NCBI RefSeq assembly: GCF_000007345.1
Contig: NC_003552.1
Coordinates: 5,146,001 to 5,210,000, forward strand
Direction of reading: 5' to 3'
Source: Methanosarcina acetivorans C2A
Lineage (GTDB): Archaea > Halobacteriota > Methanosarcinia > Methanosarcinales > Methanosarcinaceae
DNA length: 64,000 bases
The notes beneath the pieces were generated by a model, which had not been told where the DNA came from, made no database searches, and saw nothing but the letters and a program-made list of their open reading frames with translations. How positions within the stretch are numbered: the stretch's first letter is position 1; each line of letters begins with the position of its first letter. The translations under genes and the position numbers were made by a program. Shown piece after piece: positions 1-64,000 of the stretch.

Positions 1-947
1 AGAATGTTGTTCCTGCTGGAATTATTGATGTTTATCCCATACCCCGTGTTATTCGAAGCATAATTGCTGTCCAGTATATTGCCAGAAGAATCTATCAAAA
101 ATATCCCACTGATATTATTGGAATTTGCGACATTGTTTAACAGACTGTTATTGTTACTGCTTTGGAGATTTATACCGCTCCAATCGTTTGAGCTGGCGGA
201 GTTATTTATAAGATAGTCATAACCGGTTTCTATCAAAGAAATACCAATACGGTTATTTGACGCGGTATTATTAACAAGCGTGTTATTGTAAGAAAAAAAC
301 AGCTCAATTCCAAATCCTGCATAAGTCCAATTTGCAGTATTATTACTCAGTTCATTGTTACTGCTGAATTCATAAAGAAGTATGCCATAATGATTATTCA
401 GGTTTAAAATATTATTATTCAACCTGTTGTTGCTGGAGTTCCATAGCAAAACTCCTATCCGGCTCATGGACACACTATTATTGGCAAGAGTATTATTAGA
501 AGAATCAAGAAGATAAACACCAAAACTGTTTGATGAAATATTATTGCCGCTTATAAGAGCCTTACTGACATTTTCTAAATAGATCCCGGTTTTATCTTCC
601 CCGTATTCGTCTGTTTTGGCACCTGTTATCTGGAGTCCATTGATGGTTACACTGTTTGCAGTCACATGGAAAACGTCGCCTTTCGAGCTGGCAGCCCGGA
701 TAATCGTTTCATCGGAATTTCCGGAATAAGACTTGATTGCCAGTTCTTTATTCACATTCACGTTTTCCTCATACGTGCCGGGATAGACGAGAATCGTATC
801 TCCTGAAGTCGCGTTATCGATAGCTTCCTGTATAGAGGTATAATCTGCTCCTTCGCTGTCATCTACCGAAATTGTGTCTGCAGCCCCTGTACCGGCAAAG
901 ATTAACAAAAAGATGAAGGTTATCAGATAACAGAATTTTATTTTCAT
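1..947 (-). CDS. NosD-type right-handed beta-helix surface protein (3' end outside window)
   Basis: This gene runs off the left edge, so its C-terminus is not seen. The ATG at 947 opens with a hydrophobic signal peptide (about residues 1-22, ending near GTGAAD). The segment that follows contains YTSIQEAIDNATSGDTILV, the usual opening of NosD/pectate-lyase-like parallel beta-helix proteins of Methanosarcina. Beyond residue 100 there are many degenerate turns of about 22-24 residues rich in NN, SSNN and NNS (for example GVYLLDSSNNTLANN), each one coil of a beta-helix. It is inferred to be exported and cell-surface or envelope associated; the ligand is unknown. A 36-bp dyad lies 50 nt upstream and is shared with the secreted protein at 7922-8824. 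The asparagine-rich repeats also offer many N-glycosylation sequons. Confidence 0.85.
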   Translation of the reverse strand, partial: MKIKFCYLITFIFLLIFAGTGAADTISVDDSEGADYTSIQEAIDNATSGDTILVYPGTYEENVNVNKELAIKSYSGNSDETIIRAASSKGDVFHVTANSVTINGLQITGAKTDEYGEDKTGIYLENVSKALISGNNISSNSFGVYLLDSSNNTLANNSVSMSRIGVLLWNSSNNRLNNNILNLNNHYGILLYEFSSNNELSNNTANWTYAGFGIELFFSYNNTLVNNTASNNRIGISLIETGYDYLINNSASSNDWSGINLQSSNNNSLLNNVANSNNISGIFLIDSSGNILDSNYASNNTGYGININNSSRNNI

Positions 948-997
948 ATACAACCTCTTGAAATTAAAAACCGGGACTTTCTTACCTTTGACATGTG

Positions 998-1033
998 GAG
1001 TTCAAATCTACTCTAGAAAGTTCGTTTGAACTC
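998..1033 (-). promoter_or_regulatory. Dyad element upstream of NosD-type gene (copy 1)
   Basis: The inverted arms GAGTTCAAA (998-1006) and TTTGAACTC (1025-1033) are separated by 18 nt. The same arms, the same 18-nt spacing and most of the spacer recur at 8918-8957, upstream of another secreted-protein gene. Conservation of the spacer as well as the arms suggests a regulator-binding site or a structured leader. The function is inferred only. Confidence 0.55.
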
Positions 1034-1290
1034 TACCAAATATCTTTTTAAATGTTCATTTTTCCATGAACTTACTTTTATAATTAATTTGTGGCCAAGT
1101 CATCCAACTGACAGGATATATAAATTAAAATCCGAGTTTTTTTGAGATTTATAGAGGAATTAGATTGATAGTTAGATGATTTGGCCATAAAACATTAAAA
1201 GAACTAGTAAAAATGAGTTTATGGAGTTTGGAAGTATTTCCGTATACCTTATTGGTAAGCATTAGGTTCTGAAATTAAACGTATATATGT

Positions 1291-1316
1291 GAGGAGTTAA
1301 AACTCCTCATTTTTTT
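1291..1316 (+). terminator. Hairpin with T tract just upstream of UPF0228 gene
   Basis: GAGGAGT and ACTCCTC form a 7-bp stem around a short AT loop (1291-1308), followed by a run of seven T. The next gene starts only a few bases later. It may be an attenuator-like structure, or it may sequester the GGAG that would serve as that gene's ribosome-binding site. Confidence 0.4.
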
Positions 1317-1318
1317 CG

Positions 1319-1864
1319 GTGATTGATGTGAATAAAATTAGCAAAGTAGTAGTTGTTTTTATTGCTCTTCTAACCTTCTTAGCACTGATGATGCAATCTC
1401 AAGAAGTTAAAACACCTGGTTTACTTATTCAATTTGAAAATGAAACTAGTGAGGCGGAAGTTAAAGCCATTCTTGAAAATTACGACATACCCGTGAATTA
1501 TACCATAGACTATAATTCTAATATTGGGCGAGGAATGTACTACATAGAAGTTGATGAAGATAAAATATATGAATTAAGGAAAGATGAAAACTGGACTTCT
1601 GTAGTTGAAATCAAAAAAGGAAATTATAACATAATTATGTTATCTGAAGAATTTGTTCCAGATGAAAATGTTCTCGCAATGCTGGAAAAAAATAACCTTC
1701 AGTTGAAAAAGGCTGTTGTGTGTTATATCCAGTTTGGAGATGGATCAGCGCCCTGGGTTGTTGGAGAGAATTGTATTCTGGAGAGGGATGCAATCAGGAT
1801 AAAAAACGAACTCGAAACAAATGAGAAAGTTTTGATTGTAGGTCTGGATGATATTGTAGGGTAA
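1319..1864 (+). CDS. UPF0228 family protein
   Basis: A 181-residue protein with an N-terminal membrane anchor or signal segment (about residues 10-27, VVVVFIALLTFLALMM) and a soluble remainder rich in Glu and Lys. The sequence resembles the Methanosarcina-specific UPF0228 family, whose function is unknown. The GTG at 1319 is used here; a second in-frame GTG at 1328 gives an N-terminus with a cleaner signal anchor and is an alternative. A hairpin with a T tract ends a few bases before the start, so translation or transcript extension may be controlled there. The next gene begins about 275 bp downstream in the same direction. Confidence 0.6.
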   Translation: MIDVNKISKVVVVFIALLTFLALMMQSQEVKTPGLLIQFENETSEAEVKAILENYDIPVNYTIDYNSNIGRGMYYIEVDEDKIYELRKDENWTSVVEIKKGNYNIIMLSEEFVPDENVLAMLEKNNLQLKKAVVCYIQFGDGSAPWVVGENCILERDAIRIKNELETNEKVLIVGLDDIVG

Positions 1865-2248
1865 AAACCCTGTACTGAATTAGAACTATAGAAATAATGA
1901 GACAGTGCAACGATAGTTCTATAAGTGCCGGTTTAATCCCCTTTTTCTTTGCTATTCAAAGTGGAGTTTTCATTTTTGAAGGTACATATGTAATCCACCA
2001 TTACACGGTTGATGTTTTTCATGATTAATTTCTAGTGCCACAAATGCTTAAGTTTTCGTGCATCGAAGTAGGAATTATACATTATAAAATGTTGGGATTA
2101 GTTTGTCTTTCTTTAGTTAATTAAACATGGAGCAGTTGTATGATGAAAAAATCTGAAACTTTATTGATAACGTTACTGCTATTTTTTTGGATCTTAATAT
2201 TTCCTGCATCTGCTGATGATTCAGTGCAACTTTCGCCGGAAAGTAATA

Positions 2249-2256
2249 ATCCTGAA
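2249..2256. repeat. Left target-site duplication of IS1-family element
   Basis: ATCCTGAA abuts the left IS tip and is repeated at 2997-3004 next to the right tip. An 8-bp duplication suits IS1-type transposition. Confidence 0.8.
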
Positions 2257-2996
2257 GGGATTGTTAATTAAATATAGATAACTCTTTATTTCTGTGTTTC
2301 ATCAATAGAAGAACAGAGTACTTTAGCATTTCAAGACTCTTCGTATAACACTTTGTCTTTCGTCTCAACCTTGCCAGAAAGTGCCTTAGTATGCCGTTAT
2401 ATCCTTCAACTGTATACGTTTCTGCTTTGGATTGAGTATGAATGGTTTCAGGAATAAACTCTGCATATGCCCTCCAGTGATCAGTCATCACTTCTCCAAT
2501 CTCTTTCTTCTTTAATTTTTCCCAGAGTAGTTGTCCAGTTTTCGTTCCTCTGCTACCAAAAGAGCAGTTGATGAATTTTTTCCCAACTCTATCAACAGCA
2601 ATCCAGATCCAGCAATATTTTTTTTGTTACCGATGTAAGTGTGCATCTCATCCAGTTCAACAATAGATATCTCATTTTCGCTTTTTAGCTCCTCTATCTC
2701 CTGACCAAATTTCTTTATCCATTTTTGGACAGAAACATGACTTACCCCTAAAAATCGTCCTATTGAACGAAATCCTAATCCCTCAAGATAAAGTTGCAAA
2801 GCCTGTCTCTTAACTAAAGGAGAACTAGCAGTTGATTTTAGCTCGACTGAATAGTTATATCCACAATCGTGGCATTTGTAGCGTTGACGTCCACAAACTA
2901 TACCGTTTTTTGTGTGATTGGAACTTTTGCATCTTGGGCAGTTCATGCAGAAATATAGATTTTCATAATATATAACTATAATTAACTACCAATGCC
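2257..2996 (-). mobile_element. IS1-family insertion sequence (740 bp)
   Basis: The element is bounded by an 8-bp direct repeat (2249-2256 and 2997-3004). Its tips are imperfect inverted repeats: GGGATTGTTAATTA at the left and, read inward, GGCATTGGTAGTTAATTA at the right. It carries one transposase split over two frames on the minus strand. The length is close to the roughly 770 bp of classical IS1. Confidence 0.85.
2264..2946 (-). CDS. IS1-family transposase InsAB', -1 frameshift at an A8 slip site
   Basis: The upstream frame (start 2946) begins MNCPRCKSS and has a zinc-binding CPxC...CxxC motif (residues 3-27). A helix-turn-helix follows (about 45-75), then VELDEMHTYIGNKK, which holds the first acidic residue of the DDE domain. 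Read straight, this frame stops at 2512 after 144 residues. A run of eight A (plus-strand T at 2618-2625) lies just after GNKK. A -1 shift there continues as KYCWIWIAVDRVGKKF..., runs through VMTDHWRAYAEF and ends at 2264, giving about 227 residues, the normal length for IS1 InsAB'. IS1 elements are known to use -1 slippage on an A-rich heptamer, so this is read as programmed frameshifting and not decay. Confidence 0.75.
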
Positions 2997-3004
2997 ATCC
3001 TGAA
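2997..3004. repeat. Right target-site duplication of IS1-family element
   Basis: The second copy of ATCCTGAA; the interrupted surface-protein frame resumes directly after it. Confidence 0.8.
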
Positions 3005-4056
3005 AATTCAGAAATAAGTAATGTAGATTTTGACTATTATACTTACTTTTTTGGTCTGTACTCACAAGGAAATAATGTAATTACAAGATACGGAAAACTT
3101 CCTGTACTGGAAACTGAGGATCAAAAAGAAAACTGGAACTCTACTCTTGAAGAAATTAGTAATGAGATAAAAGACACTGTTGTCTCCAAATACATGTATC
3201 CTCATGGAGAGGTAATGACATGTGGGGCTAATGCTAAGGGATGCTTTGTAATTTTGTTTAAGTATGGCAATGTTGACGAGCAGTTAATGGATGAGATCTA
3301 CTCTCTAATAGATAATTCTGCAGAAGAAATGGGTATGCAGGATATTCCAGTAGAATTCGGATACGGAACTTATAGGGAAGTAATTTACCTGGAAGGCATT
3401 AATCGCTGGTACTGGTTTGGGGAAAGTACAGAGAATCTTTCTGAATCTGAGATATATACACTTGAAGAAGTTATGAAGCAAAAAACGGTCATGCTAGTGC
3501 ATAAAACCATTGCAGCTTATGGGAATATTCCTCTGTTAAAAGATAAGAATGAGACAATTACGTGGGTGAATGAGCTGTCTGAGATTGCTAATGCTACCGA
3601 GGAAAAAATCACTCCATATATGGAACAAGGTCAGGTAATTAGATACGCAGCAGGAATTAGATTGGAAGTAGAGATTAACGAAACTTTGTCTCCTGAAGAA
3701 AAAACTTTTCTTGCTGAAGAAATCTACCAGATCATTGATCAGGCGGCAAGAAAACAAAATGTGACAAATGTTCCAGTTATTTTTATGTCGATACCTGAAG
3801 AAGATATAAAAGGATCTGATAATTCAAAAAATAATAATTCCGAATCTGGCATCGGTAGTAGCTCAGGTAGAAATGAATCGAGCAAAAATAACTCTATTCC
3901 AGGCTTCGGATTATTGGGGAGTCTGGCCTGCCTGTGTGGTGGATGGAGGCTCAAGAAAAGATAATGCAGTTTGAAAACTCCAGGACACTGGAGATTGGTA
4001 ACCTGTTGCCTTTCGAGTCTCAACTAAATTTTAGGTGCTTAAAAAACACCAGGACA

Positions 4057-5720
4057 GGCTGTCTCATAACCATTTTAAATTGTACAATTGGGTAATACCC
4101 ATTTCAATTTTTATTTCATTTCAACAATGAGAGATAATTTTCATGGGTCAACATAGAGTATTTGTTATTCTCGCTCGAATTCCCCCTTTATTCCATCCTT
4201 TACTTCCTCCTCCAACTATCATTTTCAGCATACTTTTCAGGTTTTTCCCTTCTCTTTTTATAAAGTCTGCTATTTTCTTTATATTATGTACAGTACACAT
4301 CATAACAAATTCAATTCCTGTCTTCCTTTTTCCTCTCAATAAGAATTCTCTGAACCCTCTATCCTGTTTCATCTGACCAAACACAGGTTCTACGGTAGAC
4401 ATTCTTTTCTGATACTTTTCTGTCCCCTTCTCTGTGTTCAGTTTATCCCTCATATCATCCATCAAATGTTCCCTAGGATCTCTTGTTATTGTCCTTTTTC
4501 CACTCTTAGTACATGCATTTTTCAGCACACACTGAGAACAATAGCTACATACATAACACCTTAAATCAGGTTCACCTTTCCTCTTTTGAATTCTTGTAAA
4601 GGGAATTTCAAATGCAGCCGGACAATAATAGCAGTCTTTTTCTTCATCGTATGTAAAAAGAGACTTCCTGAACTTCCTGGTTTTTCCTTCTTTTTCAGCT
4701 TTATAGAAATTGTCAGGAATATAAGCATCAATGCCTTCTTCCTGTAAAAATTCCAGATTCTCATATGAGAAATAACCTGCATCTGCAAGTACTATTGTTG
4801 GTTTATATCCCAGTGTGTTTTTTACATTCTGTATCATTGGTTCTATTTGATGAAGGTCGTTTTCTTCGTTGACAACGTCTGCTGCAACGATTATTTGCTC
4901 TTTTTCATCAACAGCAACCTGACAATTGTAGGAAGGTTTCTTGCTTCCATCTTTATGCTTCATAATTCGAGCATCGTTATCTGTGATGTTTATTTTTTTC
5001 AGCTTTTCTTCATCAAGCTTCTTCTTAGCAGCTTTTATTTTTTCCAGTCTTTTCTTCTTGTCAACAAGCTCTTCTGGAATCTGATATGGTGTTGAATCAC
5101 CATAAATTTCATCTTCATGTTTATCTGTCTCAATACTCTCTTTAAGTATCTTATCTATTTCTTTTTCGAGAGCATCCGAACTCTTGCTCTGTCTTGATGA
5201 AGCATTTGCCTTAACCTTTGTTCCGTCAATTGAGATACTGGAACCAATCATATCCATTTCTTTACAAAATGTGACAACCTGGGAAAAGATTTCTTTTATA
5301 GGGCCAAGATGAGTTGAACGGAATCGACAAATCGTATGAAAATCAGGTTTTTGCATGGCTGCCAGATACATAAATGCAGTATCAGTTTGAGTCATTTGTT
5401 GCAGTTTACGTGAACTTCTAATGCCTATAAGGTAACCATAAAGTAATATTTTTAAAAGAGGTCTTGGATGATAGGCTGGGCAGCCTTCCTTAGAGTAAGT
5501 GGATTCAATAGCAGTGATATCAACGACATCTACGATGTCGTTTAGTACTCTGGCGATATGGTTTTCAGGAACAAAATCTTCCAGGTCTAACGGAAGTAAA
5601 AACTGCTGCTTTTGATCGTACTTTCGAAACATGGGAAACACTGGAATTTGTTTTGTAAAAAAGATAAAGATTACGGGTTTCTGACCCAAATGTATGATAG
5701 AGTATAGTTTTGAGACAACC
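4057..5720 (-). mobile_element. IS1182-family insertion sequence (about 1.66 kb)
   Basis: The tips are imperfect inverted repeats: GGCTGTCTCATAAC at 4057 and, read inward, GGTTGTCTCAAAAC ending at 5720. Both are followed further in by a TACAATTGGGT or TACATTTGGGT block. The element carries one intact transposase. The flanks show no target duplication, and the gene interrupted on the right (intron reverse transcriptase) does not resume on the left, so the left flank has probably been deleted or rearranged. Confidence 0.75.
4148..5632 (-). CDS. IS1182-family transposase
   Basis: A transposase of about 494 residues from the ATG at 5632 (MFRKYDQKQQFLLPLDLEDF). It has the DUF772-type N-terminal domain (HPRPLLKILLYGYLIGIRSS) and SISIDGTKVKANASS with the first catalytic Asp. 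IIVAADVVNEENDLHQ and IVLADAGYFSYENLE follow. A Cys-rich CxxC cluster (about 360-400, RCYVCSYCSQCVLKNAC) precedes the C-terminal region with the conserved acidic residue (MSTVEPVFGQMKQDRGF). Longer upstream starts up to 5725 cross the IS tip and are not favoured. The frame is undamaged, so the element may still be active. Confidence 0.85.
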   Translation of the reverse strand: MFRKYDQKQQFLLPLDLEDFVPENHIARVLNDIVDVVDITAIESTYSKEGCPAYHPRPLLKILLYGYLIGIRSSRKLQQMTQTDTAFMYLAAMQKPDFHTICRFRSTHLGPIKEIFSQVVTFCKEMDMIGSSISIDGTKVKANASSRQSKSSDALEKEIDKILKESIETDKHEDEIYGDSTPYQIPEELVDKKKRLEKIKAAKKKLDEEKLKKINITDNDARIMKHKDGSKKPSYNCQVAVDEKEQIIVAADVVNEENDLHQIEPMIQNVKNTLGYKPTIVLADAGYFSYENLEFLQEEGIDAYIPDNFYKAEKEGKTRKFRKSLFTYDEEKDCYYCPAAFEIPFTRIQKRKGEPDLRCYVCSYCSQCVLKNACTKSGKRTITRDPREHLMDDMRDKLNTEKGTEKYQKRMSTVEPVFGQMKQDRGFREFLLRGKRKTGIEFVMMCTVHNIKKIADFIKREGKNLKSMLKMIVGGGSKGWNKGGIRARITNTLC

Positions 5721-6506
5721 TGCATTAAGGAGTTTTTCTATCCCATCTAATGTCATATTCGCAAGGAGGGGAGAGATTATAGATCCTTGTGGAGCACCTT
5801 TATCAGTATGGTGGAAAGTATCATCAAAAATGAAACCGGACTTAAGGAATTGGGACAGGATTGAACTATCAGTTGGGATATTGTTCTTGAGCCAGGAATG
5901 GGAAATGTTATCGAAACATCCTTTGATGTCTCCTTCCAGGATCCAGGGGTTTGATGTATCTCGCCAAAGGCATCGGAATGCATATGATGATGCATCCTGT
6001 GCACATTTGAAAAGACGAAAACCGAAGGATCGAGTGTCAGCAGTAGTTTCTGCTACGGGCTGAAGAGCTAGAGAGTACAGTGCTTGCATAGCTCGATCAC
6101 TCATGGTAGGGATGGATAGATGACGTTTAGTGGATTTTCCTGGTTTGGGGATATAGATACGGCGTAGTGGATGTGCTCGATAGTGTCGGTCTGAAAGACT
6201 AAGTGCTGCCTGCATCTTGTCAGATGCAGTAGTCCAAAGTTGACCGTCAACACCAGCAGTTCGTTTGCCATGGTTCTGTGTAACGATTCTTACTGCGAGC
6301 AGTTTAGCTGAGTAGGAATGAGTTAACAAGTATGTGAGTCTTTTAACCAGATTCCAGTTTTTATTGTGTGTTGCCTTTGCAATCCGGGTCTGTAGCCGGT
6401 TAACTCGGTATTTTATTACTTTCCAGTCAATAGAATTCCATTGATTGGCAAGGTTCCGGTCAGTGCGCTTCTCGCTATGAAGCGTCTTTGAATGCTGCAC
6501 TTTCAC
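5721..6506 (-). pseudogene. ltrA: Group II intron reverse transcriptase/maturase, C-terminus lost
   Basis: The GTG start at 6506 follows GGGAGGT with good spacing. The protein has the N-terminal RT-0/RT-1 region (RIAKATHNKNWNLVKRLTYLL; ...KRTAGVDG), then RRIYIPKPGKSTKRHLSIPT, DIKGCFDNISHSWL (palm motif with the first catalytic Asp) and GAPQGSIISPLLANM. It stops at about residue 262, before the YADD catalytic motif, where the IS1182 tip begins. The open frame continues into IS sequence, producing a non-native tail. The enzyme cannot be active as encoded. Confidence 0.8.
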
Positions 6507-7058
6507 TGGTATACCTCCCTTCTTTGCCGTGAAACACCTGTTTCAAGTCAGCGCCCTTTCAGGCTAAGGCATAAACCTTTATCCTGTCAATTGCAGGCAG
6601 GCGTTCGCTTTTTGAAACATCCTCTCCCGTCTACATTATTTGTGGGTCTCGCGACCTCCATACCTCTTTTTGGAGGGATGTATACGGGTTACCAAGTTCA
6701 GTATCGGAGATAATTTTTTTTTCGGCGCTTTAGGAGCCATCTTTAGACCGGGAACCATTCCGTCCGTTTGACATCCTGTGAAATCACCAAGATGACCAGG
6801 TTCCATGCCATTTTGGCTCAAGTGTATCACCCTGTTTTCACTTGTTCATCATGACGATCCTTTCGATGATTCAGCGTTTGCTTCTCCATGGCGGCTTTTT
6901 CCCTAGCAGATTGTATAGATCAGGGTTCTATTCTTCTCCACATTGTCCTGTAGGCTTCACACCTTCCCGTTAACCAGGAATGCATGCTACAGTAGGGACA
7001 CCCTAAACGGATAGGGGACGGATTAACCCGCAATCTCTGATACAGCTTCTTGTCGCAC
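5721..7058 (-). mobile_element. Group II intron, 5' part, truncated by IS1182
   Basis: On the minus strand the intron begins at 7058 with GTGCGAC, the group II 5' consensus, right after the istA reading frame. The following roughly 550 nt are noncoding and structured (ribozyme domain I and beyond). They lead into a reverse transcriptase frame that starts at 6506 and is cut at 5721. The rest of the reverse transcriptase and domains V-VI are missing, so self-splicing is not expected. Confidence 0.7.
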
Positions 7059-7127
7059 GATTTCGCTGATGCTAAAGCCTTGTGAATACAAATCTCGTAT
7101 CAATAGCCATTCCTCCATTTTCAACAT
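7059..7127 (-). pseudogene. istA: istA (IS21-family transposase), first 23 codons
   Basis: On the minus strand ATG at 7127 gives MLKMEEWLLIRDLYSQGFSI followed by SEI, the N-terminus typical of IS21 IstA (a helix-turn-helix region). The frame is then interrupted by the GTGCG start of the group II intron. No later part of istA and no istB is present in the window. An alternative start at the fourth codon follows GGAGG less well. Confidence 0.65.
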
Positions 7128-7183
7128 TATTTAGGATCCTCGAGCTTTTCTCAAGGATTGGAAATTGGGGAATTTTAATCCGG

Positions 7184-7327
7184 CTAAAATGAGGAATTAT
7201 TCACTGGCCTTGACATAATCAGCTCTTCGACTATTTCAGGGGCAAGATTAAGCTCACTGGAACGTGCTTCTAGCTCATTTAAAGGAATTACTTCTATCCC
7301 ATATTTTTCCATTTCTGCTTCAGTCAT
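7184..7327 (-). pseudogene. Small gene remnant truncated by IS21 end
   Basis: On the minus strand, an open stretch from ATG 7327 reads MTEAEMEKYGIEVIPLNELE and continues to ...EELIMSRPV. Its last residues (NNSSF) come from the IS21 terminal sequence, which begins near 7202. The original C-terminus has therefore been replaced by the insertion. Upstream in frame, SIRAPSK precedes the ATG with a stop before it, so the 5' end may also be lost. I do not recognise the family. Confidence 0.4.
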
Positions 7328-7359
7328 TTTGCTCGGAGCACGAATACTTCAATAGCATC

Positions 7360-7782
7360 TTAACAAGAGGACTGTCTTTCCGCTTTAACTACTCTCTTTT
7401 TCATGTATAGACAAATTAAGAATATTGTAATATAACCTCCTACCAGACTTGCTTTTGAACTAACTTCAATATTCAATAAGTACGCAAATATCATTAGAAT
7501 AAGCCACAGGAAATAACCTATTAGATTACTTTTTATGATTACTATGTCTTCAATCCTCTTTTTTTCGTCAATTGCACCACTTGAGACTATATAATGCCCT
7601 GTAAACATGAAAAGAATAAGAAGACCCATCGAAACCCAAATATTTATCTGGGTCTGGGCAAAAAAGTTAATTTCAAAGCTCATTGTAATGGTTACAAACA
7701 GCCATAAATACCAAAATATTAACCCAATCAGGAGTCCTATAATCTCTTCAAGTTCTGCTTTAAATATTTTCATGTGGTGCAC
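7360..7782 (-). CDS. Small four-helix membrane protein, unknown function
   Basis: A 140-residue protein with four predicted membrane helices: about residues 14-35 (EIIGLLIGLIFWYLWLFVTI), 47-67, 84-104 and 109-128. The C-terminus is basic and ends in Ser-Ser-Cys. The start is either the GTG at 7782 or the ATG at 7773 (MKIFKAEL); no strong ribosome-binding site distinguishes them. It lies between IS debris and a gene for a secreted glycine-zipper protein on the same strand, with about 140 bp between the two. A link such as an immunity or transporter role for that neighbour is possible but not shown by sequence. Confidence 0.55.
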   Translation of the reverse strand: MHHMKIFKAELEEIIGLLIGLIFWYLWLFVTITMSFEINFFAQTQINIWVSMGLLILFMFTGHYIVSSGAIDEKKRIEDIVIIKSNLIGYFLWLILMIFAYLLNIEVSSKASLVGGYITIFLICLYMKKRVVKAERQSSC

Positions 7783-7921
7783 TCTCTAAATTTAATTTTT
7801 TGAAGCGATTATTATTCAAATGTAAACTAATTTTGAAGAGTGATAAAACAACAATTCTTAAAATATAGAAGGACGATATTTAGGCAACATTGTCCTTGAA
7901 CTTCATAAAATTAATGATGCA

Positions 7922-8824
7922 TTATGGGTTCGACAGACCGATAAAGTTCCATAAAGTATAGGAGGCAACTCTGTAGTAATCAGGAACATATTTGGATGTC
8001 AAAGGATTGGGCGGAAGTCCTAGACGCCATCCCCAGTTATGAGCACACCAGCCCCAAATGCATCCCTCTTCATCGAGAAGGATTGAACTTGTTGGCCCAC
8101 CCAATAAAGCTCCCAGTCCTGCTCCAACAATAGCACCAATTCCTCCACCAACTATTAAACCAATTGTCGCTCCAGCTACTGCTGGAGCGCAATCAGCTAT
8201 CGCGTCAGAATATGAGTCTTCAATATGATAATGTTTAAGTTTAGTGCCAGATATATACCAAGTATCAAAAATTTCACCGGTATATGAATCATAATCCGGA
8301 TGAGGATACTTTATGCCAGACCCCTTAACAAAATGTACACCATCCCACGTATATTTTGTGGAAGTGATAGCATTAACAGTTTCAGTGCCTTGCTTAGCAG
8401 AAGAGCCACCAAGTATTTCTTTCATCGAACCTGGTACAATAGGATTGTATACTGAAGTTACTGTATTAACTAATTCTCCTTCTTGATACACATCAGTCTT
8501 GAATTTTCCATCAATTTCTGAAACTTTATAGATAATATTCGTCACTTCATTAGTTGTCAGATTTTCAATTTGCATTTCTGCTTCAGTGTGTTCCGGATTA
8601 GACTCGAAGGTTATTAGCGTGTCTCCAACCTGTACTATATTGGAAGTATCATTGATGTTAATAATCTTCAATTCCATTTCAGGTAACTTTGTGACCTCTA
8701 TTTTTTCTTTATCAGCAGAAGATGAAGAAACCGATTCAGCCTGTGCACTCACAGCTGGAACAAAAGCAATACCCACAAGAAGTATTGCTGCAAATATTGC
8801 GCTTATCTTAAGCTTTTCCTTCAT
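7922..8824 (-). CDS. Secreted protein with C-terminal glycine-zipper and Trp/Cys-rich tail
   Basis: The ATG at 8824 is chosen over 8869 because GTGATC lies about 5 nt upstream and a signal peptide follows directly (residues 1-27, KLKISAIFAAILLVGIAFV, cut near VSAQA). The middle (30-190) is hydrophilic without a recognised domain. Near residue 205 comes ADCAPAVAGATIGLIVGGGI and then GAIVGAGLGALLGG, a classic glycine-zipper hydrophobic hairpin. A tail with GCIWGWCAHNWGW follows. Such zippers occur in pore-forming and bacteriocin-like peptides and in membrane-inserting outer-layer proteins, so an antimicrobial or membrane-active role is conceivable. Full length is about 300 residues. A dyad (8918-8957) shared with the gene at 1-947 lies upstream. 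Confidence 0.65.
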   Translation of the reverse strand: MKEKLKISAIFAAILLVGIAFVPAVSAQAESVSSSSADKEKIEVTKLPEMELKIININDTSNIVQVGDTLITFESNPEHTEAEMQIENLTTNEVTNIIYKVSEIDGKFKTDVYQEGELVNTVTSVYNPIVPGSMKEILGGSSAKQGTETVNAITSTKYTWDGVHFVKGSGIKYPHPDYDSYTGEIFDTWYISGTKLKHYHIEDSYSDAIADCAPAVAGATIGLIVGGGIGAIVGAGLGALLGGPTSSILLDEEGCIWGWCAHNWGWRLGLPPNPLTSKYVPDYYRVASYTLWNFIGLSNP

Positions 8825-8917
8825 TATATGATCACTTCTGTTCTTTACTCCAGAGGCCGAATCAAGCAAGCCTTAAATAATTGCAAGGCTAACACTAACT
8901 CATGCCTCCGGGCACAA

Positions 8918-8957
8918 TGGAGTTCAAATCTACTCTGGAAGGTGCGTTTGAACTCCA
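8918..8957 (-). promoter_or_regulatory. Dyad element upstream of glycine-zipper gene (copy 2)
   Basis: TGGAGTTCAAA (8918-8928) and TTTGAACTCCA (8947-8957) form perfect 11-bp inverted arms with an 18-nt spacer. The spacer differs from copy 1 (998-1033) at only a few positions. It lies 93 nt before the start at 8824. Confidence 0.55.
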
Positions 8958-9291
8958 CAAACTATTTTCTTAGACATATTACATAAAGTATAAAGTTTTT
9001 CACCATATCATCTAACAATAAACGCTGAATTTACGATTACTTTCATCAGTTGTAACACTTTATGTGAGAAATTACATGATGATTTTGACAGAATGATTGT
9101 AACTCCCAAATGTTGCCAGTACTTATTTTACAAAAAAAGAATGTGAAGTCTGTAACTTCACCTTTTATTTTATTCGTTCTGAAAACTTCCCGGATATCAG
9201 GAGAAGGATTCTGCAATATTAAGCAGCTCCCCCTTATCAAAAGAAGAAATAATAGTAATTTCGAATTCCCCATCTTGCCAGGTCAGAGCTT

Positions 9292-9549
9292 TCATATTTC
9301 CTCCAAATACCGAAGAAATAGTACCGGACTTGTCATTGACCGGAACAGGCTCTCCTTCACTTTCAAAATCCTGAGATTACAAATCAGGAGATCTCAGAAA
9401 AATTGAGTTTGAACAAAAGCACTATCCACTGGCATATTAAAAAGTTGAGGGAAGACAATATTGTATTTTCCAAAGCAGATGGGAAGTTTTCAAAATATTT
9501 TATAAACCCTGCTGTGGAACCAGATATGCTAAAATGGCTTAAAACATAA
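9292..9549 (+). pseudogene. Decayed winged-helix transcriptional regulator
   Basis: From 9340 to 9549 the frame reads PEQALLHFQNPEITNQEISE, then KLSLNKSTIHWHIKKLREDN, then IVFSKADGKFSKYFINP... and ends WLKT. This is a clear winged-helix DNA-binding domain of the ArsR-like type common in Methanosarcina (HWHIKKL recognition helix). An in-frame TGA at 9337 and a frame change around 9340-9370 disconnect it from possible upstream coding (STGLVIDRNRLSFTFK in another frame). No intact start is seen. Confidence 0.55.
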
Positions 9550-9625
9550 GGCATGAGACAGTTTTTCTCCTAATTTAAAACGAAAATAAGATAGCTGCAA
9601 CGTGATACAGCAACTATCAAAGCAA

Positions 9626-10819
9626 TTAATATACAGGAATCAATCCCGGATTGTCCCCTGTAATACACTCTCCGCCTTTTGCAGTTACTATGAAGGTATT
9701 CTCAATGCCTACCATTCCGATATTTTCAATCCCCCTTTTGGGTTCGAGGGCAAATACCATTCCTTCCTTCAGAGGCTCGTCAAACCCGGCGGCAATTACG
9801 GGAGTTTCATCGATCAACAGGCCGACGGCGTGCCCGAGAAATTTCACTTTACGGTTGCCAAAACCCATGAAGTTTTGCAGGAATTCCTTATCGAGCCCAT
9901 TCATTATTGTAGTATAGATTTCAGAGGGAGCAATTCCGGGTTTTAACATCGCTGCAGCTTCGTTCTGTATATCCACACATTTATTGTGGAGATCCATAGC
10001 ATACTGAGGGAGAGGAGAGCCAAACATGTATGTCGTTGTTTTATCCGTATGGTAGCCGTCAACCCCGCAGCCGACATCAACAAAGACAAGGTCACCTTTC
10101 CTTAATTTACGATCCCGGCTCCCGAGCACGGGTGCTGCAGGGCTCAATCCTAGCTTTCCGCCAGGCCCGTTAAAATAACACGGATAGATAGAGCTTTCCC
10201 CAAAACAGACATTTCCCAGAATCATCTCCGTATCGAACATGCCAAAACGGCATGCTCCGTGGTGCCCTTCTTCTACCAGAACAGAAAACAGTTCGGTTGA
10301 CAGGTCAGCCTCGCTCATCCCTTCGCGCAGCATGCCGGGCACGAGGTCTTCAAGCACATGCCGATGGATCTGGCCTGCTTCTCGCAACAGGGATAGTTCA
10401 TATTCACTTTTTACTGCCCTAATGGCACAGACCTGGGCATCGACGGATTTAACGTTCTTAAAGGGGAAATACTTTTGAAATCTCTGGTATAAAGCCAGAG
10501 GGACTACTTCGGTTTCCAGATACACCGCGTCAGGCAGCTTGCTTGCATCCCCTGCAGCATCACGGAAGCTTTTCATGGGTTCGATATTCGGGAATAATGA
10601 TTCGTCCAGAGCCCTTTCATAACTGCGGCGGACCCAGAGTGTTGCTTCTCCGTTTTTCGGAATAATCAACATTCCGTCCTGCATCGTACCGGTAAAGTAA
10701 TAGATGTTTATTTTGCTGAAGATTACGGCAGTCTCCCACTGGGGGTTTGAGACATCCATCTGTTTTCTAAAGCAGTTCATACGGTTTTTCAATTCGGTCA
10801 AAGGCACTTTTTTAATCAT
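9626..10819 (-). CDS. M24 family metallopeptidase (Xaa-Pro aminopeptidase/prolidase-like)
   Basis: A 397-residue two-domain protein. Residues 1-130 form the creatinase-like N-terminal domain, and 140-397 the pita-bread catalytic domain. The five metal ligands expected for the family are visible: Asp248 and Asp259 ([17 protein letters not shown]), His330 (LGHAVG), Glu359 (FALEPK) and Glu373 (GIENTF). It is predicted to be cytosolic and to remove residues next to proline, or to act on related peptide-like substrates. It stands alone, with a decayed regulator downstream and a 510-bp gap with tandem repeats upstream. The length is normal for the family. Confidence 0.88.
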
Positions 10820-11330
10820 GGGAATCCCTGTACTAGCTTTATCTACTCACAATTATAGAAGTGTAACCCGTCAGAAGAATCAAATAAAAACTAAGGAACA
10901 AAAGTACAAAGATGTACAAAGTTGTTGCTATTTATTCATAGAAATAATACTAGAAGATAAAAAATATCCGTATAACGCATATCCTATTTTGTGGTCGTAT
11001 CCGTGAGCTATTGACTAATTCCGAAAAAGCAGATGAATTTCCCCCATATAGGAGAAAGTATAGAGATACCCTCATACTTAGATATTCCTATCTCTAGATA
11101 CTCTTATCCTTAGATACTCCTATCCTTAGATACTCTTATCCTTAGATACTCCTATCCTTAGATACTCCTATCCTTAGATACTCCTATCTATATGGTTTTC
11201 AACAACTCCCACCCATTAGCTATTTTTTTAAAATGGAAAAAATAATTAGCAAAAAAACAAATTAAAAGGAAAGAAAAAGTGAAACAAACGGGAATAAAAT
11301 AAAAAATAAGGTTTTTGAAGAGGCATTAGC
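10820..11330. other. Intergenic region with tandem repeat, no gene seen
   Basis: This AT-rich gap separates the divergent M24 peptidase and DUF2284 genes. The only structure noticed is the 16-bp tandem repeat at 11076-11190. A purine-rich stretch before 11331 includes GAAGAGG near the start of the next gene. Confidence 0.5.
11076..11190. repeat. Tandem 16-bp repeat, about seven copies
   Basis: The unit is TTAGATACTCCTATCC with single-base variants (CTC to TTC or CTT). It is contiguous and has no spacers, so it is a minisatellite and not a CRISPR array. It sits in the promoter region shared by two divergent genes. Confidence 0.85.
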
Positions 11331-11870
11331 ATGCCCAGGAAATACAAAGATCTTGTTGAAAAGGCATCGGAGATGGGTCTCAAAGCTTATTTTCTGAAGG
11401 CAGAAGACATTCCGGTTGAAGACAGGATTGCCCTTAAATGCGCTTATGGGTGCAGAAGCTATGGAAAAAGGTTGAGCTGCCCGCCTCATGTAATATCAAT
11501 TGGGGAGTTCAGGAAGGTCATAAGAGAGTACAGCAGTGCACTTCTTCTCGTAGAAGAATACGATACGTCAGGATGCAAGGATGTCCTTGAAGCCTGGCGA
11601 AAGCTTCGGAAGAGTTCATTTCATAAGATGTTCGAGCTCGAACAGGAAGCTTTCAGGGAAGGCTTTATCTTTGCTCACCTCCTGAGGCCCGGCTCCTGCA
11701 ACGAATGTGAGGTCTGCAACCTTGAAAAATGCGTAAAGCCGGAAGTGAGGCGCTTTGCCCCCGAAGCCGTAGGAATAAATGTCCGAAAGGCAATGGCAGA
11801 AGTTGGGCTTGTTCTTGAGTTCTGCAAGCCGGAAAAAACGGCATGTGTAGGGATTTTACTTATTGAGTGA
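11331..11870 (+). CDS. DUF2284 metal-binding protein
   Basis: A 179-residue cytosolic protein with the DUF2284 pattern: CAYGCRSYGKRLSCPPH (residues about 37-53), then SCNECEVCNLEKC (about 125-137) and a final CKPEKTACVG. The eight or more cysteines suggest an Fe-S cluster or zinc site. The family is frequent in methanogens and anaerobes, with no assigned reaction. It is monocistronic. The ATG at 11331 gives the family's usual N-terminus. Confidence 0.8.
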   Translation: MPRKYKDLVEKASEMGLKAYFLKAEDIPVEDRIALKCAYGCRSYGKRLSCPPHVISIGEFRKVIREYSSALLLVEEYDTSGCKDVLEAWRKLRKSSFHKMFELEQEAFREGFIFAHLLRPGSCNECEVCNLEKCVKPEVRRFAPEAVGINVRKAMAEVGLVLEFCKPEKTACVGILLIE

Positions 11871-12021
11871 AAATATAGTGAGTCCGAGTAGGTTCAAATA
11901 ATTCATAAAGCCATTTCCTGCCGCATCCCATCAATGAAAAGCTCTTAGTGCCAAAGCTCTTAGTGCTGCTTAAGGAGGTAATTAGATAGAGAGTAGAGCT
12001 TTTCAAACGGCATGGAAAGTT

Positions 12022-13785
12022 TCAGCATAAAGATCTCATTTGATTCCGCAGCCGAAGCTCCGAATTTTTCCAAGGACAGTCTTTTTCCGAGGATAGACCC
12101 CCACCGGGGGAGAAGCTTTCAAGAAAAAAGACTATGCTTTCGTTAACCGAACCGTACCCGAAGGTAGTATCGTAACCAGGCTCGCCAAGATCCTCGGCTG
12201 AGGAACACAGTATCCCACGGATTTCATTGCCGGTTTTTTCGGGGTACATGCTCCAGATAAGAGCTCCGATCCCCGCTACGGAAGGGGCAGAAGCGCTTGT
12301 GCCCGTAAAGAAACTGCCAGTTCCTGTTGAACCGGAAACTTTCACTCTGCCAGGCCCGCTGAGGTCAGTCTTGTTCCTGAGTTCGGGTTCCGGATAATAG
12401 ATGCTCACAGGCCCGCGAGAAGAGTAGGGAGCTATACTGCCACTTTCCTGATTTCCGGTGTCAACCGCTCCAACACAGATAACGCCCGAAACAGCGGGAT
12501 GCCCGAAGACCGAATCCTCTGCAACAAGGTTGTCAGGATGGACCTTTACAGAGGAGTTAGGGTAAATATAAACCTCCAGTATCCTATCTTCTCCGCAATA
12601 TTTCTTGACAGCTATACTCAGTGTTTTTTTGTCTTCTTCTTTGTTGACGTATTTGATAAATTCAAGGGGGGTGTCCATGCCACTCTGGGTTGTTTCACTT
12701 ACGGCAATTTCGTTTCCGCTGCAGCAATCGTAGAGGTAGAGATCGTAATCGTTTTCGGAACCGTTCCAGGGGTCATTCCACTGAAGCACCACAGTCACCT
12801 TCTCGCCTGCCGGAACATCCATGTAAATATTTCTGAAACCGCTGACCCCGGAACTGAAGTCATGCCAGCCTGACCCATTGTCAAAAAACATGCCCTGATA
12901 GTGGCGGCCTGCGTCATTCCCTGCTGCGCTAACATAAAGAATCCCCTGACTTTCGATTACCTCTTTAACATGGGCAGCCACAACCCCGTCCTCAAAGAAG
13001 GGTTCATCAGGCCAGCCCACATCATCGCAGAGAATCTGGCAGCCTTCGGCAACGAGGGCATCAACAGCTTTGTTAAACTCAAGCTTGTTACTGCCTGCAC
13101 CGTGGAAATACAGTTCCGCACCGGGAGAGGTTTCATGGACTATTTCGAGCATAACAGTCCCTTCGTTTCCTTTTCCTGGAGAAAGGATATGTATATCCTC
13201 AGGGAGAATTCCCGAATTAATCGCTTCAGATATGTCTTCTACTCCATCGGAAATTATCCCTATTTTAATTCCGGCTCCTGTCACACCTTCCGGCCTCCAG
13301 AATTCTTCTGAGGAAAAAGAAAAAGTTGTTTTTTCTTCCAGGTCCACCTTTCTTATAACAGGAGAAATGACTGGCTGGACTGAAGATACTCCATTAAGGG
13401 TGGAGAGTTCTTCAAACGATTCCGGATTAACGCAGACTACAGCAATGCCGGAGTCTTCATCCCATTCTTCAACCCTGCTACAGGAATTCAGCACTCCTGA
13501 ATCCGTGTCCGGGGAAAGCCGGACATATGCGGTCAGATTATCTTTTGCCTCTTCTCTGTAGATCTCTGACGAACCCCCTTTCAGCGGTTTCGAAAGTGTT
13601 GAAGAGGAGCACACCAATCTTGGATCTGAGGAAATCGGTTCAGAAGAGAATAAAAAGGGAGATGTTAGCCCGGAAGTTACCTTTTCAGATTTGAAAGTTC
13701 CAGTCCCCCCACATACTAGAAAACTGAAATGAGAAAATATGCCTGTAAACACTAATATTAACATTAACAGGTTTAATACTTTCAT
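12022..13785 (-). CDS. Secreted subtilisin-like (S8) serine protease, His replaced by Glu
   Basis: The ATG at 13785 follows GGGAG by 7 nt and begins a signal peptide (VLNLLMLILVFTGIFSHFSF). An N-terminal propeptide-like region (about 30-160) precedes the S8 domain. The catalytic Asp is D180 in IGIISDG, the oxyanion Asn is N290 in SAAGND, and the nucleophile is S497 in GTSASAPSVAG. At the position of the usual HGT motif the sequence reads GNEGTVMLEIVHETSPGA, so Glu208 stands where His is expected. This EGT variant is seen in a subset of archaeal and bacterial subtilases. Activity therefore cannot be assumed. A beta-sandwich P-domain-like insert (about 310-390) lies between N290 and S497. It is predicted to be extracellular and monocistronic. 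Confidence 0.85.
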   Translation of the reverse strand: MKVLNLLMLILVFTGIFSHFSFLVCGGTGTFKSEKVTSGLTSPFLFSSEPISSDPRLVCSSSTLSKPLKGGSSEIYREEAKDNLTAYVRLSPDTDSGVLNSCSRVEEWDEDSGIAVVCVNPESFEELSTLNGVSSVQPVISPVIRKVDLEEKTTFSFSSEEFWRPEGVTGAGIKIGIISDGVEDISEAINSGILPEDIHILSPGKGNEGTVMLEIVHETSPGAELYFHGAGSNKLEFNKAVDALVAEGCQILCDDVGWPDEPFFEDGVVAAHVKEVIESQGILYVSAAGNDAGRHYQGMFFDNGSGWHDFSSGVSGFRNIYMDVPAGEKVTVVLQWNDPWNGSENDYDLYLYDCCSGNEIAVSETTQSGMDTPLEFIKYVNKEEDKKTLSIAVKKYCGEDRILEVYIYPNSSVKVHPDNLVAEDSVFGHPAVSGVICVGAVDTGNQESGSIAPYSSRGPVSIYYPEPELRNKTDLSGPGRVKVSGSTGTGSFFTGTSASAPSVAGIGALIWSMYPEKTGNEIRGILCSSAEDLGEPGYDTTFGYGSVNESIVFFLESFSPGGGLSSEKDCPWKNSELRLRNQMRSLC

Positions 13786-14167
13786 GATGTAACTCCCAGG
13801 GTACAATATCTCCCGATATTGCTTGTATAGTAAGTCAGGGATGTAAACAGAATACAGGTATATTCAAAGTAATTCTTGCAGCGAGCCCTCAACAGAATTA
13901 ATTTATTTTAACATATACCAAGATACATTATAAATATTTCTATTAATTTTTACAAGAAAATCGAAAACAAAATAAAAGATAAACATAATCAATAAAGTGA
14001 CTTTAGGGAAAAAATGCAGTTAAAATGCAGTTAAAACCCAGTATTACAGTATAAATTAATTTATCAATAACATTAAGAATTATAATTGAGTGATCAAAGA
14101 CAGAAGATATATTAACTTCTGGGCATATGTTATGGGAAGTCATAGCAAACTGGAGGTCTTGTTCAAA
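13786..14167. other. Divergent intergenic region
   Basis: This AT-rich promoter region separates the subtilase (minus) from the F420 reductase (plus). A direct repeat of AAATGCAGTTAAAA occurs near 14013-14035. Nothing else was recognised. Confidence 0.4.
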
Positions 14168-14875
14168 TTGAATTCTGAAAAGCTCAAAATAGCTGTTCTT
14201 GGAGGAACCGGCAACATAGGAGAAGGAATGGTCCTGAGGCTTGCCCTCCAAAATCTTATGCCTGATGGTGTGAAGAACGAGGTAATTATCGGGTCCAGAT
14301 CTCTGGAAACTGCAGATGAAGCTGCAAAAAAAGATTTATTAGAGCTTGAAAACTGTGGATTTGACACATCAAAGATGACAATTACCGGCATGGACAACCT
14401 TGCTGCAGCACAGGCAGCCGAAGTAATAATACTTACAATCCGCTTTGACTACGTTTTGCCTTTGCTTGAAGAGATTCGAGAGGCAATTGAAAATAAGATC
14501 CTTGTTACCCCTGTGGTCCCGATGGTAAAAGAAGAAGGCCTTATGGTATACAAACCACCGGAAGAAGGTTCAGCAGCCCTTGCAATCCAGAAAAATGTCC
14601 CTGAGTCCACCAGAGTTGTTGCAGCTTTCCACAACATCCCTGCGGGAAAACTCAAGGATGTCGTCAAATGCAAAGCAGTACACGATGCGCTTGTATGCAG
14701 TGACGATGCCGAAGCAAAGAAACTTGTAATGGAGCTAACAAGGCACATGGGATGCCTCAAACCCCTGGACGGAGGCCCTCTTAAGCAGGCAAGCACCATG
14801 GAATCTCTGACACCTTTACTAATCAATCTCGCAAAACTGAACGGGCTTAAAGACCTGGGAATAAATTTCTCCTGA
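14168..14875 (+). CDS. npdG: F420H2:NADP oxidoreductase (NADPH-dependent F420 reductase)
   Basis: It transfers hydride between coenzyme F420 and NADP, supplying NADPH for biosynthesis in methanogens. The N-terminus KIAVLGGTGNIGEGMVLRLA is the NADP-binding Rossmann motif; SRS after the second strand fits 2'-phosphate recognition. VTPVVPMVKEEG and VVAAFHNIPAGKL match the family core. The frame is open from 14090 (261 residues), but the family starts right before KIAVLGG. A TTG at 14168 with GGAGGTC 9 nt upstream gives 235 residues and is preferred. An ATG at 14132 is the main alternative. It is cytosolic and probably monocistronic. Confidence 0.85.
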   Translation: MNSEKLKIAVLGGTGNIGEGMVLRLALQNLMPDGVKNEVIIGSRSLETADEAAKKDLLELENCGFDTSKMTITGMDNLAAAQAAEVIILTIRFDYVLPLLEEIREAIENKILVTPVVPMVKEEGLMVYKPPEEGSAALAIQKNVPESTRVVAAFHNIPAGKLKDVVKCKAVHDALVCSDDAEAKKLVMELTRHMGCLKPLDGGPLKQASTMESLTPLLINLAKLNGLKDLGINFS

Positions 14876-15626
14876 GAAATAAAACCGGAAAAAGCCTGAA
14901 GAACATAAGAGCGGAAGCTGTACAAAAGTAATAGAAACCTGTTTGGGGACGTGGAACCCTGCGCAAATAACTTACTTTTTATATAATAACAGACATATTA
15001 AAAGATATCAAGGGTTTTGCACCTTTGCCTATGGATATGAAGCCAGACATTAGAAGCGAGATAAAAATAAGGCTACAACAACTCTTGAGAACTGAGATTA
15101 AAAATAAGGTTGAAAACTCTTGAGAAGTGAGATTTAAAAAATAAGGTTACAGCTACTCCTGGAAAGAGATGTGTTATTTCTGTTTTTAACAAAGACTCCG
15201 GGAGGGACTCAGAACCTATTCAAAACCGTTCAGAATCTAAGGTTCGTCTCTTGATCTTGGACTTCAACCCTGAATAGATTTAGTTTATGTTAAATAACAT
15301 GAGAGTAATACGAAATATAGTAGAGAATTTACCGGAAGAGAAGCAGCGAAAGAGAAGCCTGCCGGAAAAATCTGCTGGCAATGCCTGCTAAAAATAAAAC
15401 TGCTGAAATTCTCTTCCTTAAAGGAACCTGAAAAGAACTAATTTACTGGAAATCCCCGGGAATCAGCCGGTGGAGAGGTTCATTCATCCTGAAAATCAGA
15501 AATTCTGCCCTGGATACAGGGTTTTACTCAGACCTTTTTCTTTCGGTTATATTTGTTTTTCTAAAACGGAAGAAACAGTATAAAACCAGACCCAAAATCA
15601 AACTCAAAACCAGACAGTGAACCTGT
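14876..15626. other. Intergenic region with imperfect triple repeat
   Basis: No gene is seen in this roughly 750-bp gap ahead of hdrC. It contains three imperfect copies of a GAGATTAAAAATAAGGTT-plus-ACTCTTGAGAA unit at 15057-15166. The last 100 bp before 15627 probably hold the hdrCB promoter. Confidence 0.45.
15057..15166 (+). repeat. Three imperfect tandem repeats of about 35 bp
   Basis: Each unit begins GAGAT(T)AAAAATAAGG and ends near CTCTTGAGAA or CTCCTGGAAA. Copies start near 15057, 15097 and 15130. The function is unknown. Confidence 0.55.
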
Positions 15627-16112
15627 ATGAGTGAAGAACTGCTAAAACTGCTAAAGGCTGAAGGGCTTGACCTGCTTTCCTGCATGCACTGCGGCATATG
15701 CACGGGAAGCTGCCCTTCGGGACGGCACACCGGACTCAATACCCGAAGAATAATTCGAGATGCACGCAAGAACAGAGCTGCCGTTCTTTCAGATTATGAC
15801 CTGTGGCTCTGTACGACCTGCTACACATGCCAGGAGCGCTGCCCGCGCGGAATCCCAATTACGGATGCTATTCTTGAGTTAAGGAGGCTTGCAGTAAGAG
15901 AAGGCTTGATGCTTCCCGAACACCGCTTTGTCTCGGAAATGGTACTGGAATGCGGGCATGCGGTTCCCCTTGACGAAGAAACAAAGAAAAAGAGGGAAGA
16001 ACTGGGGCTAGACCCGATACCCGAAACCGTTCAGAAAGATCCGGAAGCCCTTGAAGGACTGAAAACCCTGCTCAAAACCTGCAAGTTCGACGAGCTGGTG
16101 GCTAAAAAATAA
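15627..16112 (+). CDS. hdrC: CoB-CoM heterodisulfide reductase subunit C (cytosolic type)
   Basis: This is a 161-residue ferredoxin-like electron-transfer subunit. Two 4Fe-4S motifs are visible: CMHCGICTGSCP (about residues 19-30) and CTTCYTCQERCP (about 61-72), the HdrC arrangement. It passes electrons from HdrA to the catalytic HdrB. No hdrA is adjacent. In Methanosarcina acetivorans a second hdrC-hdrB pair is encoded away from its hdrA, and this pair resembles that arrangement. hdrB follows after 15 bp, so the two are one operon. Confidence 0.88.
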   Translation: MSEELLKLLKAEGLDLLSCMHCGICTGSCPSGRHTGLNTRRIIRDARKNRAAVLSDYDLWLCTTCYTCQERCPRGIPITDAILELRRLAVREGLMLPEHRFVSEMVLECGHAVPLDEETKKKREELGLDPIPETVQKDPEALEGLKTLLKTCKFDELVAKK

Positions 16113-16127
16113 GGAGGCAGGAAAATA

Positions 16128-17030
16128 ATGGCAAAACTATCGCTGTTTCGTGGCTGTATCGTACCCAACCGCTACCCAGGGATTGAAAAAGCAACCAAAC
16201 TCTGCCTGCAGAAACTTGAAGTTGATGCAGTTGACCTGCCGGGAGCCTCCTGCTGCCCTGCTCCCGGGGTGTTCAAGTCCTTTGACAAAGCAACCTGGCT
16301 AGCCCTTGCAAGCCGGAACATCGTCCTCTCGGAAAGGATGGGAAGAGACATCCTGACCGTTTGCAACGGTTGCTACGGGTCCCTGGCAGACGCGAACATA
16401 GAACTGAAAAACGACCCTGAGATGAAGGCCTGTACAAACAGCTGCTTAAAAGAGATAGGTATGGAGTATAAGGGAACAGCTGAGGTCAGGCACATAATCG
16501 AGTTTCTGTACAAGGAACTGGGACCTGAAAAACTCAAAAGCTTCATCACAACCCCCCTTGACCTGAAAGTCGCCCTTCACTACGGATGTCACCTGATCAA
16601 GCCCTCAAAGGAGAGAAACCTTGGAGAAACGGAAGCCCCGGTCTTCTTTGATGAGCTGGTTGAAGCCACAGGTGCGAAAAGTGTGGACTATACCGACAAA
16701 ATGATGTGCTGTGGGGCAGGCGGAGGAGTCCGTTCAGGGCACGCTGCCGAGTCCCTGGAGATGCTTGAACATAAGCTTGCCTGCATCCGAAATGCAGGAG
16801 TGGACTGCATTGTCAATGCATGCCCCTTCTGTCACCTTCAATTTGACAGGGGACAGCTTGCAGTCAATGAGAAGTTCGGAACCGACTACTCAATCCCGGT
16901 TCTCCATTACTCCCAGCTCCTTGGCCTTGCTCTCGGCTTTTCTCCGGACGAGCTGGGGATAGAACAGAATGCAATCCAGAACATCGAATTTCTTGCAAAA
17001 ATCTACGAAATCAGCGCAGGTTTAAGGTAA
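16128..17030 (+). CDS. hdrB: CoB-CoM heterodisulfide reductase subunit B (cytosolic type)
   Basis: This is the catalytic subunit that reduces the CoM-S-S-CoB heterodisulfide. Both CCG domains are present. The first has C10 (FRGCIVPNRYPG), then SCCPAPG and CNGCYG. The second has HYGCHLIKPS, MMCCGAGGG and CPFCHLQFDRGQ. These bind the noncubane 4Fe-4S clusters known for HdrB. The 300-residue length is normal. The start follows AAGGAGG at good spacing, and the gene is coupled to hdrC. The product is cytosolic, unlike the membrane HdrDE of the same genus. Confidence 0.9.
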   Translation: MAKLSLFRGCIVPNRYPGIEKATKLCLQKLEVDAVDLPGASCCPAPGVFKSFDKATWLALASRNIVLSERMGRDILTVCNGCYGSLADANIELKNDPEMKACTNSCLKEIGMEYKGTAEVRHIIEFLYKELGPEKLKSFITTPLDLKVALHYGCHLIKPSKERNLGETEAPVFFDELVEATGAKSVDYTDKMMCCGAGGGVRSGHAAESLEMLEHKLACIRNAGVDCIVNACPFCHLQFDRGQLAVNEKFGTDYSIPVLHYSQLLGLALGFSPDELGIEQNAIQNIEFLAKIYEISAGLR

Positions 17031-17180
17031 ATAACCAGAAATAAGGCAGAAAGAAATCAAAAACAAAAAAAGATAAAAATAAAGCAGAATGCCTGAAAAA
17101 GAGGTTTAAGGTAGAAAGACTGAGAAAGTTTTTTGACCCCGGAATTTTCCCCAAGGAGACATTTCCTCAAAGCCTTACAC

Positions 17181-17642
17181 TTAGCCTTCCTGTTTTCCTG
17201 CCTGCACATACCAGAGGCATTTTTGCCTCCATTTGCAGGTCCCGCATACCTCTTCGACATCCGAAGCTTTGTTAAGTTTTGAATTTATGAGCTTGAAGGC
17301 TTCATCCGCATTCAGAACAGTCCCGGCATCCAACTTCAATATATCCAGGACGATGAGGTCCATCTTCCGGATCTTCTGAGAAAGGACCGATTCCTGAACG
17401 GTGCATTCTCTTTTGCTGGGGCAGGAGACGCAGATTGCATCACATACCGTAACAAGCTTGAGAGGTCTGGAAGGAAAAGCCTCAAGATCCGAGATCACAG
17501 CCCGCATATTGGCAACAAAAGCCGGACTGTACCCATACCCCTGGAATCCCTGGATACAGCAGAGGTGATGCGCTCTTATATTCAAGAGTTCTGGATCGGA
17601 TTTTGAATCGGTTTCAGATTTGCATATGGATTTCTCGAACAT
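17181..17642 (-). CDS. DUF1284 domain protein
   Basis: A 153-residue protein with the DUF1284 signature LNIRAHHLCCIQGFQGYGYS (residues 20-39). Cysteine pairs further on (CDAICVSCPSKRECT; CGTCKWRQKCLW) suggest an Fe-S or zinc site. The function of the family is unknown. It is oriented like the next gene upstream (DUF1847), about 65 bp away, so the two may share a transcript. Confidence 0.75.
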   Translation of the reverse strand: MFEKSICKSETDSKSDPELLNIRAHHLCCIQGFQGYGYSPAFVANMRAVISDLEAFPSRPLKLVTVCDAICVSCPSKRECTVQESVLSQKIRKMDLIVLDILKLDAGTVLNADEAFKLINSKLNKASDVEEVCGTCKWRQKCLWYVQAGKQEG

Positions 17643-17706
17643 GCATTTCTCCGGAGCTTAAAATCACAAAGATTAAAAAATATTTTCTAAAAATTCACTC
17701 TATAAT

Positions 17707-18240
17707 TCACTCTATAAAATCGATTTCCGAATCTCCGAGATAGGGCAATTCCAGCAGAGGAAGTGTTATCGCAGGAGCTTCAGAGCATTTTGCAAAAAGA
17801 ATATCATAGCCCGTTTTAAGCCCGAGCATGATATTCAGGTCGGTGCCGTCATTGTTCAGAAGGAGAGCCTGTCCTATAGGGTTGCAGGCAGCTTCAAACC
17901 CCTGACTCTCGGTTTTTTTGATCCCAAGACTTTCTTTTTCAAGGCTGCAAACCTTACAGCAAACTGAAAACACCTCAAAATATCTTGAAAGAATATCATA
18001 GACCAGCCTTGCTTCTCTCTCATGCTCAATACAGAAAGCAATTCCTATCTTCCGGTACCCGAGCCGCTTTGAGTAAATTGCAATTTCCTCCAGCTTTGTC
18101 CTTTTTGCAGAGTCCGATTCAAGCCAGGCGGAAATCTGAATCGATTTGAGATTCTCGCCGTTATACTCAAGTCCTGATTTGAGAACAGAGCAGTTTTTGC
18201 CTACAAGGCATTCCTTATTCCTGCACAACGCACACTGCAC
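17707..18240 (-). CDS. DUF1847 family metal-binding protein
   Basis: A 177-residue protein with an N-terminal MQCALCRNKECLVGKNC cluster, a central KIGIAFCIEHEREARLVYDI, CCKVC and the family hallmark CNPIGQALLLNNDGTDLNIM followed by GLKTGYD. The cysteines suggest metal or Fe-S binding. The reaction is unknown. The preceding 60 bp are followed upstream by an IS605-like palindromic remnant. Confidence 0.7.
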   Translation of the reverse strand: MQCALCRNKECLVGKNCSVLKSGLEYNGENLKSIQISAWLESDSAKRTKLEEIAIYSKRLGYRKIGIAFCIEHEREARLVYDILSRYFEVFSVCCKVCSLEKESLGIKKTESQGFEAACNPIGQALLLNNDGTDLNIMLGLKTGYDILFAKCSEAPAITLPLLELPYLGDSEIDFIE

Positions 18241-18267
18241 ACTTTTTCTCCCGGGGGTTTTTAAAAC

Positions 18268-18645
18268 GAATAGGTATTATGAGCGTGAACTACCGCTAAA
18301 CTAAAGATTTAGCGGCTTCCTGAGTCATCCTCCCAACCAATGTTAGCGAGTCGCACAGGCTCTACCCCTCGTTCCAAAGGTGAAACAGAATATGAACGTG
18401 AGATTATACTTGAGATGCTTTCCAGCTTCCGGTTTTCTCCGGCTTGACGTTCCCGATCCCTTCAGGTATGAGGATACCCTGTTATCCAACTCCTCAGCTT
18501 GGTTTTCGCATTTTGGTTGTGGCGACAGTATCAAATATTATAATATAGTTAATAATACAAACTTATTTGCAGAATCAATATCAAGAGAATGTTTAGAAGT
18601 TGACGCTTATATCCCCTGAGCTTAAAGACTCAGGGGTTTTACGCT
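18268..18645 (+). mobile_element. IS200/IS605-like remnant or palindrome-associated element without ORF
   Basis: Each end carries an 8-bp perfect hairpin with an AAAGA-containing loop. On the left CCGCTAAA/TTTAGCGG lies at 18293-18315, and on the right CCCCTGAG/CTCAGGGG at 18613-18636, followed by TTTTACGC. Subterminal hairpins of this form are what TnpA Y1 transposases recognise. The roughly 300-bp interior (GCTTCCTGAGTCATCC..., GTTAGCGAGTCGCAC) resembles noncoding parts of tnpB-bearing elements, but no tnpA or tnpB frame is present. Ends are approximate. Confidence 0.55.
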
Positions 18646-18805
18646 GTTCTACGCTTCTTCATATAAACTTTACAGGTATAAATATTGACATGGAAGAAAT
18701 AAATGTACTGGTAGGATTCATGATAAAGGAAATGAATGAAAAAAACAAATGAGAAAAGAAAGAAATCTCACTTAAGAATGAGAAGAAATAAAAACCCCAG
18801 AAGGG

Positions 18806-19504
18806 TTATTTCTGCCTAGCTTTAGGCATAGGGCCTTCATAGAGTTTTTCAAGGGCATTGACAATTTCTTCAAGCTTGCTGAAAGGAATCCCTATGAGCA
18901 TTTCATCATTTTCGATATCAGTGGCTTTTCTACACCCGAAACAGCCTAAAGAAACGTTTATTTCTCCTGTCAGGCTCGGCAGGATGGTTGTGTCGGCGCA
19001 GGTTGCCTGGGAAGCTGCACTGCTGAAATTAACCCTTCCGCCTTTATAGTAAGTGGCTGCAGGGATAATCCAGTAAATAGTTTCCGGCCTGTCCACGAGA
19101 ATAACCACATCAGGTTCAACCTTTGCGTCCTTCAGAGGGCCCACAACGGTTGCAGTTCCGCTTTCGGACTCAAAAGCCGGGCGCTTGGAAATCATGCCGG
19201 CTGCTGCCTCCACACTGTCAAACATTCCCAGGTTATGGTGGAATTCCCCTGAAACCACCTTTTCAGGCGTAGGAATAAGCCCGAGGCTTGAAGCGCCTAC
19301 CACGCAGGCATGCTTGCCTGCAGGAATTACGAAGGACTCCCCTTTCCTGGCTTTCATGATGGATTGGCAGTGCCTGATATTTTTCTCAGGCTCATGATAC
19401 CCTTCGGGAATGGGTTCTCCCTTTTTGATAACTTTCACTGCCACCGGTTCGTACTTAAGGTCAAGGAACTTGACCAGTTTCTCTGCAAGCTGAGTATAAT
19501 CCAT
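18806..19504 (-). CDS. DUF169 domain protein
   Basis: A 232-residue protein of the DUF169 family: EPVAVKVIKKGEPIPEGY near the start, CQSIMKARKGESFVIPA, then GSLG-type core residues (GASSLGLIP) and a late LGCFGCRKATDIENDEML with a Cys pair. DUF169 proteins are widespread in methanogens and sulfate reducers without a set function. It lies immediately downstream of, and collinear with, the two MinD-like ATPases but 157 bp away. Confidence 0.8.
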   Translation of the reverse strand: MDYTQLAEKLVKFLDLKYEPVAVKVIKKGEPIPEGYHEPEKNIRHCQSIMKARKGESFVIPAGKHACVVGASSLGLIPTPEKVVSGEFHHNLGMFDSVEAAAGMISKRPAFESESGTATVVGPLKDAKVEPDVVILVDRPETIYWIIPAATYYKGGRVNFSSAASQATCADTTILPSLTGEINVSLGCFGCRKATDIENDEMLIGIPFSKLEEIVNALEKLYEGPMPKARQK

Positions 19505-19661
19505 TGAATTCCCTCACCAACAATTTATTGAACTTACTAACGATTACTAAAGAATTCATCAACTATTTATGAATAAAATTAAAAGAACAGACTGCTATAT
19601 TAATTAACAGCTGCTATATTATTTAACTTCTTAACATTTCAGTTGAGACTATTTATTTAAA

Positions 19662-20594
19662 TTAAGATTCCCTTATAGGAAGGGTTTTTGAGCACATTTC
19701 TTCATCACAGGGCCCTGAAAGCCTCATTTTGATATCTGCCCAGAGCTTTCGAATAATATTTACAAACTCTACAGCTTCAGCCTTCCGGGAATGAGCGGCA
19801 TATTCGATCACTGTTTCTTCATTCATCATTGCCTCTGTGGTTATATCCGTATAAGGTAAACGAGCAAGAAGGGGAATTCCGGCTTCCCTGCAAAAAGCCT
19901 CAATTTCGAGACTCTTTTTTTCGTTGATATCATACCTGTTAATGCAGGCAACAGCCGGAATTCTGAAATGTGCGGTCAGTTTGATCGCCCGTTTCAGGTC
20001 GTGAAGCCCGGAAACAGTGGGCTCGCTAAGCACAAGGACAAGGTCAGTCCCGGTAATTGCTGCCATAACCGGACAGCCGGTACCTGGAGGGCCATCAATA
20101 AGAACGAGTTTGCAGGAATATTGATCTGCAAGTTCTGAGGCCTTTTTTCGGACCAGGGTCACAAGTTTTCCACTTGCTTCCTCTCCAGTGCCCAGATTTG
20201 CATGAGCCATAGGCCCGAAACGGGTTATGGAGGAAACTGCCTGTCCTGAAACTCTCGGCGTAAGGCACACCGCTTTTTCAGGGCAGGCGACAGTACAAAC
20301 TGCACATCCTTCGCAGCTATACGGATTTATCGTGAAGTTTTCAAGGACTGCTCCGAACCTGCAAACTTCCCGGCAGATGCCGCAACCTGTACAGAGTTCC
20401 GAGTCAACGGAAGCAAGTTCCAGTCCCAGACAATCCTCGGTATCAAGTACCCGGGGCTTAAGGATCAGAGGCAGATCGGGTGCGTCGACATCACAGTCGG
20501 CAAGTACGGCATTTCCCGAAAGAGAAGAAAAGGCAGCCGTAAGAGTGGTCTTTCCACATCCGCCTTTTCCGCTAATTATAGCCAGTTGCCTCAT
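19662..20594 (-). CDS. MinD/Mrp-like P-loop ATPase with inserted 2[4Fe-4S] ferredoxin (second of pair)
   Basis: The ATG at 20594 overlaps the TGA of the upstream ATPase (ATGA) and follows GGGGGT, so it is preferred over 20663. SGKGGCGKTTL (about residues 8-18) is the deviant Walker A of the MinD/SIMIBI class. Two ferredoxin motifs are inserted at about 65-110 (CTGCGICREVCRF and CEGCAVCTVACPE). LIDGPPGTGCP is the switch/Walker B region. Proteins of this kind occur in tandem pairs next to NifX/NifB-like small proteins in methanogens and are thought to handle Fe-S clusters or metal cofactors. No specific client is known. Confidence 0.82.
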   Translation of the reverse strand: MRQLAIISGKGGCGKTTLTAAFSSLSGNAVLADCDVDAPDLPLILKPRVLDTEDCLGLELASVDSELCTGCGICREVCRFGAVLENFTINPYSCEGCAVCTVACPEKAVCLTPRVSGQAVSSITRFGPMAHANLGTGEEASGKLVTLVRKKASELADQYSCKLVLIDGPPGTGCPVMAAITGTDLVLVLSEPTVSGLHDLKRAIKLTAHFRIPAVACINRYDINEKKSLEIEAFCREAGIPLLARLPYTDITTEAMMNEETVIEYAAHSRKAEAVEFVNIIRKLWADIKMRLSGPCDEEMCSKTLPIRES

Positions 20595-21445
20595 GATACC
20601 CCCATATTTTTGCAAGCCTGGGCTCTTATCATTTCGAACATGACCTTGAATTTTTCCTTCCATCCGGACATTTCCTTAACAAAAGGGACGCCCTCTGAAT
20701 AGAACCTGGCAATCATTCTATCATTGGGAATGCGGAGCAGGATTGGAATTCCTTCAGCCCTGCAAAACTCTTCCACCCTTGAGTCCCCAAGCCCATCCCG
20801 GTTGAGAACAACTCCTACAGGAACCTGAAATATCCTTGCAGCTTCAAGGGCGAGAAGGAAATCATGGAAACCGAAAGGAGTGGACTCGGTCACAAGTACG
20901 CAGTAGTCAGCACACCCCAGAACTGCAAGAACAGGACATGCCGTTCCTGGAGGGGAATCAATGATTGCATGTCTACTTTCATCGATATGCCGCTGGAGCG
21001 CCCTGATGACAGGAGTCGCCATAGCTTCCCCCACGTTCAGGACGCCACGGAAAAATGTGAGAGATGAGTCAGAGGAATTTTTCTCGATAAGTCCGATAGA
21101 CCGGGGTTTTTCGTCTATGGCCCCTGCGGGGCAGACAAAGCTGCAGCCTCCACAGCCATGGCAGAGAGATGGAAATGACAGGATCTTATTGGGAAGGGCA
21201 GCCAGGGCATTGAATTTACAGAAGCTGGCACAGTTTCCGCAAAGAGCACACCTCTCAGGGTCGATCTCCGGAACCAAGCAGGTTACTGCTTCCAGTGGCT
21301 CCAGTTCGAAACCCAGAAACAGGTTGCAATTAGGCTCTTCCACATCACAGTCAAAAAGCTGTACCTCTTCAAGAGCAAGGGCAAGGTTAACTGCAACTGT
21401 AGTTTTCCCGGTACCCCCTTTGCCGCTTGCAATTGCAACTTTCAT
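20591..21445 (-). CDS. MinD/Mrp-like P-loop ATPase with inserted 2[4Fe-4S] ferredoxin (first of pair)
   Basis: A 284-residue paralogue of the next gene, which it overlaps by 4 nt. ASGKGGTGKTTVAVNLA is the P-loop. Ferredoxin inserts at about residues 60-100 read CALCGNCASFCKFNA and CHGCGGCSFVCPAGA. HAIIDSPPGTACPV corresponds to the nucleotide-dependent switch. The overlap points to equal expression and perhaps a heterodimer, since SIMIBI ATPases act as dimers. It is cytosolic. Confidence 0.82.
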   Translation of the reverse strand: MKVAIASGKGGTGKTTVAVNLALALEEVQLFDCDVEEPNCNLFLGFELEPLEAVTCLVPEIDPERCALCGNCASFCKFNALAALPNKILSFPSLCHGCGGCSFVCPAGAIDEKPRSIGLIEKNSSDSSLTFFRGVLNVGEAMATPVIRALQRHIDESRHAIIDSPPGTACPVLAVLGCADYCVLVTESTPFGFHDFLLALEAARIFQVPVGVVLNRDGLGDSRVEEFCRAEGIPILLRIPNDRMIARFYSEGVPFVKEMSGWKEKFKVMFEMIRAQACKNMGVS

Positions 21446-21490
21446 GAGCTGAGCCTTCTAATCCCGCACATAAAAATAGGAGTTAATTCC

Positions 21491-21865
21491 TCAGTGATGG
21501 TGGTTGTGGTGGTCATGTTCTGCACAGGTGTTTTCAGCACTGGCACTATGGAGTTGATTTGCTTTCCAGGCTTCTACCGCATCCTGAACGGTTCCTCCGG
21601 CCCCTACGAAGACATCGATTCCATAAGACTCAAACATCTTGACAGCTCTGTACCCGAGCCCCGCACAGAGCATGATCTCCACCCCATATTTACGGAGTAA
21701 CTCAGGAGGCAGTTCCACCCCTCCCATGTGTTCGCTGGTATTGGGGACCACGAAAATTTCTCCACTGTTGGTATCCAGGATTGTATAAGTGAGAGCCTTT
21801 CCAAAATGCTGCTCTACAGCCCCTTCCATGCCGTTGTTGTCTCTTGTGGGTATACATACTTTCAT
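21491..21865 (-). CDS. NifX/NifB C-terminal-like protein (dinitrogenase Fe-Mo cofactor family), His-rich tail
   Basis: The ATG at 21865 follows GGTGATC 4 nt upstream, a strong archaeal ribosome-binding site, so it is chosen over 21874. MKVCIPTRDNNGMEGAVEQH and FGKALTYTILD are typical of the family that binds Fe-Mo/Fe-S cofactor precursors. GGVELPPELLRKYGVEIMLC and GLGYRAVKMFESYGIDVF complete the ribonuclease-H-like fold. The tail EHDHHNHHH is a probable metal-binding extension. No nif genes are seen nearby, so a role in general Fe-S or metal cofactor carriage with the neighbouring ATPases is inferred. Confidence 0.82.
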   Translation of the reverse strand: MKVCIPTRDNNGMEGAVEQHFGKALTYTILDTNSGEIFVVPNTSEHMGGVELPPELLRKYGVEIMLCAGLGYRAVKMFESYGIDVFVGAGGTVQDAVEAWKANQLHSASAENTCAEHDHHNHHH

Positions 21866-21960
21866 ACAGATCACCTTTTAAATTTTCATATATTCCATAA
21901 AAATATTGTACAACATTTTTCGGATTATTTGAGATTTTGTTTCCAATATGGACAATTAAC

Positions 21961-22332
21961 TCAATTATTTTTCATACCGCTATGAGTAGAAGCATTCGGG
22001 CGCTCAAGGACGGCAAGCTTTCCGGATTGATACTCATGCAAAGCAAAGGCTACCTTGCCTCTGACCCCATAGTGAGTTTCAACACCTGCTTCGGAGAGTA
22101 TGGAGAAAGAATTCGGTCCCACACTACCCGTTAAGAGAATATCTATCCCTGCTCCCACAACTGCCTCTGCTGCCCGGATACCTGCACCGCTCGGGGCTTC
22201 TGAACCGGGATTTTTGATCGATGTCACTGACCCGACCTTCGGCTCAATAATCACAAAATAATTGCATCTTCCGAATTGAGGGTCCACTTCAGAATCAAGA
22301 TCCTTTCCACAGGCACTTATGCAGATTTTCAT
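21961..22332 (-). CDS. NifX/NifB C-terminal-like protein (second copy)
   Basis: A 123-residue paralogue of the 21491-21865 product. MKICISACGKDLDSEVDPQF then GRCNYFVIIEP is the classic opening of the family. AEAVVGAGIDILLTGSVGPN and TPxG-type residues follow. It lacks the His-rich tail. It is the promoter-proximal gene of the minus-strand series and faces the DUF134 gene across a 215-bp divergent promoter region. Confidence 0.82.
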   Translation of the reverse strand: MKICISACGKDLDSEVDPQFGRCNYFVIIEPKVGSVTSIKNPGSEAPSGAGIRAAEAVVGAGIDILLTGSVGPNSFSILSEAGVETHYGVRGKVAFALHEYQSGKLAVLERPNASTHSGMKNN

Positions 22333-22510
22333 ATTTTATGCTCCAATATAAAATCCGCTGACTCTCAAACAATACATTTCTCTGTAAATGTTTCAAATAA
22401 AGTAGAAGCACATCAGTCCTTCACAAACGCAGAGAAGTCAGAGATATAGAAAGTACAATTTCACTCATTTGTACATAAATATTTATAGTTTTCTATTCGA
22501 AAAGAGAAAT

Positions 22511-22523
22511 TGTTATATATTTA
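22511..22523 (+). promoter_or_regulatory. Candidate TATA box for the DUF134-apbC operon
   Basis: The AT-rich stretch TTGTTATATATTTATTC lies about 25-37 nt before the ATG at 22548. This spacing would give a very short leader. It is judged from base composition only. Confidence 0.3.
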
Positions 22524-22547
22524 TTCTGCAATGTGCATAAGTAAGCT

Positions 22548-22886
22548 ATGAAAAAATGCAGAGGAAGGCCAAAATGTCCGAGGCGCGTTGAGCAAACCCC
22601 TGATATCACATATTTCAAGCCCCGAGGGGTCCCGCTATCAGACCTTGAGGTGGTGTCCCTCACAGTAGAAGAGCTTGAAGCCCTCAGACTTGTAGACATT
22701 GAGGGGCTGAGGCAGGAAGACGCAGCTAGCAGGGTAGGAATATCAAGGAGAGCTTTCTGGGAGGATCTAAAATCCGCCAGAATGAAAGTAGCCATTGCCC
22801 TGAGCAAAGGAAAAGCCATAGAAATAAAAGGCGGTAACTATATCAGAGCTGAGAGCTCTGACATTAATGAAGATGCTGATACGTAA
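22548..22886 (+). CDS. DUF134 helix-turn-helix protein
   Basis: A 112-residue putative DNA-binding protein. The N-terminus [20 protein letters not shown] and the helix-turn-helix [20 protein letters not shown] then [17 protein letters not shown] match DUF134. This family very often neighbours NifX-like and Mrp/MinD genes. It is a plausible regulator of this Fe-S cluster, including the divergent nifX-like genes. apbC follows 51 bp later on the same strand. Confidence 0.82.
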
Positions 22887-22937
22887 CAGAGGCATACTAA
22901 AAGGGGAAAAAATTGAAATTTTACATAGGCGATAAAA

Positions 22938-23780
22938 ATGACAGATAAGGTTCAACCACTAGAAAGCTTATCGAAAAAGCCCGAGGAACCAAAAATCGTA
23001 GTCAACCTCCGGCGCATCAAACGTAAGATTATGGTAATGAGCGGGAAAGGCGGAGTAGGGAAAAGTACAATTGCCGCAAATCTCGCTGTCGGGCTTGCCC
23101 TCCGCGGGTACAGAGTAGGTCTTCTGGACTGTGACATCCACGGCCCGACTATTCCTACCATCTTCGGGCTGGAGTCTGCAAGACCTGAAGTAAGCGAAGA
23201 AGGAATTCTCCCGATTCAGGTGCTTCCCAATCTCTCAATAATGTCGATTGGTTTTTTGCTTGAAAACAAAGACTCACCTATAATCTGGAGGGGACCTGCC
23301 AAAATGGGAGCAATCAAGCAGTTTCTGGAAGAAGTTTACTGGGGAGCACTTGACTTTCTGATTATTGACCTCCCCCCCGGAACTGGAGACGAACCCCTGA
23401 GTGTTGCCCAGCTTATCCCCAACTGTGACGGTTCCGTACTGGTTACAACCCCTCAGGACGTAGCCCTCATCAGTGTCCGGAAATCAATCACATTCTCGGA
23501 AAAACTGAACGTACCTGTAATAGGACTTGTGGACAATATGCACGGGCTTATCTGCCCTCACTGCGATAAGCCTATAGACGTATTCGGAAGCGGAGGCGTT
23601 GAAAAAGCTTCAGAAGACTTCAATATCCCCATTCTTGCCAGACTGCCCATAGAGCCCAAAGTCGCAGAAATGGAAGACAAGGGGACGATCATTCAGGACC
23701 AACTCAAACACGGCACAGAGTGGCAGAAGAGCTTCGAAAAAGTTGTGGATGCGGTTCAGGAGACTTTGAAGGAAGAATAA
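22938..23780 (+). CDS. apbC: Mrp/NBP35 (ApbC) family Fe-S cluster carrier ATPase
   Basis: A 280-residue P-loop ATPase: KIMVMSGKGGVGKSTIAANL (P-loop near residues 32-45), DCDIHGPTIP, then LIIDLPPGTGDEPLS and VTTPQDVALISV. LICPHCDKPIDVFG provides the CPxC pair that bridges a labile 4Fe-4S cluster at the dimer interface in this family. It transfers Fe-S clusters to apoproteins. Coupling to DUF134 and closeness to the MinD-ferredoxin pair support a shared Fe-S function. Confidence 0.9.
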   Translation: MTDKVQPLESLSKKPEEPKIVVNLRRIKRKIMVMSGKGGVGKSTIAANLAVGLALRGYRVGLLDCDIHGPTIPTIFGLESARPEVSEEGILPIQVLPNLSIMSIGFLLENKDSPIIWRGPAKMGAIKQFLEEVYWGALDFLIIDLPPGTGDEPLSVAQLIPNCDGSVLVTTPQDVALISVRKSITFSEKLNVPVIGLVDNMHGLICPHCDKPIDVFGSGGVEKASEDFNIPILARLPIEPKVAEMEDKGTIIQDQLKHGTEWQKSFEKVVDAVQETLKEE

Positions 23781-24252
23781 AACAATTTAAAGCCGATTAT
23801 TTAAAAAGAAATTCATATTTACTTTTTTACATTCCTTCTTCTATTTTTCCCTTTAAAGTAACTCATATTTTTTTCTATTTTTCCTTTTACAGCGACTTAT
23901 ATTTTTCTTCTCTTTTTCCATTTACAGCGACTCATATTTTTCTTAAATTTTCCTTTTATTATAATAAGTTACATAACTATAAGTTGATGTTATATCAGAA
24001 TATACTAAAGTCTTCCTTACTCACCTTTTTACCTTCAACACATTGACCTATAACCGTTTCTCCTCCCCGGTTCAAGAAAGATTCTCGGGGACCCCTGGCA
24101 ACATTCAGTTTAGAAATTATAAGACTCACACACCAGTAAGACAGTGATAATGTGATTATTTATGCAGATCTGGTAATAAATTAAAAAAACATAATAATAT
24201 TTAGTGACACAAATAAGAATGTTAATATACACCACCCGAATACATATTTTCA
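23781..24252. other. Intergenic region with T-rich tandem repeats
   Basis: No gene was recognised here. It contains about three and a half T-rich repeats at 23830-23957 and a CCCCG/CGGGG inverted repeat (24065-24090). The remaining AT-rich sequence probably holds the promoter of the ABC transporter binding protein. Confidence 0.4.
23830..23957 (+). repeat. T-rich tandem repeats of about 35 bp
   Basis: The unit is roughly TCTATTTTTCC, TTTACAGCGACT and CATATTTTTCT in order, with variation in the first copy. It directly follows the apbC gene and could contain oligo-T termination signals, which archaea use. Confidence 0.6.
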
Positions 24253-25890
24253 GTGGTTAAAGTGACAAGTAAGAACAAAAATAAAAATAGTCACATTTTC
24301 ATTATATTGATTTTCATTGTGATAGCATCGGTATTCTTTTCCGGATGTGCAGATTCCGATTCCAACACTGGTGAAGCGTCTTTGCTCAATGATTCTGAAG
24401 AGGCTGGAGGAAACATGTCCTCCGCAAAGGATGGAAACCTTCGAGCCGTTATGATATTCGGACCGGATGAATCCCTTGACCCCGGTTACAAATGGGTAGG
24501 CTGGTATGTCCGGGAAGCCGGAATATATGAGACTCTTTTTGCCTATGATGCCGATATGAACCTCGTGCCTGAACTTGCGGAAAGTTATGAAAGTCTCAAT
24601 GATACCGCCTGGCAAATTAACCTGAGGTCAGATGTAAAGTTCCATGACGGGACGCCTTTCAATGCCGAAGCAGTGGTATTTTCGATAAACCGGGTCCTTG
24701 ACCCTGATAACACCAGGCATACAGAGTACGATTTTATCGAATCAGTATCAGCTAAAGACGATATGACGGTTATCATCAGGACAAAAGAACCATATGCACC
24801 GACCATTGCAAGCCTTTCCGACCCCCTGATTTCAATAGTAAGCCCGGAAGCAGAAGATCTTACCCATAAACCCGTAGGGACTGGACCTTTTAAGTTCGAA
24901 AATTACGAAGAAGGCCTCAGACTATCTGTTTTGCGAAACGAGGACTACTGGGGAGGAGATGTTAAGCTTGAAAGTGCGACGATCGACTACGTTTCCGATC
25001 CTCTTACAAGGTCATTAAAACTACAGGCAGATGACTGTGACCTCGTCCGGGGCATCCCGGCCACAGAATCGGGCATTATCAACGAAAACCCCGACCTTGA
25101 AGTCCTCAGTAAGGAAACCCTGAGGCTCTGCTTTATGTATGTAAACACAAACAAAGAGCCCCTTGACGACCTGAGGGTCAGACAGGCTCTGAATTATGCG
25201 ATCAACCGTGACCAGGTCGTAAGCGCTGCTCTCGAAGGGGAAGGAGTAACTGCAAAAGGAGTGTTCCCGTCAACTCTGCCCTGGTCAGCCAATGAAAAAC
25301 TCGAAGGCTACGATTATTCCCCCGAAAAAGCAAAAGAAATGCTTTCAGAGGCAGGAATTACCGATACTGACGGAGACGGCTGGCTTGAATACGAAGGGAA
25401 GCCTTTCGAACTTACCATTCGCACCTATGAAAAAAGAGCCGAACTCAAACCCACAGCTGAAGTTATAGCTTCCCATTTTGGGAAAATAGGGATCAAAACC
25501 GAGGTAATTGTCCTTGAAACAGGAGCTTTGAGTGCGGATACAAGCGATGGGAACTATGACCTTTCCCTTTATGCCTGGGGTGTTGCCCCTGCCGGAGACC
25601 CTGACTATTTCCTCTCCTACCATTTCGAGTCTTCCGGAGAACAGGCAGGATGGACAGGGTACTCTAACAGCGAGGTTGACGAATGGATCAAAGAAGCCAG
25701 GGAAAGCACAAGCCCTGAGGAGAGACAGGAATACTACGACCTGATCCAGGCCCGGGTGCTTGCAGACTCTCCGGAAATATTCGTATTCTATTATACGGAA
25801 CTTGACGGAATAAACAAACGGGTAAAAGGATATGAGATTTACCCGAATGAGATTTCCTTCATTACAAAGGACATCTACATTGAAGAATGA
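24253..25890 (+). CDS. ABC transporter substrate-binding lipoprotein, family 5 (nickel/peptide type)
   Basis: A 545-residue extracellular binding protein. A hydrophobic signal (about residues 13-30) ends with the lipobox-like FFSGC, predicting a lipid-anchored Cys. LDPGYKWVGWYVREAGIYET and FHDGTPFNAEAVVFSINRVL are typical of family 5 (NikA/DppA) proteins. The start is GTG at 24253 or GTG at 24262; neither has an obvious Shine-Dalgarno. The matching permeases and ATPases lie downstream at 28009-31699, with two other genes between. In methanogens such systems are often linked to nickel or other metals for F430 and hydrogenases, but peptide uptake cannot be excluded. Confidence 0.85.
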   Translation: MVKVTSKNKNKNSHIFIILIFIVIASVFFSGCADSDSNTGEASLLNDSEEAGGNMSSAKDGNLRAVMIFGPDESLDPGYKWVGWYVREAGIYETLFAYDADMNLVPELAESYESLNDTAWQINLRSDVKFHDGTPFNAEAVVFSINRVLDPDNTRHTEYDFIESVSAKDDMTVIIRTKEPYAPTIASLSDPLISIVSPEAEDLTHKPVGTGPFKFENYEEGLRLSVLRNEDYWGGDVKLESATIDYVSDPLTRSLKLQADDCDLVRGIPATESGIINENPDLEVLSKETLRLCFMYVNTNKEPLDDLRVRQALNYAINRDQVVSAALEGEGVTAKGVFPSTLPWSANEKLEGYDYSPEKAKEMLSEAGITDTDGDGWLEYEGKPFELTIRTYEKRAELKPTAEVIASHFGKIGIKTEVIVLETGALSADTSDGNYDLSLYAWGVAPAGDPDYFLSYHFESSGEQAGWTGYSNSEVDEWIKEARESTSPEERQEYYDLIQARVLADSPEIFVFYYTELDGINKRVKGYEIYPNEISFITKDIYIEE

Positions 25891-26033
25891 TTAGAAAACT
25901 TTGCAGGGAGAACTTCTGCTAGAAGGGATCTCCCTGCTTTTCAGGCCAATAGCTTACCTGGAAAAAAGCAAATTTATGAAAATTTAAAAGCAGAAACCGC
26001 TTATCTCTTAAGAATTTATTATGGATTGATGTC

Positions 26034-26792
26034 ATGGACTGCAAGAAAGTTATCGCTGATTACTGGAACCTCAGGTCTTCCACATATACAAACGGAGAGA
26101 ACGGCTTTGATGCAGAAGAGAGGATTATCTGGAGGCGAATGCTTGAAAATTTCTTGCCTCCCGGACAAAGGTTAAAGGTACTGGATGTAGGGACCGGGCC
26201 TGGTTTTCTTGCGCTTCTCTTTGCTGAAATGGGACATGAAGTGACAGCCGTAGATATCTCCATGGGCATGCTTGAAAAAGCACGGAATAACGCAAAGACC
26301 CTGGGTGTCAAGGTTGACTTATTTCATGGAGATGCGGAAAAATTGCCATTTGAAGACTGCTATTTTGACCTGGTCGTAAACAAATATCTGCTCTGGACCC
26401 TCCCTCAACCGGAAATAGCAGTCCAGGAGTGGATGCGTGTCCTCAAACCGGGAGGCAGGGTCTTTGCTATCGACGGCAACTGGTTTAACCCCCGCCCGGA
26501 CAAGAAGGTCAAGCGCTGGATTACCGGCGTGGTGAACCCCGACATGAACAAAAATCCCTCCAGATCATTTTTCAATGAATTTTACGGGCCGATCCGAAAA
26601 GCTCTCCCTCTTTACGAGGACATAAGCCCGGAAAATGTCTCAGTTGTCTTTTCCAAAATGGGTTTTGAAAACACTGCAGTAAATCCCCTTCAGGAAGCGC
26701 AGAAATTTAAGAAAAGCAAGCTTCCATTCATCCAAAGATTTCTCAGGGATACCCCCATCTTCCTGATTACGGGACAAAAGGCAACTGAATAA
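26034..26792 (+). CDS. Class I SAM-dependent methyltransferase
   Basis: A 252-residue protein. VLDVGTGPGFLALLFAEMGH (about residues 48-67) is motif I, and VTAVDISMGMLEKAR is motif II with the acidic ribose-binding residue. LPFEDCYFDLVVNKYLLWTL is motif IV and VLKPGGRVFAIDG motif V. The substrate is unknown. Its position 140 bp after the binding protein and inside the transporter locus suggests co-expression and perhaps modification of a metal-binding small molecule; this is speculation. Confidence 0.82.
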   Translation: MDCKKVIADYWNLRSSTYTNGENGFDAEERIIWRRMLENFLPPGQRLKVLDVGTGPGFLALLFAEMGHEVTAVDISMGMLEKARNNAKTLGVKVDLFHGDAEKLPFEDCYFDLVVNKYLLWTLPQPEIAVQEWMRVLKPGGRVFAIDGNWFNPRPDKKVKRWITGVVNPDMNKNPSRSFFNEFYGPIRKALPLYEDISPENVSVVFSKMGFENTAVNPLQEAQKFKKSKLPFIQRFLRDTPIFLITGQKATE

Positions 26793-26924
26793 ACCTCCAG
26801 TTTTTCTCCATTTTTTGAGTTTGAGCTTAACCATTGTTTTTTTGTAGATAGTCGGGCTTCTCCCGGATCTGACGAAAACTTCAATGCAGGCTTATAATTC
26901 AGGCGTTATACAAGAAACAATCTA

Positions 26925-27737
26925 TCAATCAATAGCTCCCTGCACGGAAGACATCTTTTTCAGGTATTTCAGAGTCCAGGGACAGGCAGCAATACAGATC
27001 CCACATATAGAGTTTTTCACGCCACTTTTTTTGAAATTTTTCGTACATTCCTCATAGCATGCTCTTATGTCCAGAAACTCGTCCCTGTAACGCCCCGGAT
27101 ACCATTCTTTTCCCGAGATGGCACCTGCCGGGCATGCTTCCGCACAGCGAGTACATTCCCCACAAAAAGAGCGTTTTACAGGTGTACCGGGTCTGAGAGG
27201 AGCATTGGTAAAGACCGTGTTTAAGCGAAGAGCCGAACCAAACTTCTCTGTAACAAGGAGGTCACATTTGCCTACCCAGCCCAGGCCCGCCCTTGTGGCC
27301 GCAGTTTTGTGGGGAAAATCCACGGCTAATTTTTCCCTATCAAAATTTTCCGTGGTAGGACCAAGGGAAACTGCCTCAAATCCCTTCTCTTCCAGATAGC
27401 TTACAAGCTTTGTGCCCAATTCCCTCAGTTTCCCGTTGGCTCGTGTGCATTCGGCAGAATAACCAGAATCAGGCCCATTGATGAGTTCCCTGAGAAAATC
27501 GGGGTCCAGTGCAACCCCGTAAACTACCGCCTTCTGCAGGTCCGGATAAGGATTCGAATCCAGAGAACAAAAACCTGCAACCCCTGCTACGGAAACCCCG
27601 TTTTCATCAAGATAATGTATGACTTCGGAGGTAATATCATCATTCGTCAATTCATTATCATTCGTCAATTCATTATCATCCGTCAATTCAACATCATTTG
27701 TCAATTTATCCTCTCCTCCTTTTTGTAAACTATTCAC
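26925..27737 (-). CDS. QueG-like double 4Fe-4S protein (epoxyqueuosine-reductase-related)
   Basis: A 270-residue protein. Residues 9-35 are a low-complexity repeat (ELTDDNELTNDNELTNDD) encoded by an 18-bp tandem DNA repeat. The core ADxxPH-type sequence is KLAVDFPHKTAATRAGLGWV followed by GKCDLLVTEKFGS. The ferredoxin motif CGECTRCAEACPAGAI (about 195-210) and a second Cys set (CYEECT, then CGICIAACPW) match the 4Fe-4S double-cluster domain. It has the QueG-type electron-transfer part without the HEAT C-terminus, so a different reductive role is likely. It lies opposite in direction to the ABC genes on both sides. Confidence 0.78.
   Translation of the reverse strand: MNSLQKGGEDKLTNDVELTDDNELTNDNELTNDDITSEVIHYLDENGVSVAGVAGFCSLDSNPYPDLQKAVVYGVALDPDFLRELINGPDSGYSAECTRANGKLRELGTKLVSYLEEKGFEAVSLGPTTENFDREKLAVDFPHKTAATRAGLGWVGKCDLLVTEKFGSALRLNTVFTNAPLRPGTPVKRSFCGECTRCAEACPAGAISGKEWYPGRYRDEFLDIRACYEECTKNFKKSGVKNSICGICIAACPWTLKYLKKMSSVQGAID
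27637..27708. repeat. 18-bp in-frame tandem repeat in QueG-like gene
   Basis: Copies of AATTCATTATCATTCGTC occur in tandem, with variants, near the 5' end of the minus-strand gene. They encode the (E/V)LT(N/D)D(N) repeats. The likely cause is slippage expansion. Confidence 0.7.
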
Positions 27738-28008
27738 TGAATTCGGGCAACAGGTATCATACTACAGTAAAACAATATTCGGCCTATTGAGTATTTCATC
27801 AGTATGAAAAAAATTTCATATAAAAATATGCCCTGAAAAGAGATTTCCGGATTGTATAACCATTTTTAGGGACAATATACACTTTTTAGAAATATCATGA
27901 ATCCGGACCTGCTGAAACAAATAGAAAATACTATATATGAAGAATAGAGAGACAAATTAAACAAATGAATAACAATAAGTTTTAAAAAAACATAGGCTAG
28001 TGCTAAAA

Positions 28009-28971
28009 ATGGTGTGTGTAAAAATACTAACACACATATTAAGAAAGATAGTGTTTATGGCACCTGTATTTCTTTTCATTTCTATTGTCAGTTTTTCTTT
28101 AATATATGTAACCCCCGGAGACCCTGCAGAAATCATCCTGACAAGCTCCTCTGGAGGGGCTGACCCTGCCGCGGTGGAAGAATTCAGGATCAAAGAAGGT
28201 TTTGATAAGCCCCTGTACGTGCAGTATCTCAACTGGCTTGGAGATGTGTTGCATGGTGAACTTGGTTATTCATATATGAGCGAACGCCCGGTCTCAGAGG
28301 CAATCCTGCAGGCCTTTTCCGCAACTCTCAAGCTTGCCATTGCAAGTTTCCTGGTCTCGCTTGTGATCTCGATTCCAGCAGGCATCCTTGCAGCTTTGAA
28401 GCGGGATACCTGGATTGATGACCTGAGCAGGCTTTTTGCCCTCCTTGGGGTTTCTATGCCAAATTTCTGGCAGGGTTATCTTATGATACTGGTTTTTGCC
28501 GTATTCCTACGCATTCTTCCTGCGGGAGGGTTCGGAGAAAACGGAGACTTTTTACATCTTATCCTGCCCATGCTGACTCTCGGGACAAGTTCCGCAGCTA
28601 TTACAATGCGCCTGACGAGATCCAGCTTCCTTGAGGTACTCCAGGAAGACTACATCTATGCAGCCAGAGCAAAAGGGCTTTCGGAAAAGGTTGTGATTGG
28701 AAAGCATGCCCTTAAAAACGCCATGATCCCCGTAATAACCATGGCGGGTCTGAATTTCGGATACCTACTAAACGGTTCTGCAGTGGTCGAAACCGTATTT
28801 GCCTGGCCAGGGCTCGGAAATCTTATTGTCAATTCGATCTACAACAGGGACTATCCCATGATCCAGGGAACCCTTCTCTTTGTAGCTGTTCTCTTTGTAA
28901 CAATAAACCTGCTTGTTGACCTTTCTTACAGTTATCTTGACCCGAGGATTCGAGATGAAATACAGGATTAA
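28009..28971 (+). CDS. ABC transporter permease (NikB/DppB family)
   Basis: Inner-membrane permease with about six helices. The N-terminal helix IVFMAPVFLFISIVSFSLIY is followed by the typical VTPGDPAEIIL. The binding-protein-dependent transport signature is YAARAKGLSEKVVIGKHALK (about residues 210-230). The C-terminus LVDLSYSYLDPRIRDE is characteristic. A GTG at 28000 lies in frame, but the ATG at 28009 is preferred. It overlaps the next permease by 17 nt. Confidence 0.88.
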   Translation: MVCVKILTHILRKIVFMAPVFLFISIVSFSLIYVTPGDPAEIILTSSSGGADPAAVEEFRIKEGFDKPLYVQYLNWLGDVLHGELGYSYMSERPVSEAILQAFSATLKLAIASFLVSLVISIPAGILAALKRDTWIDDLSRLFALLGVSMPNFWQGYLMILVFAVFLRILPAGGFGENGDFLHLILPMLTLGTSSAAITMRLTRSSFLEVLQEDYIYAARAKGLSEKVVIGKHALKNAMIPVITMAGLNFGYLLNGSAVVETVFAWPGLGNLIVNSIYNRDYPMIQGTLLFVAVLFVTINLLVDLSYSYLDPRIRDEIQD

Positions 28972-29785
28972 AAACAGGAGCTTGCTTGCCGGGATCATAA
29001 TCCTCAGTTTCCTCACCTTTATAGCCCTTTTTGCAGCCTGGCTTGCCCCTCATGACCCGGAAGCAATAGACCTGGACCTGAGGCTGACTCCGCCAAACTC
29101 CGAGTATCCCTTCGGCACCGATCATCTGGGGAGGTGCGTGCTGAGCAGAGTACTGTTTGCGAGCCGCATATCTCTTATGATAGGGATTTCAGTCGTGACG
29201 CTGTCCCTTTTTACAGGGATAGTCGTCGGCACCACTGCTGGTTACATAGGCGGGCTCGCAGATGAAGTCCTTATGCGATTTGTAGACGGAGTTCTGGCTT
29301 TTCCGAGCATGTTTCTAGCCCTGGCGATCGTGGGACTTTTCGGGGGAGGACTTGCCAACATGGTACTGGCCCTTGTCCTGATAGAGTGGACAGGCTATGC
29401 AAGAGTGGTCAGAGCGTCGGTACTTACGGTTAAAAGCCGGGAATTCGTCACGGCAGCCAAAGGGTTTGGGGGAAACAATCTGTACGTGATCGTTCGTCAT
29501 GTTCTTCCTCATGCCTCATCCCCTCTCCTTGTTATGGGAACCCTTGGGATGGGATATGTGATCCTCGCATCTGCAGGCCTAAGTTTTCTCGGGTTTGGAG
29601 TGCAAACCCTTCCGGAATGGGGAGCCATGCTTAATGAAGGCAGGTATTTTCTCCGCACCGCCCCATACCTTATGATCTTTCCGGGAATTTCGATAATGCT
29701 TACCGTCCTCGGGTTTAATTTCCTGGGAGACGGGCTCAGGGACTTGCTTGATCCGAAATCAAAGCAGAAGCAGGACTCATTATGA
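28955..29785 (+). CDS. ABC transporter permease (NikC/DppC family)
   Basis: The second permease of the importer, about 276 residues from the ATG at 28955 (MKYRIKNRSLLAGIIILS). This start is preferred to 28913, which would lie deep in the previous gene. HDPEAIDLDLRLTPPNSEYP and FGTDHLGRCVLSRVL are typical of DppC. The EAA loop reads VTAAKGFGGNNLYVIVRHVL. It ends in an ATGA overlap with the next ATPase, so translation is coupled. Confidence 0.88.
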   Translation: MKYRIKNRSLLAGIIILSFLTFIALFAAWLAPHDPEAIDLDLRLTPPNSEYPFGTDHLGRCVLSRVLFASRISLMIGISVVTLSLFTGIVVGTTAGYIGGLADEVLMRFVDGVLAFPSMFLALAIVGLFGGGLANMVLALVLIEWTGYARVVRASVLTVKSREFVTAAKGFGGNNLYVIVRHVLPHASSPLLVMGTLGMGYVILASAGLSFLGFGVQTLPEWGAMLNEGRYFLRTAPYLMIFPGISIMLTVLGFNFLGDGLRDLLDPKSKQKQDSL

Positions 29786-30765
29786 CGCGAAATCTTATCA
29801 CCCCTGATCCCGGGTCCGGGAATGGTTCTCCACCCCTGCTTGAGATCTGGAATTTGAAAGTTCATTTCCCTGACGATGCCGGCCCTGTAAGAGCCGTTGA
29901 CAGTATTGACCTTACAGTCAGGGAGAAGGAATGCTTTGGAATAATAGGAGAGTCCGGCTCGGGAAAAACGGTGCTTTGCCTGGCGATTCTGGGTCTTCTG
30001 CCCGGAGATGCGTCATTTTCAGGAGAGATCACATTTAAAGGAGAAAACCTTTTTTCGATGCCTTCCCGGGAGATCAGGAAAATACGCGGAAAGGAAATCG
30101 GAGCAATATTTCAAAACCCGGCAACTTCCCTTGACCCTGTATTTACAATAGGAGATCAGCTTTCGGAAGCCCTGAGCAGAGGCGAAGGCTTTTCGAAAGC
30201 TGAGGTAAACACAAATTTAATTCATCTCCTGAATAGAGTCAGCATCCAAGACCCTGCCCTTCGGATCAGGCAGTACCCCCACGAACTGAGCGGGGGCCTG
30301 AGGCAAAGGGTGATGATTGCCATGGGAATTGCTGCCGAACCCTCACTTATCATTGCGGACGAACCCAGTAGCGGGCTGGATCTCAGGATAAAGCGAAGAA
30401 TCATATCTCTCCTGCAGGATATAAGTCAGAATGCGACAATGTTTATCGTCACACATGATCTGGAGCTTGCAGAAAAGCTCTTTGAGACCCTTGCTGTGAT
30501 GTATGCAGGAGAAATTGTAGAAATTTCAGGCTGCAAAGAATTTTTCAAGGCTCCGATGCACCCTTTTTCGGAAGGGCTTCTGAATTCGCTTCCTTCCAGG
30601 GGGATGCAGCCGATCCCGGGGTCAAGCCCTTCCTTGACTGCCCTCCCGGAGGGGTGCAGGTTTTTCCCCCGGTGCAGGTATGCAATGGAGATTTGCAAAA
30701 ACAAGCACCCGGAACTATTTTCCTTAACGGGAGAACGTCAGGTGAGGTGTTTTAAGTATGCTTGA
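29782..30765 (+). CDS. ABC transporter ATPase (NikD/DppD family)
   Basis: A 327-residue nucleotide-binding subunit. Walker A is GESGSGKT (about residues 55-62), Q-loop FQNPATSLDP, signature LSGGLRQRVMIAMGI, Walker B LIIADEPSSGLD, and switch His in VTHDL. The C-terminal oligopeptide-transporter region has the Cys-rich CRFFPRCRYAMEIC...RCF motif, which binds an Fe-S cluster in related DppD proteins. It overlaps both neighbours. Confidence 0.9.
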   Translation: MTRNLITPDPGSGNGSPPLLEIWNLKVHFPDDAGPVRAVDSIDLTVREKECFGIIGESGSGKTVLCLAILGLLPGDASFSGEITFKGENLFSMPSREIRKIRGKEIGAIFQNPATSLDPVFTIGDQLSEALSRGEGFSKAEVNTNLIHLLNRVSIQDPALRIRQYPHELSGGLRQRVMIAMGIAAEPSLIIADEPSSGLDLRIKRRIISLLQDISQNATMFIVTHDLELAEKLFETLAVMYAGEIVEISGCKEFFKAPMHPFSEGLLNSLPSRGMQPIPGSSPSLTALPEGCRFFPRCRYAMEICKNKHPELFSLTGERQVRCFKYA

Positions 30766-31699
30766 AGTCCGGGGGCTGAAAAAATATTTTTCTTCAGGGA
30801 TTTTCAAAAAAGAGGTTATAAAGGCAGTAGATGACGTTTCATTTGAAGTCCGGAAAGGGGAAACCCTCGGGCTTGTGGGAGAAAGCGGGTGCGGAAAAAG
30901 CACTGTTGGAAAGTGCATCCTTCGTTTTGAGCAGCCGGACTCCGGGACCATATTTTTTGAAGGGAAGGAGCTGACAGGACTCCCCAGAAAAGAGTTTTTG
31001 AAAGTGCAGCCCAGGATGCAGATGATCTTCCAGGACCCCTATTCATCCCTTGACCCAAAAATGATGATAAAATCAAGCATTTCCGAGCCCCTCAGGCTTC
31101 AGGGAGTTAAAAAAAAAGCAACTTATGCCGAAGTTCCCCTCCTTCTGAAATCGGTAGGGCTTTCCCCGGAACATGCAAACCGATATCCTCACCAGTTGAG
31201 CGGGGGGCAAAACCAGAGAGTTTCCATAGCAAGGGCTCTGTCACTGAAACCGAATGTCCTGATTGCGGATGAGATTACAGCTTCCCTGGACGTGTCAGTA
31301 CAGGCACAGATCCTGCATCTAATAAAGAACCTCAAAAAGGAACTTTCCCTGAGTATGCTTTTTATTTCTCACGACCTCGAAGTTGTAAGGCATATGTGCG
31401 ATCGGGCAGCTGTAATGTATGCCGGAAAGATCCTGGAGATCGGAGCCGTAGAGGAAGTATTTTCTCGACCGCAACACCCTTATAGCCGGCAGCTCTTATC
31501 CGAGCCGATTAGGGATATGAAGGCAAAAGAGATCTGGAAGCCTGATTTTGAAGCCAAAACCGACATTACCTCTGGTTTTGAAGGCTGTGTATTTTACGGA
31601 GAATGTCCTTATGCGGACCCTGAATGCAGAGCTGAAAAACCGGAGATGCTACAAACAGGGCAAGACCACTACATTTTGTGTAAGAAGTTAACAAAATGA
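30758..31699 (+). CDS. ABC transporter ATPase (NikE/DppF family)
   Basis: A 313-residue partner ATPase. Walker A is GESGCGKST (about residues 45-53), Q-loop FQDPYSSLDPKM, signature LSGGQNQRVSIARAL, Walker B LIADEITASLD, and switch His in ISHDLEVVRH. The C-terminal Cys motif reads CVFYGECPYADPEC...C. It overlaps the preceding ATPase by 8 nt and closes the importer operon. Confidence 0.9.
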   Translation: MLEVRGLKKYFSSGIFKKEVIKAVDDVSFEVRKGETLGLVGESGCGKSTVGKCILRFEQPDSGTIFFEGKELTGLPRKEFLKVQPRMQMIFQDPYSSLDPKMMIKSSISEPLRLQGVKKKATYAEVPLLLKSVGLSPEHANRYPHQLSGGQNQRVSIARALSLKPNVLIADEITASLDVSVQAQILHLIKNLKKELSLSMLFISHDLEVVRHMCDRAAVMYAGKILEIGAVEEVFSRPQHPYSRQLLSEPIRDMKAKEIWKPDFEAKTDITSGFEGCVFYGECPYADPECRAEKPEMLQTGQDHYILCKKLTK

Positions 31700-31954
31700 A
31701 TCCTGTTTTCACACTCTATTTTTTCACACTCTATTATTTCATATTTTTTGCCTGACTTCATGGAATTCATCAGCCACCGCAACATTATCCAGAGAGGATT
31801 TCTGAGGCCCGGATGAAATTCCCGAATTAACTCTCCGCTAAACTGCAAAATTCCTACCTTCAGGCTCAAGAAAAACAAAATTATTTGAAATAAGAAAGAA
31901 TTACTAATACGGAAAGCTTAAAGAACTACAAGATAAACAACTAATGTTGAGAAC

Positions 31955-32440
31955 ATGAATAAACTAATTATACCACTAATCCTGCTCGCATCTGTAATCT
32001 TTACGGCAGGCTGTACTGAAAGCCCGGAAAGCGCCACAAGTGCCCAGGAAATAAGTGTTGTTGAAAATATGACCTCTCTGGAACAGATAAACACGTCCGT
32101 CCAGGAAGGTCCGGTTCTTATAAAAGTAGGAGCTGAGTGGTGCGGACCATGCCAGCAGATGAAACCCATCCTGAGCGACCTGGCAGCAGAGTACACTGGA
32201 AAAGTCACGGTCATGTCTGCAGATATAGATCAGAGTCCTGAAATTGCAGCGTACTTCGGAATAGCCTATATCCCTGATTCCTTTGTAGTCGTGGGCTTTG
32301 AAAACGGAGAATATGTTTACATGCAGGAAGACGGAAACGTCACTACGGACAGATTCCAGGCAAGAGTTCTGGGAGTCAGGGATAAACAGGTGTATGAAGA
32401 GCTTCTGGAAAGAGCCGTTCTTTACTATGAGAACAAATAA
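31955..32440 (+). CDS. Thioredoxin-like lipoprotein
   Basis: A 161-residue extracytoplasmic thiol-disulfide protein. The signal MNKLIIPLILLASVIFTAGC ends with a lipobox Cys. The thioredoxin fold has VGAEWCGPCQQMKPILSDLA with the CGPC active site (about residue 67) and AYIPDS-type cis-Pro (IAYIPDSF). The CcdA-like gene follows 147 bp later and would supply reducing equivalents across the membrane. Confidence 0.88.
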   Translation: MNKLIIPLILLASVIFTAGCTESPESATSAQEISVVENMTSLEQINTSVQEGPVLIKVGAEWCGPCQQMKPILSDLAAEYTGKVTVMSADIDQSPEIAAYFGIAYIPDSFVVVGFENGEYVYMQEDGNVTTDRFQARVLGVRDKQVYEELLERAVLYYENK

Positions 32441-32587
32441 TAAAAAGCGGCTTTCCCGTAGAACTGAACTTCAAATCCTGCGTCAGTTGGAAAACTCAGG
32501 GTTTCCGGCCGAGTTTAGACTGAAAACAGTTTTCCGTTTAAAAAACGTACCGTAGCAAAAACAAACTGAAAAACACCGAACCAGACC

Positions 32588-33238
32588 ATGTCTTATGAAG
32601 CTATTTCACCCGTGGTTGCATTTGGTGCAGGAGTTCTCAGCGTCCTGTCCCCATGCATCCTCCCCCTTCTTCCTGCAGTTCTTGCAAGTTCAACAGGAAA
32701 AGGAAAGTTAAGGCCCCTTGCTATAGTGCTTGGAGTATCTATTTCTTTCACCCTCATGGGAGTCGTGACCTCCGCCTTCGGAGCAGCTTTCCAGGCATAC
32801 CTGGGACAGCTGAAAATCCTGGCAGAACTTCTGATCATTACGATGGGGCTTGCAATGCTCTTTGAGATAAGCCTGTTTAACGCCTTTGCAAGATTTCCCC
32901 TGCTTGCAGGAATGAACGAGAAAGGACCGATCTCAGGTCTTCTGTTGGGACTTTCCCTCGGAGTGCTCTGGATTCCCTGCGTGGGACCTATCCTCGCCTC
33001 AATCCTGACAATGGTAGCCCTGGAAGGAAGTGCTGCTAGCGGTGCACTGACCCTTTTCATCTATTCTGCAGGGTTTGCGGTACCCATGCTCCTGCTTGCA
33101 TACTCGGCTCACCTCTCCACTTCAAAAATAAAACTCATATCAAAATACGATGCGGCCTTCAAAAAGGGAGCCGGGATAGTGCTTCTCCTTGTAGGGCTCT
33201 GGATGGCCTATCAGAACCACCTCAGCTGGCTCATCTGA
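32588..33238 (+). CDS. ccdA: CcdA-type transmembrane thiol-disulfide transporter
   Basis: A 216-residue protein with six hydrophobic helices. The two conserved redox cysteines sit in LSPCILPLLPA (about residue 22) and LWIPCVGPIL (about 130), as in CcdA. It carries electrons from cytosolic thioredoxin to outside acceptors. The thioredoxin-like lipoprotein immediately upstream is the likely partner. Confidence 0.88.
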   Translation: MSYEAISPVVAFGAGVLSVLSPCILPLLPAVLASSTGKGKLRPLAIVLGVSISFTLMGVVTSAFGAAFQAYLGQLKILAELLIITMGLAMLFEISLFNAFARFPLLAGMNEKGPISGLLLGLSLGVLWIPCVGPILASILTMVALEGSAASGALTLFIYSAGFAVPMLLLAYSAHLSTSKIKLISKYDAAFKKGAGIVLLLVGLWMAYQNHLSWLI

Positions 33239-33341
33239 TTTTTTTTACTTAGCGTACCAAACAATATACATTTGACACAGTTTGAAACAAAAATTTAGGG
33301 AAGGAAACAGCAGGTTAAAACAATATTAAACCTGTTTCTTC

Positions 33342-33770
33342 TCATACGATTGATTCGGTTTCCATGGAAATAGGGACAATTTCTCCTGACTCATAGTTCT
33401 TACTGTACAACCATATATCAACTAAAGTATGACTATGGGGAATTTCTATCTTAACCGTGCTTGTAATCTGTTTATCCATGGTTACCTTAAAAATATACTC
33501 TCTTTTCTCGCGGTGGAACCGAAGGCTTAAAGGACGAGCCTGTGAAAAATCGCCTTCAGACTCAAGACTGTAGGTTTCGTTTATTATTGATTTGTTCTGC
33601 TGATCGAATACTTCAACTGCCACTTCATGACCTTTAACGTCATGGTTGTGTATCACGAAAAAAGGGGCAGCAGATCCCATAAAAATGAAGGGAAGAAAGA
33701 GATAGAGAACTAATATGAATACCAGAATAGTGATACCTGAAATAACCAGTTTCTTGGTATTATTACCCAA
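33342..33770 (-). CDS. Membrane-anchored protein, paralogue 2 of tandem pair
   Basis: A 142-residue protein with one N-terminal helix (about residues 9-32) and a beta-rich outer part. It shares FVIHNHDVKGHEVAVEVFDQ, then QNKSIINETY and FKVTMDKQITST with its neighbour at 33835-34281. The start is a TTG (TTGGGTAATAATACC), in the same context as the neighbour's TTG. The outer part resembles a small immunoglobulin-like sandwich. The family is unknown to me. Both genes are followed by housekeeping genes on the other strand. Confidence 0.65.
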   Translation of the reverse strand: MGNNTKKLVISGITILVFILVLYLFLPFIFMGSAAPFFVIHNHDVKGHEVAVEVFDQQNKSIINETYSLESEGDFSQARPLSLRFHREKREYIFKVTMDKQITSTVKIEIPHSHTLVDIWLYSKNYESGEIVPISMETESIV

Positions 33771-33834
33771 TCAGATCCACCTCAGAGAAGAATTCAAGAA
33801 AAATACAAATACAGGAAGTTTCACCGGCATATTC

Positions 33835-34281
33835 TCACATCATTTCGTTAAATTCTATGAGGATAGGGATCGTTTTGGGGGATTCGTAGTCCAAATAAGT
33901 ATCACCATAGTCCTTACTGTATAAACGTACGTCGGCAAAAGCATGACTATTCGGAAACTCCAGTTTATCCGTGCTTGTAATCTGCTTATCCATAGTTACC
34001 TTAAATGTGTATTCTCTTTTTTCCCGGTGTAACCTTAAACTAAAAGGACGAGATCGTAACATATCACTTTTAGGTTCCAGAATGTAGGTTTCATTTATTA
34101 TTGATTTGTTCTGCTGATCGAATACTTCAACTGCCACTTCATGACCTTTAACGTCATGGTTGTGTATTACAAAAAGAGGTGCTGCAGGTCCCCTAAACAT
34201 GAAAGGAAGAGAAACATAGAAAAACAAAGCGATTGTCAGGAGCATAAAAAGAATAACCAGTTTTCCATCATTGCTGCCCAA
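33835..34281 (-). CDS. Membrane-anchored protein, paralogue 1 of tandem pair
   Basis: About 148 residues from TTG 34281 (TTG GGC AGC AAT), aligned with the paralogue's start; the longer frame to 34344 would cross a palindromic element. One N-terminal helix (KLVILFMLLTIALFFYVSLP) precedes the conserved FVIHNHDVKGHEVAVEVFDQ block and HREKREYTFKVTMDKQITST. DNA identity with the copy downstream is high in these blocks, pointing to tandem duplication. The function is unknown. Confidence 0.65.
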   Translation of the reverse strand: MGSNDGKLVILFMLLTIALFFYVSLPFMFRGPAAPLFVIHNHDVKGHEVAVEVFDQQNKSIINETYILEPKSDMLRSRPFSLRLHREKREYTFKVTMDKQITSTDKLEFPNSHAFADVRLYSKDYGDTYLDYESPKTIPILIEFNEMM

Positions 34282-34308
34282 TTGGATCCAACCCTGAGAA
34301 TAATGTAC

Positions 34309-34423
34309 AGGACTTACGCACTTGAAATATAAAATCAAGCACATGCAGAGCCGACAACATTTTTTTGGTTAATACAGTTAAGTCTTTTCCGCTCGTGGTT
34401 TTCAGCTCAACTGCGTAAGTCCT
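34309..34423. mobile_element. MITE-like element with 12-bp terminal inverted repeats
   Basis: AGGACTTACGCA (34309-34320) is inverted at 34412-34423, and similarity continues with TTGA inside. TAATGTA is present on both sides (34301-34307 and 34423-34429), consistent with a target duplication. The 115-bp interior has no coding potential. It lies just upstream of the paralogue pair. Confidence 0.55.
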
Positions 34424-34614
34424 AATGTAAAAAGAATATACATATTGTTCTTACGATATATTCTTGACTCGGATTACAAGATGGAGAACTACAAATATAA
34501 ATTTATCGTAAAGGAGAAAATAATGTCTGGGTGCCGTAACTAAAAAACCGGTTAGAAAACAAAAAAAATAGCTCGAGATAAAAGAAAAAAAATCAAAAAA
34601 GAAAGCAGAAATTG

Positions 34615-35337
34615 TTATTCTTCACTTTCCCTTGCGATTGCTACGAGCTCGTTTACACAGGCAACAGCCATCGGAGTCCCCCCCCTTGTCCCGACACAGC
34701 TGATTGAAGGGATGGGAATTTTCAGGTTCCGGACCATTTCCCTGGATTCGGCTGCGTTTACGAAGCCAACGGGAAGCCCGATTATAAGAGCAGGCCTTAC
34801 ACCTTTTTCGATCAGCTTGCAGACCATGATGAGGGCCGAAGGGGCATTTCCGATTGCGATGATGCTGCCGTCCAGTTTGTCTTTTGCGGCAAGGTATCCT
34901 GCGGAGGTCCGGGTAATTCCGTATCTGTTGGCGATTTCGGCGTTCGGGTCTTCGTCGAGGACGCAGATCACTTCCGAGGAGTGACCGACCTTTGTGATCC
35001 CGGCTTTTACCATATTGATATCAACAAAGATAGGAGCGCCTTTTTTAATTGCTTCAACCCCAGCAGGTATGGGGTCGTGCGTAAAACGCATGATGTCGGC
35101 AACCGAGAGGTCTCCTGTAGCAATTACGCAGCGCTGGCGGAAACGGTCTTCGGGTGTGGAATTCCCGACAATTTCCCGGATCATTGTCCGGCTTTTCATG
35201 TAGATGGCTTTTGCCTCTTCAGTCCTTGCCCCCGAGTCGGTACAGATCTTTACAAGTTCGGGATCGACTTCCACCGTAAGCTCGGTAAATTCTTCGAGGT
35301 TCTCTTCGCTTTCATTAGCACTTTTTTCAGTAGTCAT
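34615..35337 (-). CDS. cbiC: Cobalt-precorrin-8 methylmutase
   Basis: This enzyme moves the C-11 methyl group to C-12, forming cobyrinic acid in the anaerobic B12 pathway. The 240-residue protein has SRTMIREIVGNSTPEDRFRQ, RCVIATGDLSVADIMRF, INMVKAGITKVGHSSEVICV and IGNAPSALIMVCKLIEKG, all typical of CbiC/CobH. It is the last gene of the minus-strand cbi operon and overlaps cbiH by 11 nt. A corrinoid pathway fits a methylotrophic methanogen that needs much B12-type cofactor. Confidence 0.93.
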   Translation of the reverse strand: MTTEKSANESEENLEEFTELTVEVDPELVKICTDSGARTEEAKAIYMKSRTMIREIVGNSTPEDRFRQRCVIATGDLSVADIMRFTHDPIPAGVEAIKKGAPIFVDINMVKAGITKVGHSSEVICVLDEDPNAEIANRYGITRTSAGYLAAKDKLDGSIIAIGNAPSALIMVCKLIEKGVRPALIIGLPVGFVNAAESREMVRNLKIPIPSISCVGTRGGTPMAVACVNELVAIARESEE

Positions 35338-36127
35338 ATTTCTTATGATACCCCCTGGGTGTTATGATTATATCCTTTTTCGGAGACTTCCAGATCCGGG
35401 ACTCCCCGTTACCTATGAGAATAGCGGTGCTCATATCCACCCAGTCCTCATACTCCATGACCTCCCCGAGGGTTGTCACGATCTGGTCCTCTTCCTCGCC
35501 CCTCATGGCGTTCTTGACAAGCCCCACAGGCACGGAATCGGCCTTGTACTTGCGGATGATTTCGATTGCCCTTGCAAAGTTGGACTTTCTTTTGCGGCTC
35601 TTTGGGTTGTAAAGCCCTATCACGAAATCCGCGTCTGCAGCCATGTTAAGCCGCTTTTCGATAACCTCCCAGGGAGTTAAGAGATCGCTTAAGCTGATCA
35701 CTGCAAAGTCCGTCACCACGGGTGCACCGAGAATACTTGCCCCTGCAAGGACTGCTGTAACCCCTGGAAGGATTTCTATGTCCACGTCAAGGCTCTCGTG
35801 CTCAGCAACCTCCAGCACGATTCCTGCCATGCCGTAGACGTTGGTGTCGCCCCCGCTGACCATGACCACGTTTGCGTTTTTTGCAAGTTCCACGGCTTTC
35901 CGGGCTCTTTCAACCTCTTTTCCCATAAAACTCCGGATTACCTCCTGCGTGCCGAGAAGACTTTCCATCTGATCCAGGTAAGTACTGTTCCCGAGAACAT
36001 AATCGGCATTGAGGATTACGTCCCGGGCTTTGAGGGTTAACTGTTCCACGGAGCCCGGCCCTATCCCTACAACGTAGAGTTTTCCGCCGGATGCCTTATC
36101 TTGCGATTGCGATTGTGACTCTGCCAT
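35327..36127 (-). CDS. cbiH: Cobalt-precorrin-3B C17-methyltransferase
   Basis: A 266-residue SAM methyltransferase that methylates C-17 with ring contraction. LYVVGIGPGSVEQLTLKARD is the precorrin methyltransferase opening; VMVSGGDTNVYGMAGIVLEV is the SAM-binding GGD loop; and LPGVTAVLAGASILGAPVVT then DFAVISLSDLLTPWEVIEKR are typical of CbiH/CobJ. It overlaps cbiC downstream and the 3' end of cbiG upstream, indicating tight coupling. Confidence 0.93.
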   Translation of the reverse strand: MAESQSQSQDKASGGKLYVVGIGPGSVEQLTLKARDVILNADYVLGNSTYLDQMESLLGTQEVIRSFMGKEVERARKAVELAKNANVVMVSGGDTNVYGMAGIVLEVAEHESLDVDIEILPGVTAVLAGASILGAPVVTDFAVISLSDLLTPWEVIEKRLNMAADADFVIGLYNPKSRKRKSNFARAIEIIRKYKADSVPVGLVKNAMRGEEEDQIVTTLGEVMEYEDWVDMSTAILIGNGESRIWKSPKKDIIITPRGYHKKYDY

Positions 36128-36452
36128 AGACTTTCTTCCTGCAAATCAATTCGTGTTTTTCCGAGAGGGCCAGTGCAGCAGGCTCTGCAACCCCTTTTAA
36201 CCCGAAGCGCGAAGCCTGGGAGGATGAAGGAGGGTTGTAGCTGTTCAGCACCTCATCCGGCAAAAAGTTCACCGGAATGTCGAGAATTTCACCTGCTTCC
36301 AGCAGACCTCGCTCATTTTCTTTGAGTTTCGCAGAGGCAAAAGCCGTAATCTCCTGGAGACTCAGGCCGCATTCGTCAAGCGCCTGTTTTACGGCGTCAA
36401 GAACTTCTTCTTTTGTAATGCCCCTGCGGGTTCCGATTCCGAGAATCATCAT
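36096..36452 (-). CDS. cbiG: CbiG C-terminal domain protein
   Basis: A 118-residue stand-alone CbiG_C domain (ILGIGTRRGITKEEVLDAVK; FASAKLKENERGLLEAGEIL; LNSYNPPSSSQASRFGLKGV). CbiG opens the delta-lactone of cobalt-precorrin-5A and releases acetaldehyde. The remaining domains are encoded separately just upstream (36525-37088), so CbiG is split into two polypeptides here. It overlaps cbiH by 32 nt. The start is one of two adjacent ATGs (36452 or 36449). Confidence 0.88.
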   Translation of the reverse strand: MMILGIGTRRGITKEEVLDAVKQALDECGLSLQEITAFASAKLKENERGLLEAGEILDIPVNFLPDEVLNSYNPPSSSQASRFGLKGVAEPAALALSEKHELICRKKVYGRVTIAIAR

Positions 36453-36524
36453 TAATCATTTCCACTGCTTTATTATGCAGTTTCGTCATTAATCGGCTTA
36501 TTAATTGCTAATTGGTATTTATTA

Positions 36525-37088
36525 TCAGCTGTTTCCGGTACCTTCATCCTTTGCTTCAGCCTGTTTTTTTCTCACAAGCACGGAAACATCCTCGTCCACA
36601 ATGACAATCCTGGGTCCCTTAACCTCAAGGACTTCTACCTGCCGGTCAAGGAGGGCACAGTTTACAGCGATTGTGGATTCTTTATTGAAGACCTCGCAGC
36701 CAAACCTGTCAGCAATCCCTTCAACCGAGGGTTTGCCGTGGACCTCGGTAGCTGTGGTAAGCACGGGAACTGCACCCAATTCCGCAAGCTTTCGGGATAT
36801 CTCATTTGCCCCGTGATGCCCTCCAAGGAGAGGGATTGCGAAATTCAGGTTAGAGTCCACTACGACCACTGCCGGGTCCGACCATTTATTATTGAGAAGG
36901 GGAGCAATATCCCTTACCACAATACCCGTAGCAAAGACTGCAACGATTGCCCCGTAGTTTTCAAAGGCTTTCCTGAAGATACCCTTTTCATAGAGCAGAA
37001 GGTCAGCTTCAAGATGCTCTGCTATCTTTGATGCAATTTCCCTGTTCCTTTCAAAGGTAATTACAGCGGTTCCTGGGCCACTCCGTAT
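36525..37088 (-). CDS. cbiG: CbiG N-terminal and middle domain protein, no standard start codon
   Basis: The CbiG_N homology ([56 protein letters not shown]) begins well upstream of the first standard start codon in frame (GTG at 36920). The frame is open back to a TAA at about 37107-37109, yet it contains no ATG, GTG or TTG before 36920. A strong GGAGGT sits 7 nt before an ATA at 37086-37088, which is the best candidate non-standard start. Initiation at GTG 36920 would delete about 56 conserved residues. It overlaps the end of cbiF by 28 nt. Confidence 0.75.
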
Positions 37089-37789
37089 AGGTAGGACCTC
37101 CTGTAGTTTTTAGGGTCAACAACCCCACCGATAATTATCATTGCCGAGCGCGTGATCCCTGCATCTTTCACCTTGTCTGCGATATCTTCTACAGTCCCTG
37201 TGATAACTTCTTCATCTTCCCAGGATGCATGGAAGACAACTGCAACAGGAGTGTCTTTCGGGCAGCGGACTTTTTCCATGATTTCCCTGATCTTCTGGGT
37301 CCCAAGGAAAATTGCCATGGTGGTATTGTAAACGGAAAGCTCGGAGATAAGGTCTTTTTCCAGAGTTTTTCCTGCAGGACGTGTGATGATAAGGGTATCT
37401 GAAACCCCGTTAAGAGTAAGCTGGGTGCCAAGAGCTGCTGCGCTTGCGAAAACCGAGGAGACGCCGGCAACTCTTTCAACTTCGATATCGTATTTTTTCA
37501 ACTCTTCCATCTGCTCGATAACAGACCCGTAAAGCGAAGGGTCTCCGCTGTGGAGGCGCACCACGAACTTTCCTGCATCCACGGCATCGGCAATTATTTT
37601 CGTGGTCTCGTCAAGGGTAAGCCCGTAGCTGTCGACCGTTTCTCCCTTCGTGTAATTAAGGACTTCGGGGTTTACAAGGGAGCCCGCATACATAACAAGG
37701 TCCGCTTTTTCAAGCAGCTCACGTCCGAGGACAGTAATCAGTTTGGGGTTTCCGGGACCTGCCCCCACAAAATATACTTTTCTTTCCAT
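37061..37789 (-). CDS. cbiF: Cobalt-precorrin-4 C11-methyltransferase
   Basis: A 242-residue SAM enzyme methylating C-11. [20 protein letters not shown] is the family opening; [20 protein letters not shown] carries the SAM-binding SGDPSLYG loop; [20 protein letters not shown] and IITRPAGKT match CbiF/CobM. The 3' end overlaps the split cbiG, whose Shine-Dalgarno (GGAGGT) lies inside cbiF codons. A 17-bp gap separates it from cbiL. Confidence 0.93.
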
Positions 37790-37806
37790 TTGACCATTCC
37801 CTTTGC

Positions 37807-38415
37807 TTATTTTTTACCGTAAATAATGCTGAAATAGTTCCCTTTTTCCGGGATATCTTCTTTCTTACTGATAATCAGTTCATTGTCCGAAAAAAGCCTC
37901 TCTGCGAAAATAAACTCTCTATACCCTTCAGTTTCGAGCTTCTCGATAATCTTTCTCGGTTGTGTGGCTTTAAGGTGGATCTTATACCCGATCTCGGAGC
38001 CGTCGCTTACCTCAAAGGAGCTCTCGACCGCCACATCAGTCCTTGCAGCAAAAGACGTGATGGAACTTATTCCCGGCACTGTTGAAGTCTCAACATCAGG
38101 GTAGTGTCTGTTCATAACCTTTTTCAGGTGAGTGAAAGTGGAGAAAAAGTTGGGATCACCTATAAGCCCGAAAGCCGCTGTCCCTTTTCTGGCCTCATCT
38201 GCAACACGGTCTGCATTTTCTTTCCAGAGGGTGTTCAGGACTTCGATGTCCCTTATCATGGGAAACTCAAGGATTTCGGCGTCCGTATATGGGGCTACAA
38301 GGTCTTTTGCCAGGCGTCCTGGGACGTATACCTTATCACTGTTTTTCAAAACATTCACTGCTTTCAGGGTCAGAAGTTCAGGGTCTCCTGGACCAAGTCC
38401 TACTCCTATTAACAT
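37807..38415 (-). CDS. cbiL: Cobalt-precorrin-2 C20-methyltransferase
   Basis: A 202-residue enzyme that adds the C-20 methyl group, later lost at ring contraction. [20 protein letters not shown] is the signature; [20 protein letters not shown] carries the SAM loop; [18 protein letters not shown] follows. It is slightly shorter than bacterial CbiL (about 235). It is the second gene of the operon, with a 90-bp gap from cbiT that could hold an internal promoter or regulatory site. Confidence 0.92.
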
Positions 38416-38505
38416 ATTATCGCTCCATAAATTTACAGGTAAATATTAAACGTGATTTGATTAATTTGATGGTGATTTAACCTGATAGCGATTAAAGGAT
38501 AATAT

Positions 38506-39060
38506 TCAGGCTTGTTTTTTTCCGACAACTATGTACACCGGATTTTCAGGTTTGAACATAGTTTCTCCTGCAATCGGGGCACTTCTCGAGACTGAAATGT
38601 GGACTACTTCGTCAAAAATTCCCAGCTTCTTCATAGCCTCGATTGTTCGGACAACCGTCTCGATACGGACTGCGTTTACCACAATACTGCGGGTTTTTTT
38701 TTCAACGAGTTTCTCAAGGATGGCGTCAATGTTCTTAGTACCGCCAACAAAAGCGCAATCAATTGAATCAATAGACCCTCCGGAGCCGAGAAGTTCCGAG
38801 GCTTCGCCGGCCAGGACCCTGGCATTTTCAATCCCGAAACTCTTGAAGTTCGCTTCCGTAGCAAGGAGAGCCTCTTTACGGGCATCTATTGCATAGATAG
38901 TCAGGTTACGGGCAATCCGAGCTGCTTCAATCGAGACCGAACCCGTACCGCAGCCTACATCTGCAAACCGATCCCCATCCTGCAGGCCGAGTTTGGAAAG
39001 GGACACTGCAATTATTTCCGGTTTAGTCGGACCGCCGCTAACACTTACTATTTCGGACAT
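38506..39060 (-). CDS. cbiT: Cobalt-precorrin-6B/7 C15-methyltransferase (decarboxylating)
   Basis: A 184-residue class I methyltransferase that methylates C-15 and decarboxylates the C-12 acetate. GGPTKPEIIAVSLSKLGLQD and FADVGCGTGSVSIEAARIAR (motif I) are typical of CbiT. IYAIDARKEALLATEANFKS is motif II. It is the first gene of the seven-gene cbi operon. No cobalamin riboswitch was recognised in the roughly 780-bp region upstream. Confidence 0.92.
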   Translation of the reverse strand: MSEIVSVSGGPTKPEIIAVSLSKLGLQDGDRFADVGCGTGSVSIEAARIARNLTIYAIDARKEALLATEANFKSFGIENARVLAGEASELLGSGGSIDSIDCAFVGGTKNIDAILEKLVEKKTRSIVVNAVRIETVVRTIEAMKKLGIFDEVVHISVSRSAPIAGETMFKPENPVYIVVGKKQA

Positions 39061-39845
39061 GTTCTACCTCGGGAAAAGTGAATATGCATTATTAAATATG
39101 TGACGATATAAGTTGGAAATTATATTAAATCTGGATGTACAGTTAGAGCTGGCAATATATGATATTTTTCAGGTTCAAGCCATATGCAGAAGCATATAGA
39201 GAAACATCAATAAATTAGATATTTCAGATTTACCCGATTATAAATATAACTTGCTGTAGATATACCTTATTACCGACACGAAGGGCAACAAAGGAAAGTA
39301 AACTTTAATGAAGCTCCCCGGAAATCGGAAAAAACAGGTCGAAAAGTTTGTACTGGTTTTGAGTTGCGCCTAAAAATACGAGCCTTTGAGACGCAAGCAA
39401 ACACTAATTAAAAATTTTATATTTTTTAGTATTAAGTTGACACTCTCCAAAGAATATCAGGCAAAGGTTTTAAAAAAGTGAAGGCCCAAAAATTTCCTGC
39501 AATTCAGGGGAAAACATCAAAAACATTTTTATGACATGAATTTAAGATTACTTATAGCAGCTTGAAAGAAAGAGATTTTAACTATAACAGCATATGGGAG
39601 TTAAGTTCTTGGCACTCCCGATACAGTGCCTCTTTGAGAAAAATTTAAAACGCCTTTTAAGAAAAAAACGAGAGATATTCCCAAATAAATGTTTTTTAAA
39701 CAGGAAACGGAACATCTCCGGTTTAATGGCTGATTTTTTTAATCTGCATACTTAACAGCATCTTTTTGACAGGAAACTACTCCAGCAGTGTAAGCCCGCC
39801 CTCTCGACGCAGGGCTCTGCCACCTAAATGAAAGGAGGATACCAG
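39061..39845. other. Long divergent intergenic region with hairpins
   Basis: About 780 bp between cbiT (minus) and the acyl-transferase gene at 39846 (plus). A GGCACT/AGTGCC hairpin lies near 39611-39631. Just before the plus-strand gene, CGCCCT and AGGGC near 39798-39816 can pair. No gene and no known riboswitch class was recognised. Such a length suggests a long 5' leader or an undetected small RNA. Confidence 0.4.
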
Positions 39846-41177
39846 ATGAAAATTTACGAATCATACGAAGACCTGCCCAAGCTAAAGCTGCCTTATGGAA
39901 ACGAGATATTCATAAGTGACAGCACCATCCGTGATGGCTCCCAGATGCCAGGAATAGTCTTGAGCAGAGAACACAAAATTCAAATTTATGAATACCTGCA
40001 CGAGATAGGAATTGAGAAACTTGAAGCCTTTGTATTCAATAAGAGAGACAGGGACGCCGTTGAACTTATGTTCGACCGGGGATACGAGTGTCCTGAAATC
40101 ACTGGCTGGGCAAGGGCTTCAAGGGCTGACATAGACAAAATTCTGGAAGTAGACGGCCTTGAAGAGACCGGGATTTTGATGTCGGTCTCGGATACGCACA
40201 TTTATTCGAAGATGAGGCTTTCAGGAAGGGAGGAAGCTGAAGAGAAATATCTTGATGCCCTTCAATATGCGGTGGACCATGGGCTTCGTACAAGAGCCCA
40301 CCTGGAAGATATGACGAGGGCTGACAACTACGGCTTTGTTTTCCCCCTCGTAAAAAAGATTATGGAAATCGATCCTGACTGCATTATAAGAGTCTGCGAC
40401 ACCGTCGGGTACGGGATGCCGTTCATGAATATTGACGAACCGTACGGAATTCCTAAAATTGTCCAGTACCTCAAAAAAGATATAGGGGTCAAAAATATAG
40501 AAACCCACATCCATGACGATTACGGTTTCGGGGCAGCAAGTTCGATTGCGGGTTTCTGGCACGGAGCCAACTGGACAAGTGTAACCTTCCTGGGCATAGG
40601 AGAACGTGCAGGCAACAGCGAAATGGAAAAAATCCTGCTCTTCCTGGCGGACAGGGTTGAAGGTTTTGATAAATATAATTTGGAACCCGTCACTCGTTTT
40701 GCAAAGTTTATGGAAAAAGAACTCGGGCTCAGGGTCCCAAGAAACAAAGCTGTTGTCGGGAAAAACATCTTTGCCCACGAATCAGGAATCCATGCCGCAG
40801 GTGTCCTGAAAAATCCCTTCAACTATGAACCTTACCCTCCCGAACTTGTAGGAAGTACCAGGCTCCTCCTCATAGGCGATTCTTCGGGTCTTGAAGTGAT
40901 ACGTTACAAGATTCAGGAAACCTTAAATGACCTCCTTGATGTCGAAACCATAATCGAAAAAGATGATAGGAGACTGCTTAAGATCCAGAAAGAAATCCAG
41001 CAGCTCTATGATAAAGAAGAAAGGGTCTCCTGTATCTCGGATGAAGAGCTCCTTGCTTACGTTGAGAAATATTTCCTCTATCAACCAATCTGTGACCCTG
41101 CACATACGGGTAGAGGGAAATTTAAAGGCAAAGGAAAAATTCAGGAACCGGTAGAAGAGGTAGAAGAGACGGATTAA
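39846..41177 (+). CDS. Homocitrate/isopropylmalate synthase family enzyme (possible Re-citrate synthase)
   Basis: The ATG at 39846 follows GGAGG at ideal spacing, so it is preferred over 39828. The 443-residue protein has the LeuA/homocitrate-synthase TIM barrel: FISDSTIRDGSQMPGIVLS (catalytic Arg-Asp), ETHIHDDYGFGAASSIAGFW (His-x-His metal site), then GIGERAGNSEMEKIL and NIFAHESGIHAAGVLKNP. It lacks the leucine-feedback LeuA dimer domain. It condenses acetyl-CoA with a 2-oxoacid. The convergent neighbour is an isocitrate/isopropylmalate dehydrogenase. Methanosarcina makes 2-oxoglutarate by a partial oxidative TCA route, so a Re-type citrate synthase is a good candidate. Homocitrate synthase for coenzyme B is the alternative. 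Confidence 0.7.
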   Translation: MKIYESYEDLPKLKLPYGNEIFISDSTIRDGSQMPGIVLSREHKIQIYEYLHEIGIEKLEAFVFNKRDRDAVELMFDRGYECPEITGWARASRADIDKILEVDGLEETGILMSVSDTHIYSKMRLSGREEAEEKYLDALQYAVDHGLRTRAHLEDMTRADNYGFVFPLVKKIMEIDPDCIIRVCDTVGYGMPFMNIDEPYGIPKIVQYLKKDIGVKNIETHIHDDYGFGAASSIAGFWHGANWTSVTFLGIGERAGNSEMEKILLFLADRVEGFDKYNLEPVTRFAKFMEKELGLRVPRNKAVVGKNIFAHESGIHAAGVLKNPFNYEPYPPELVGSTRLLLIGDSSGLEVIRYKIQETLNDLLDVETIIEKDDRRLLKIQKEIQQLYDKEERVSCISDEELLAYVEKYFLYQPICDPAHTGRGKFKGKGKIQEPVEEVEETD

Positions 41178-41209
41178 AAGTAAGGGCAAAAACCGTAAAG
41201 AACAAAAAA

Positions 41210-41237
41210 GAAAGCAAACGAAAACTCGCTTGCTTTC
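41210..41237. terminator. Hairpin between convergent genes
   Basis: GAAAGCAAACGA and TCGCTTGCTTTC form a 12-bp stem with one mismatch and a 4-nt loop. It lies between the stop codons of the two convergent genes and could serve both. Confidence 0.5.
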
Positions 41238-41267
41238 GGATTCCCACATTTCAGATGCTCGAAATCT

Positions 41268-42296
41268 TTATTTCAGGATTTCGGCGGTGTATTTTGCGAT
41301 CTCGTCTGCCATCTGGCTGAGTTTTGCGTTGCCTCCAACGTCGTAGGTCACATACTTGCCTTCGGAGATTACGCGCTCTGTGGCTTTGAAGATAGCTTCG
41401 GACTTTTCCTTCTCACCCAGGTAGTCCAGCATCCAGGCTCCTGCAAGCACGGTTGCAACAGGGTTTACTTTATCCAGCCCGGCATACTTCGGGGCTGAGC
41501 CGTGAGCCGGCTCGAACATTGCAAAATTGTCCCCGAGATTTGCAGAGTAAATGAGCCCGATACTGCCAACAAGGGCTGAACACTCTTCACTGATTACATC
41601 CATGAAGAGGTTGGTGGAAAGGAGGACCTTTTTATTGAAGATCTGAGGGTTTTTGATAAGCTGCTGGGCGATGTTATCAATGTGATAGGGCCAGACCTCA
41701 ATGTTAGGGTAGTCCTGTGCAACCTTTTCGACTTCTTCTAAGAAAGAGCCGCAGGTCAGTTTCAGGATATTGCTTTTATGGATGGGCACAACCGTGTCGT
41801 AACCTCTCCTTTTGGCTTCCTCAAAGGCATAGCGGGCAATCTTACCGGATGCAGTACGGGTAATTTTTCGGATTGCAATGGAAACATCGTCTGTGAGCTG
41901 GATTTCCTCACCAATGTAAAGTCCTTCAGTCCCCTCTCGCACACAGACCATCTCGACATCCCCGAGAGGTGCATTTGAGTTCGGGAAGGTCTTTATCGGC
42001 CTGACATTTGCATAGAGGTCGTACTTTCTCCTGATGGATACGGCCACACTTCTCGGGGAGCCTATCCCGCCGGGGGTTGTGGTCGGCCCCTTGAAACAGG
42101 CATCGGAGCTGTCAAGGATCTGCCAGGTCTCATCAGGGACAAGGGAATTGCCGCCATGCTCTTCCCACCAGCCGGCTCCTGCTTCACACATTACGAATTC
42201 AACATCAGTGCCAGCGGCGTTTGCAACTTTAAGCATTGCTTCCACAAGTTCGGGGCCAACCCCGTCACCTTTGATTACTGCTGCGGTTTTAGTCAT
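41268..42296 (-). CDS. Isocitrate/isopropylmalate dehydrogenase family protein
   Basis: A 342-residue beta-decarboxylating dehydrogenase. IKGDGVGPELVEAMLKV is the N-terminal signature; NVRPIKTFPN and VCVREGTEGLYIGEEIQLTD are substrate-site blocks; SNLGDNFA-type AMFEPAHGSAPKYAGLDKVN is the cofactor and metal region. Substrates may be isocitrate, 3-isopropylmalate or homoisocitrate. Pairing with the synthase at 39846 favours isocitrate (glutamate supply) or homoisocitrate (coenzyme B), and the sequence alone does not decide. Confidence 0.8.
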   Translation of the reverse strand: MTKTAAVIKGDGVGPELVEAMLKVANAAGTDVEFVMCEAGAGWWEEHGGNSLVPDETWQILDSSDACFKGPTTTPGGIGSPRSVAVSIRRKYDLYANVRPIKTFPNSNAPLGDVEMVCVREGTEGLYIGEEIQLTDDVSIAIRKITRTASGKIARYAFEEAKRRGYDTVVPIHKSNILKLTCGSFLEEVEKVAQDYPNIEVWPYHIDNIAQQLIKNPQIFNKKVLLSTNLFMDVISEECSALVGSIGLIYSANLGDNFAMFEPAHGSAPKYAGLDKVNPVATVLAGAWMLDYLGEKEKSEAIFKATERVISEGKYVTYDVGGNAKLSQMADEIAKYTAEILK

Positions 42297-42649
42297 GTTA
42301 TCACCAGATCTATAAGGTTCGTGTTAAAAGAACCGTAGCGATTGAAAAGCTAAAAAAGGGGGAACTTTTCTAAGAACGTGGTAAGTATAATTGAATCTTG
42401 CCGCGTACTCAATGTAAGGCTCATATTTCAACTTTTGGGTAATTATACTATAGAATACACCCAGAAAATAGGTACGGGTTCACAGAATATAATCCTGTCC
42501 TCGTGCCCCGCAAAGATAGGTACGGTTTTCAAATTAAACTGTTAATATTTTCATTTGAAATTCGTGAAGGAATCCTATAATTTGAATATAAGTATTTGAA
42601 TATAAGTAAAAGATAGTAAAATGCTTTCAGGAAATTTCCGGGGATAAAC
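42297..42649. other. Divergent intergenic region
   Basis: A promoter region of about 350 bp between the dehydrogenase (minus) and the TatD gene (plus). ATAGGTACGG occurs twice (about 42467 and 42516). No gene was seen. Confidence 0.4.
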
Positions 42650-43492
42650 ATGTCTGCAAAAATTCCGATTACCGACAACCACATGCATATAGACCCGAGA
42701 GCCAGAGGGCTTGAAGCCGTTAAAGACTTTCAGAAATCAGGCGGGACGCATATAATCCTGGTTACGAAACCCAGCTGGTCCCTTGGAATTGCGGTCAAAA
42801 AACCCGAGGATTATCTTGCGGTCTTTGACGAAACCGTGGAAATCGCGTCAAAAATCCGCGAAATTGGAGTAGGAGCTTTTCCGGTTCTCGGAGTTCACCC
42901 GGCAGAGATTTCAAAGCTTACGGAATACATGGAACTCCCGGAAGCGACCGAAACCATGAAAAAGGGCCTTGAGCTTGCTGCCGGATACGTTGAAAGAGGC
43001 CTTGCCGTGGGAATAAAATCGGGACGCCCGCACTATCCCGTATCCTCAGAGGTATGGGCAGCCTCAAATGAGATAATGGAACATGCCTTTTTTCTCGGGA
43101 AAGAACAGGACTGTGCAGTCCAGCTTCATACCGAAAGTGTGGAGGAGCCCGAACTGCAGGATATTGCAGAAAGGGCAAAAAAAACAGGAATAAAAATGTA
43201 CAGGGTGGTCAAGCATTACTCGCCTCCTCTTGTGAAAACCTGTGAGGAACTCGGGATTTTTCCCGGCGTAATATCGGTCAAAGGAGCCATCGAGCAGGCG
43301 CTTGAAGAAGGAACCCGCTTCATGATGGAGACCGATTATATCGATGACCCCGATAGACCGGGCGCAGTCCTTGGCCCGAAGACCGTCCCGAAAAGGACCA
43401 TGAAACTCATTGAAACGCATGGGGAAGAACCTTTTTGGGTTGTTCACAAGGAGAACCCTGAAAAAGTTTATGATATAGAGATCGAGCTATAA
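42650..43492 (+). CDS. TatD-family metal-dependent hydrolase
   Basis: A 280-residue amidohydrolase-fold protein. The DNHMHIDP motif at the N-terminus gives the HxH metal site. GAFPVLGVHPAEI and VAVQLHTES-type VQLHTESVEEPELQ add the further His ligands, and METDYIDDPDRPGAVLGPKT has the C-terminal Asp. Family members are DNases or amidohydrolases. This archaeal subtype is larger and uncharacterised. It is monocistronic and followed by a minisatellite. Confidence 0.8.
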   Translation: MSAKIPITDNHMHIDPRARGLEAVKDFQKSGGTHIILVTKPSWSLGIAVKKPEDYLAVFDETVEIASKIREIGVGAFPVLGVHPAEISKLTEYMELPEATETMKKGLELAAGYVERGLAVGIKSGRPHYPVSSEVWAASNEIMEHAFFLGKEQDCAVQLHTESVEEPELQDIAERAKKTGIKMYRVVKHYSPPLVKTCEELGIFPGVISVKGAIEQALEEGTRFMMETDYIDDPDRPGAVLGPKTVPKRTMKLIETHGEEPFWVVHKENPEKVYDIEIEL

Positions 43493-43509
43493 CACAACGC
43501 CGAAGGAAT

Positions 43510-43698
43510 AGGAGTTGAAAATAGGAGTTAGAAATAGGAGTTGGAAATAGGAGTTGGAAATAGGAGTTAGAAATAGGAGTTAGAAATAGGAGTTAGAAAT
43601 AGGAGTTAGAAATAGGAGTTAGAAATAGGAGTTAGAAATAGGAGTTAGAAATAGGAGTTAGAAATAGGAGTTGGAAATTTTCGTCAGGAGTTAGAAAT
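43510..43698 (+). repeat. 13-bp minisatellite, 13 contiguous copies plus one
   Basis: The unit is AGGAGTTAGAAAT, with A/G variants in four copies. Contiguous copies run from 43510 to 43678. A further copy at 43686-43698 is separated and followed by TTTCGTC/TTCCGTC. No spacers are present. Confidence 0.9.
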
Positions 43699-43798
43699 TT
43701 CCGTCAGAGCTGTTTCCGGAAGGAAAAAACCCTGCCGGAAACAGTTTTCGCTACTGGAACAAACTTCAATTTAAAGCTTTACAGTCAGACATTACAGT

Positions 43799-44284
43799 TT
43801 ATTTGCGCTTTATTTTTACGATATCACCGAGAGTTGTGTCTTTCCTCATGTGAGAGACTTCCTGCCCTGCGTCATCCACGCGCTCTGTGAGTTTGATGTT
43901 AAGGGTGTGTTCCAGCTTCTTTCTAACGGAATCTTCGGGCACAATCTCGCTGCGCTCTATCTTTTTGATCAGAGATGCCTTTTCCTTGATTTTTTCAGCA
44001 AGATCCTCCTGAGACCAGCCTTTGGCCTCCCTCGCGTCCCGGATAATCTGATCGTAGTTGTCCAGAAGTTCATCTTTTAAAATATCGAAGAAATCCTTCC
44101 TTGGCCTCTTTTCAGTTCGCGGGACCGCACGAACTACCGGAGAGACTTTTCTTGACACGGGAGTACGTTTGTCAACGGGCTGACCATAAGGTGCACATTT
44201 CTGGCAGACCTGGAGTTCGCTGTTATCAATTTTGACGCATATGGGCTTTCCACGGATCTCTGCACCACATATTTCGCACTGCAT
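43799..44284 (-). CDS. Multiprotein bridging factor aMBF1 (zinc ribbon plus HTH)
   Basis: The ATG at 44284 follows GTGATC, giving 161 residues. [19 protein letters not shown]... and CQKCAPYG form a CxxC-CxxC zinc ribbon. The HTH_3 domain (about 75-130) reads [20 protein letters not shown] then [19 protein letters not shown]. aMBF1 links TBP to regulators in archaea. It is divergent from the PAN gene, with only about 57 bp between starts, so the promoters overlap and the two may be co-regulated. Confidence 0.9.
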
Positions 44285-44341
44285 GTTGATCACTTCGAAA
44301 ACGCTATATACGGTATGAACTTAAATATTATTCGGAGCTCC

Positions 44342-45640
44342 ATGACGGAAATTACCAAAAGTAAGGATGAAAGCATGCGCAGTCACCTTGTGAAGCCCGG
44401 ATCTGTGTATGACGGAATCGAGCCTGGAGAGCTGGGGGAGTCAACTGAAAGCGTCCAGGACCGAGTGAGGCAACTCGAAAGCCGCAACAGTTTTCTGGAA
44501 GAGCAGTGCAGCCAGATAGAGTCCGAAAAACGCTATTTGGAGAACCAGAAGATCAAGTATGAGAGAGAAATACGAAAGCTTCAGTCGGAACTCGATCGCA
44601 TGAAGACCTCTCCGCTGATCATTGGTACGGTTATTGATGTGATCAAGAATGATCGTATAATCGTCCGTAGCAGCAATGGCCCTCAGTTTCTGGTTAACGT
44701 CTCACAATATATTGACGAGAAAAAACTGCTGCCAGGGGCAAAGGTCGCCTTGAACCAGCATACACTTGCCATTGCAGAGGTTATTCCTTCAACAGAAGAG
44801 CCTTTTGTTGCTGCAATGGAAGTAATTGAAAGTATTGAAGTTGATTACGACCAGATCGGCGGTCTCGATGAGCAGATTCAGGAACTTCAGGAAGCAGTCG
44901 AACTTCCGCTAATCGAACCTGAGCGCTTTGCCAGGATAGGAATTGAGCCCCCCAAAGGAGTATTACTCTATGGGCTCCCGGGAACAGGTAAAACCCTGCT
45001 CGCAAAAGCCGTAGCCCACAGGACCAATGCGACATTTATCAGAGTTGTTGGTTCCGAACTTGTACAGAAATACATAGGGGACGGTTCCAAACTGGTAAGA
45101 GAAATCTTCGAGATGGCGAGGAAAAAAGCTCCCAGCATCATATTTATCGATGAACTGGATTCGATAGCTGCAAGGCGCTTAAACGAGACGACTGGCGCAG
45201 ATAGGGAAGTTCAGAGAACTTTGATGCAGCTTCTTGCAGAAATGGATGGTTTTGACAAGAGGAAAAACATTCGGATCATTGCAGCCACAAACAGACCGGA
45301 TGTCCTTGACCCTGCAATTCTCAGGCCGGGCCGTTTTGACAGGCTTGTCCATGTCCCGATGCCCGGAATAGAGGCCAGAGGAAAAATCCTCAAAATCCAT
45401 TGTGGAAAGATGACTCTTGCGGGAGATATCGACTTTAAAAAGCTTGCAAAAGTTACCGAAGGGATGAGCGGGGCAGACCTGAAGGCAATTGCCACAGAAG
45501 CAGGCATGTTCGCGGTCAGAAAAGATAAGGCCCTTGTTGAAATGGAAGATTTCCTCGAAGCAGTAGAGAAGGTATCTATGGCTGCGGATACGCAGAAGAT
45601 GATGCCTGGCAACCTTCCAGAGACAACAATGTTCGTGTAA
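44342..45640 (+). CDS. pan: Proteasome-activating nucleotidase PAN
   Basis: An AAA+ hexameric unfoldase feeding the 20S proteasome. Order: coiled coil (about 35-85), OB domain (about 90-150), Walker A GLPGTGKT (about 210), Walker [10 protein letters not shown] (about 263), and the second region of homology [20 protein letters not shown] with FDR. The C-terminus is MFV in place of the usual hydrophobic-Tyr-X (HbYX) motif; Phe stands where Tyr normally opens the proteasome gate. The ATG at 44342 gives the family N-terminus (MTEITKSKD); 44315 is a longer option. Confidence 0.93.
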
Positions 45641-45656
45641 AGAAATTCGGTAGTTT

Positions 45657-45677
45657 GCCCTTTTAAGGGCACTATTT
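45657..45677 (+). terminator. Hairpin terminator after PAN
   Basis: GCCCTT and AAGGGC form a 6-bp stem followed by a T-rich run (ACTATTTTT), 17 bp after the PAN stop. Confidence 0.5.
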
Positions 45678-45774
45678 TTACCGGAAAAAATTCCTGTTTC
45701 CCGTTGAGTTCTGTGGAAAAAGGTCTCATGGGAAACCGGTAAACTATTTTTGGAATTCCTGCATAAAGATACCT

Positions 45775-46365
45775 GTGGATTTAGATTTTCATATCAAACC
45801 CGAGATCCGAGTTCTGGGCATAGACGACTCTGCGCTTCTTAATGAGAAGGTAATGATAGTGGGAACTGTTTTCAGAGGGGGAGACTGGATGGACGGAGTC
45901 CTGCGCTCGGAGATCACCAGAGACGGGCTTGATGCCACCGAAGTGATAAGCACGATGATAAAGAATAGCAGGCACTACGCCCAGCTAAGGATTGTCATGC
46001 TTGATGGGGTCACTTACGGAGGCTTTAATGTGGTCGACATAGAGGAGCTTTACAGGGAGACAGGGCTTCCTGTTATTGTGGTCATGCGGGCTTACCCGGA
46101 TTTCGAAAAGATCCGGGCTGCCCTCAGGCACTTCTCCGATGGAGAACTGCGCTGGGAGATAATAAAAAAAGCCGGCAAAATAGAAAAATTGGTCACGGAA
46201 AAAAACGGCACTCCGATATATATCCAGAAAGCCGGGATAGGGTTAAAAAGCGCAGAAAAGATAGTCCGTCTCACTTCGATAAGAAGTAATATTCCGGAGC
46301 CTCTCAGGGTTGCCCATCTAATTGCAACGGGCATTATCTTCGGTGAGTCAAGAGGAAGAGCATGA
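45775..46365 (+). CDS. DUF99 (UPF0215) family protein
   Basis: A 196-residue archaeal protein distantly related to endonuclease V. RVLGIDDSALLNEKVMIVGT and VFRGGDWMDGVLRSEITRDG with DATEVISTMI form the DUF99 core; ALRVAHLIATGI-type EPLRVAHLIATGIIFGESRG closes it. The function is unknown, with a nucleic-acid role suggested by fold. The start is GTG at 45775. The stop overlaps the next small frame (ATGA). Confidence 0.82.
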   Translation: MDLDFHIKPEIRVLGIDDSALLNEKVMIVGTVFRGGDWMDGVLRSEITRDGLDATEVISTMIKNSRHYAQLRIVMLDGVTYGGFNVVDIEELYRETGLPVIVVMRAYPDFEKIRAALRHFSDGELRWEIIKKAGKIEKLVTEKNGTPIYIQKAGIGLKSAEKIVRLTSIRSNIPEPLRVAHLIATGIIFGESRGRA

Positions 46366-46592
46366 CTGAAAACATAACCGATTTTTCCAGTACTCCAGGA
46401 GAAAATCAGGAAGTAGGCCCCGGCAGAAAGCCAGCAGAATCACGCACTAGAGCCCCCCGTCACACCGAAAATCCAGGGAACATACAGAGGCTCCGGACAG
46501 GATATGAGATCGAGAGAAAAAGAAGAAAAAAATCAGGAAAAAAGGGAAAGATAAAAATACAGGAACCCGCCTCAAAAAAATATAAAAAATAA
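46362..46592 (+). CDS. Small basic protein, hypothetical
   Basis: A 76-residue frame that starts in an ATGA overlap with the DUF99 gene. The C-terminal half is strongly basic (EIERKRRKKSGKKGKIKI), as in nucleic-acid-binding tails, and no domain is recognisable. The overlap suggests translational coupling, but composition bias means it could be a chance frame. Confidence 0.35.
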   Translation: MTENITDFSSTPGENQEVGPGRKPAESRTRAPRHTENPGNIQRLRTGYEIERKRRKKSGKKGKIKIQEPASKKYKK

Positions 46593-46879
46593 AAAAATAT
46601 ACATTTGAGGCAAAGAAATTAAAGAAGATGGCGAAAAAAAATTAGAAATCGACCGGATAGCCCCCGAGAGCAAAGAATATAATACATCAGACAGGGGGAA
46701 TAGAGTAACATTAATAAAATTATTAAACATATACAGCATAAATTCAAAAACTGGAAAAGAAAAACTATTAAATTGGTAACTGTATATGTGATGATTAAAA
46801 TAATTTGTTCCTTGTTACAGTAATTATTTATAACGATCCGTTAAATGATCACCCCAGCAGGATGGAGGAAAACAGTAGT

Positions 46880-48004
46880 ATGAGATCCATTGTGGAAGAA
46901 GCCCTTGCTCGATCTGCCCTGGAAGGACGTGCCGTGCAGGGAGAGTATTCAGACTCAGATTACTCTAATGAAAACTTAGAAGTGGATGCTGAACTTGAAG
47001 AAATACTCCGGAGCCTTAAAACAACCATCAAAGTGATAGGTTGCGGAGGCGGCGGTTCGAACAGCATCCAGCGTATGATGGGCGAAGGCATCCAGGGAGC
47101 AGACCTTGTTGCTCTGAACACTGATGCCCAGCACCTTCTTCATATACGCTCCGGCAAAAAAATTCTCATAGGGAAAAAGAAGACCCGGGGACTTGGAGCC
47201 GGTAGCCTCCCCCAGATAGGAGAAGATGCAGCAATTGAGAGTATCGATGAGATAAACAAGATCGTCCAGGGCTCGGATATGGTTTTTATCACCGCAGGCC
47301 TTGGAGGAGGAACCGGAACCGGATCTGCCCCTATCGTGGCTGAGGCAGCCAGGGATGCAGGAGCCCTTACGATTGCAGTCGTAACCCTCCCGTTCAGTGT
47401 GGAAGGGCACGTAAGGAGGACAAATGCCGAGGCTGGGCTCGAAAGGCTTAGAGATGTTGCCGACACGGTTATTGTTGTTCCCAATGACAAGCTGATCGAA
47501 GTTGTCCCGAGACTTCCGCTTCAGGCTGCCTTTAAAGTCTCGGACGAAGTCCTTATGAGAGCTGTAAAAGGCATAACCGAACTGATTACAAAACCCGGAC
47601 TTGTCAACCTCGACTTTGCCGATATAAGAACTGTCATGCAAAACGGAGGCGTTGCTATGATAGGGCTTGGAGAATCCGATGGTGAGAACAAAGCTGTCGA
47701 ATCCGTCCAGAAAGCTCTGCGCAGCCCGCTCCTTGACGTGGATATCTCGGGTGCGACATCTGCCCTTGTTAACGTAGTTGGAGGTCCTGACATGACCATT
47801 TCGGAAGCCGAATGTGTGGTGCAGGAAGTCTACAACCGCATAGACAGCAATGCCCGCCTGATCTGGGGAGCCCAGGTTGACCCTGACCTGGAACAGACCG
47901 TACGTACCATGATCGTGGTCACAGGCGTTACCTCTGCCCAGATTTACGGTCACGGAAGCGACAAGAACATTACATACAAATACGGAATTGACTTCGTAGA
48001 GTGA
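46880..48004 (+). CDS. ftsZ: Cell division protein FtsZ
   Basis: A tubulin-like GTPase forming the division ring. The N-terminal extension (about residues 1-45) is acidic. [20 protein letters not shown], the tubulin signature [20 protein letters not shown] (about 135-155) and NTDAQHL are present. The T7 synergy-loop region reads [15 protein letters not shown]. The ATG at 46880 ([14 protein letters not shown]) has GGAGG 11 nt upstream. An ATG at 46862 is possible. Upstream is a 270-bp AT-rich region. A hairpin downstream at 48142 ends the unit. Confidence 0.93.
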
Positions 48005-48141
48005 TCAATCAGGAATGAACGGTAAGAATGGACAAAAACGTTCGGTTGGAGAAAAATACTGTTTTCCTCTGCTTACAGGAAAAAGAAGGAACGTAGGAAT
48101 ATAAATCCAATCGAAAACTATTTTTATGGTAAATGCAGTAT

Positions 48142-48180
48142 GATGCCGATACAATTCGGCATCAAAAATGAAAAATTTTT
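48142..48180 (+). terminator. Hairpin terminator after ftsZ
   Basis: GATGCCGA and TCGGCATC make an 8-bp stem with a 6-nt loop (48142-48163), followed by A-rich sequence and then AATTTTT. Confidence 0.5.
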
Positions 48181-48430
48181 ACTGACACGATTAGGGTTTT
48201 TATGTGAGTGAGAATCCTGAATCTAAATTTCAGGATGTGTTAAAGGCCGTGCCAGTGATATCTTCATATAATAGGAATTAATAATATAATCCGCCCGTCC
48301 TTTCTGAGTAGTGAATCCGATATTATGCGGTCGAGAAGCAAATGTCGGAGATGCAACATACAAAGGAAGAGATACAGGCGAAATTCCAGATAAAAATAAA
48401 GATGTATATAAAAACCTGGATGTGAATTAA

Positions 48431-48646
48431 TTGGTAGAATCCACATTTGAACCGAATATAACCACAAAAAGCGTTGGTCAGGCAATCCGGGCACACCTGA
48501 GGGTCCTGAAACTTACGAAAAAACCGTCCAGGGAAGAGTTCTTGACCATTGCCAAAGTTGCAGGTGCCGGCATCCTGGCTGTGGGAGCAATTGGATTTAT
48601 TATTTACGTACTGCTGACAATGTTGCCCCAGTGGGTGTCCCAATGA
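48431..48646 (+). CDS. secE: Protein translocase subunit SecE (Sec61 gamma)
   Basis: A 71-residue protein starting at [23 protein letters not shown] is the amphipathic helix and [20 protein letters not shown] the single membrane helix, the standard SecE/Sec61-gamma layout. It overlaps spt5 by 4 nt, the usual archaeal secE-spt5-rpl11 order. The 425 bp before it include the ftsZ terminator and a likely promoter. Confidence 0.9.
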
Positions 48647-49101
48647 GTGAGGATTCCCAGATATTCGTAATCAAAACCACGGCAAACCAGGAAAGGTCAG
48701 TTGCAATGGCCCTTGCCAGGATCGCAAAGAAGGAGAAACTGGACATAAGGGCAATCCTGGCTCCTGACGAGCTCAAAGGATATGTCCTTGTCGAGGCCCC
48801 CAAATCCGGAATCGTGGAGCTGGCAATCCAGACAATTCCACATGCAAGAGCCCTTGTGAAAGGGAGTTCTTCAATAGCTGAAATCGAACACTTCCTTAAG
48901 CCCAAGCCAATAGTGACCGGTATCAAGGAAGGAGCTATAATTGAGGTCACCTCTGGACCCTTTAAGGGAGAAAAAGCCAGGGTTAAAAGGGTTGACGAAG
49001 GGCATGAGGAAATTACTGTGGAACTCTTCGATGCTGTGGTTCCGATCCCCATTACGATTCGTGGCGATACCGTAAGGATACTCAAAAAAGAGAACGAATA
49101 A
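48643..49101 (+). CDS. spt5: Transcription elongation factor Spt5 (NusG)
   Basis: A 152-residue factor with an N-terminal NGN domain ([40 protein letters not shown]) that binds RNA polymerase with Spt4, and a C-terminal KOW domain ([20 protein letters not shown]). ATG 48643 overlaps the secE stop and gives the family N-terminus; ATG 48631 would lie further inside secE. Confidence 0.93.
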
Positions 49102-49215
49102 GCCAGAAATCAGAATGGGAAAATTCCAGCTTATTAATAACAAAAATCACCAGTACTCAGAGTGGATTGAAACAAATCTGCAAAATTCATACTTATTAAA
49201 ACCGGTGAGACTCAG

Positions 49216-49701
49216 ATGACAAGTATTGTTGAAGCACTTGTCCCCGGAGGCAAAGCGAATCCCGGACCACCATTAGGTCCGGCACTTGGTCCGCTCGGGG
49301 TCAACATAAAAGAAGTGGTCGAAAAGATCAACGAAAAAACAAGGGACTACAATGGAATGCAGGTCCCTGTGAAAGTAATTGTTGACGACAAGAAAAATGT
49401 CGAGATCGAAGTAGGCACCCCTCCGACCGCATCTCTGGTCATGAAAGAGCTGGGGATCCAGAAAGGGTCAGGAAATGCGGGAAGCGAGGTAGTTGGAAAC
49501 CTTACAATCTCGCAGGTAGCAAAAGTCGCCCGTATGAAAAAGGAAGACGTGCTATCTTATGACCTCAAAGCTGCAATGAAAGAAGTAATGGGCTCCTGTG
49601 TCCCGATGGGCGTGAACGTAGAGGGAATGAAAGCTAAGGACTGCCAGAAGGCACTCGATGAAGGCAAATTTGACGATTTGCTTGCAGGCGAGGCATGGTA
49701 A
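49216..49701 (+). CDS. rpl11: Ribosomal protein L11
   Basis: A 161-residue protein of the large-subunit GTPase centre. VPGGKANPGPPLGPALGPLG is the N-terminal signature and VKVIVDDKKNVEIEVGTPPT leads into the rRNA-binding domain. It is followed by a 231-bp gap containing the rpl1 leader. Confidence 0.95.
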   Translation: MTSIVEALVPGGKANPGPPLGPALGPLGVNIKEVVEKINEKTRDYNGMQVPVKVIVDDKKNVEIEVGTPPTASLVMKELGIQKGSGNAGSEVVGNLTISQVAKVARMKKEDVLSYDLKAAMKEVMGSCVPMGVNVEGMKAKDCQKALDEGKFDDLLAGEAW

Positions 49702-49822
49702 AAGCCTTCCTCTCCCTTACTTTTCAATCCGTGATCTGTCAACACACCAATAGTTTTAAATTGGATACCACTAATAGCACAAGAGCCTTGAACAGTGTTC
49801 TACTAGAATAGCTCAAGTTATT

Positions 49823-49884
49823 GGTGGCTTACTGTTAGAAGTAACAGACCCGGAGGGGAGCCCCTACGACCACCGTAGTAAGCC
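49823..49884 (+). promoter_or_regulatory. Structured leader upstream of rpl1 (candidate L1 autoregulatory site)
   Basis: GGCTTACT (49826-49833) pairs perfectly with AGTAAGCC (49877-49884). They enclose two small hairpins: GTTA-GAAG-TAAC (49834-49845) and AGGGG/CCCCT (49854-49865). GGTGG (49823-49827) could instead pair with CCACC (49870-49874), giving a second fold. L1 is known to repress its own operon by binding an mRNA mimic of its 23S site; whether this leader is that mimic is inference. Confidence 0.5.
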
Positions 49885-49932
49885 GGAACGGCTGTCTGGA
49901 CATCAAGTTCAAACACTACGGGGAGGAACAAG

Positions 49933-50574
49933 ATGGTAGAAAAAACTATACTGGAAGCTGTCAAGAAAGTCGTTGAGGAGTCGCCAAAACGCAATTTCTC
50001 GGAAAGTGTGGATCTGGCGATTAACTTAAAGAACCTTGACATGAACCAACCGAAGAACAGAGTCGATGAAGAAGTAATTCTTCCGCACGGGCTCGGAAAA
50101 GAGCTGAAGATCGGCGTTTTTGCAAAAGGTGATGTTGGCCTGAAGGCAAAGGCTGCCGGTGCTGCGTATGTTATTTCTGACGTTGAGCTTGAAGAGCTGG
50201 CAGCTGACAAAAACAGAGCCAGAGTTCTTGCAAACGAATGTGACCTTTTTATCGCAGAAACTCAGTTCATGCCGATCATCGGTAAGAACCTTGGTATTGT
50301 GCTGGGACCCAGAGGTAAGATGCCTATCCCGCTCATGCCGAACAAGGATGTCGGTGAACTGATCCAGAGCAAGCAGAATGCAGTCAAGCTCAGGTCAAAA
50401 GACAGACTTACCTTCCACGTGGCTGTCGGTAGAAGGGATATGAATCCCGAAGACCTCGCAGAGAACATTGAGACCATTATGTCCAGGCTTGAGCGTGTCC
50501 TTGATAAGGGCAAGCACAACCTCAGAACGGTCTATGTCACGACAACCATGGGAAAATCAGAGAGGGTGGTGTAA
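49933..50574 (+). CDS. rpl1: Ribosomal protein L1
   Basis: A 213-residue protein of the L1 stalk. NFSESVDLAINLKNLDMNQP, VFAKGDVGLKAKAAGAAYVI and IVLGPRGKMPIPLMPNKDVG are family blocks. GGGAGG precedes the ATG. It is known in methanogens to autoregulate the L1-L10-L12 operon at the translational level. A folded leader lies just upstream. rpl10 starts directly after the stop codon. Confidence 0.95.
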   Translation: MVEKTILEAVKKVVEESPKRNFSESVDLAINLKNLDMNQPKNRVDEEVILPHGLGKELKIGVFAKGDVGLKAKAAGAAYVISDVELEELAADKNRARVLANECDLFIAETQFMPIIGKNLGIVLGPRGKMPIPLMPNKDVGELIQSKQNAVKLRSKDRLTFHVAVGRRDMNPEDLAENIETIMSRLERVLDKGKHNLRTVYVTTTMGKSERVV

Positions 50575-51618
50575 ATGGCAGAAGAAAGGCATCACACCGA
50601 GCATATCCCGCAGTGGAAAAAGGATGAAATCGAAAACATTAAGGAACTCATCCAGTCCCATAAGGTATTCGGGATGGTCGGGATCGAAGGCATCCTCGCA
50701 ACCAAGATGCAGAAGATCCGCCGGGACCTTAAGGACGTTGCGGTGCTCAAAGTCTCCAGGAACACCCTCACAGAGCGGGCTTTAAACCAGCTTGGGGAAA
50801 CTATTCCCGGGATGAAAGAATACCTTGACAAGCAGACCGCTCTGATATTTACTAATGAAAGTCCCTTCAAGCTTTACAAACTTCTCGAACAGACAAAAAC
50901 ACCTTCCCCGATCAGAGGAGGTGCAATAGCTCCTGCGGACATTACTGTCCAGAAGGGGCCCACCAGTTTCCCACCCGGTCCGATTCTGGGTGAACTCCAG
51001 AGCGCAGGCATTCCCGCTTCTATCGATGCCGGAAAAGTCGCAGTTAAGGAAACAAAGGTTGTCTGTAAAGCAGGTGAGGTAGTCCCGCAAAAGCTCGCCA
51101 CAATGCTTTCAAAGCTGGAAATTTACCCGCTCATAGTAGGGCTTGACCTTAGAGCCGCCTATGATGACGGAACGATTTATGAGCCGGAACTCCTTGCAGT
51201 TGATGAAAGCAAGTACTTCTCTGACATTATCAGGGCAGCTCAGAATGCTTTCAATCTCTCGGTCAACACCGCATTCCCGACAAGTGCAACAATCAGCACC
51301 TTGCTGGCAAAAGCCAGTTCAGAAGCAAAGAACCTTGGTGTCAATGCTGTTATCCTTGAGCCGGGAGTTATGGATACCCTGCTGGCAAAAGCACATGTCC
51401 AGATGACATCCGTTGCATCCGAAGCCGCAGACAAAGACGCAAATGCCGTGGATGACGACCTGAGGGAAGTTCTCGGAGCAGCCGCAAGTGCAGCCGCAGC
51501 AGCAGCCGCAGCAGCTCCAGCAGAAGAAGAAGTAAAGAAGGAAGAAGAACCTGAAGAGGAAGAAGAGGACCATGCCGAAGAAGACGGGATGGCCGGCCTC
51601 GGTGCCCTTTTCGGATAA
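50575..51618 (+). CDS. rpl10: Ribosomal protein L10 (acidic P0)
   Basis: A 347-residue stalk base protein of the archaeal P0 type: RNA-binding N-terminal part (VFGMVGIEGILATKMQKIRR), the archaeal insertion and the helical spine that binds L12 dimers. The C-terminus is Ala-rich, then acidic, and ends in [13 protein letters not shown], the same tail as L12, which recruits translation factors. Confidence 0.95.
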   Translation: MAEERHHTEHIPQWKKDEIENIKELIQSHKVFGMVGIEGILATKMQKIRRDLKDVAVLKVSRNTLTERALNQLGETIPGMKEYLDKQTALIFTNESPFKLYKLLEQTKTPSPIRGGAIAPADITVQKGPTSFPPGPILGELQSAGIPASIDAGKVAVKETKVVCKAGEVVPQKLATMLSKLEIYPLIVGLDLRAAYDDGTIYEPELLAVDESKYFSDIIRAAQNAFNLSVNTAFPTSATISTLLAKASSEAKNLGVNAVILEPGVMDTLLAKAHVQMTSVASEAADKDANAVDDDLREVLGAAASAAAAAAAAAPAEEEVKKEEEPEEEEEDHAEEDGMAGLGALFG

Positions 51619-51661
51619 ACAGATTTACAATTTACGCTAATACAAAGTTAGGTGATTAACG

Positions 51662-51976
51662 ATGGAATACATATATGCAGCTCTCTTATTGCACAACGCT
51701 GGTAAAGCAATTACCGAAGAAGCAATCACTGCCGTTCTTCAGGCAGCCGGTATCGAAGTGAACGAAGCCAGGGCAAAAGCCCTTGTCGCAGCCCTTGAAG
51801 GCGTGGACATCGAAGACGCAATCGCAAAGGCAGCATTCGCAGCTCCTGCCGCAGCCGCCGCACCCGCAGCCGCCGCACCCGCAGAAGCAGAAGCTCCTGC
51901 TGAGGAAGAAGAAGAGGAAGAAGAAGACACCTCCGAAGAAGACGGAATGGCCGGTCTCGGCGCCCTCTTCGGATAA
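51662..51976 (+). CDS. rpl12: Ribosomal protein L12 (P1)
   Basis: A 104-residue stalk protein: helical dimerisation domain ([40 protein letters not shown]), an Ala/Pro hinge, then a run of glutamates and the factor-binding tail [13 protein letters not shown]. It is the last gene of the operon, with a strong hairpin and T tract 15 bp after the stop. Confidence 0.95.
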
Positions 51977-51990
51977 TTGCAATACCAACA

Positions 51991-52020
51991 GCTCGCCTCA
52001 CGGCGGGCAACTTTTTTTTT
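51991..52020 (+). terminator. Terminator of the rpl1-rpl10-rpl12 operon
   Basis: GCTCGCC and GGCGGGC pair around TCAC (51991-52008), and nine T follow after C. Confidence 0.75.
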
Positions 52021-52087
52021 GGATTTTGGAACTTTGCAATAATTTTATTACATAGAAATTGTTTCTAAACCTATTCTGGCTTTCTCA

Positions 52088-52147
52088 ACCCTTTCAGATC
52101 TTCAAAAACCCTATCAGATCTAAATACCCTATCAGATCTTCAAACAA
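52088..52147 (+). repeat. Three direct repeats near the ribosomal operon end
   Basis: CCCT(A/T)TCAGATCT(TCAAA) occurs three times in about 60 bp after the terminator. The following region to 52466 shows no gene. It contains the GC-rich FGE-tail flank that is repeated at 56938-57060. Confidence 0.5.
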
Positions 52148-52349
52148 TCTTACGGTTCAACCTGGTTTGTGGAGCAAACGGCTTTTCTTTGTAAAAATCC
52201 TCCAGCCTTTGAAGATAAACGCATAGGACAAATTGACTCTTATGGGATCATCAGAAGCCCTCGAAAAGAGGCTTCTCGAACTTGACATGGGACTTCATTA
52301 AATCCTGAGCACGCTTCGAAAAAAAATGGAAAAATTAAGAAATTGAGGC

Positions 52350-52466
52350 GTGAACTGGCTCAGCACCTTAGTTTCGGCGGCTTATGCACTCTTCGGATCT
52401 TCAGACTTCGTCGGAGTTATTCCTTACTTACAGTACAAAGATACAAAGTTGGAAAGTACTGAGTAG
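52350..52466. repeat. FGE 3'-flank repeat, copy 1
   Basis: This block contains TGGCTCAGCACCT, TTCGGCGGCTT and further CTTCG-rich sequence. It is repeated with about 70 percent identity by eye at 56938-57039, in both cases directly after an FGE-type C-terminus read on the minus strand. Confidence 0.6.
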
Positions 52467-53279
52467 TTACAAGCTCCTCAGCAAGCGAAAGCCAATGAAA
52501 TGGACGTGAGTGTCGGGGACGAAACGGAAACGGTATGCTGACCGACAGACCATGGGGGAGGCGTTCCAGCTGCCGTTCCGGATAACGCGGTAGGAGCTAT
52601 TACCCTCTTCCCAGGCACTACCATCAGAAGGAGCACCATCATAATTATCATGCCATTTGTCCTGACACCATTCCAACACATTCCCAGACATACCATAAAG
52701 GCCCCAGGAATTGGGCTTCTTCTGACCAACCGGATGAGTCTTTCTATCAGAGTTATTCCAATACCAAGCATAATCACCGAGTTTCGATTCGTCATCCCCG
52801 AAGAAATATCTGGTTGTGGTGCCCGCTCTGCAGGCATATTCCCATTCAGCTTCAGAAGGTAAACGATATTTATCTGTTCCCTCCATTTCATTGAGCTTAT
52901 TGATGAACTCCTGAACATCGTACCAGGAGACATTTTCCACGGGCAGATCATCACCCTTGAAGTGTGAAGGGTTATTTCCCATTACAGATTTCCACTGCTC
53001 CTGAGTTACTTCATACTTACCAAGGTAATATGAATTTTCTATAGTAACCTTATGAATAGGTTTTTCACTATTAGATATACCCCTTTCATCTGAAGGTGAG
53101 CCCATCATGAATTCCCCAGAAGAGATCTTAACAAATTCCATGCCTATCGAATTTGGATAGTCCGACTCGTCTGCTGATTTTTCGAGTTCGGCACAACCCT
53201 GCACTCCACAAAAGAGGAGAATAACTAGTACAGCAATGAATGCTCTTTTACTTATTCTTTCAAACATACATAACACCAT
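52467..53279 (-). CDS. Formylglycine-generating-enzyme (SUMF1/FGE) family lipoprotein
   Basis: A 270-residue exported protein. The signal peptide ends in the lipobox-like FCGVQGC (start ATG 53279, or 53267 at MFERISK). The FGE/C-type-lectin fold is clear: FVKISSGEFMMGSPSDERG, VTIENSYYLGKYEVTQEQWK, PVENVSWYDVQEFINKLNEM, YRLPSEAEWEYACRAGTTTR, GLYGMSGNVLEWCQDKWHDN and a closing HFIGFRLLRSL. The catalytic Cys pair of true FGEs is not evident, so a binding or structural surface role is more likely. The downstream flank is repeated at 56938-57039. Confidence 0.85.
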   Translation of the reverse strand: MVLCMFERISKRAFIAVLVILLFCGVQGCAELEKSADESDYPNSIGMEFVKISSGEFMMGSPSDERGISNSEKPIHKVTIENSYYLGKYEVTQEQWKSVMGNNPSHFKGDDLPVENVSWYDVQEFINKLNEMEGTDKYRLPSEAEWEYACRAGTTTRYFFGDDESKLGDYAWYWNNSDRKTHPVGQKKPNSWGLYGMSGNVLEWCQDKWHDNYDGAPSDGSAWEEGNSSYRVIRNGSWNASPMVCRSAYRFRFVPDTHVHFIGFRLLRSL

Positions 53280-54070
53280 TGAAAAATTCAGGTTTCAGCC
53301 CGGGTTAGCAATCTCAATACCAGGCCCCGGTGGTATCTCATGCTTCGGTCAATGAGTTTGATCCTCTGAATTACATATCTGGTCTCAAGCCTGATCACAA
53401 TTAAAGAGTCCAGAATTTATATATCTCAACTGAAATTACAATTTTGTTTCCTGAGGAAGATAAAAGTTATTCTTGTTTGTTAATATAAAGGGATATTCAT
53501 TTTTAATTAGAAATGTATTTTTAAACAAACTCAAGCACAACAGAAAATAATCTGAAGATGCTGGTTCCTCAAAAATTCAAAAAAGGAAGATTGTTGAGGC
53601 TAGGATATTTTCAGTTGATGAACGAATTAAAATAATGAATGAAATATATGTAATTGCAAAAAATAACGAAAAAGAGAGTACAGATGCTGGCATACCACCT
53701 TACTGCAACCGGATCGGTGGCAGGCATCATTACAGTCTACGTATTCTGATACTGCTCTTCTCCTGACTCCTGCCAAATATTGTTCTTTTTTCTTTTGGAT
53801 TTTTTGTTTCTTCTGCGACGTTCAAATTTGATGTGGAAGTACCATAAGAATTTTAAACTGAAGCAGAATTTGATTACTTAGTATTTTGTAAAAGGATAAC
53901 TCAGGCAGGAGATAATTTAGTTTAAGAGTATCCGAAAAGTCAATAATGGCAGTTGTAGAAGTTATGATAAATTATAGTTCCGAATTTATAGTTCCCGCAG
54001 ATTCCAGACTCTTCTTCAAAAACATGTCTACCTATTTATAGAAGAAACTAGAGAGTATGGAGTGGTCAAT
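53280..54070. other. Intergenic region without recognised gene
   Basis: About 790 bp. A TACCA/TGGTA hairpin near 53317-53335 may terminate transcription. A 43-codon open stretch from about 53637 on the plus strand has no recognisable features. The rest is AT-rich. Confidence 0.4.
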
Positions 54071-54466
54071 ATGACAAAACAAAAATTTGTCGTACTAATC
54101 GAAAAAGACGAAGATAGGATCTAGTACATCGATTCCATATATCCTCAATAAACCATGAATAAAAACAAGTGAACACAAATATTTTCAATTCGTGTTTATT
54201 CTTGTCCGCTTGTGGTTTTCTCATAGAAAAAACATTGACCAGTGCTGATTTCAAAGTCCAATTCTTCCCATAATTTGGAATCGATGTACTAGATAGGAAC
54301 TGTTCCCGAACTGAAAGGGTGCTACAGCTATGGAGATACACTCGGCGAGTTAAGGGAGAATATCCGGGAAGCCATATTAGCCCATCTGGAACTCTTAAAA
54401 TCAAAAAACGAGTCTTTGCCGCCCATTAAATTACAGGGAATTCAGAAAATTGAAATCGAGGCTTAA
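54071..54466 (+). pseudogene. hicB: hicB-type antitoxin, interrupted by a MITE
   Basis: The 5' part reads MTKQKFVVLIEKDED, the usual HicB start. After the inserted element the second part reads GTVPELKGCYSYGDTLGELR, then ENIREAILAHLELLKSKNES, and ends KIEIEA. Together these cover the HicB domain. Removing the element and one 5-bp duplication does not restore the frame, so further bases have been lost. No hicA toxin frame was found on either side. Confidence 0.7.
54120..54293. mobile_element. MITE, 174 bp with 17-bp perfect terminal inverted repeats
   Basis: TCTAGTACATCGATTCC (54120-54136) and GGAATCGATGTACTAGA (54277-54293) are perfect inverted repeats. TAGGA flanks both sides (54115-54119 and 54294-54298). 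The interior has no credible gene. Confidence 0.75.
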
Positions 54467-54516
54467 TTTCCATTTTTATTTTAATTTCCTTTTTAGAAAA
54501 ACAAAATGAGATTGTC

Positions 54517-55509
54517 ATGACCCGATTTGACCCCGTCTTTGCTTCAAAAGCCCTCTGGCAGATAAGAATCAAGAAGCGTCCGTTTGTCCTTTCTCACGGC
54601 GTAAATGCTAACTGCAATATGCGCTGCAAGTTCTGCGAATACTGGAAAGAGACCGGAAAAGAACCCTCAAGAGACGAGGTCTTCAGGCTGCTCGATGATG
54701 CAAAAAAATTCGGGATCGGCGTTTATAACGCCTGGACGACCGAACCCCTTCTCAGAAAAGACCTCCCCCTTATAATGGCTCACGCAAAGAAGCTCGGGCT
54801 GGTCACCTCCATGGTCACGAACGGAAAGCTGCTTTACGAGAGAGTGGAAGAGCTTGAGGACGTGGACTTCCTGTCGGTTTCCGTGGACGGGGTTGAAAGC
54901 TACAAAGAAATCCGGCGGATGGATTTCGAAACCCTGCTGAAAGGCCTGAAAAAAGCTATTGAAGTCAGAAAACTCCAGAAACAGAAAAACCCTATCCTGA
55001 TGAACTGCGTCCTCACCGGAAAAAATCTTGACGACATTGAAACCCTTATTCTGCTTGCAAAAAAACTGGGCGTAAAAATTTCATTCGAACCAGTCCACGA
55101 GTTTCCGGGCATCGACGAGGAAATCTGGAGCGAGATCGGAATCCGCGACAAAGAAAAATTCCGCAGGGTCGTTGACAGGATAATCGAGCTTAAAAAAGAA
55201 GGCTACCCCATAATCAACTCAAAGACCTACCTCAGCATGGTAAGGGATGGAAACATGGACTACAAATGCCGGGCAAGTAGCGTAATCATCAACTTAACTC
55301 ACGACGGCACAGCCGAGACCTGCCGGGTGCAGCATGAGCCGCTCGGAAACGTAATGAAGGACGGGTTTGAGAAGGTGTGGAATAATTCTGCAGAGCGCAG
55401 GAAGGAAATTGTAGAGAACTGTGAAGGCTGCCTCTTTTTTGGGTATACGGAGAATAGTTTGATGCAGGGGTTTAACCCGGAAGTTTTGATGCATTACGAG
55501 TGGATGTAA
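54517..55509 (+). CDS. Radical SAM protein with SPASM-like C-terminal cysteines
   Basis: A 330-residue enzyme. The radical SAM motif is CNMRCKFCEYWKE (about residues 34-46), and the GTEP-like second block is AWTTEPLLRKDL. FLSVSVDGVESYKEI is motif 3. The C-terminus has CRASSVIINLTHDGTAETCR with a later CEGC, which could bind an auxiliary cluster. The substrate is unknown. It is monocistronic and follows the broken hicB gene. Confidence 0.82.
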   Translation: MTRFDPVFASKALWQIRIKKRPFVLSHGVNANCNMRCKFCEYWKETGKEPSRDEVFRLLDDAKKFGIGVYNAWTTEPLLRKDLPLIMAHAKKLGLVTSMVTNGKLLYERVEELEDVDFLSVSVDGVESYKEIRRMDFETLLKGLKKAIEVRKLQKQKNPILMNCVLTGKNLDDIETLILLAKKLGVKISFEPVHEFPGIDEEIWSEIGIRDKEKFRRVVDRIIELKKEGYPIINSKTYLSMVRDGNMDYKCRASSVIINLTHDGTAETCRVQHEPLGNVMKDGFEKVWNNSAERRKEIVENCEGCLFFGYTENSLMQGFNPEVLMHYEWM

Positions 55510-55585
55510 CGCCCGAATTGCGATTCGGGAGCCCACCGTCCTTTTCGGTTGCTACGCTTCCTCAAGATGACTTAAAACCGGTGTG
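55510..55585 (+). repeat. Direct repeat left of the toxin-antitoxin genes
   Basis: CGGGAG, CCTTTTCG, GCTA.GCT.CCT.AAGA and GACTTAAAACCGG occur in this order, matching 56755-56835 in the same orientation. The first part also forms a CCCGAA/TTCGGG hairpin (55513-55530). Confidence 0.55.
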
Positions 55586-55812
55586 GGGAGAAGTTTAGGG
55601 AGCGAAAAAAAGGGCAACTGGAATACCGTATCAAACGTGTCTTGTCACGTTTGCTTGCAAACGGCTTTCTCGTAACGAAGACTGAAAATAAGATTTCGTC
55701 CTGCGGATACCGGCACAGGACTTACGGTCCGGTCGCCATCAATGCACGGGCGTAGCATCCGTAAACACTGCGGCTTCTGGCATGGCGGCGAGCTCAGAAG
55801 GCGGAAAAGGAC
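55586..55812. other. Intergenic region downstream of the toxin gene
   Basis: It contains an AAACGTG/CACGTTT hairpin (55633-55652) and a GC-rich stretch with GGACTTACGGTCCGG. No gene was seen. Confidence 0.4.
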
Positions 55813-56091
55813 TTAGCGAGAGTAAGCAGTATCATAGTGTGAAAAACTTACAAGGGTCACGGACTTTTTGTTTTCATCTACATTAAAGATCAGGACGAAA
55901 CTTTTCAGGATATGCACCCTGCGCATTCCATGAAGTTCATTTCTCAAAGGTTTATAATGAAAAGGGCTTTCACATATCTCTTGAATTTTTTTGCTCAAAG
56001 ACTCTTTTAAGAGTGTATTATTCTTACACGCCTTATCGATCTCTTTTTTACATGATGGAAGTATAAAAAGATCATATGGCATCCGAACCAC
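55813..56091 (-). CDS. RelE/ParE-type toxin
   Basis: A 92-residue (or 89 from ATG 56082) small basic protein. YDLFILPSCKKEIDKACKNN, IQEICESPFHYKPLRNELHG, MRRVHILKSFVLIFNVDENK and VTLVSFSHYDTAYSR match the RelE/YoeB-like fold, with the usual His and Tyr near the end. RelE toxins cleave mRNA on the ribosome. It sits 9 bp after its probable antitoxin. Confidence 0.8.
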   Translation of the reverse strand: MVRMPYDLFILPSCKKEIDKACKNNTLLKESLSKKIQEICESPFHYKPLRNELHGMRRVHILKSFVLIFNVDENKKSVTLVSFSHYDTAYSR

Positions 56092-56100
56092 TCTAAATTT

Positions 56101-56391
56101 TCATTCGAAAATGTCAGAAACGTCCCTGACTTTCAGGGGAGTTTCCTTTTTCAAATCCTCCAACCTTTGAACATAATCTTCCCTCAAAGGTAATTCGTCC
56201 GCAGGGTGCCAGTCCGTTTTATCGCAGAATTCCGCATCTTCATCAGAAAGTTCCCCGGATCGTAAATACTTCTCAAAGATCTCCCTTTTCCGGATGGAGT
56301 TTCTTGCGACCTCAGACCATTTCACCCAGGAAAAATGCTCCATCCTCATGTAAAGTTCATCCGGAACAGGTAATGTGATCGTTGCCATCAT
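56101..56391 (-). CDS. Antitoxin partner of the RelE-type toxin
   Basis: A 96-residue protein starting MMATITLPVPDELYMRMEHF. The N-terminal beta strand and following helices fit a ribbon-helix-helix DNA-binding domain; the acidic C-terminal half (ADELPLREDYVQRLEDLKKE) is the likely toxin-binding tail. The ATG overlaps the stop of the gene before it. It is predicted to neutralise the toxin and repress the operon. Confidence 0.75.
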   Translation of the reverse strand: MMATITLPVPDELYMRMEHFSWVKWSEVARNSIRKREIFEKYLRSGELSDEDAEFCDKTDWHPADELPLREDYVQRLEDLKKETPLKVRDVSDIFE

Positions 56392-56543
56392 AACTCCCCA
56401 CTTTTTTCAAGAACTTCAAACTTCTCAAGACACTGAAGTTTCTCTTCAATTCCCTTGCGGGCTACTTCTGCCCAGTTAATGTCAGGCATAGAATCAAGCT
56501 CCTTTTTCAGCTCATCGGGAACAGAAATTGTGAACCTTTTCAT
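56388..56543 (-). CDS. Short ribbon-helix-helix antitoxin-like protein
   Basis: A 51-residue protein from ATG 56543, which follows GGAGG. MKRFTISVPDELKKELDSMP and DINWAEVARKGIEEKL resemble the N-terminal half of the next antitoxin, but the C-terminal toxin-binding part is missing. It ends in an ATGA overlap. It may act as operon repressor, or be a truncated duplicate. Confidence 0.65.
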   Translation of the reverse strand: MKRFTISVPDELKKELDSMPDINWAEVARKGIEEKLQCLEKFEVLEKSGEL

Positions 56544-56754
56544 AAAATCCTCCATTTGCATAGAATTATGCAATTGCATATATTTAAACCTGCCAATGCT
56601 TTTTGACAGAAGAAATGTTCCGATCGAGTTCTCATAAAGAATTGAATAAGTCGCCGGGATAAAGCGGGTTCCATAATTTTTTTTATATTTGCCCGGCTTT
56701 CACCCGGGCAACCAGTGTACAGACTCTCAGGTCCCCGAGTTGCACTTCACGAGT

Positions 56755-56835
56755 TGAGCTTCCCGATTTACACCTCGGGAGTACGTGGGCCTTTTCGATC
56801 GCTATGCTCCCTTAAGAGGACTTAAAAACCGGCAT
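56755..56835 (+). repeat. Direct repeat right of the toxin-antitoxin genes
   Basis: The second copy of the repeat at 55510-55585, in the same orientation (CGGGAG, CCTTTTCG, GCTATGCTCCC, AAGAGGACTTAAAAACCGG). The toxin-antitoxin operon lies between the two copies. Confidence 0.55.
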
Positions 56836-56937
56836 GAGTATAGATATTGCAAATTTTTCTGAACGTTTTCTGAACGGTTGGGAGTAAGATAATTTTTACA
56901 TTGTTTTCCAGATCAGCATTTCTAATGCAAGACTCCA

Positions 56938-57039
56938 GCAATGGCTCAGCACCTCGGGTTCGGCGGCTTCGCATGCTTCGAACCTTCGGGCTTCACCGGG
57001 CTTTTTACTTTCGACGTAAAGTGGTAAAGTAGTAAGTGG
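56938..57039. repeat. FGE 3'-flank repeat, copy 2
   Basis: This block matches 52350-52466 (GGCTCAGCACCT, TTCGGCGGCTTC, and CTTCG-rich sequence) and follows the transplanted FGE tail at 57040-57090. Confidence 0.6.
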
Positions 57040-58098
57040 TTACAGATCCCTCAGAACACGGAAACCGAGGTAGTAGATGCGGCGGTCGGGGTCGTCTACA
57101 AATACATAGACCCTTGAGTTTCCAGCATACGACTCAACTGTTTTGTAGAAATCAGAATGAAAATGCTCTATGAAAGATATGTGCTCCCCATAATTTGAAT
57201 TTTGTACAAACATGCTGAAATCAAAAGGGTTTCCCAGCAGTTTAAAAAAGTCCTTTCCAAAAGAGAATAAATAATGCACAAAACCCACGGAAGCAGTCAA
57301 AACAACCAGTATATTGCTAATCACCCTGACTGAATTATCATCTGTAGAATAGGAGAATAGCCACTCAATTAAACGTGGGCTGTAATGGAGAACTGCAGCC
57401 CAGAATAAAACAATTCCCACAATATAAATAACGCGAAGAAAAAGGTGGAAAAGAATGGAACTACCGCTTTTCCATTTGAATTTTCAAGCCTTCGCCAAAC
57501 TAATTTTATCTTTGCCCACTGCCGCCATCCCAGGAAAGCTGTTCTGACAACTGCTCCATGAAATTAAGGGCAAAAGCAGCCCATAACTCATCTTCTTTCT
57601 CATATTTCCAGCAGTTGAACCGTACTGCAAAATACTTTCTTCTTTTCATTTTTGAAGGAATATATATAAGAATTGATCTTATTTTATTTTCGAAGGAATA
57701 TGGATCAAAAATCTCATGTTGATTACTTGACTTGCCCCCATTATTTTGTGAGAATATTTCCTCAATGGAAGAAAAAGGGTTTTTAGTTTAGAAGTAAGGG
57801 ATTTTAATCCAGGAAGCTCTGCTTTTTTCTGATTCAAAAATAGATACTTCAAAAATTCTCTAATAGATATATCGCATATATTTCCCTTTTCGATTTTCTC
57901 TTCCAGTTGTTTCATGAAAAAAGATTTCCCGCACCCCCACTGCCCCTCAATAGAAAGAGTAATCGGAGCTAAAGTCTCCTCGGCGGTAAGAAATTCTGCG
58001 ATAGCCTCGAAGTAAGGTTTGAATCCGAGCGAGTCCTTTCCTGTTGCAGTGTCACTACACATATAGCAAGAAGTTAAATTCGACTTATCGTCTACCAA
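57040..58098 (-). pseudogene. KAP-family P-loop NTPase, frameshifted and fused to an FGE C-terminus
   Basis: The 5' part (58098-57679) encodes SLGFKPYFEAIAEFLTAEET, then SIEGQWGCGKSFFMKQLEEK with Walker A GxxGCGKS (about residues 50-57). Further pieces lie in shifting frames: FDPYSFENKIRSILIYIPSK; RRKYFAVRFNCWKYEKEDEL; WRQWAKIKLVWRRL; and the paired helices of the KAP membrane insertion, VGIVLFWAAVLHYSPRLIEW. At the Walker B (VYVFVDD-DR) the sequence passes into PDRRIYYLGFRVLRDL, which is the C-terminus of an FGE/SUMF1 protein. At least three frameshifts and the chimeric end mark it as nonfunctional. Confidence 0.75.
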
Positions 58099-58662
58099 AG
58101 GAATTTAGCTCCATCTTTAGTTCAATTTCATGAAAATGTTGAGAAGAAATTTAATGGAAGACAAGTTTTTCAAGCACCGAACATGAAAAATTTCAATATA
58201 AGTTAATCGTTTACTGGAAAGCGGTATAAATATTTATTGAAATTTAGAGACCATTAAAAAGTATAATCAATTTTTTAGAAACTACGCAAATATGACCTTA
58301 AAATCTCCACGAAAACGAATTTAGAAAATTAGTTCCAGGGAAGAACAGGAAGAACGTAAGCAACTGAATAGAAAATCTTATATAAAAATCGATAAATAAT
58401 AGAATGATAATCAATTATATGGGGTTTAACTGCATCGATTGGGAAAAGTGCGGTTCCGGGAGATAGAAGTTGCTGAAAACCGCAGGTTTTCAAAGTCTGT
58501 AAAAAATAGCTTCGCAGTTATGAAATGAAAAAATCTTCATTTACACCATTGTACACTGGTATAACTCTTCTCCCTTCCTGTCACAATTCCCGAGTTGCAA
58601 ACTTTAGCCCGTAATCGAGATCAGAGTAAAAGTTAACACTTTGATATTGGAGGAGGAAAATT
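58099..58662. other. Intergenic region
   Basis: AT-rich sequence upstream of the YHS gene. A GAAAACC/GGTTTTC hairpin lies at 58475-58491. No gene was recognised. Confidence 0.4.
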
Positions 58663-58854
58663 ATGCAAATGAAAGGGTCCGGGACACGAAAAGATCCCGT
58701 ATGCGATATGGAGGTTATGGAAAGGGATGTAGAATACAAAAGCGATTACAGAGGCAGAACTTATTATTTCTGCTCGTATGACTGCATGAAAAGGTTTCAG
58801 GATGATCCCGAAAAGTATCTAAGCTTCCATAGTCAGGAAGTACAACAGAAATGA
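58663..58854 (+). CDS. YHS domain protein
   Basis: A 63-residue protein that is essentially one YHS domain: KDPVCDMEVMERDVEYKSDY, then YYFCSYDCMKRFQDDPEKYL. The Cys residues and the CDM/FCSxxCxxxF pattern resemble metal-binding domains found in copper transporters and monooxygenases. GGAGGAGG precedes the ATG. The function is probably metal binding. It is monocistronic. Confidence 0.85.
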   Translation: MQMKGSGTRKDPVCDMEVMERDVEYKSDYRGRTYYFCSYDCMKRFQDDPEKYLSFHSQEVQQK

Positions 58855-59053
58855 GAATAGTGGCTTCCATTGATCACCGATTAAGTATTTCATTCCTTCC
58901 CATCTTACTCTTTTTGGATCCAATTACTTTAATTCTTATTCAAACAATTCATCTCTAATCTTTCTCTTTTTGCATGTGGGTCCAATGCTTGACTTTTATA
59001 TTCACTTTACACAGTTTCAAAAAATTTTTGAGTTCCACATCTCTGAATTACTG

Positions 59054-59756
59054 TCAATATTCCTCAATTCTTGCAAACATTTGAGTTTTGTAGAATCCAG
59101 GATCAACAAGAAGAACACCATCTTTGATCCATGAACCTATTTTTAATGTTTTGATTTCAGTTTTGAATGAAAACATCTTGGAAGTTTTCGAAGTTCTTTC
59201 TAAGTTTTCTACAAGGCTCTTTTGCAAGCTCTTAAAGCGTGTCTTAAAATTCAATTTGATTATACAATTGGGATAGGACTCATGTATTTGGATTGAAAAA
59301 CGGTATAATTGAACCGTTAAATGTCTAAAGTTTAAATATTAACCATGATGTCTAATGCATTTGATATTATGTATCGAGCGAATAAGTCAGATCTAATTAA
59401 TTTACGGAGTAAACTTAAGATCAACAATGCTTACTACCCAAATGTAGAAATGATTTGAATTTTAAGACAGCCTCTTAGATGTCATGAATTACACATTGAG
59501 GAAGAAACTCAACAAGTTAGGGAGTGGATCAATAATACCAGATGCTATAACTTATGTTTTTACTGGATAGAGTTTCATATTTTCTTTTCAAACTGGTAAG
59601 TGTACGATGCAAACGTACACCGAAACTGAGAGTTAAAATCCAAAAGAGTATGATAGGATCAAGTTTACGTTCATGTATTATAAGGCCGGTTTCTTTAGCG
59701 CAGTTTGCCTTAACCACTCTCCGGAAATGTTTCTTGAAGAGTGACCTTTAAGAGTA
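59054..59756 (-). pseudogene. Transposase remnant (IS4-like), broken by a MITE and stop codons
   Basis: Two pieces on the minus strand fit one transposase. The N-terminal piece (about 59720-59529) reads VKANCAKETGLIIHERKLDP, then IILFWILTLSFGVRLHRTLT. The later piece (59254-59054) reads KMFSFKTEIKTLKIGSWIKD, then GVLLVDPGFYKTQMFARIEE with the DDE-like Asp. Between them lie in-frame stops (around LVEFLPQCVIHDI) and a 236-bp MITE. Assignment to the IS4 superfamily is by general resemblance. Confidence 0.6.
59237..59472. mobile_element. MITE with IS1182-like terminal repeats (236 bp)
   Basis: The tips read GCGTGTCTTAAAATTCAA and, inverted, GGCTGTCTTAAAATTCAA. Both are followed by TACAATTGGG or TACATTTGGG, as in the IS1182 element at 4057-5720. 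Flanks TCTTAAA (left) and TCTTAGA (right) look like a 7-bp target duplication with one mismatch. It has no gene. Confidence 0.6.
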
Positions 59757-60430
59757 GCTTAGGAACAAGGAGACATAAGGTAAAGGGATCCAGATCTCAT
59801 TATAAAAAACTATTATAAAAACAAGTACATGAGAGAGTATTCATTGCTTAACCGCTGATGCATGAATGAGATTTAGAAAAATTATCATAGGATAGAAAAA
59901 GTTAAACAGAATATTCAGGGTGTTAATACTGATATCAACGTTCTTTATTCATTGGGAAAAGATGCAGGAAAAATTTTGAAACAAGCTATTAGCTTTAAGA
60001 TTCAAACTTGTTATCATTTTTGTTAGATTTATATTTTCTTACTCCGATAACTATTGACAGTTTGAAGTTAAGGTATTGGATTTTGGAAGTTAAAGTGTCA
60101 GATAACTTAACTCTTTGCGACCAACAAAAAAAGTGGGAATAAGAGTTAAAACAGCATATTATTAGAAGTATTTCTTCCTGAGCACCCCCTGAAAAAATTA
60201 ATTTAGAAATCAATTGATTAAACATCAGCTAAAAAATATAGGGGACAAATAACACGTCTATAGCTTATGTGGGAGACCCTAAAAAATCGGTATCTAATTC
60301 ATAAGCCAAAAATTCACCGAAAAAAAATTCCATGAATTTTCTTTTCAGTATCGAAAAATCGTAAAAACTTCATTCAGGCAAAGTAAGAGTTCCTTTGCTG
60401 AGGTCCAAAATCCTCCTTAACTTCAACTTT
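59757..60430. other. AT-rich region without recognised gene
   Basis: Only short, compositionally biased open frames occur. TGAGGTCCAAAATCC near 60397-60411 recalls the core of the RNA motif that follows but lacks the flanking stem. Confidence 0.4.
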
Positions 60431-60435
60431 TTTCC

Positions 60436-60556
60436 AGAATAACGGTTAGCCTGGCGCTTCAAGGAGGTCCGAATTCCCTTCCCGGACACACTCTATATCT
60501 GGACGTGCCCGAGATTCCACACAGGCTAACCAAACCCCCTATGAAAACATAGGATA
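60436..60556 (+). ncRNA. Conserved structured RNA motif, copy A
   Basis: A 10-bp perfect closing stem, GGTTAGCCTG (60444-60453) with CAGGCTAACC (60522-60531), encloses GCGCTTCAAGGAGGTCCGAA, a variable arm, and GAGATTCCAC just before the 3' strand. CCCCCTATGAAAACATAGG follows and can form a hairpin. Copies B and C keep these blocks with different stem sequences. No coding frame that follows is convincing here. Confidence 0.55.
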
Positions 60557-61555
60557 CTTATATTATGGAGCAATTCTATATAATATTTTTGCTAATGTTT
60601 TAACATATCAAAAATCAGTTAGATAATAAACAATTTTGATATTAAATAGACATATAATTGCTAATCCTCGAGCACTGAAAAAACAGGAGCAAAGTAAATA
60701 ATTTAAAGAAAAAGGTTAGCGTGTTAATTTTGTTCATGAAAATAATAAATATTAAAAAGTTAGTAGGTAGAAATTTACATATAATCAGGACAAAAAACAT
60801 ACAGTACATAATAACTTTACTTCCAATTCACAGCAAAGATGAGACTTTGCCGAAAAAGGACTCAAAAAACTTACCCATTAGTATTAATCAGGTTTGTCAT
60901 TGATATTATTTTCCAAGGATGGATAGTAACCTGCTTTCGGAAGGTAACTTGTTTTTCTCGTAATATTTTTACTGATAGCGTCTTTGCTAGAAAATACATT
61001 ATTCCTGATACTAGACATTATTGCAAAAACGGCTCATTGTTTATATATGTCGTGAGATTTGGGCCATATGTTAACCAGTTTCGAACCCGATATATATGTA
61101 CATAATGTTTGAAAAACACCATCATTAAAAATACTTAAAATCTAATGTCGACCTGCCGAATATAGGATAGTAACAATTTTTGATTGATTTTTCATTTAAT
61201 TCAGGATAACTCAATCCAAAAATAAGCCTAATGTTCCAAAGTGGTTGAAAAGGAAAAATACAAGATAGAATTAAAAAACTTATCGATTTTTTTCATAATA
61301 AGGTGGGGGTTTTGTTACCCTGCAGGGTAAGAATGATAAGCCAAAGATTTTTATTTGTAGAGGTGTTTAAAAGTTAGTTGGTCTAACCAAATTTTCCAGA
61401 GAAATCCTGGAACTTTTTAGAAGAAAAATTACTAGGTTTAAGCTAAAAAATCGCTTAATTTGTAATTCAAAATTGTGTGTAAAAATACTAGGAAGAGGAT
61501 AAATGCTATAGTTATAAGGTAAAACCTTAGGAACTGCAAAAATTTTAATTTAGTT
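60557..61555. other. AT-rich region between RNA motif copies A and B
   Basis: About 1 kb. Open frames at 60721 and 60839 are short and lack ribosome-binding sites or recognisable domains. It may be the decayed body of a gene once led by copy A. Confidence 0.4.
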
Positions 61556-61682
61556 TGTCAAATTAATTCGTTTGATCCGGCGCTTCAAAAAGGTCCAAAA
61601 TATGATCTGCCCACTTAGTAGAACTCAAAATAAGGTCAGATTCCGCCCAGATCAACCTTCAGCCCTATGAAAACACAGGAGG
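61556..61682 (+). ncRNA. Conserved structured RNA motif, copy B
   Basis: The closing stem is GTTTGATC (61570-61577) with GATCAAC (61650-61656). The core blocks CGCTTCAAAAAGGTCCAAAA and CAGATTCCGC are conserved, and GCCCTATGAAAACACAGGAG follows. The last block includes a good Shine-Dalgarno (AGGAGG) that the CCCT could mask. No clear gene follows. Confidence 0.55.
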
Positions 61683-61736
61683 TTATAAAAAATATTAGAC
61701 ACTGACAGTAGGTACTGACAGCACTTGTTTTTCTTT

Positions 61737-61864
61737 ACACGGTTCGATGCCTGAATTTGTTCCTTAAAACTGGAAACTCAGGTATGCCCTTCAGCGAAAA
61801 TTTAGACGAGTATAGAGGTATCTTTACTTAAGGGCTCATTTTTAATTTTCAATTCGAACCGTGT
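61737..61864 (+). repeat. Long-range inverted repeat of 11 bp
   Basis: ACACGGTTCGA (61737-61747) and TCGAACCGTGT (61854-61864) are perfect inverted arms around 106 nt. An inner CCTGA/TCAGG pair also exists. It could be a structured RNA or a small element. Confidence 0.45.
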
Positions 61865-61999
61865 TTTTCATTCAGCATTTTTCCGGATTTTTGGATGCTG
61901 TTATCATCTATTCGATCACCGGAAACTTCCAGAGCAAATACTTCAAAACCGGTTGATCCTAGACAAAAATCCGTGAGAATAAAAAACAGAAAAACTAAA

Positions 62000-62145
62000 T
62001 CCAGTCGCTTCCTGCCTTCTTAAGGTCCGAAAAATTCTTGAGACAACAATCCAGTCCGATCAAAACCCCTCCTGAAAATTCAGATTTCAGATGACCGGGC
62101 ATTTCCGCGCAGGCAGGCTTAACCCCTATGAAAAAAGAGGAGAAA
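62000..62145 (+). ncRNA. Conserved structured RNA motif, copy C (leader of surface-protein gene)
   Basis: The stem is CCTGCCT (62011-62017) with AGGCAGG (62111-62117). The core blocks are CTTCTTAAGGTCCGAAAAAT and GGCATTTCCGC. ACCCCTATGAAAAAAGAGGA follows, where CCCCT can pair with AGAGG/AGGAG, the ribosome-binding site of the gene at 62153. Its position makes it a 5' leader. No match to the SAM, TPP, FMN, cobalamin, glycine, lysine or fluoride classes was seen. Confidence 0.6.
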
Positions 62146-62152
62146 CGAAAAT

Positions 62153-64000
62153 ATGAACAAACATACATTGAAAATATTTCTGATTTGTCTAACATTGCTC
62201 CTGGTGACGGCTGCTCAGCCGGTACTGGGCTCCGACTGGGCTCAGTTCCAGAGAGATGTCTATAACACAGGTGTAACTGCAGACAGGGCCCCTATAACGG
62301 ACCCTATGAACTCCACACTTTCCTGGGAGTATAAACTGGGAGCAAACGTTGATTCGGCTCCTATAGTGGCCGGAGACATGATGTATGCTCTGGTGGGTAA
62401 CAATCACATCTATGCTTTTAACAGGATCACAGGCGAACTTGTCTGGGAAGAATCCACAAGTGGGAGTCTCGGCTTCCTGATAGGAAATGCAGCTGTCGGA
62501 AACGGGATAGTTTTTGTGCCGACCACTAACGGGCAGATCTTTGCTTTTGATGCAGAAACAGGGGACTTGAAATGGAATAAAACTGTAAGCAGCAAGCAGC
62601 TTGATACTCCTATTGTTTATTCAGATGGCAAAATCTACTTCGGGGAAGCAATGGGTGGACGCAATTATTACTGCCTGGATGAGGACGGTAACGAAGTCTG
62701 GAGCCGGACCGCAACAACCCAGGAAAGCAGTCAGGGATCCTACTATTGGGCAGGAGCTGCAGTAATCGGGAACAACCTGGTTTATGGAGACAATGATGGA
62801 TACATTGTTTCCGTGAATAAGGATACTGGAACTGACATTGCTGAAATAAATGTCTCTGAAGAGTTCGGGGTAGACTGTAAAGAAATCCGGTCCTCAATCC
62901 TTTATGTTGAAGACCTGGGAAGAGTTTACTTCACGTCTACGGGAGGATACTGCTTTGCTCTTGGTTTTAACCCTGCTGACGGGACCTTTAAGACTTCCGA
63001 CAAACACAGTGCAAACATCGCCTATGCCTCTACCACAACTCCTGCCTATTACAACGGAAGAGTCTACATAGGTTCGGGAGAAATAATGAAAGCCAATGGA
63101 AATGGGGTTTATTGCCTTGATGCCGATTTGACCGGTGTGATCTGGAATTACCCTGTGGGCGGCACAGGGATAGTTCAGTCCTCCCCGGCACTCTCCACAT
63201 ACTACGACGATGGGGACGGGGAAGTCTACATATACTTCACGGTAAACGCAAAACCCATAGGGGGCGTGTACTGTCTCAAGGACTTACCCGATTCAACGAG
63301 CCCCGAACTTGTCTGGAGTTACGTCGAAAGTGGCAAAACAGACTTTTCTCTTCCGGGAGTCGCAATCTCTGACGGCTGGGTCTATTACGGAACCGACAAC
63401 AAATACATCTTCGGACTCACAACTCCTGATTCGCAGGTACCTGAAGCACCTACCGCTGACTTCAGCGCGACACCCGTTTCTGGAGACGCACCTCTAACTG
63501 TCAGCTTCGCCGATCTTTCCACGGGCGATGGAATTACCACCTGGGCATGGGACTTTGAAAACGACGGAAATGTGGACTCTACAGAGCAGAACCCGAGCTA
63601 CACTTATTCCGATGCAGGAACCTACACCGTTAGCCTCACGGTTACCGGGGAAGGCGGAAGCGACTCTGAAGAAAAAGCTGACTACATCAGTGTATCCGAA
63701 TCATCTGCGCCTGTAGAACCGGTTGCTGCTTTCGCTGCGGATGTAACTAGCGGCACTGCTCCTCTGACCGTTAATTTCACGGACCAATCCACAGGTTCAC
63801 CTATTGCCTGGGCATGGGACTTTGACAACGACGGAAACGTGGACTCAAGCGAACAGAACCCGAGCTACACTTATTCCGATGCAGGTAGCTATACCGTAAA
63901 CCTAACAGTCACGAACGAAGCTGGAAGCAACAGTGCTGTGGAAACTGATTATATTACAGTATCCGAATCTTCCACACCTACAGAACCTGAACCGGTTGCT
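62153..64000 (+). CDS. PQQ-like beta-propeller and PKD-domain surface protein (3' end outside window)
   Basis: The ATG at 62153 follows GAGGAG. A signal peptide (KIFLICLTLLLVTAAQPVLG) leads into an eight-bladed-type propeller with PQQ-like repeats (GELVWEESTSG; GQIFAFDAETGDLKWNKTVS; YCLDADLTGVIWNYPVGGTG). From about residue 430, PKD domains follow (ADFSATPVSGDAPLTVSFAD; AWAWDFDNDGNVDSSEQNPS). Two PKD copies are seen and more probably lie beyond the edge. It is exported and likely part of the cell surface or adhesion layer, as for many Methanosarcina PKD proteins. The leader contains RNA motif copy C. Confidence 0.88.
   Translation, partial: MNKHTLKIFLICLTLLLVTAAQPVLGSDWAQFQRDVYNTGVTADRAPITDPMNSTLSWEYKLGANVDSAPIVAGDMMYALVGNNHIYAFNRITGELVWEESTSGSLGFLIGNAAVGNGIVFVPTTNGQIFAFDAETGDLKWNKTVSSKQLDTPIVYSDGKIYFGEAMGGRNYYCLDEDGNEVWSRTATTQESSQGSYYWAGAAVIGNNLVYGDNDGYIVSVNKDTGTDIAEINVSEEFGVDCKEIRSSILYVEDLGRVYFTSTGGYCFALGFNPADGTFKTSDKHSANIAYASTTTPAYYNGRVYIGSGEIMKANGNGVYCLDADLTGVIWNYPVGGTGIVQSSPALSTYYDDGDGEVYIYFTVNAKPIGGVYCLKDLPDSTSPELVWSYVESGKTDFSLPGVAISDGWVYYGTDNKYIFGLTTPDSQVPEAPTADFSATPVSGDAPLTVSFADLSTGDGITTWAWDFENDGNVDSTEQNPSYTYSDAGTYTVSLTVTGEGGSDSEEKADYISVSESSAPVEPVAAFAADVTSGTAPLTVNFTDQSTGSPIAWAWDFDNDGNVDSSEQNPSYTYSDAGSYTVNLTVTNEAGSNSAVETDYITVSESSTPTEPEPVA

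What the first reader, a model, noticed from the sequence alone, without database searches (positions are those of the whole stretch)
7360..8824. Secreted glycine-zipper protein with Trp/Cys-rich tail beside a four-helix membrane protein
The C-terminus combines a GxxxG-rich hydrophobic hairpin with GCIWGWCAHNWGW, features of membrane-active peptides. A small multi-helix membrane protein is the next gene on the same strand. The pair could be a bacteriocin-like peptide precursor with an immunity or export partner, although no such system is established here.
Basis: inference. Interest (0 to 1): 0.5.

Follow-up and report, generated by a model that had tools for sequence, protein, structure and literature searches.

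The report
Likely archaeal toxin and immunity pair
A methane-producing archaeon carries a gene for an exported, membrane-seeking protein beside a gene for a small membrane protein, and the way this pair is inherited, swapped and lost in related archaea looks like a secreted toxin with its protecting immunity protein, although no activity has been measured.

Summary
The features are real. A 300-aa protein with a signal peptide, a Gly-rich hydrophobic stretch and a Trp-rich tail (7922-8824, minus) lies 148 bp upstream of a four-helix membrane protein (7360-7773, minus). Neither reaches a Pfam or NCBIfam cut-off. The second Cys is in 1 of 15 homologues, so a conserved disulfide loop is unlikely.

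The pairing is old. All 14 homologues judged intact lie next to a homologue of the membrane gene, from Methanosarcina to Methanomicrobiales and Archaeoglobi. The reverse is not true: of 48 membrane-gene sites in the order, 9 have an intact secreted partner, 2 a disrupted one, 6 a remnant and 31 none. Membrane genes also occur in tandem arrays.

At one chromosomal site, two Methanosarcina genomes share the flanks, promoter and signal peptide (94% identical upstream) but carry different mature proteins and different small membrane genes. Another genome stacks a second precursor and its membrane gene on the remnant of the first, with the old membrane gene kept.

Best reading: a swappable secreted toxin with a cognate membrane immunity protein (a polymorphic archaeocin-like system). 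Killing, processing and target are untested; a membrane-assembly partner or signal receptor remains possible.

The parts
7922..8824 (-). secreted precursor, 300 aa (with stop codon)
   Evidence: homologues
8741..8824 (-). signal peptide (residues 1-28, MKEKLKISAIFAAILLVGIAFVPAVSAQ); DNA similarity to other payload types ends at about this boundary
   Evidence: cleavage site inferred, not predicted by a dedicated program
8450..8677 (-). N-terminal beta-rich region of the mature protein (residues 50-125), possible pro-domain or delivery part
   Evidence: strands between 51 and 124, block pLDDT mostly 61-82; role inferred
8219..8353 (-). conserved block YTWDGV..GSGIKYPHPDY..YISGTKLKHYHI (residues 158-202)
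   Evidence: alignments A4, A7
8093..8188 (-). Gly-rich (GxxxG) hydrophobic stretch, residues 213-244
7925..8074 (-). Trp-rich tail, residues 251-300 (DEEGCIWGW ... YYRVASYTLWNFIGLSNP)
7869..7897 (-). stem-loop between the two genes; similar AGGACGA...TCGTCCT stem-loops in several relatives; could end transcription of the secreted gene
   Evidence: z = -2.66 here; function inferred; the consensus scan did not list it
7360..7773 (-). four-helix membrane protein, 137 aa (with stop codon); proposed immunity protein
8918..8957 (.). inverted repeat TGGAGTTCAAA-N18-TTTGAACTCCA, 94-133 bases upstream of the ATG; shared by three types of precursor; operator-like

Best explanation
The pair is a secreted toxin and its immunity protein, of the polymorphic (payload-swapping) kind. 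Shown: the precursor has a signal peptide, a beta-rich N-terminal region, a conserved GxxxG hydrophobic stretch and a Trp-rich tail; a four-helix membrane protein is encoded beside every homologue judged intact; the membrane gene is often kept alone or in arrays; and at one locus the mature part plus the membrane gene is exchanged as a unit behind a constant promoter and signal peptide. Inferred: the protein is exported, its hydrophobic part inserts into the membrane of related archaea and makes it leaky, the N-terminal region keeps it harmless or delivers it, and the neighbouring membrane protein sits in the producer's membrane and blocks the cognate toxin. Orphan membrane genes would protect against kin that still make an older toxin.
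For: (1) 14 of 14 homologues judged intact, and 5 of 5 disrupted or 5'-uncertain ones, lie beside a profile-detected homologue of the membrane gene; a very divergent 20th (L280) has a four-TM neighbour that the profile does not match. (2) Asymmetry: 48 membrane-gene sites in 185 genomes of the order = 9 intact partner, 2 disrupted, 6 remnant, 31 none. (3) Tandem arrays of three or four membrane paralogues in G167 and G168. (4) Orphan membrane genes compared with each other show dN/dS below 1 (0.17-0.96 in all listed pairs; 0.30-0.39 for G013/G015/G001). (5) Same-site swap: L270 (G018) and L186 (G028) share both flanks (94% from -646 to +83 of the ATG, 85% over 3.8 kb downstream) but carry type A plus membrane gene A against type B plus membrane gene B, with no cross-match. 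(6) G004:C104 reads type-B precursor, its 60-aa membrane gene, a remnant of the type-A tail, membrane gene A (92% identical to this one). (7) Tandem type-B precursors in G026 are 134/137 identical in the pro-region but 26/42 in the hydrophobic stretch, and their membrane genes are 65% identical. (8) A shared inverted repeat upstream of type A, B and C precursors. (9) Distances of paired proteins correlate (Mantel r = 0.69, P = 0.0001, 15 pairs).
Against: No toxicity, processing or immunity has been measured. No match to any named bacteriocin or immunity family. The structure of the secreted protein is not resolved (pLDDT 51). The signal peptide, promoter and inverted repeat are shared with other secreted proteins that are not of this kind, so sharing them does not by itself mark a toxin. 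In G167 and G168 the domain is followed by about 260-280 aa more and the membrane gene lies upstream. The Mantel result would also follow from plain co-descent. Some orphan comparisons approach dN/dS 1, one pair of partnered membrane genes (G029/G011) gives 1.4, and several membrane genes are decaying. 31 of 48 membrane-gene sites have no secreted partner, which also fits a membrane protein with a separate job.
Confidence: 0.65

Rival explanations
1. A surface or structural protein with a dedicated membrane assembly or anchoring factor: the glycine-zipper part docks onto the four-helix protein.
For: Glycine zippers occur in structural envelope proteins (weak, sub-threshold matches to Gly-zipper models); in G167 and G168 the domain sits in larger secreted proteins of about 580-610 aa; strict adjacency suits any obligate partner.
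Against: The membrane gene is often alone, tandem or stacked under another precursor type; the pair is exchanged as a unit with another pair at one site; full-length precursors are in only 10 of 185 genomes of the order.
Confidence: 0.17
2. A secreted signal and its membrane receptor (a peptide pheromone system).
For: Secreted protein plus membrane protein, diverging together; shared operator-like repeat upstream.
Against: The membrane protein has no detectable signalling domain; receptor arrays that outlive the signal are less expected; the hydrophobic stretch is the part that diverges between tandem type-B copies.
Confidence: 0.1
3. An intracellular toxin-antitoxin or addiction pair, not meant for other cells.
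For: Patchy distribution and two-gene unit.
Against: A signal peptide is present in most full-length members; no match on plasmids or in viral contigs; the two genes appear to be separated by a stem-loop.
Confidence: 0.05

Closest known systems
Type VI effector-immunity arrays of Vibrio cholerae (PMC5361080, abstract and section list read)
   Same: New effector-immunity pairs displace old effectors while old immunity genes are kept downstream as orphan arrays.
   Different: There the effector is injected by a type VI machine; here a signal peptide is the only export feature seen, the organism is an archaeon and the resemblance is in gene order only.
Halocin C8 with its immunity part (archaeocins; details recalled; PMC10105419, passages read, states that halocins and sulfolobicins were the only archaeocins described so far)
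   Same: Archaeal secreted precursor with a membrane-directed or hydrophobic active part and a dedicated immunity function.
   Different: As recalled, halocin C8 is a small Cys-rich peptide cut from one precursor that also yields its immunity protein; here immunity would be a separate four-helix membrane protein, and no halocin model was among the matches.
Sporulation-delaying protein SdpC and immunity SdpI of Bacillus (recalled)
   Same: Secreted precursor giving a membrane-active hairpin, with a multi-TM immunity protein encoded nearby.
   Different: No match to such models in Pfam or NCBIfam; Cys260 is not conserved; relatives of the SdpAB processing proteins were not looked for.
VARTIG modules of Thermococcales (PMC8416519, passages read)
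   Same: Archaeal hypervariable locus with recombination, in which distinct membrane proteins follow particular subfamilies of the variable protein.
   Different: VARTIG is built on Ig-domain proteins; none was detected here.

Membership tests
Polymorphic toxin-immunity systems (as a kind) | constant N-terminal trafficking part joined to swappable C-terminal payloads | tested here: met
   94% identity from -646 to +83 between a type-A and a type-B precursor at one syntenic site, mature parts without BLAST similarity and at most remotely related by profile
Polymorphic toxin-immunity systems (as a kind) | each payload with its own adjacent immunity gene | tested here: met
   type A 14 of 14 intact; types B and C with 60-81 aa membrane genes directly downstream in the fetched loci. 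Adjacency was tested; immunity function itself was not
Polymorphic toxin-immunity systems (as a kind) | orphan or tandem immunity genes | tested here: met
   31 of 48 sites without secreted partner; arrays in G167, G168
Polymorphic toxin-immunity systems (as a kind) | payload kills or inhibits competitors | not testable with these tools
   needs an experiment
Halocin C8-like archaeocins | match to a halocin model | tested here: inconclusive
   no halocin model among the NCBIfam matches or Pfam matches; whether the libraries hold such a model was not checked
SdpC/SdpI family | sequence match to the family models | tested here: inconclusive
   no such match at E up to 5 for either protein; presence of the models in the libraries was not checked separately
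SdpC/SdpI family | conserved Cys pair for the disulfide of the mature peptide (recalled) | tested here: not met
   Cys260 in 1 of 15, Cys255 in 12 of 15
Glycine-zipper envelope proteins (Pfam Gly-zipper_YMGG and relatives) | score at or above the Pfam cut-off | tested here: not met
   18.1 bits against a cut-off of 28.9; others lower

The most novel reading that the evidence does not exclude
Methanogens and their relatives run a modular secreted-toxin arsenal: one regulated promoter and signal peptide onto which membrane-active payloads, each with its own small membrane immunity gene, are exchanged at the signal-peptide boundary, leaving a fossil record of old immunity genes. At least three payload types (A here, B and C) share one operator-like repeat. 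If so, this is a polymorphic archaeocin system of Halobacteriota without any dedicated secretion machine.
Probability: 0.5. Interest if true: 0.75.

Novelty: new variant of a known kind. Interest (0 to 1): 0.6.

Why it matters
Antagonism among methanogens is little explored; one paper's introduction (PMC10105419, passages read) counts only halocins and sulfolobicins as described archaeocins. It also marks several dozen unannotated genes as likely conflict genes. How far this was foreseen by the 2019 survey of archaeal conflict systems (Makarova et al., mBio) could not be checked, as that paper is not held.

Tried and rejected
Signal-peptide matches: most of the 28 of 79 genomes hit by the whole precursor match only about residues 1-60, that is the shared signal peptide; these were not counted as homologues. 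Curated families: no match at cut-off in Pfam or NCBIfam for either protein, and none in PADLOC or PHROGs at E below 0.02; the 21 membrane homologues give only scattered weak matches. Solved structures: no sequence match for either profile. Foldseek and VIA-align matches were weak: the membrane protein resembles generic helical bundles and GPCR segments, and the N-terminal beta region of the secreted protein reaches Z 6.4 with a DUF3836 protein over 84 residues (rmsd 2.9); I draw no conclusion from these. Type A against type C mature profiles: no relation; type B against type C: none. Type A against type B: 67.6% hhalign probability over 60 columns at the hydrophobic stretch, treated as a lead only. 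Mobile-element origin: no match in plasmids or viral contigs. Cys-disulfide idea: rejected by conservation. In the loci fetched, 15 of 19 secreted proteins with a C-terminal hydrophobic segment were followed by a small multi-TM gene by a strict rule, against 5 of 15 without (Fisher P = 0.013); the loci had been chosen by homology, so this is not a clean control. The stem-loop between the genes folds better than shuffles in 3 of 5 sequences given; the stretches chosen for L059 and L062 gave none, and those stretches probably cut off the left arm of the stem.

Full report
Where it is. The window is G000:C1:5146001-5210000 of a 5,751,492-base single-contig genome. The size and gene content fit Methanosarcina acetivorans C2A (recalled; no tool named it). 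Both genes are on the minus strand: the secreted protein at 7922-8824 and the membrane protein at 7360-7773, 148 bp apart. Upstream lies an M24 peptidase gene (9626-10819; Pfam match); downstream lie remains of a group II intron (6884-7018) with a reverse-transcriptase-like fragment and a transposase-like gene (both named by eye).

What the secreted protein looks like. It has a 28-residue signal peptide (by eye), a beta-rich region at residues 50-125 that AlphaFold2 models with moderate confidence, a conserved block around WDGV...KYPHPDY...HYHI, a GxxxG hydrophobic stretch (213-244) and a Trp-rich tail. Six GxxxG pairs lie in the stretch against 3.1 expected from its own composition (P = 0.027). 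In 15 paired homologues Gly218, 230 and 234, Trp257, Thr290, Trp292 and Pro300 are invariant, whereas Cys260 occurs only here and Cys255 in 12 of 15. So glycines and tryptophans are family features and the Cys pair is not.

What the membrane protein looks like. AlphaFold2 gives a confident four-helix bundle (mean pLDDT 88.6, pTM 0.81, 21 sequences). No Pfam or NCBIfam model reaches its cut-off for this protein, its 21 aligned relatives give only scattered weak Pfam matches, and no solved structure matches its sequence profile.

Distribution and pairing. In 185 genomes of the order, long homologues of the secreted protein are in 10 (one of these, G011, is broken and one, G119, lacks its 5' part) and homologues of the membrane protein in 33. 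A phylum-wide sample of 392 genomes added members of a further family of the phylum, and a scan of named genomes added Methanomicrobiales, Methanoculleus, Geoglobus and another Archaeoglobi MAG (two of these are the same contigs as G356 and G416 by length). Fourteen homologues look intact: G000, G018, G029, G175, G133, G123, G168 (two), G167, L275, G356, G416, G301 and G214. All 14 lie on the same strand beside a profile-detected homologue of the membrane gene, mostly 20-200 bp away and 398 bp in G029. In G416 the membrane gene is split between two frames. Five disrupted or 5'-uncertain copies (G011, G119, UBA293, Methanoculleus, G312) are paired too. L280 is very divergent (28% identity) and has a four-TM neighbour that the profile does not recognise. 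In G167 and G168 the membrane gene lies upstream, in G168 once as an array of three, and the secreted gene extends to about 580-610 aa.

Asymmetry. A profile scan of 48 membrane-gene sites found an intact secreted partner at 9, a disrupted one at 2, a remnant at 6 and none at 31. Two of the 31 (L084, L085) are cut by contig ends, and L269 is only a fragment. Remnants include tails of about 20-30 residues ending in a YTLWN.....NP-like stretch upstream of a membrane gene in G004:C104, G013 and G027 and G158. No intact secreted gene without a neighbouring membrane gene was found; a partial match at a contig end in G071 could not be judged. Orphan membrane genes remain under purifying selection in most comparisons (dN/dS 0.17-0.96). 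Tandem arrays of three or four paralogues occur in G167 and G168.

Swapping at one site. Many Methanosarcina precursors share the promoter and signal peptide but not the mature protein. Among 17 precursor loci compared, the DNA similarity between different payload types ends close to the signal-peptide boundary: type A of G018 against type B of G028 is 94.3% identical from -646 to +83; type A of G000 against type B of G028 is 93.8% from -105 to +88; type B of G026 against type C of G039 is 87% from -700 to +85. G018 and G028 are the same chromosomal site: 94-96% identity upstream and 85% over 3.8 kb downstream, with type A plus membrane gene A in one and type B plus the 61-aa membrane gene B in the other, and no cross-match. 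The site next to the M24 peptidase gene carries type A in G000 and G018, type B in G014 and only an orphan membrane gene of the A family in G020.

Stacking. G004:C104 reads: intact type-B precursor, intact 60-aa membrane gene, remnant of the type-A tail, intact membrane gene A (92% identical to this one). G002 has two other small hydrophobic ORFs, then the type-A 3' end with its stem-loop, then a damaged membrane gene A. G044 has three small membrane genes in a row. This is the pattern described for type VI effector-immunity arrays, in which new pairs displace old effectors but old immunity genes stay (PMC5361080, abstract read).

Where specificity may lie. Two tandem type-B precursors in G026 are 134/137 identical in the pro-region, 26/42 in the hydrophobic stretch and 31/41 in the tail; their membrane genes are 65% identical. 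The precursors of G028 and G014 show the same trend (121/131, 27/42, 34/41). Divergence concentrated in the hydrophobic stretch is what a toxin under diversifying pressure would show; this is an inference.

Regulation. An inverted repeat TGGAGTTCAAA-N18-TTTGAACTCCA stands about 130 bp upstream of the ATG. Both arms match at 10 or more of 11 positions in 10 of 17 precursor loci (two type A, six type B, two type C), at 8 or more in two further ones, and it is not found there in five. In the home genome the pattern (up to 3 mismatches) occurs at five places and the reversed control at none; one is this gene, two precede other secreted proteins (at 668.6 and 671.6 kb), one is at window 996-1035 and one is a weak match. 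The control element is therefore shared with secreted proteins that are not of this kind. A stem-loop between the two genes suggests that the membrane gene may be transcribed on its own.

Judgement. Pairing, asymmetry, arrays, displacement with retained membrane genes and unit-wise swapping behind a constant signal peptide are together best explained by a toxin and its immunity protein. Adjacency alone would also fit an assembly partner or a receptor. What is not shown: export, processing, membrane damage, protection, target range. The closest known kinds are archaeocins and polymorphic toxins; membership in any named sequence family was not established.

Literature. Searches for archaeocins or bacteriocins with Methanosarcina or methanogens and for the archaeal conflict survey showed no paper that, from title and start of abstract, describes this family. 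The 2019 mBio survey is not held and may include some of these genes among its predictions, so I do not claim that the family is unreported.

Noticed in passing
L186, L169, L171, L167, L185, L062 (type B); L188, L184, L174, L183 (type C): Further families of secreted precursors with a C-terminal hydrophobic stretch, most followed by a 60-81 aa membrane gene; those scanned match no curated family at cut-off.
   Followed up: partly
L165 (G002) and L176 (G071): A further precursor type without a hydrophobic stretch (GYFGYD...HHVDSWY...) followed by 61-66 aa membrane genes; no family match.
   Followed up: partly
window 996-1035: Second copy of the inverted repeat (one mismatch) 284 bases upstream of a UPF0228 gene (1319-1864); similar promoter DNA recurs upstream of precursors.
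   Followed up: partly
L062:5536-5631, L067:5034-5099, L071:4226-4288, L259:4450-4530: Remnants of the secreted gene in four loci begin at about the same profile position (267-278) although the loci differ; why the last 20-30 codons outlast the rest is unexplained.
   Followed up: no
L225, L226, L227 (G167, G168): The domain is followed by about 260-280 aa with repeated DDWNPWNDxDS motifs that look dockerin-like by eye; no Pfam match in the two scanned.
   Followed up: partly
L301:1940-2728; L051:260-1108: FilR1-type regulators lie close to a precursor gene (L301) and a membrane gene (L051); a link to the inverted repeat is untested.
   Followed up: partly
L276:2718-3827 and L058 downstream of the pair: A secreted protein with an HExxH motif (weak Reprolysin_5 match) next to the pair in Geoglobus, and a piece that looks related by eye after the pair in G018; could be a processing enzyme or a neighbour by chance.
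   Followed up: no
window 4148-7018: Group II intron 3' part (Rfam RF02012) with a reverse-transcriptase-like fragment and a transposase-like ORF overlapping it, suggesting an insertion into the intron.
   Followed up: no
window 3194-3964: ORF ending in SIPGFGLLGSLACLCGGWRLKKR, a PGF-CTERM-like surface-anchor tail by eye; the same kind of tail recurs in the G002 island.
   Followed up: no
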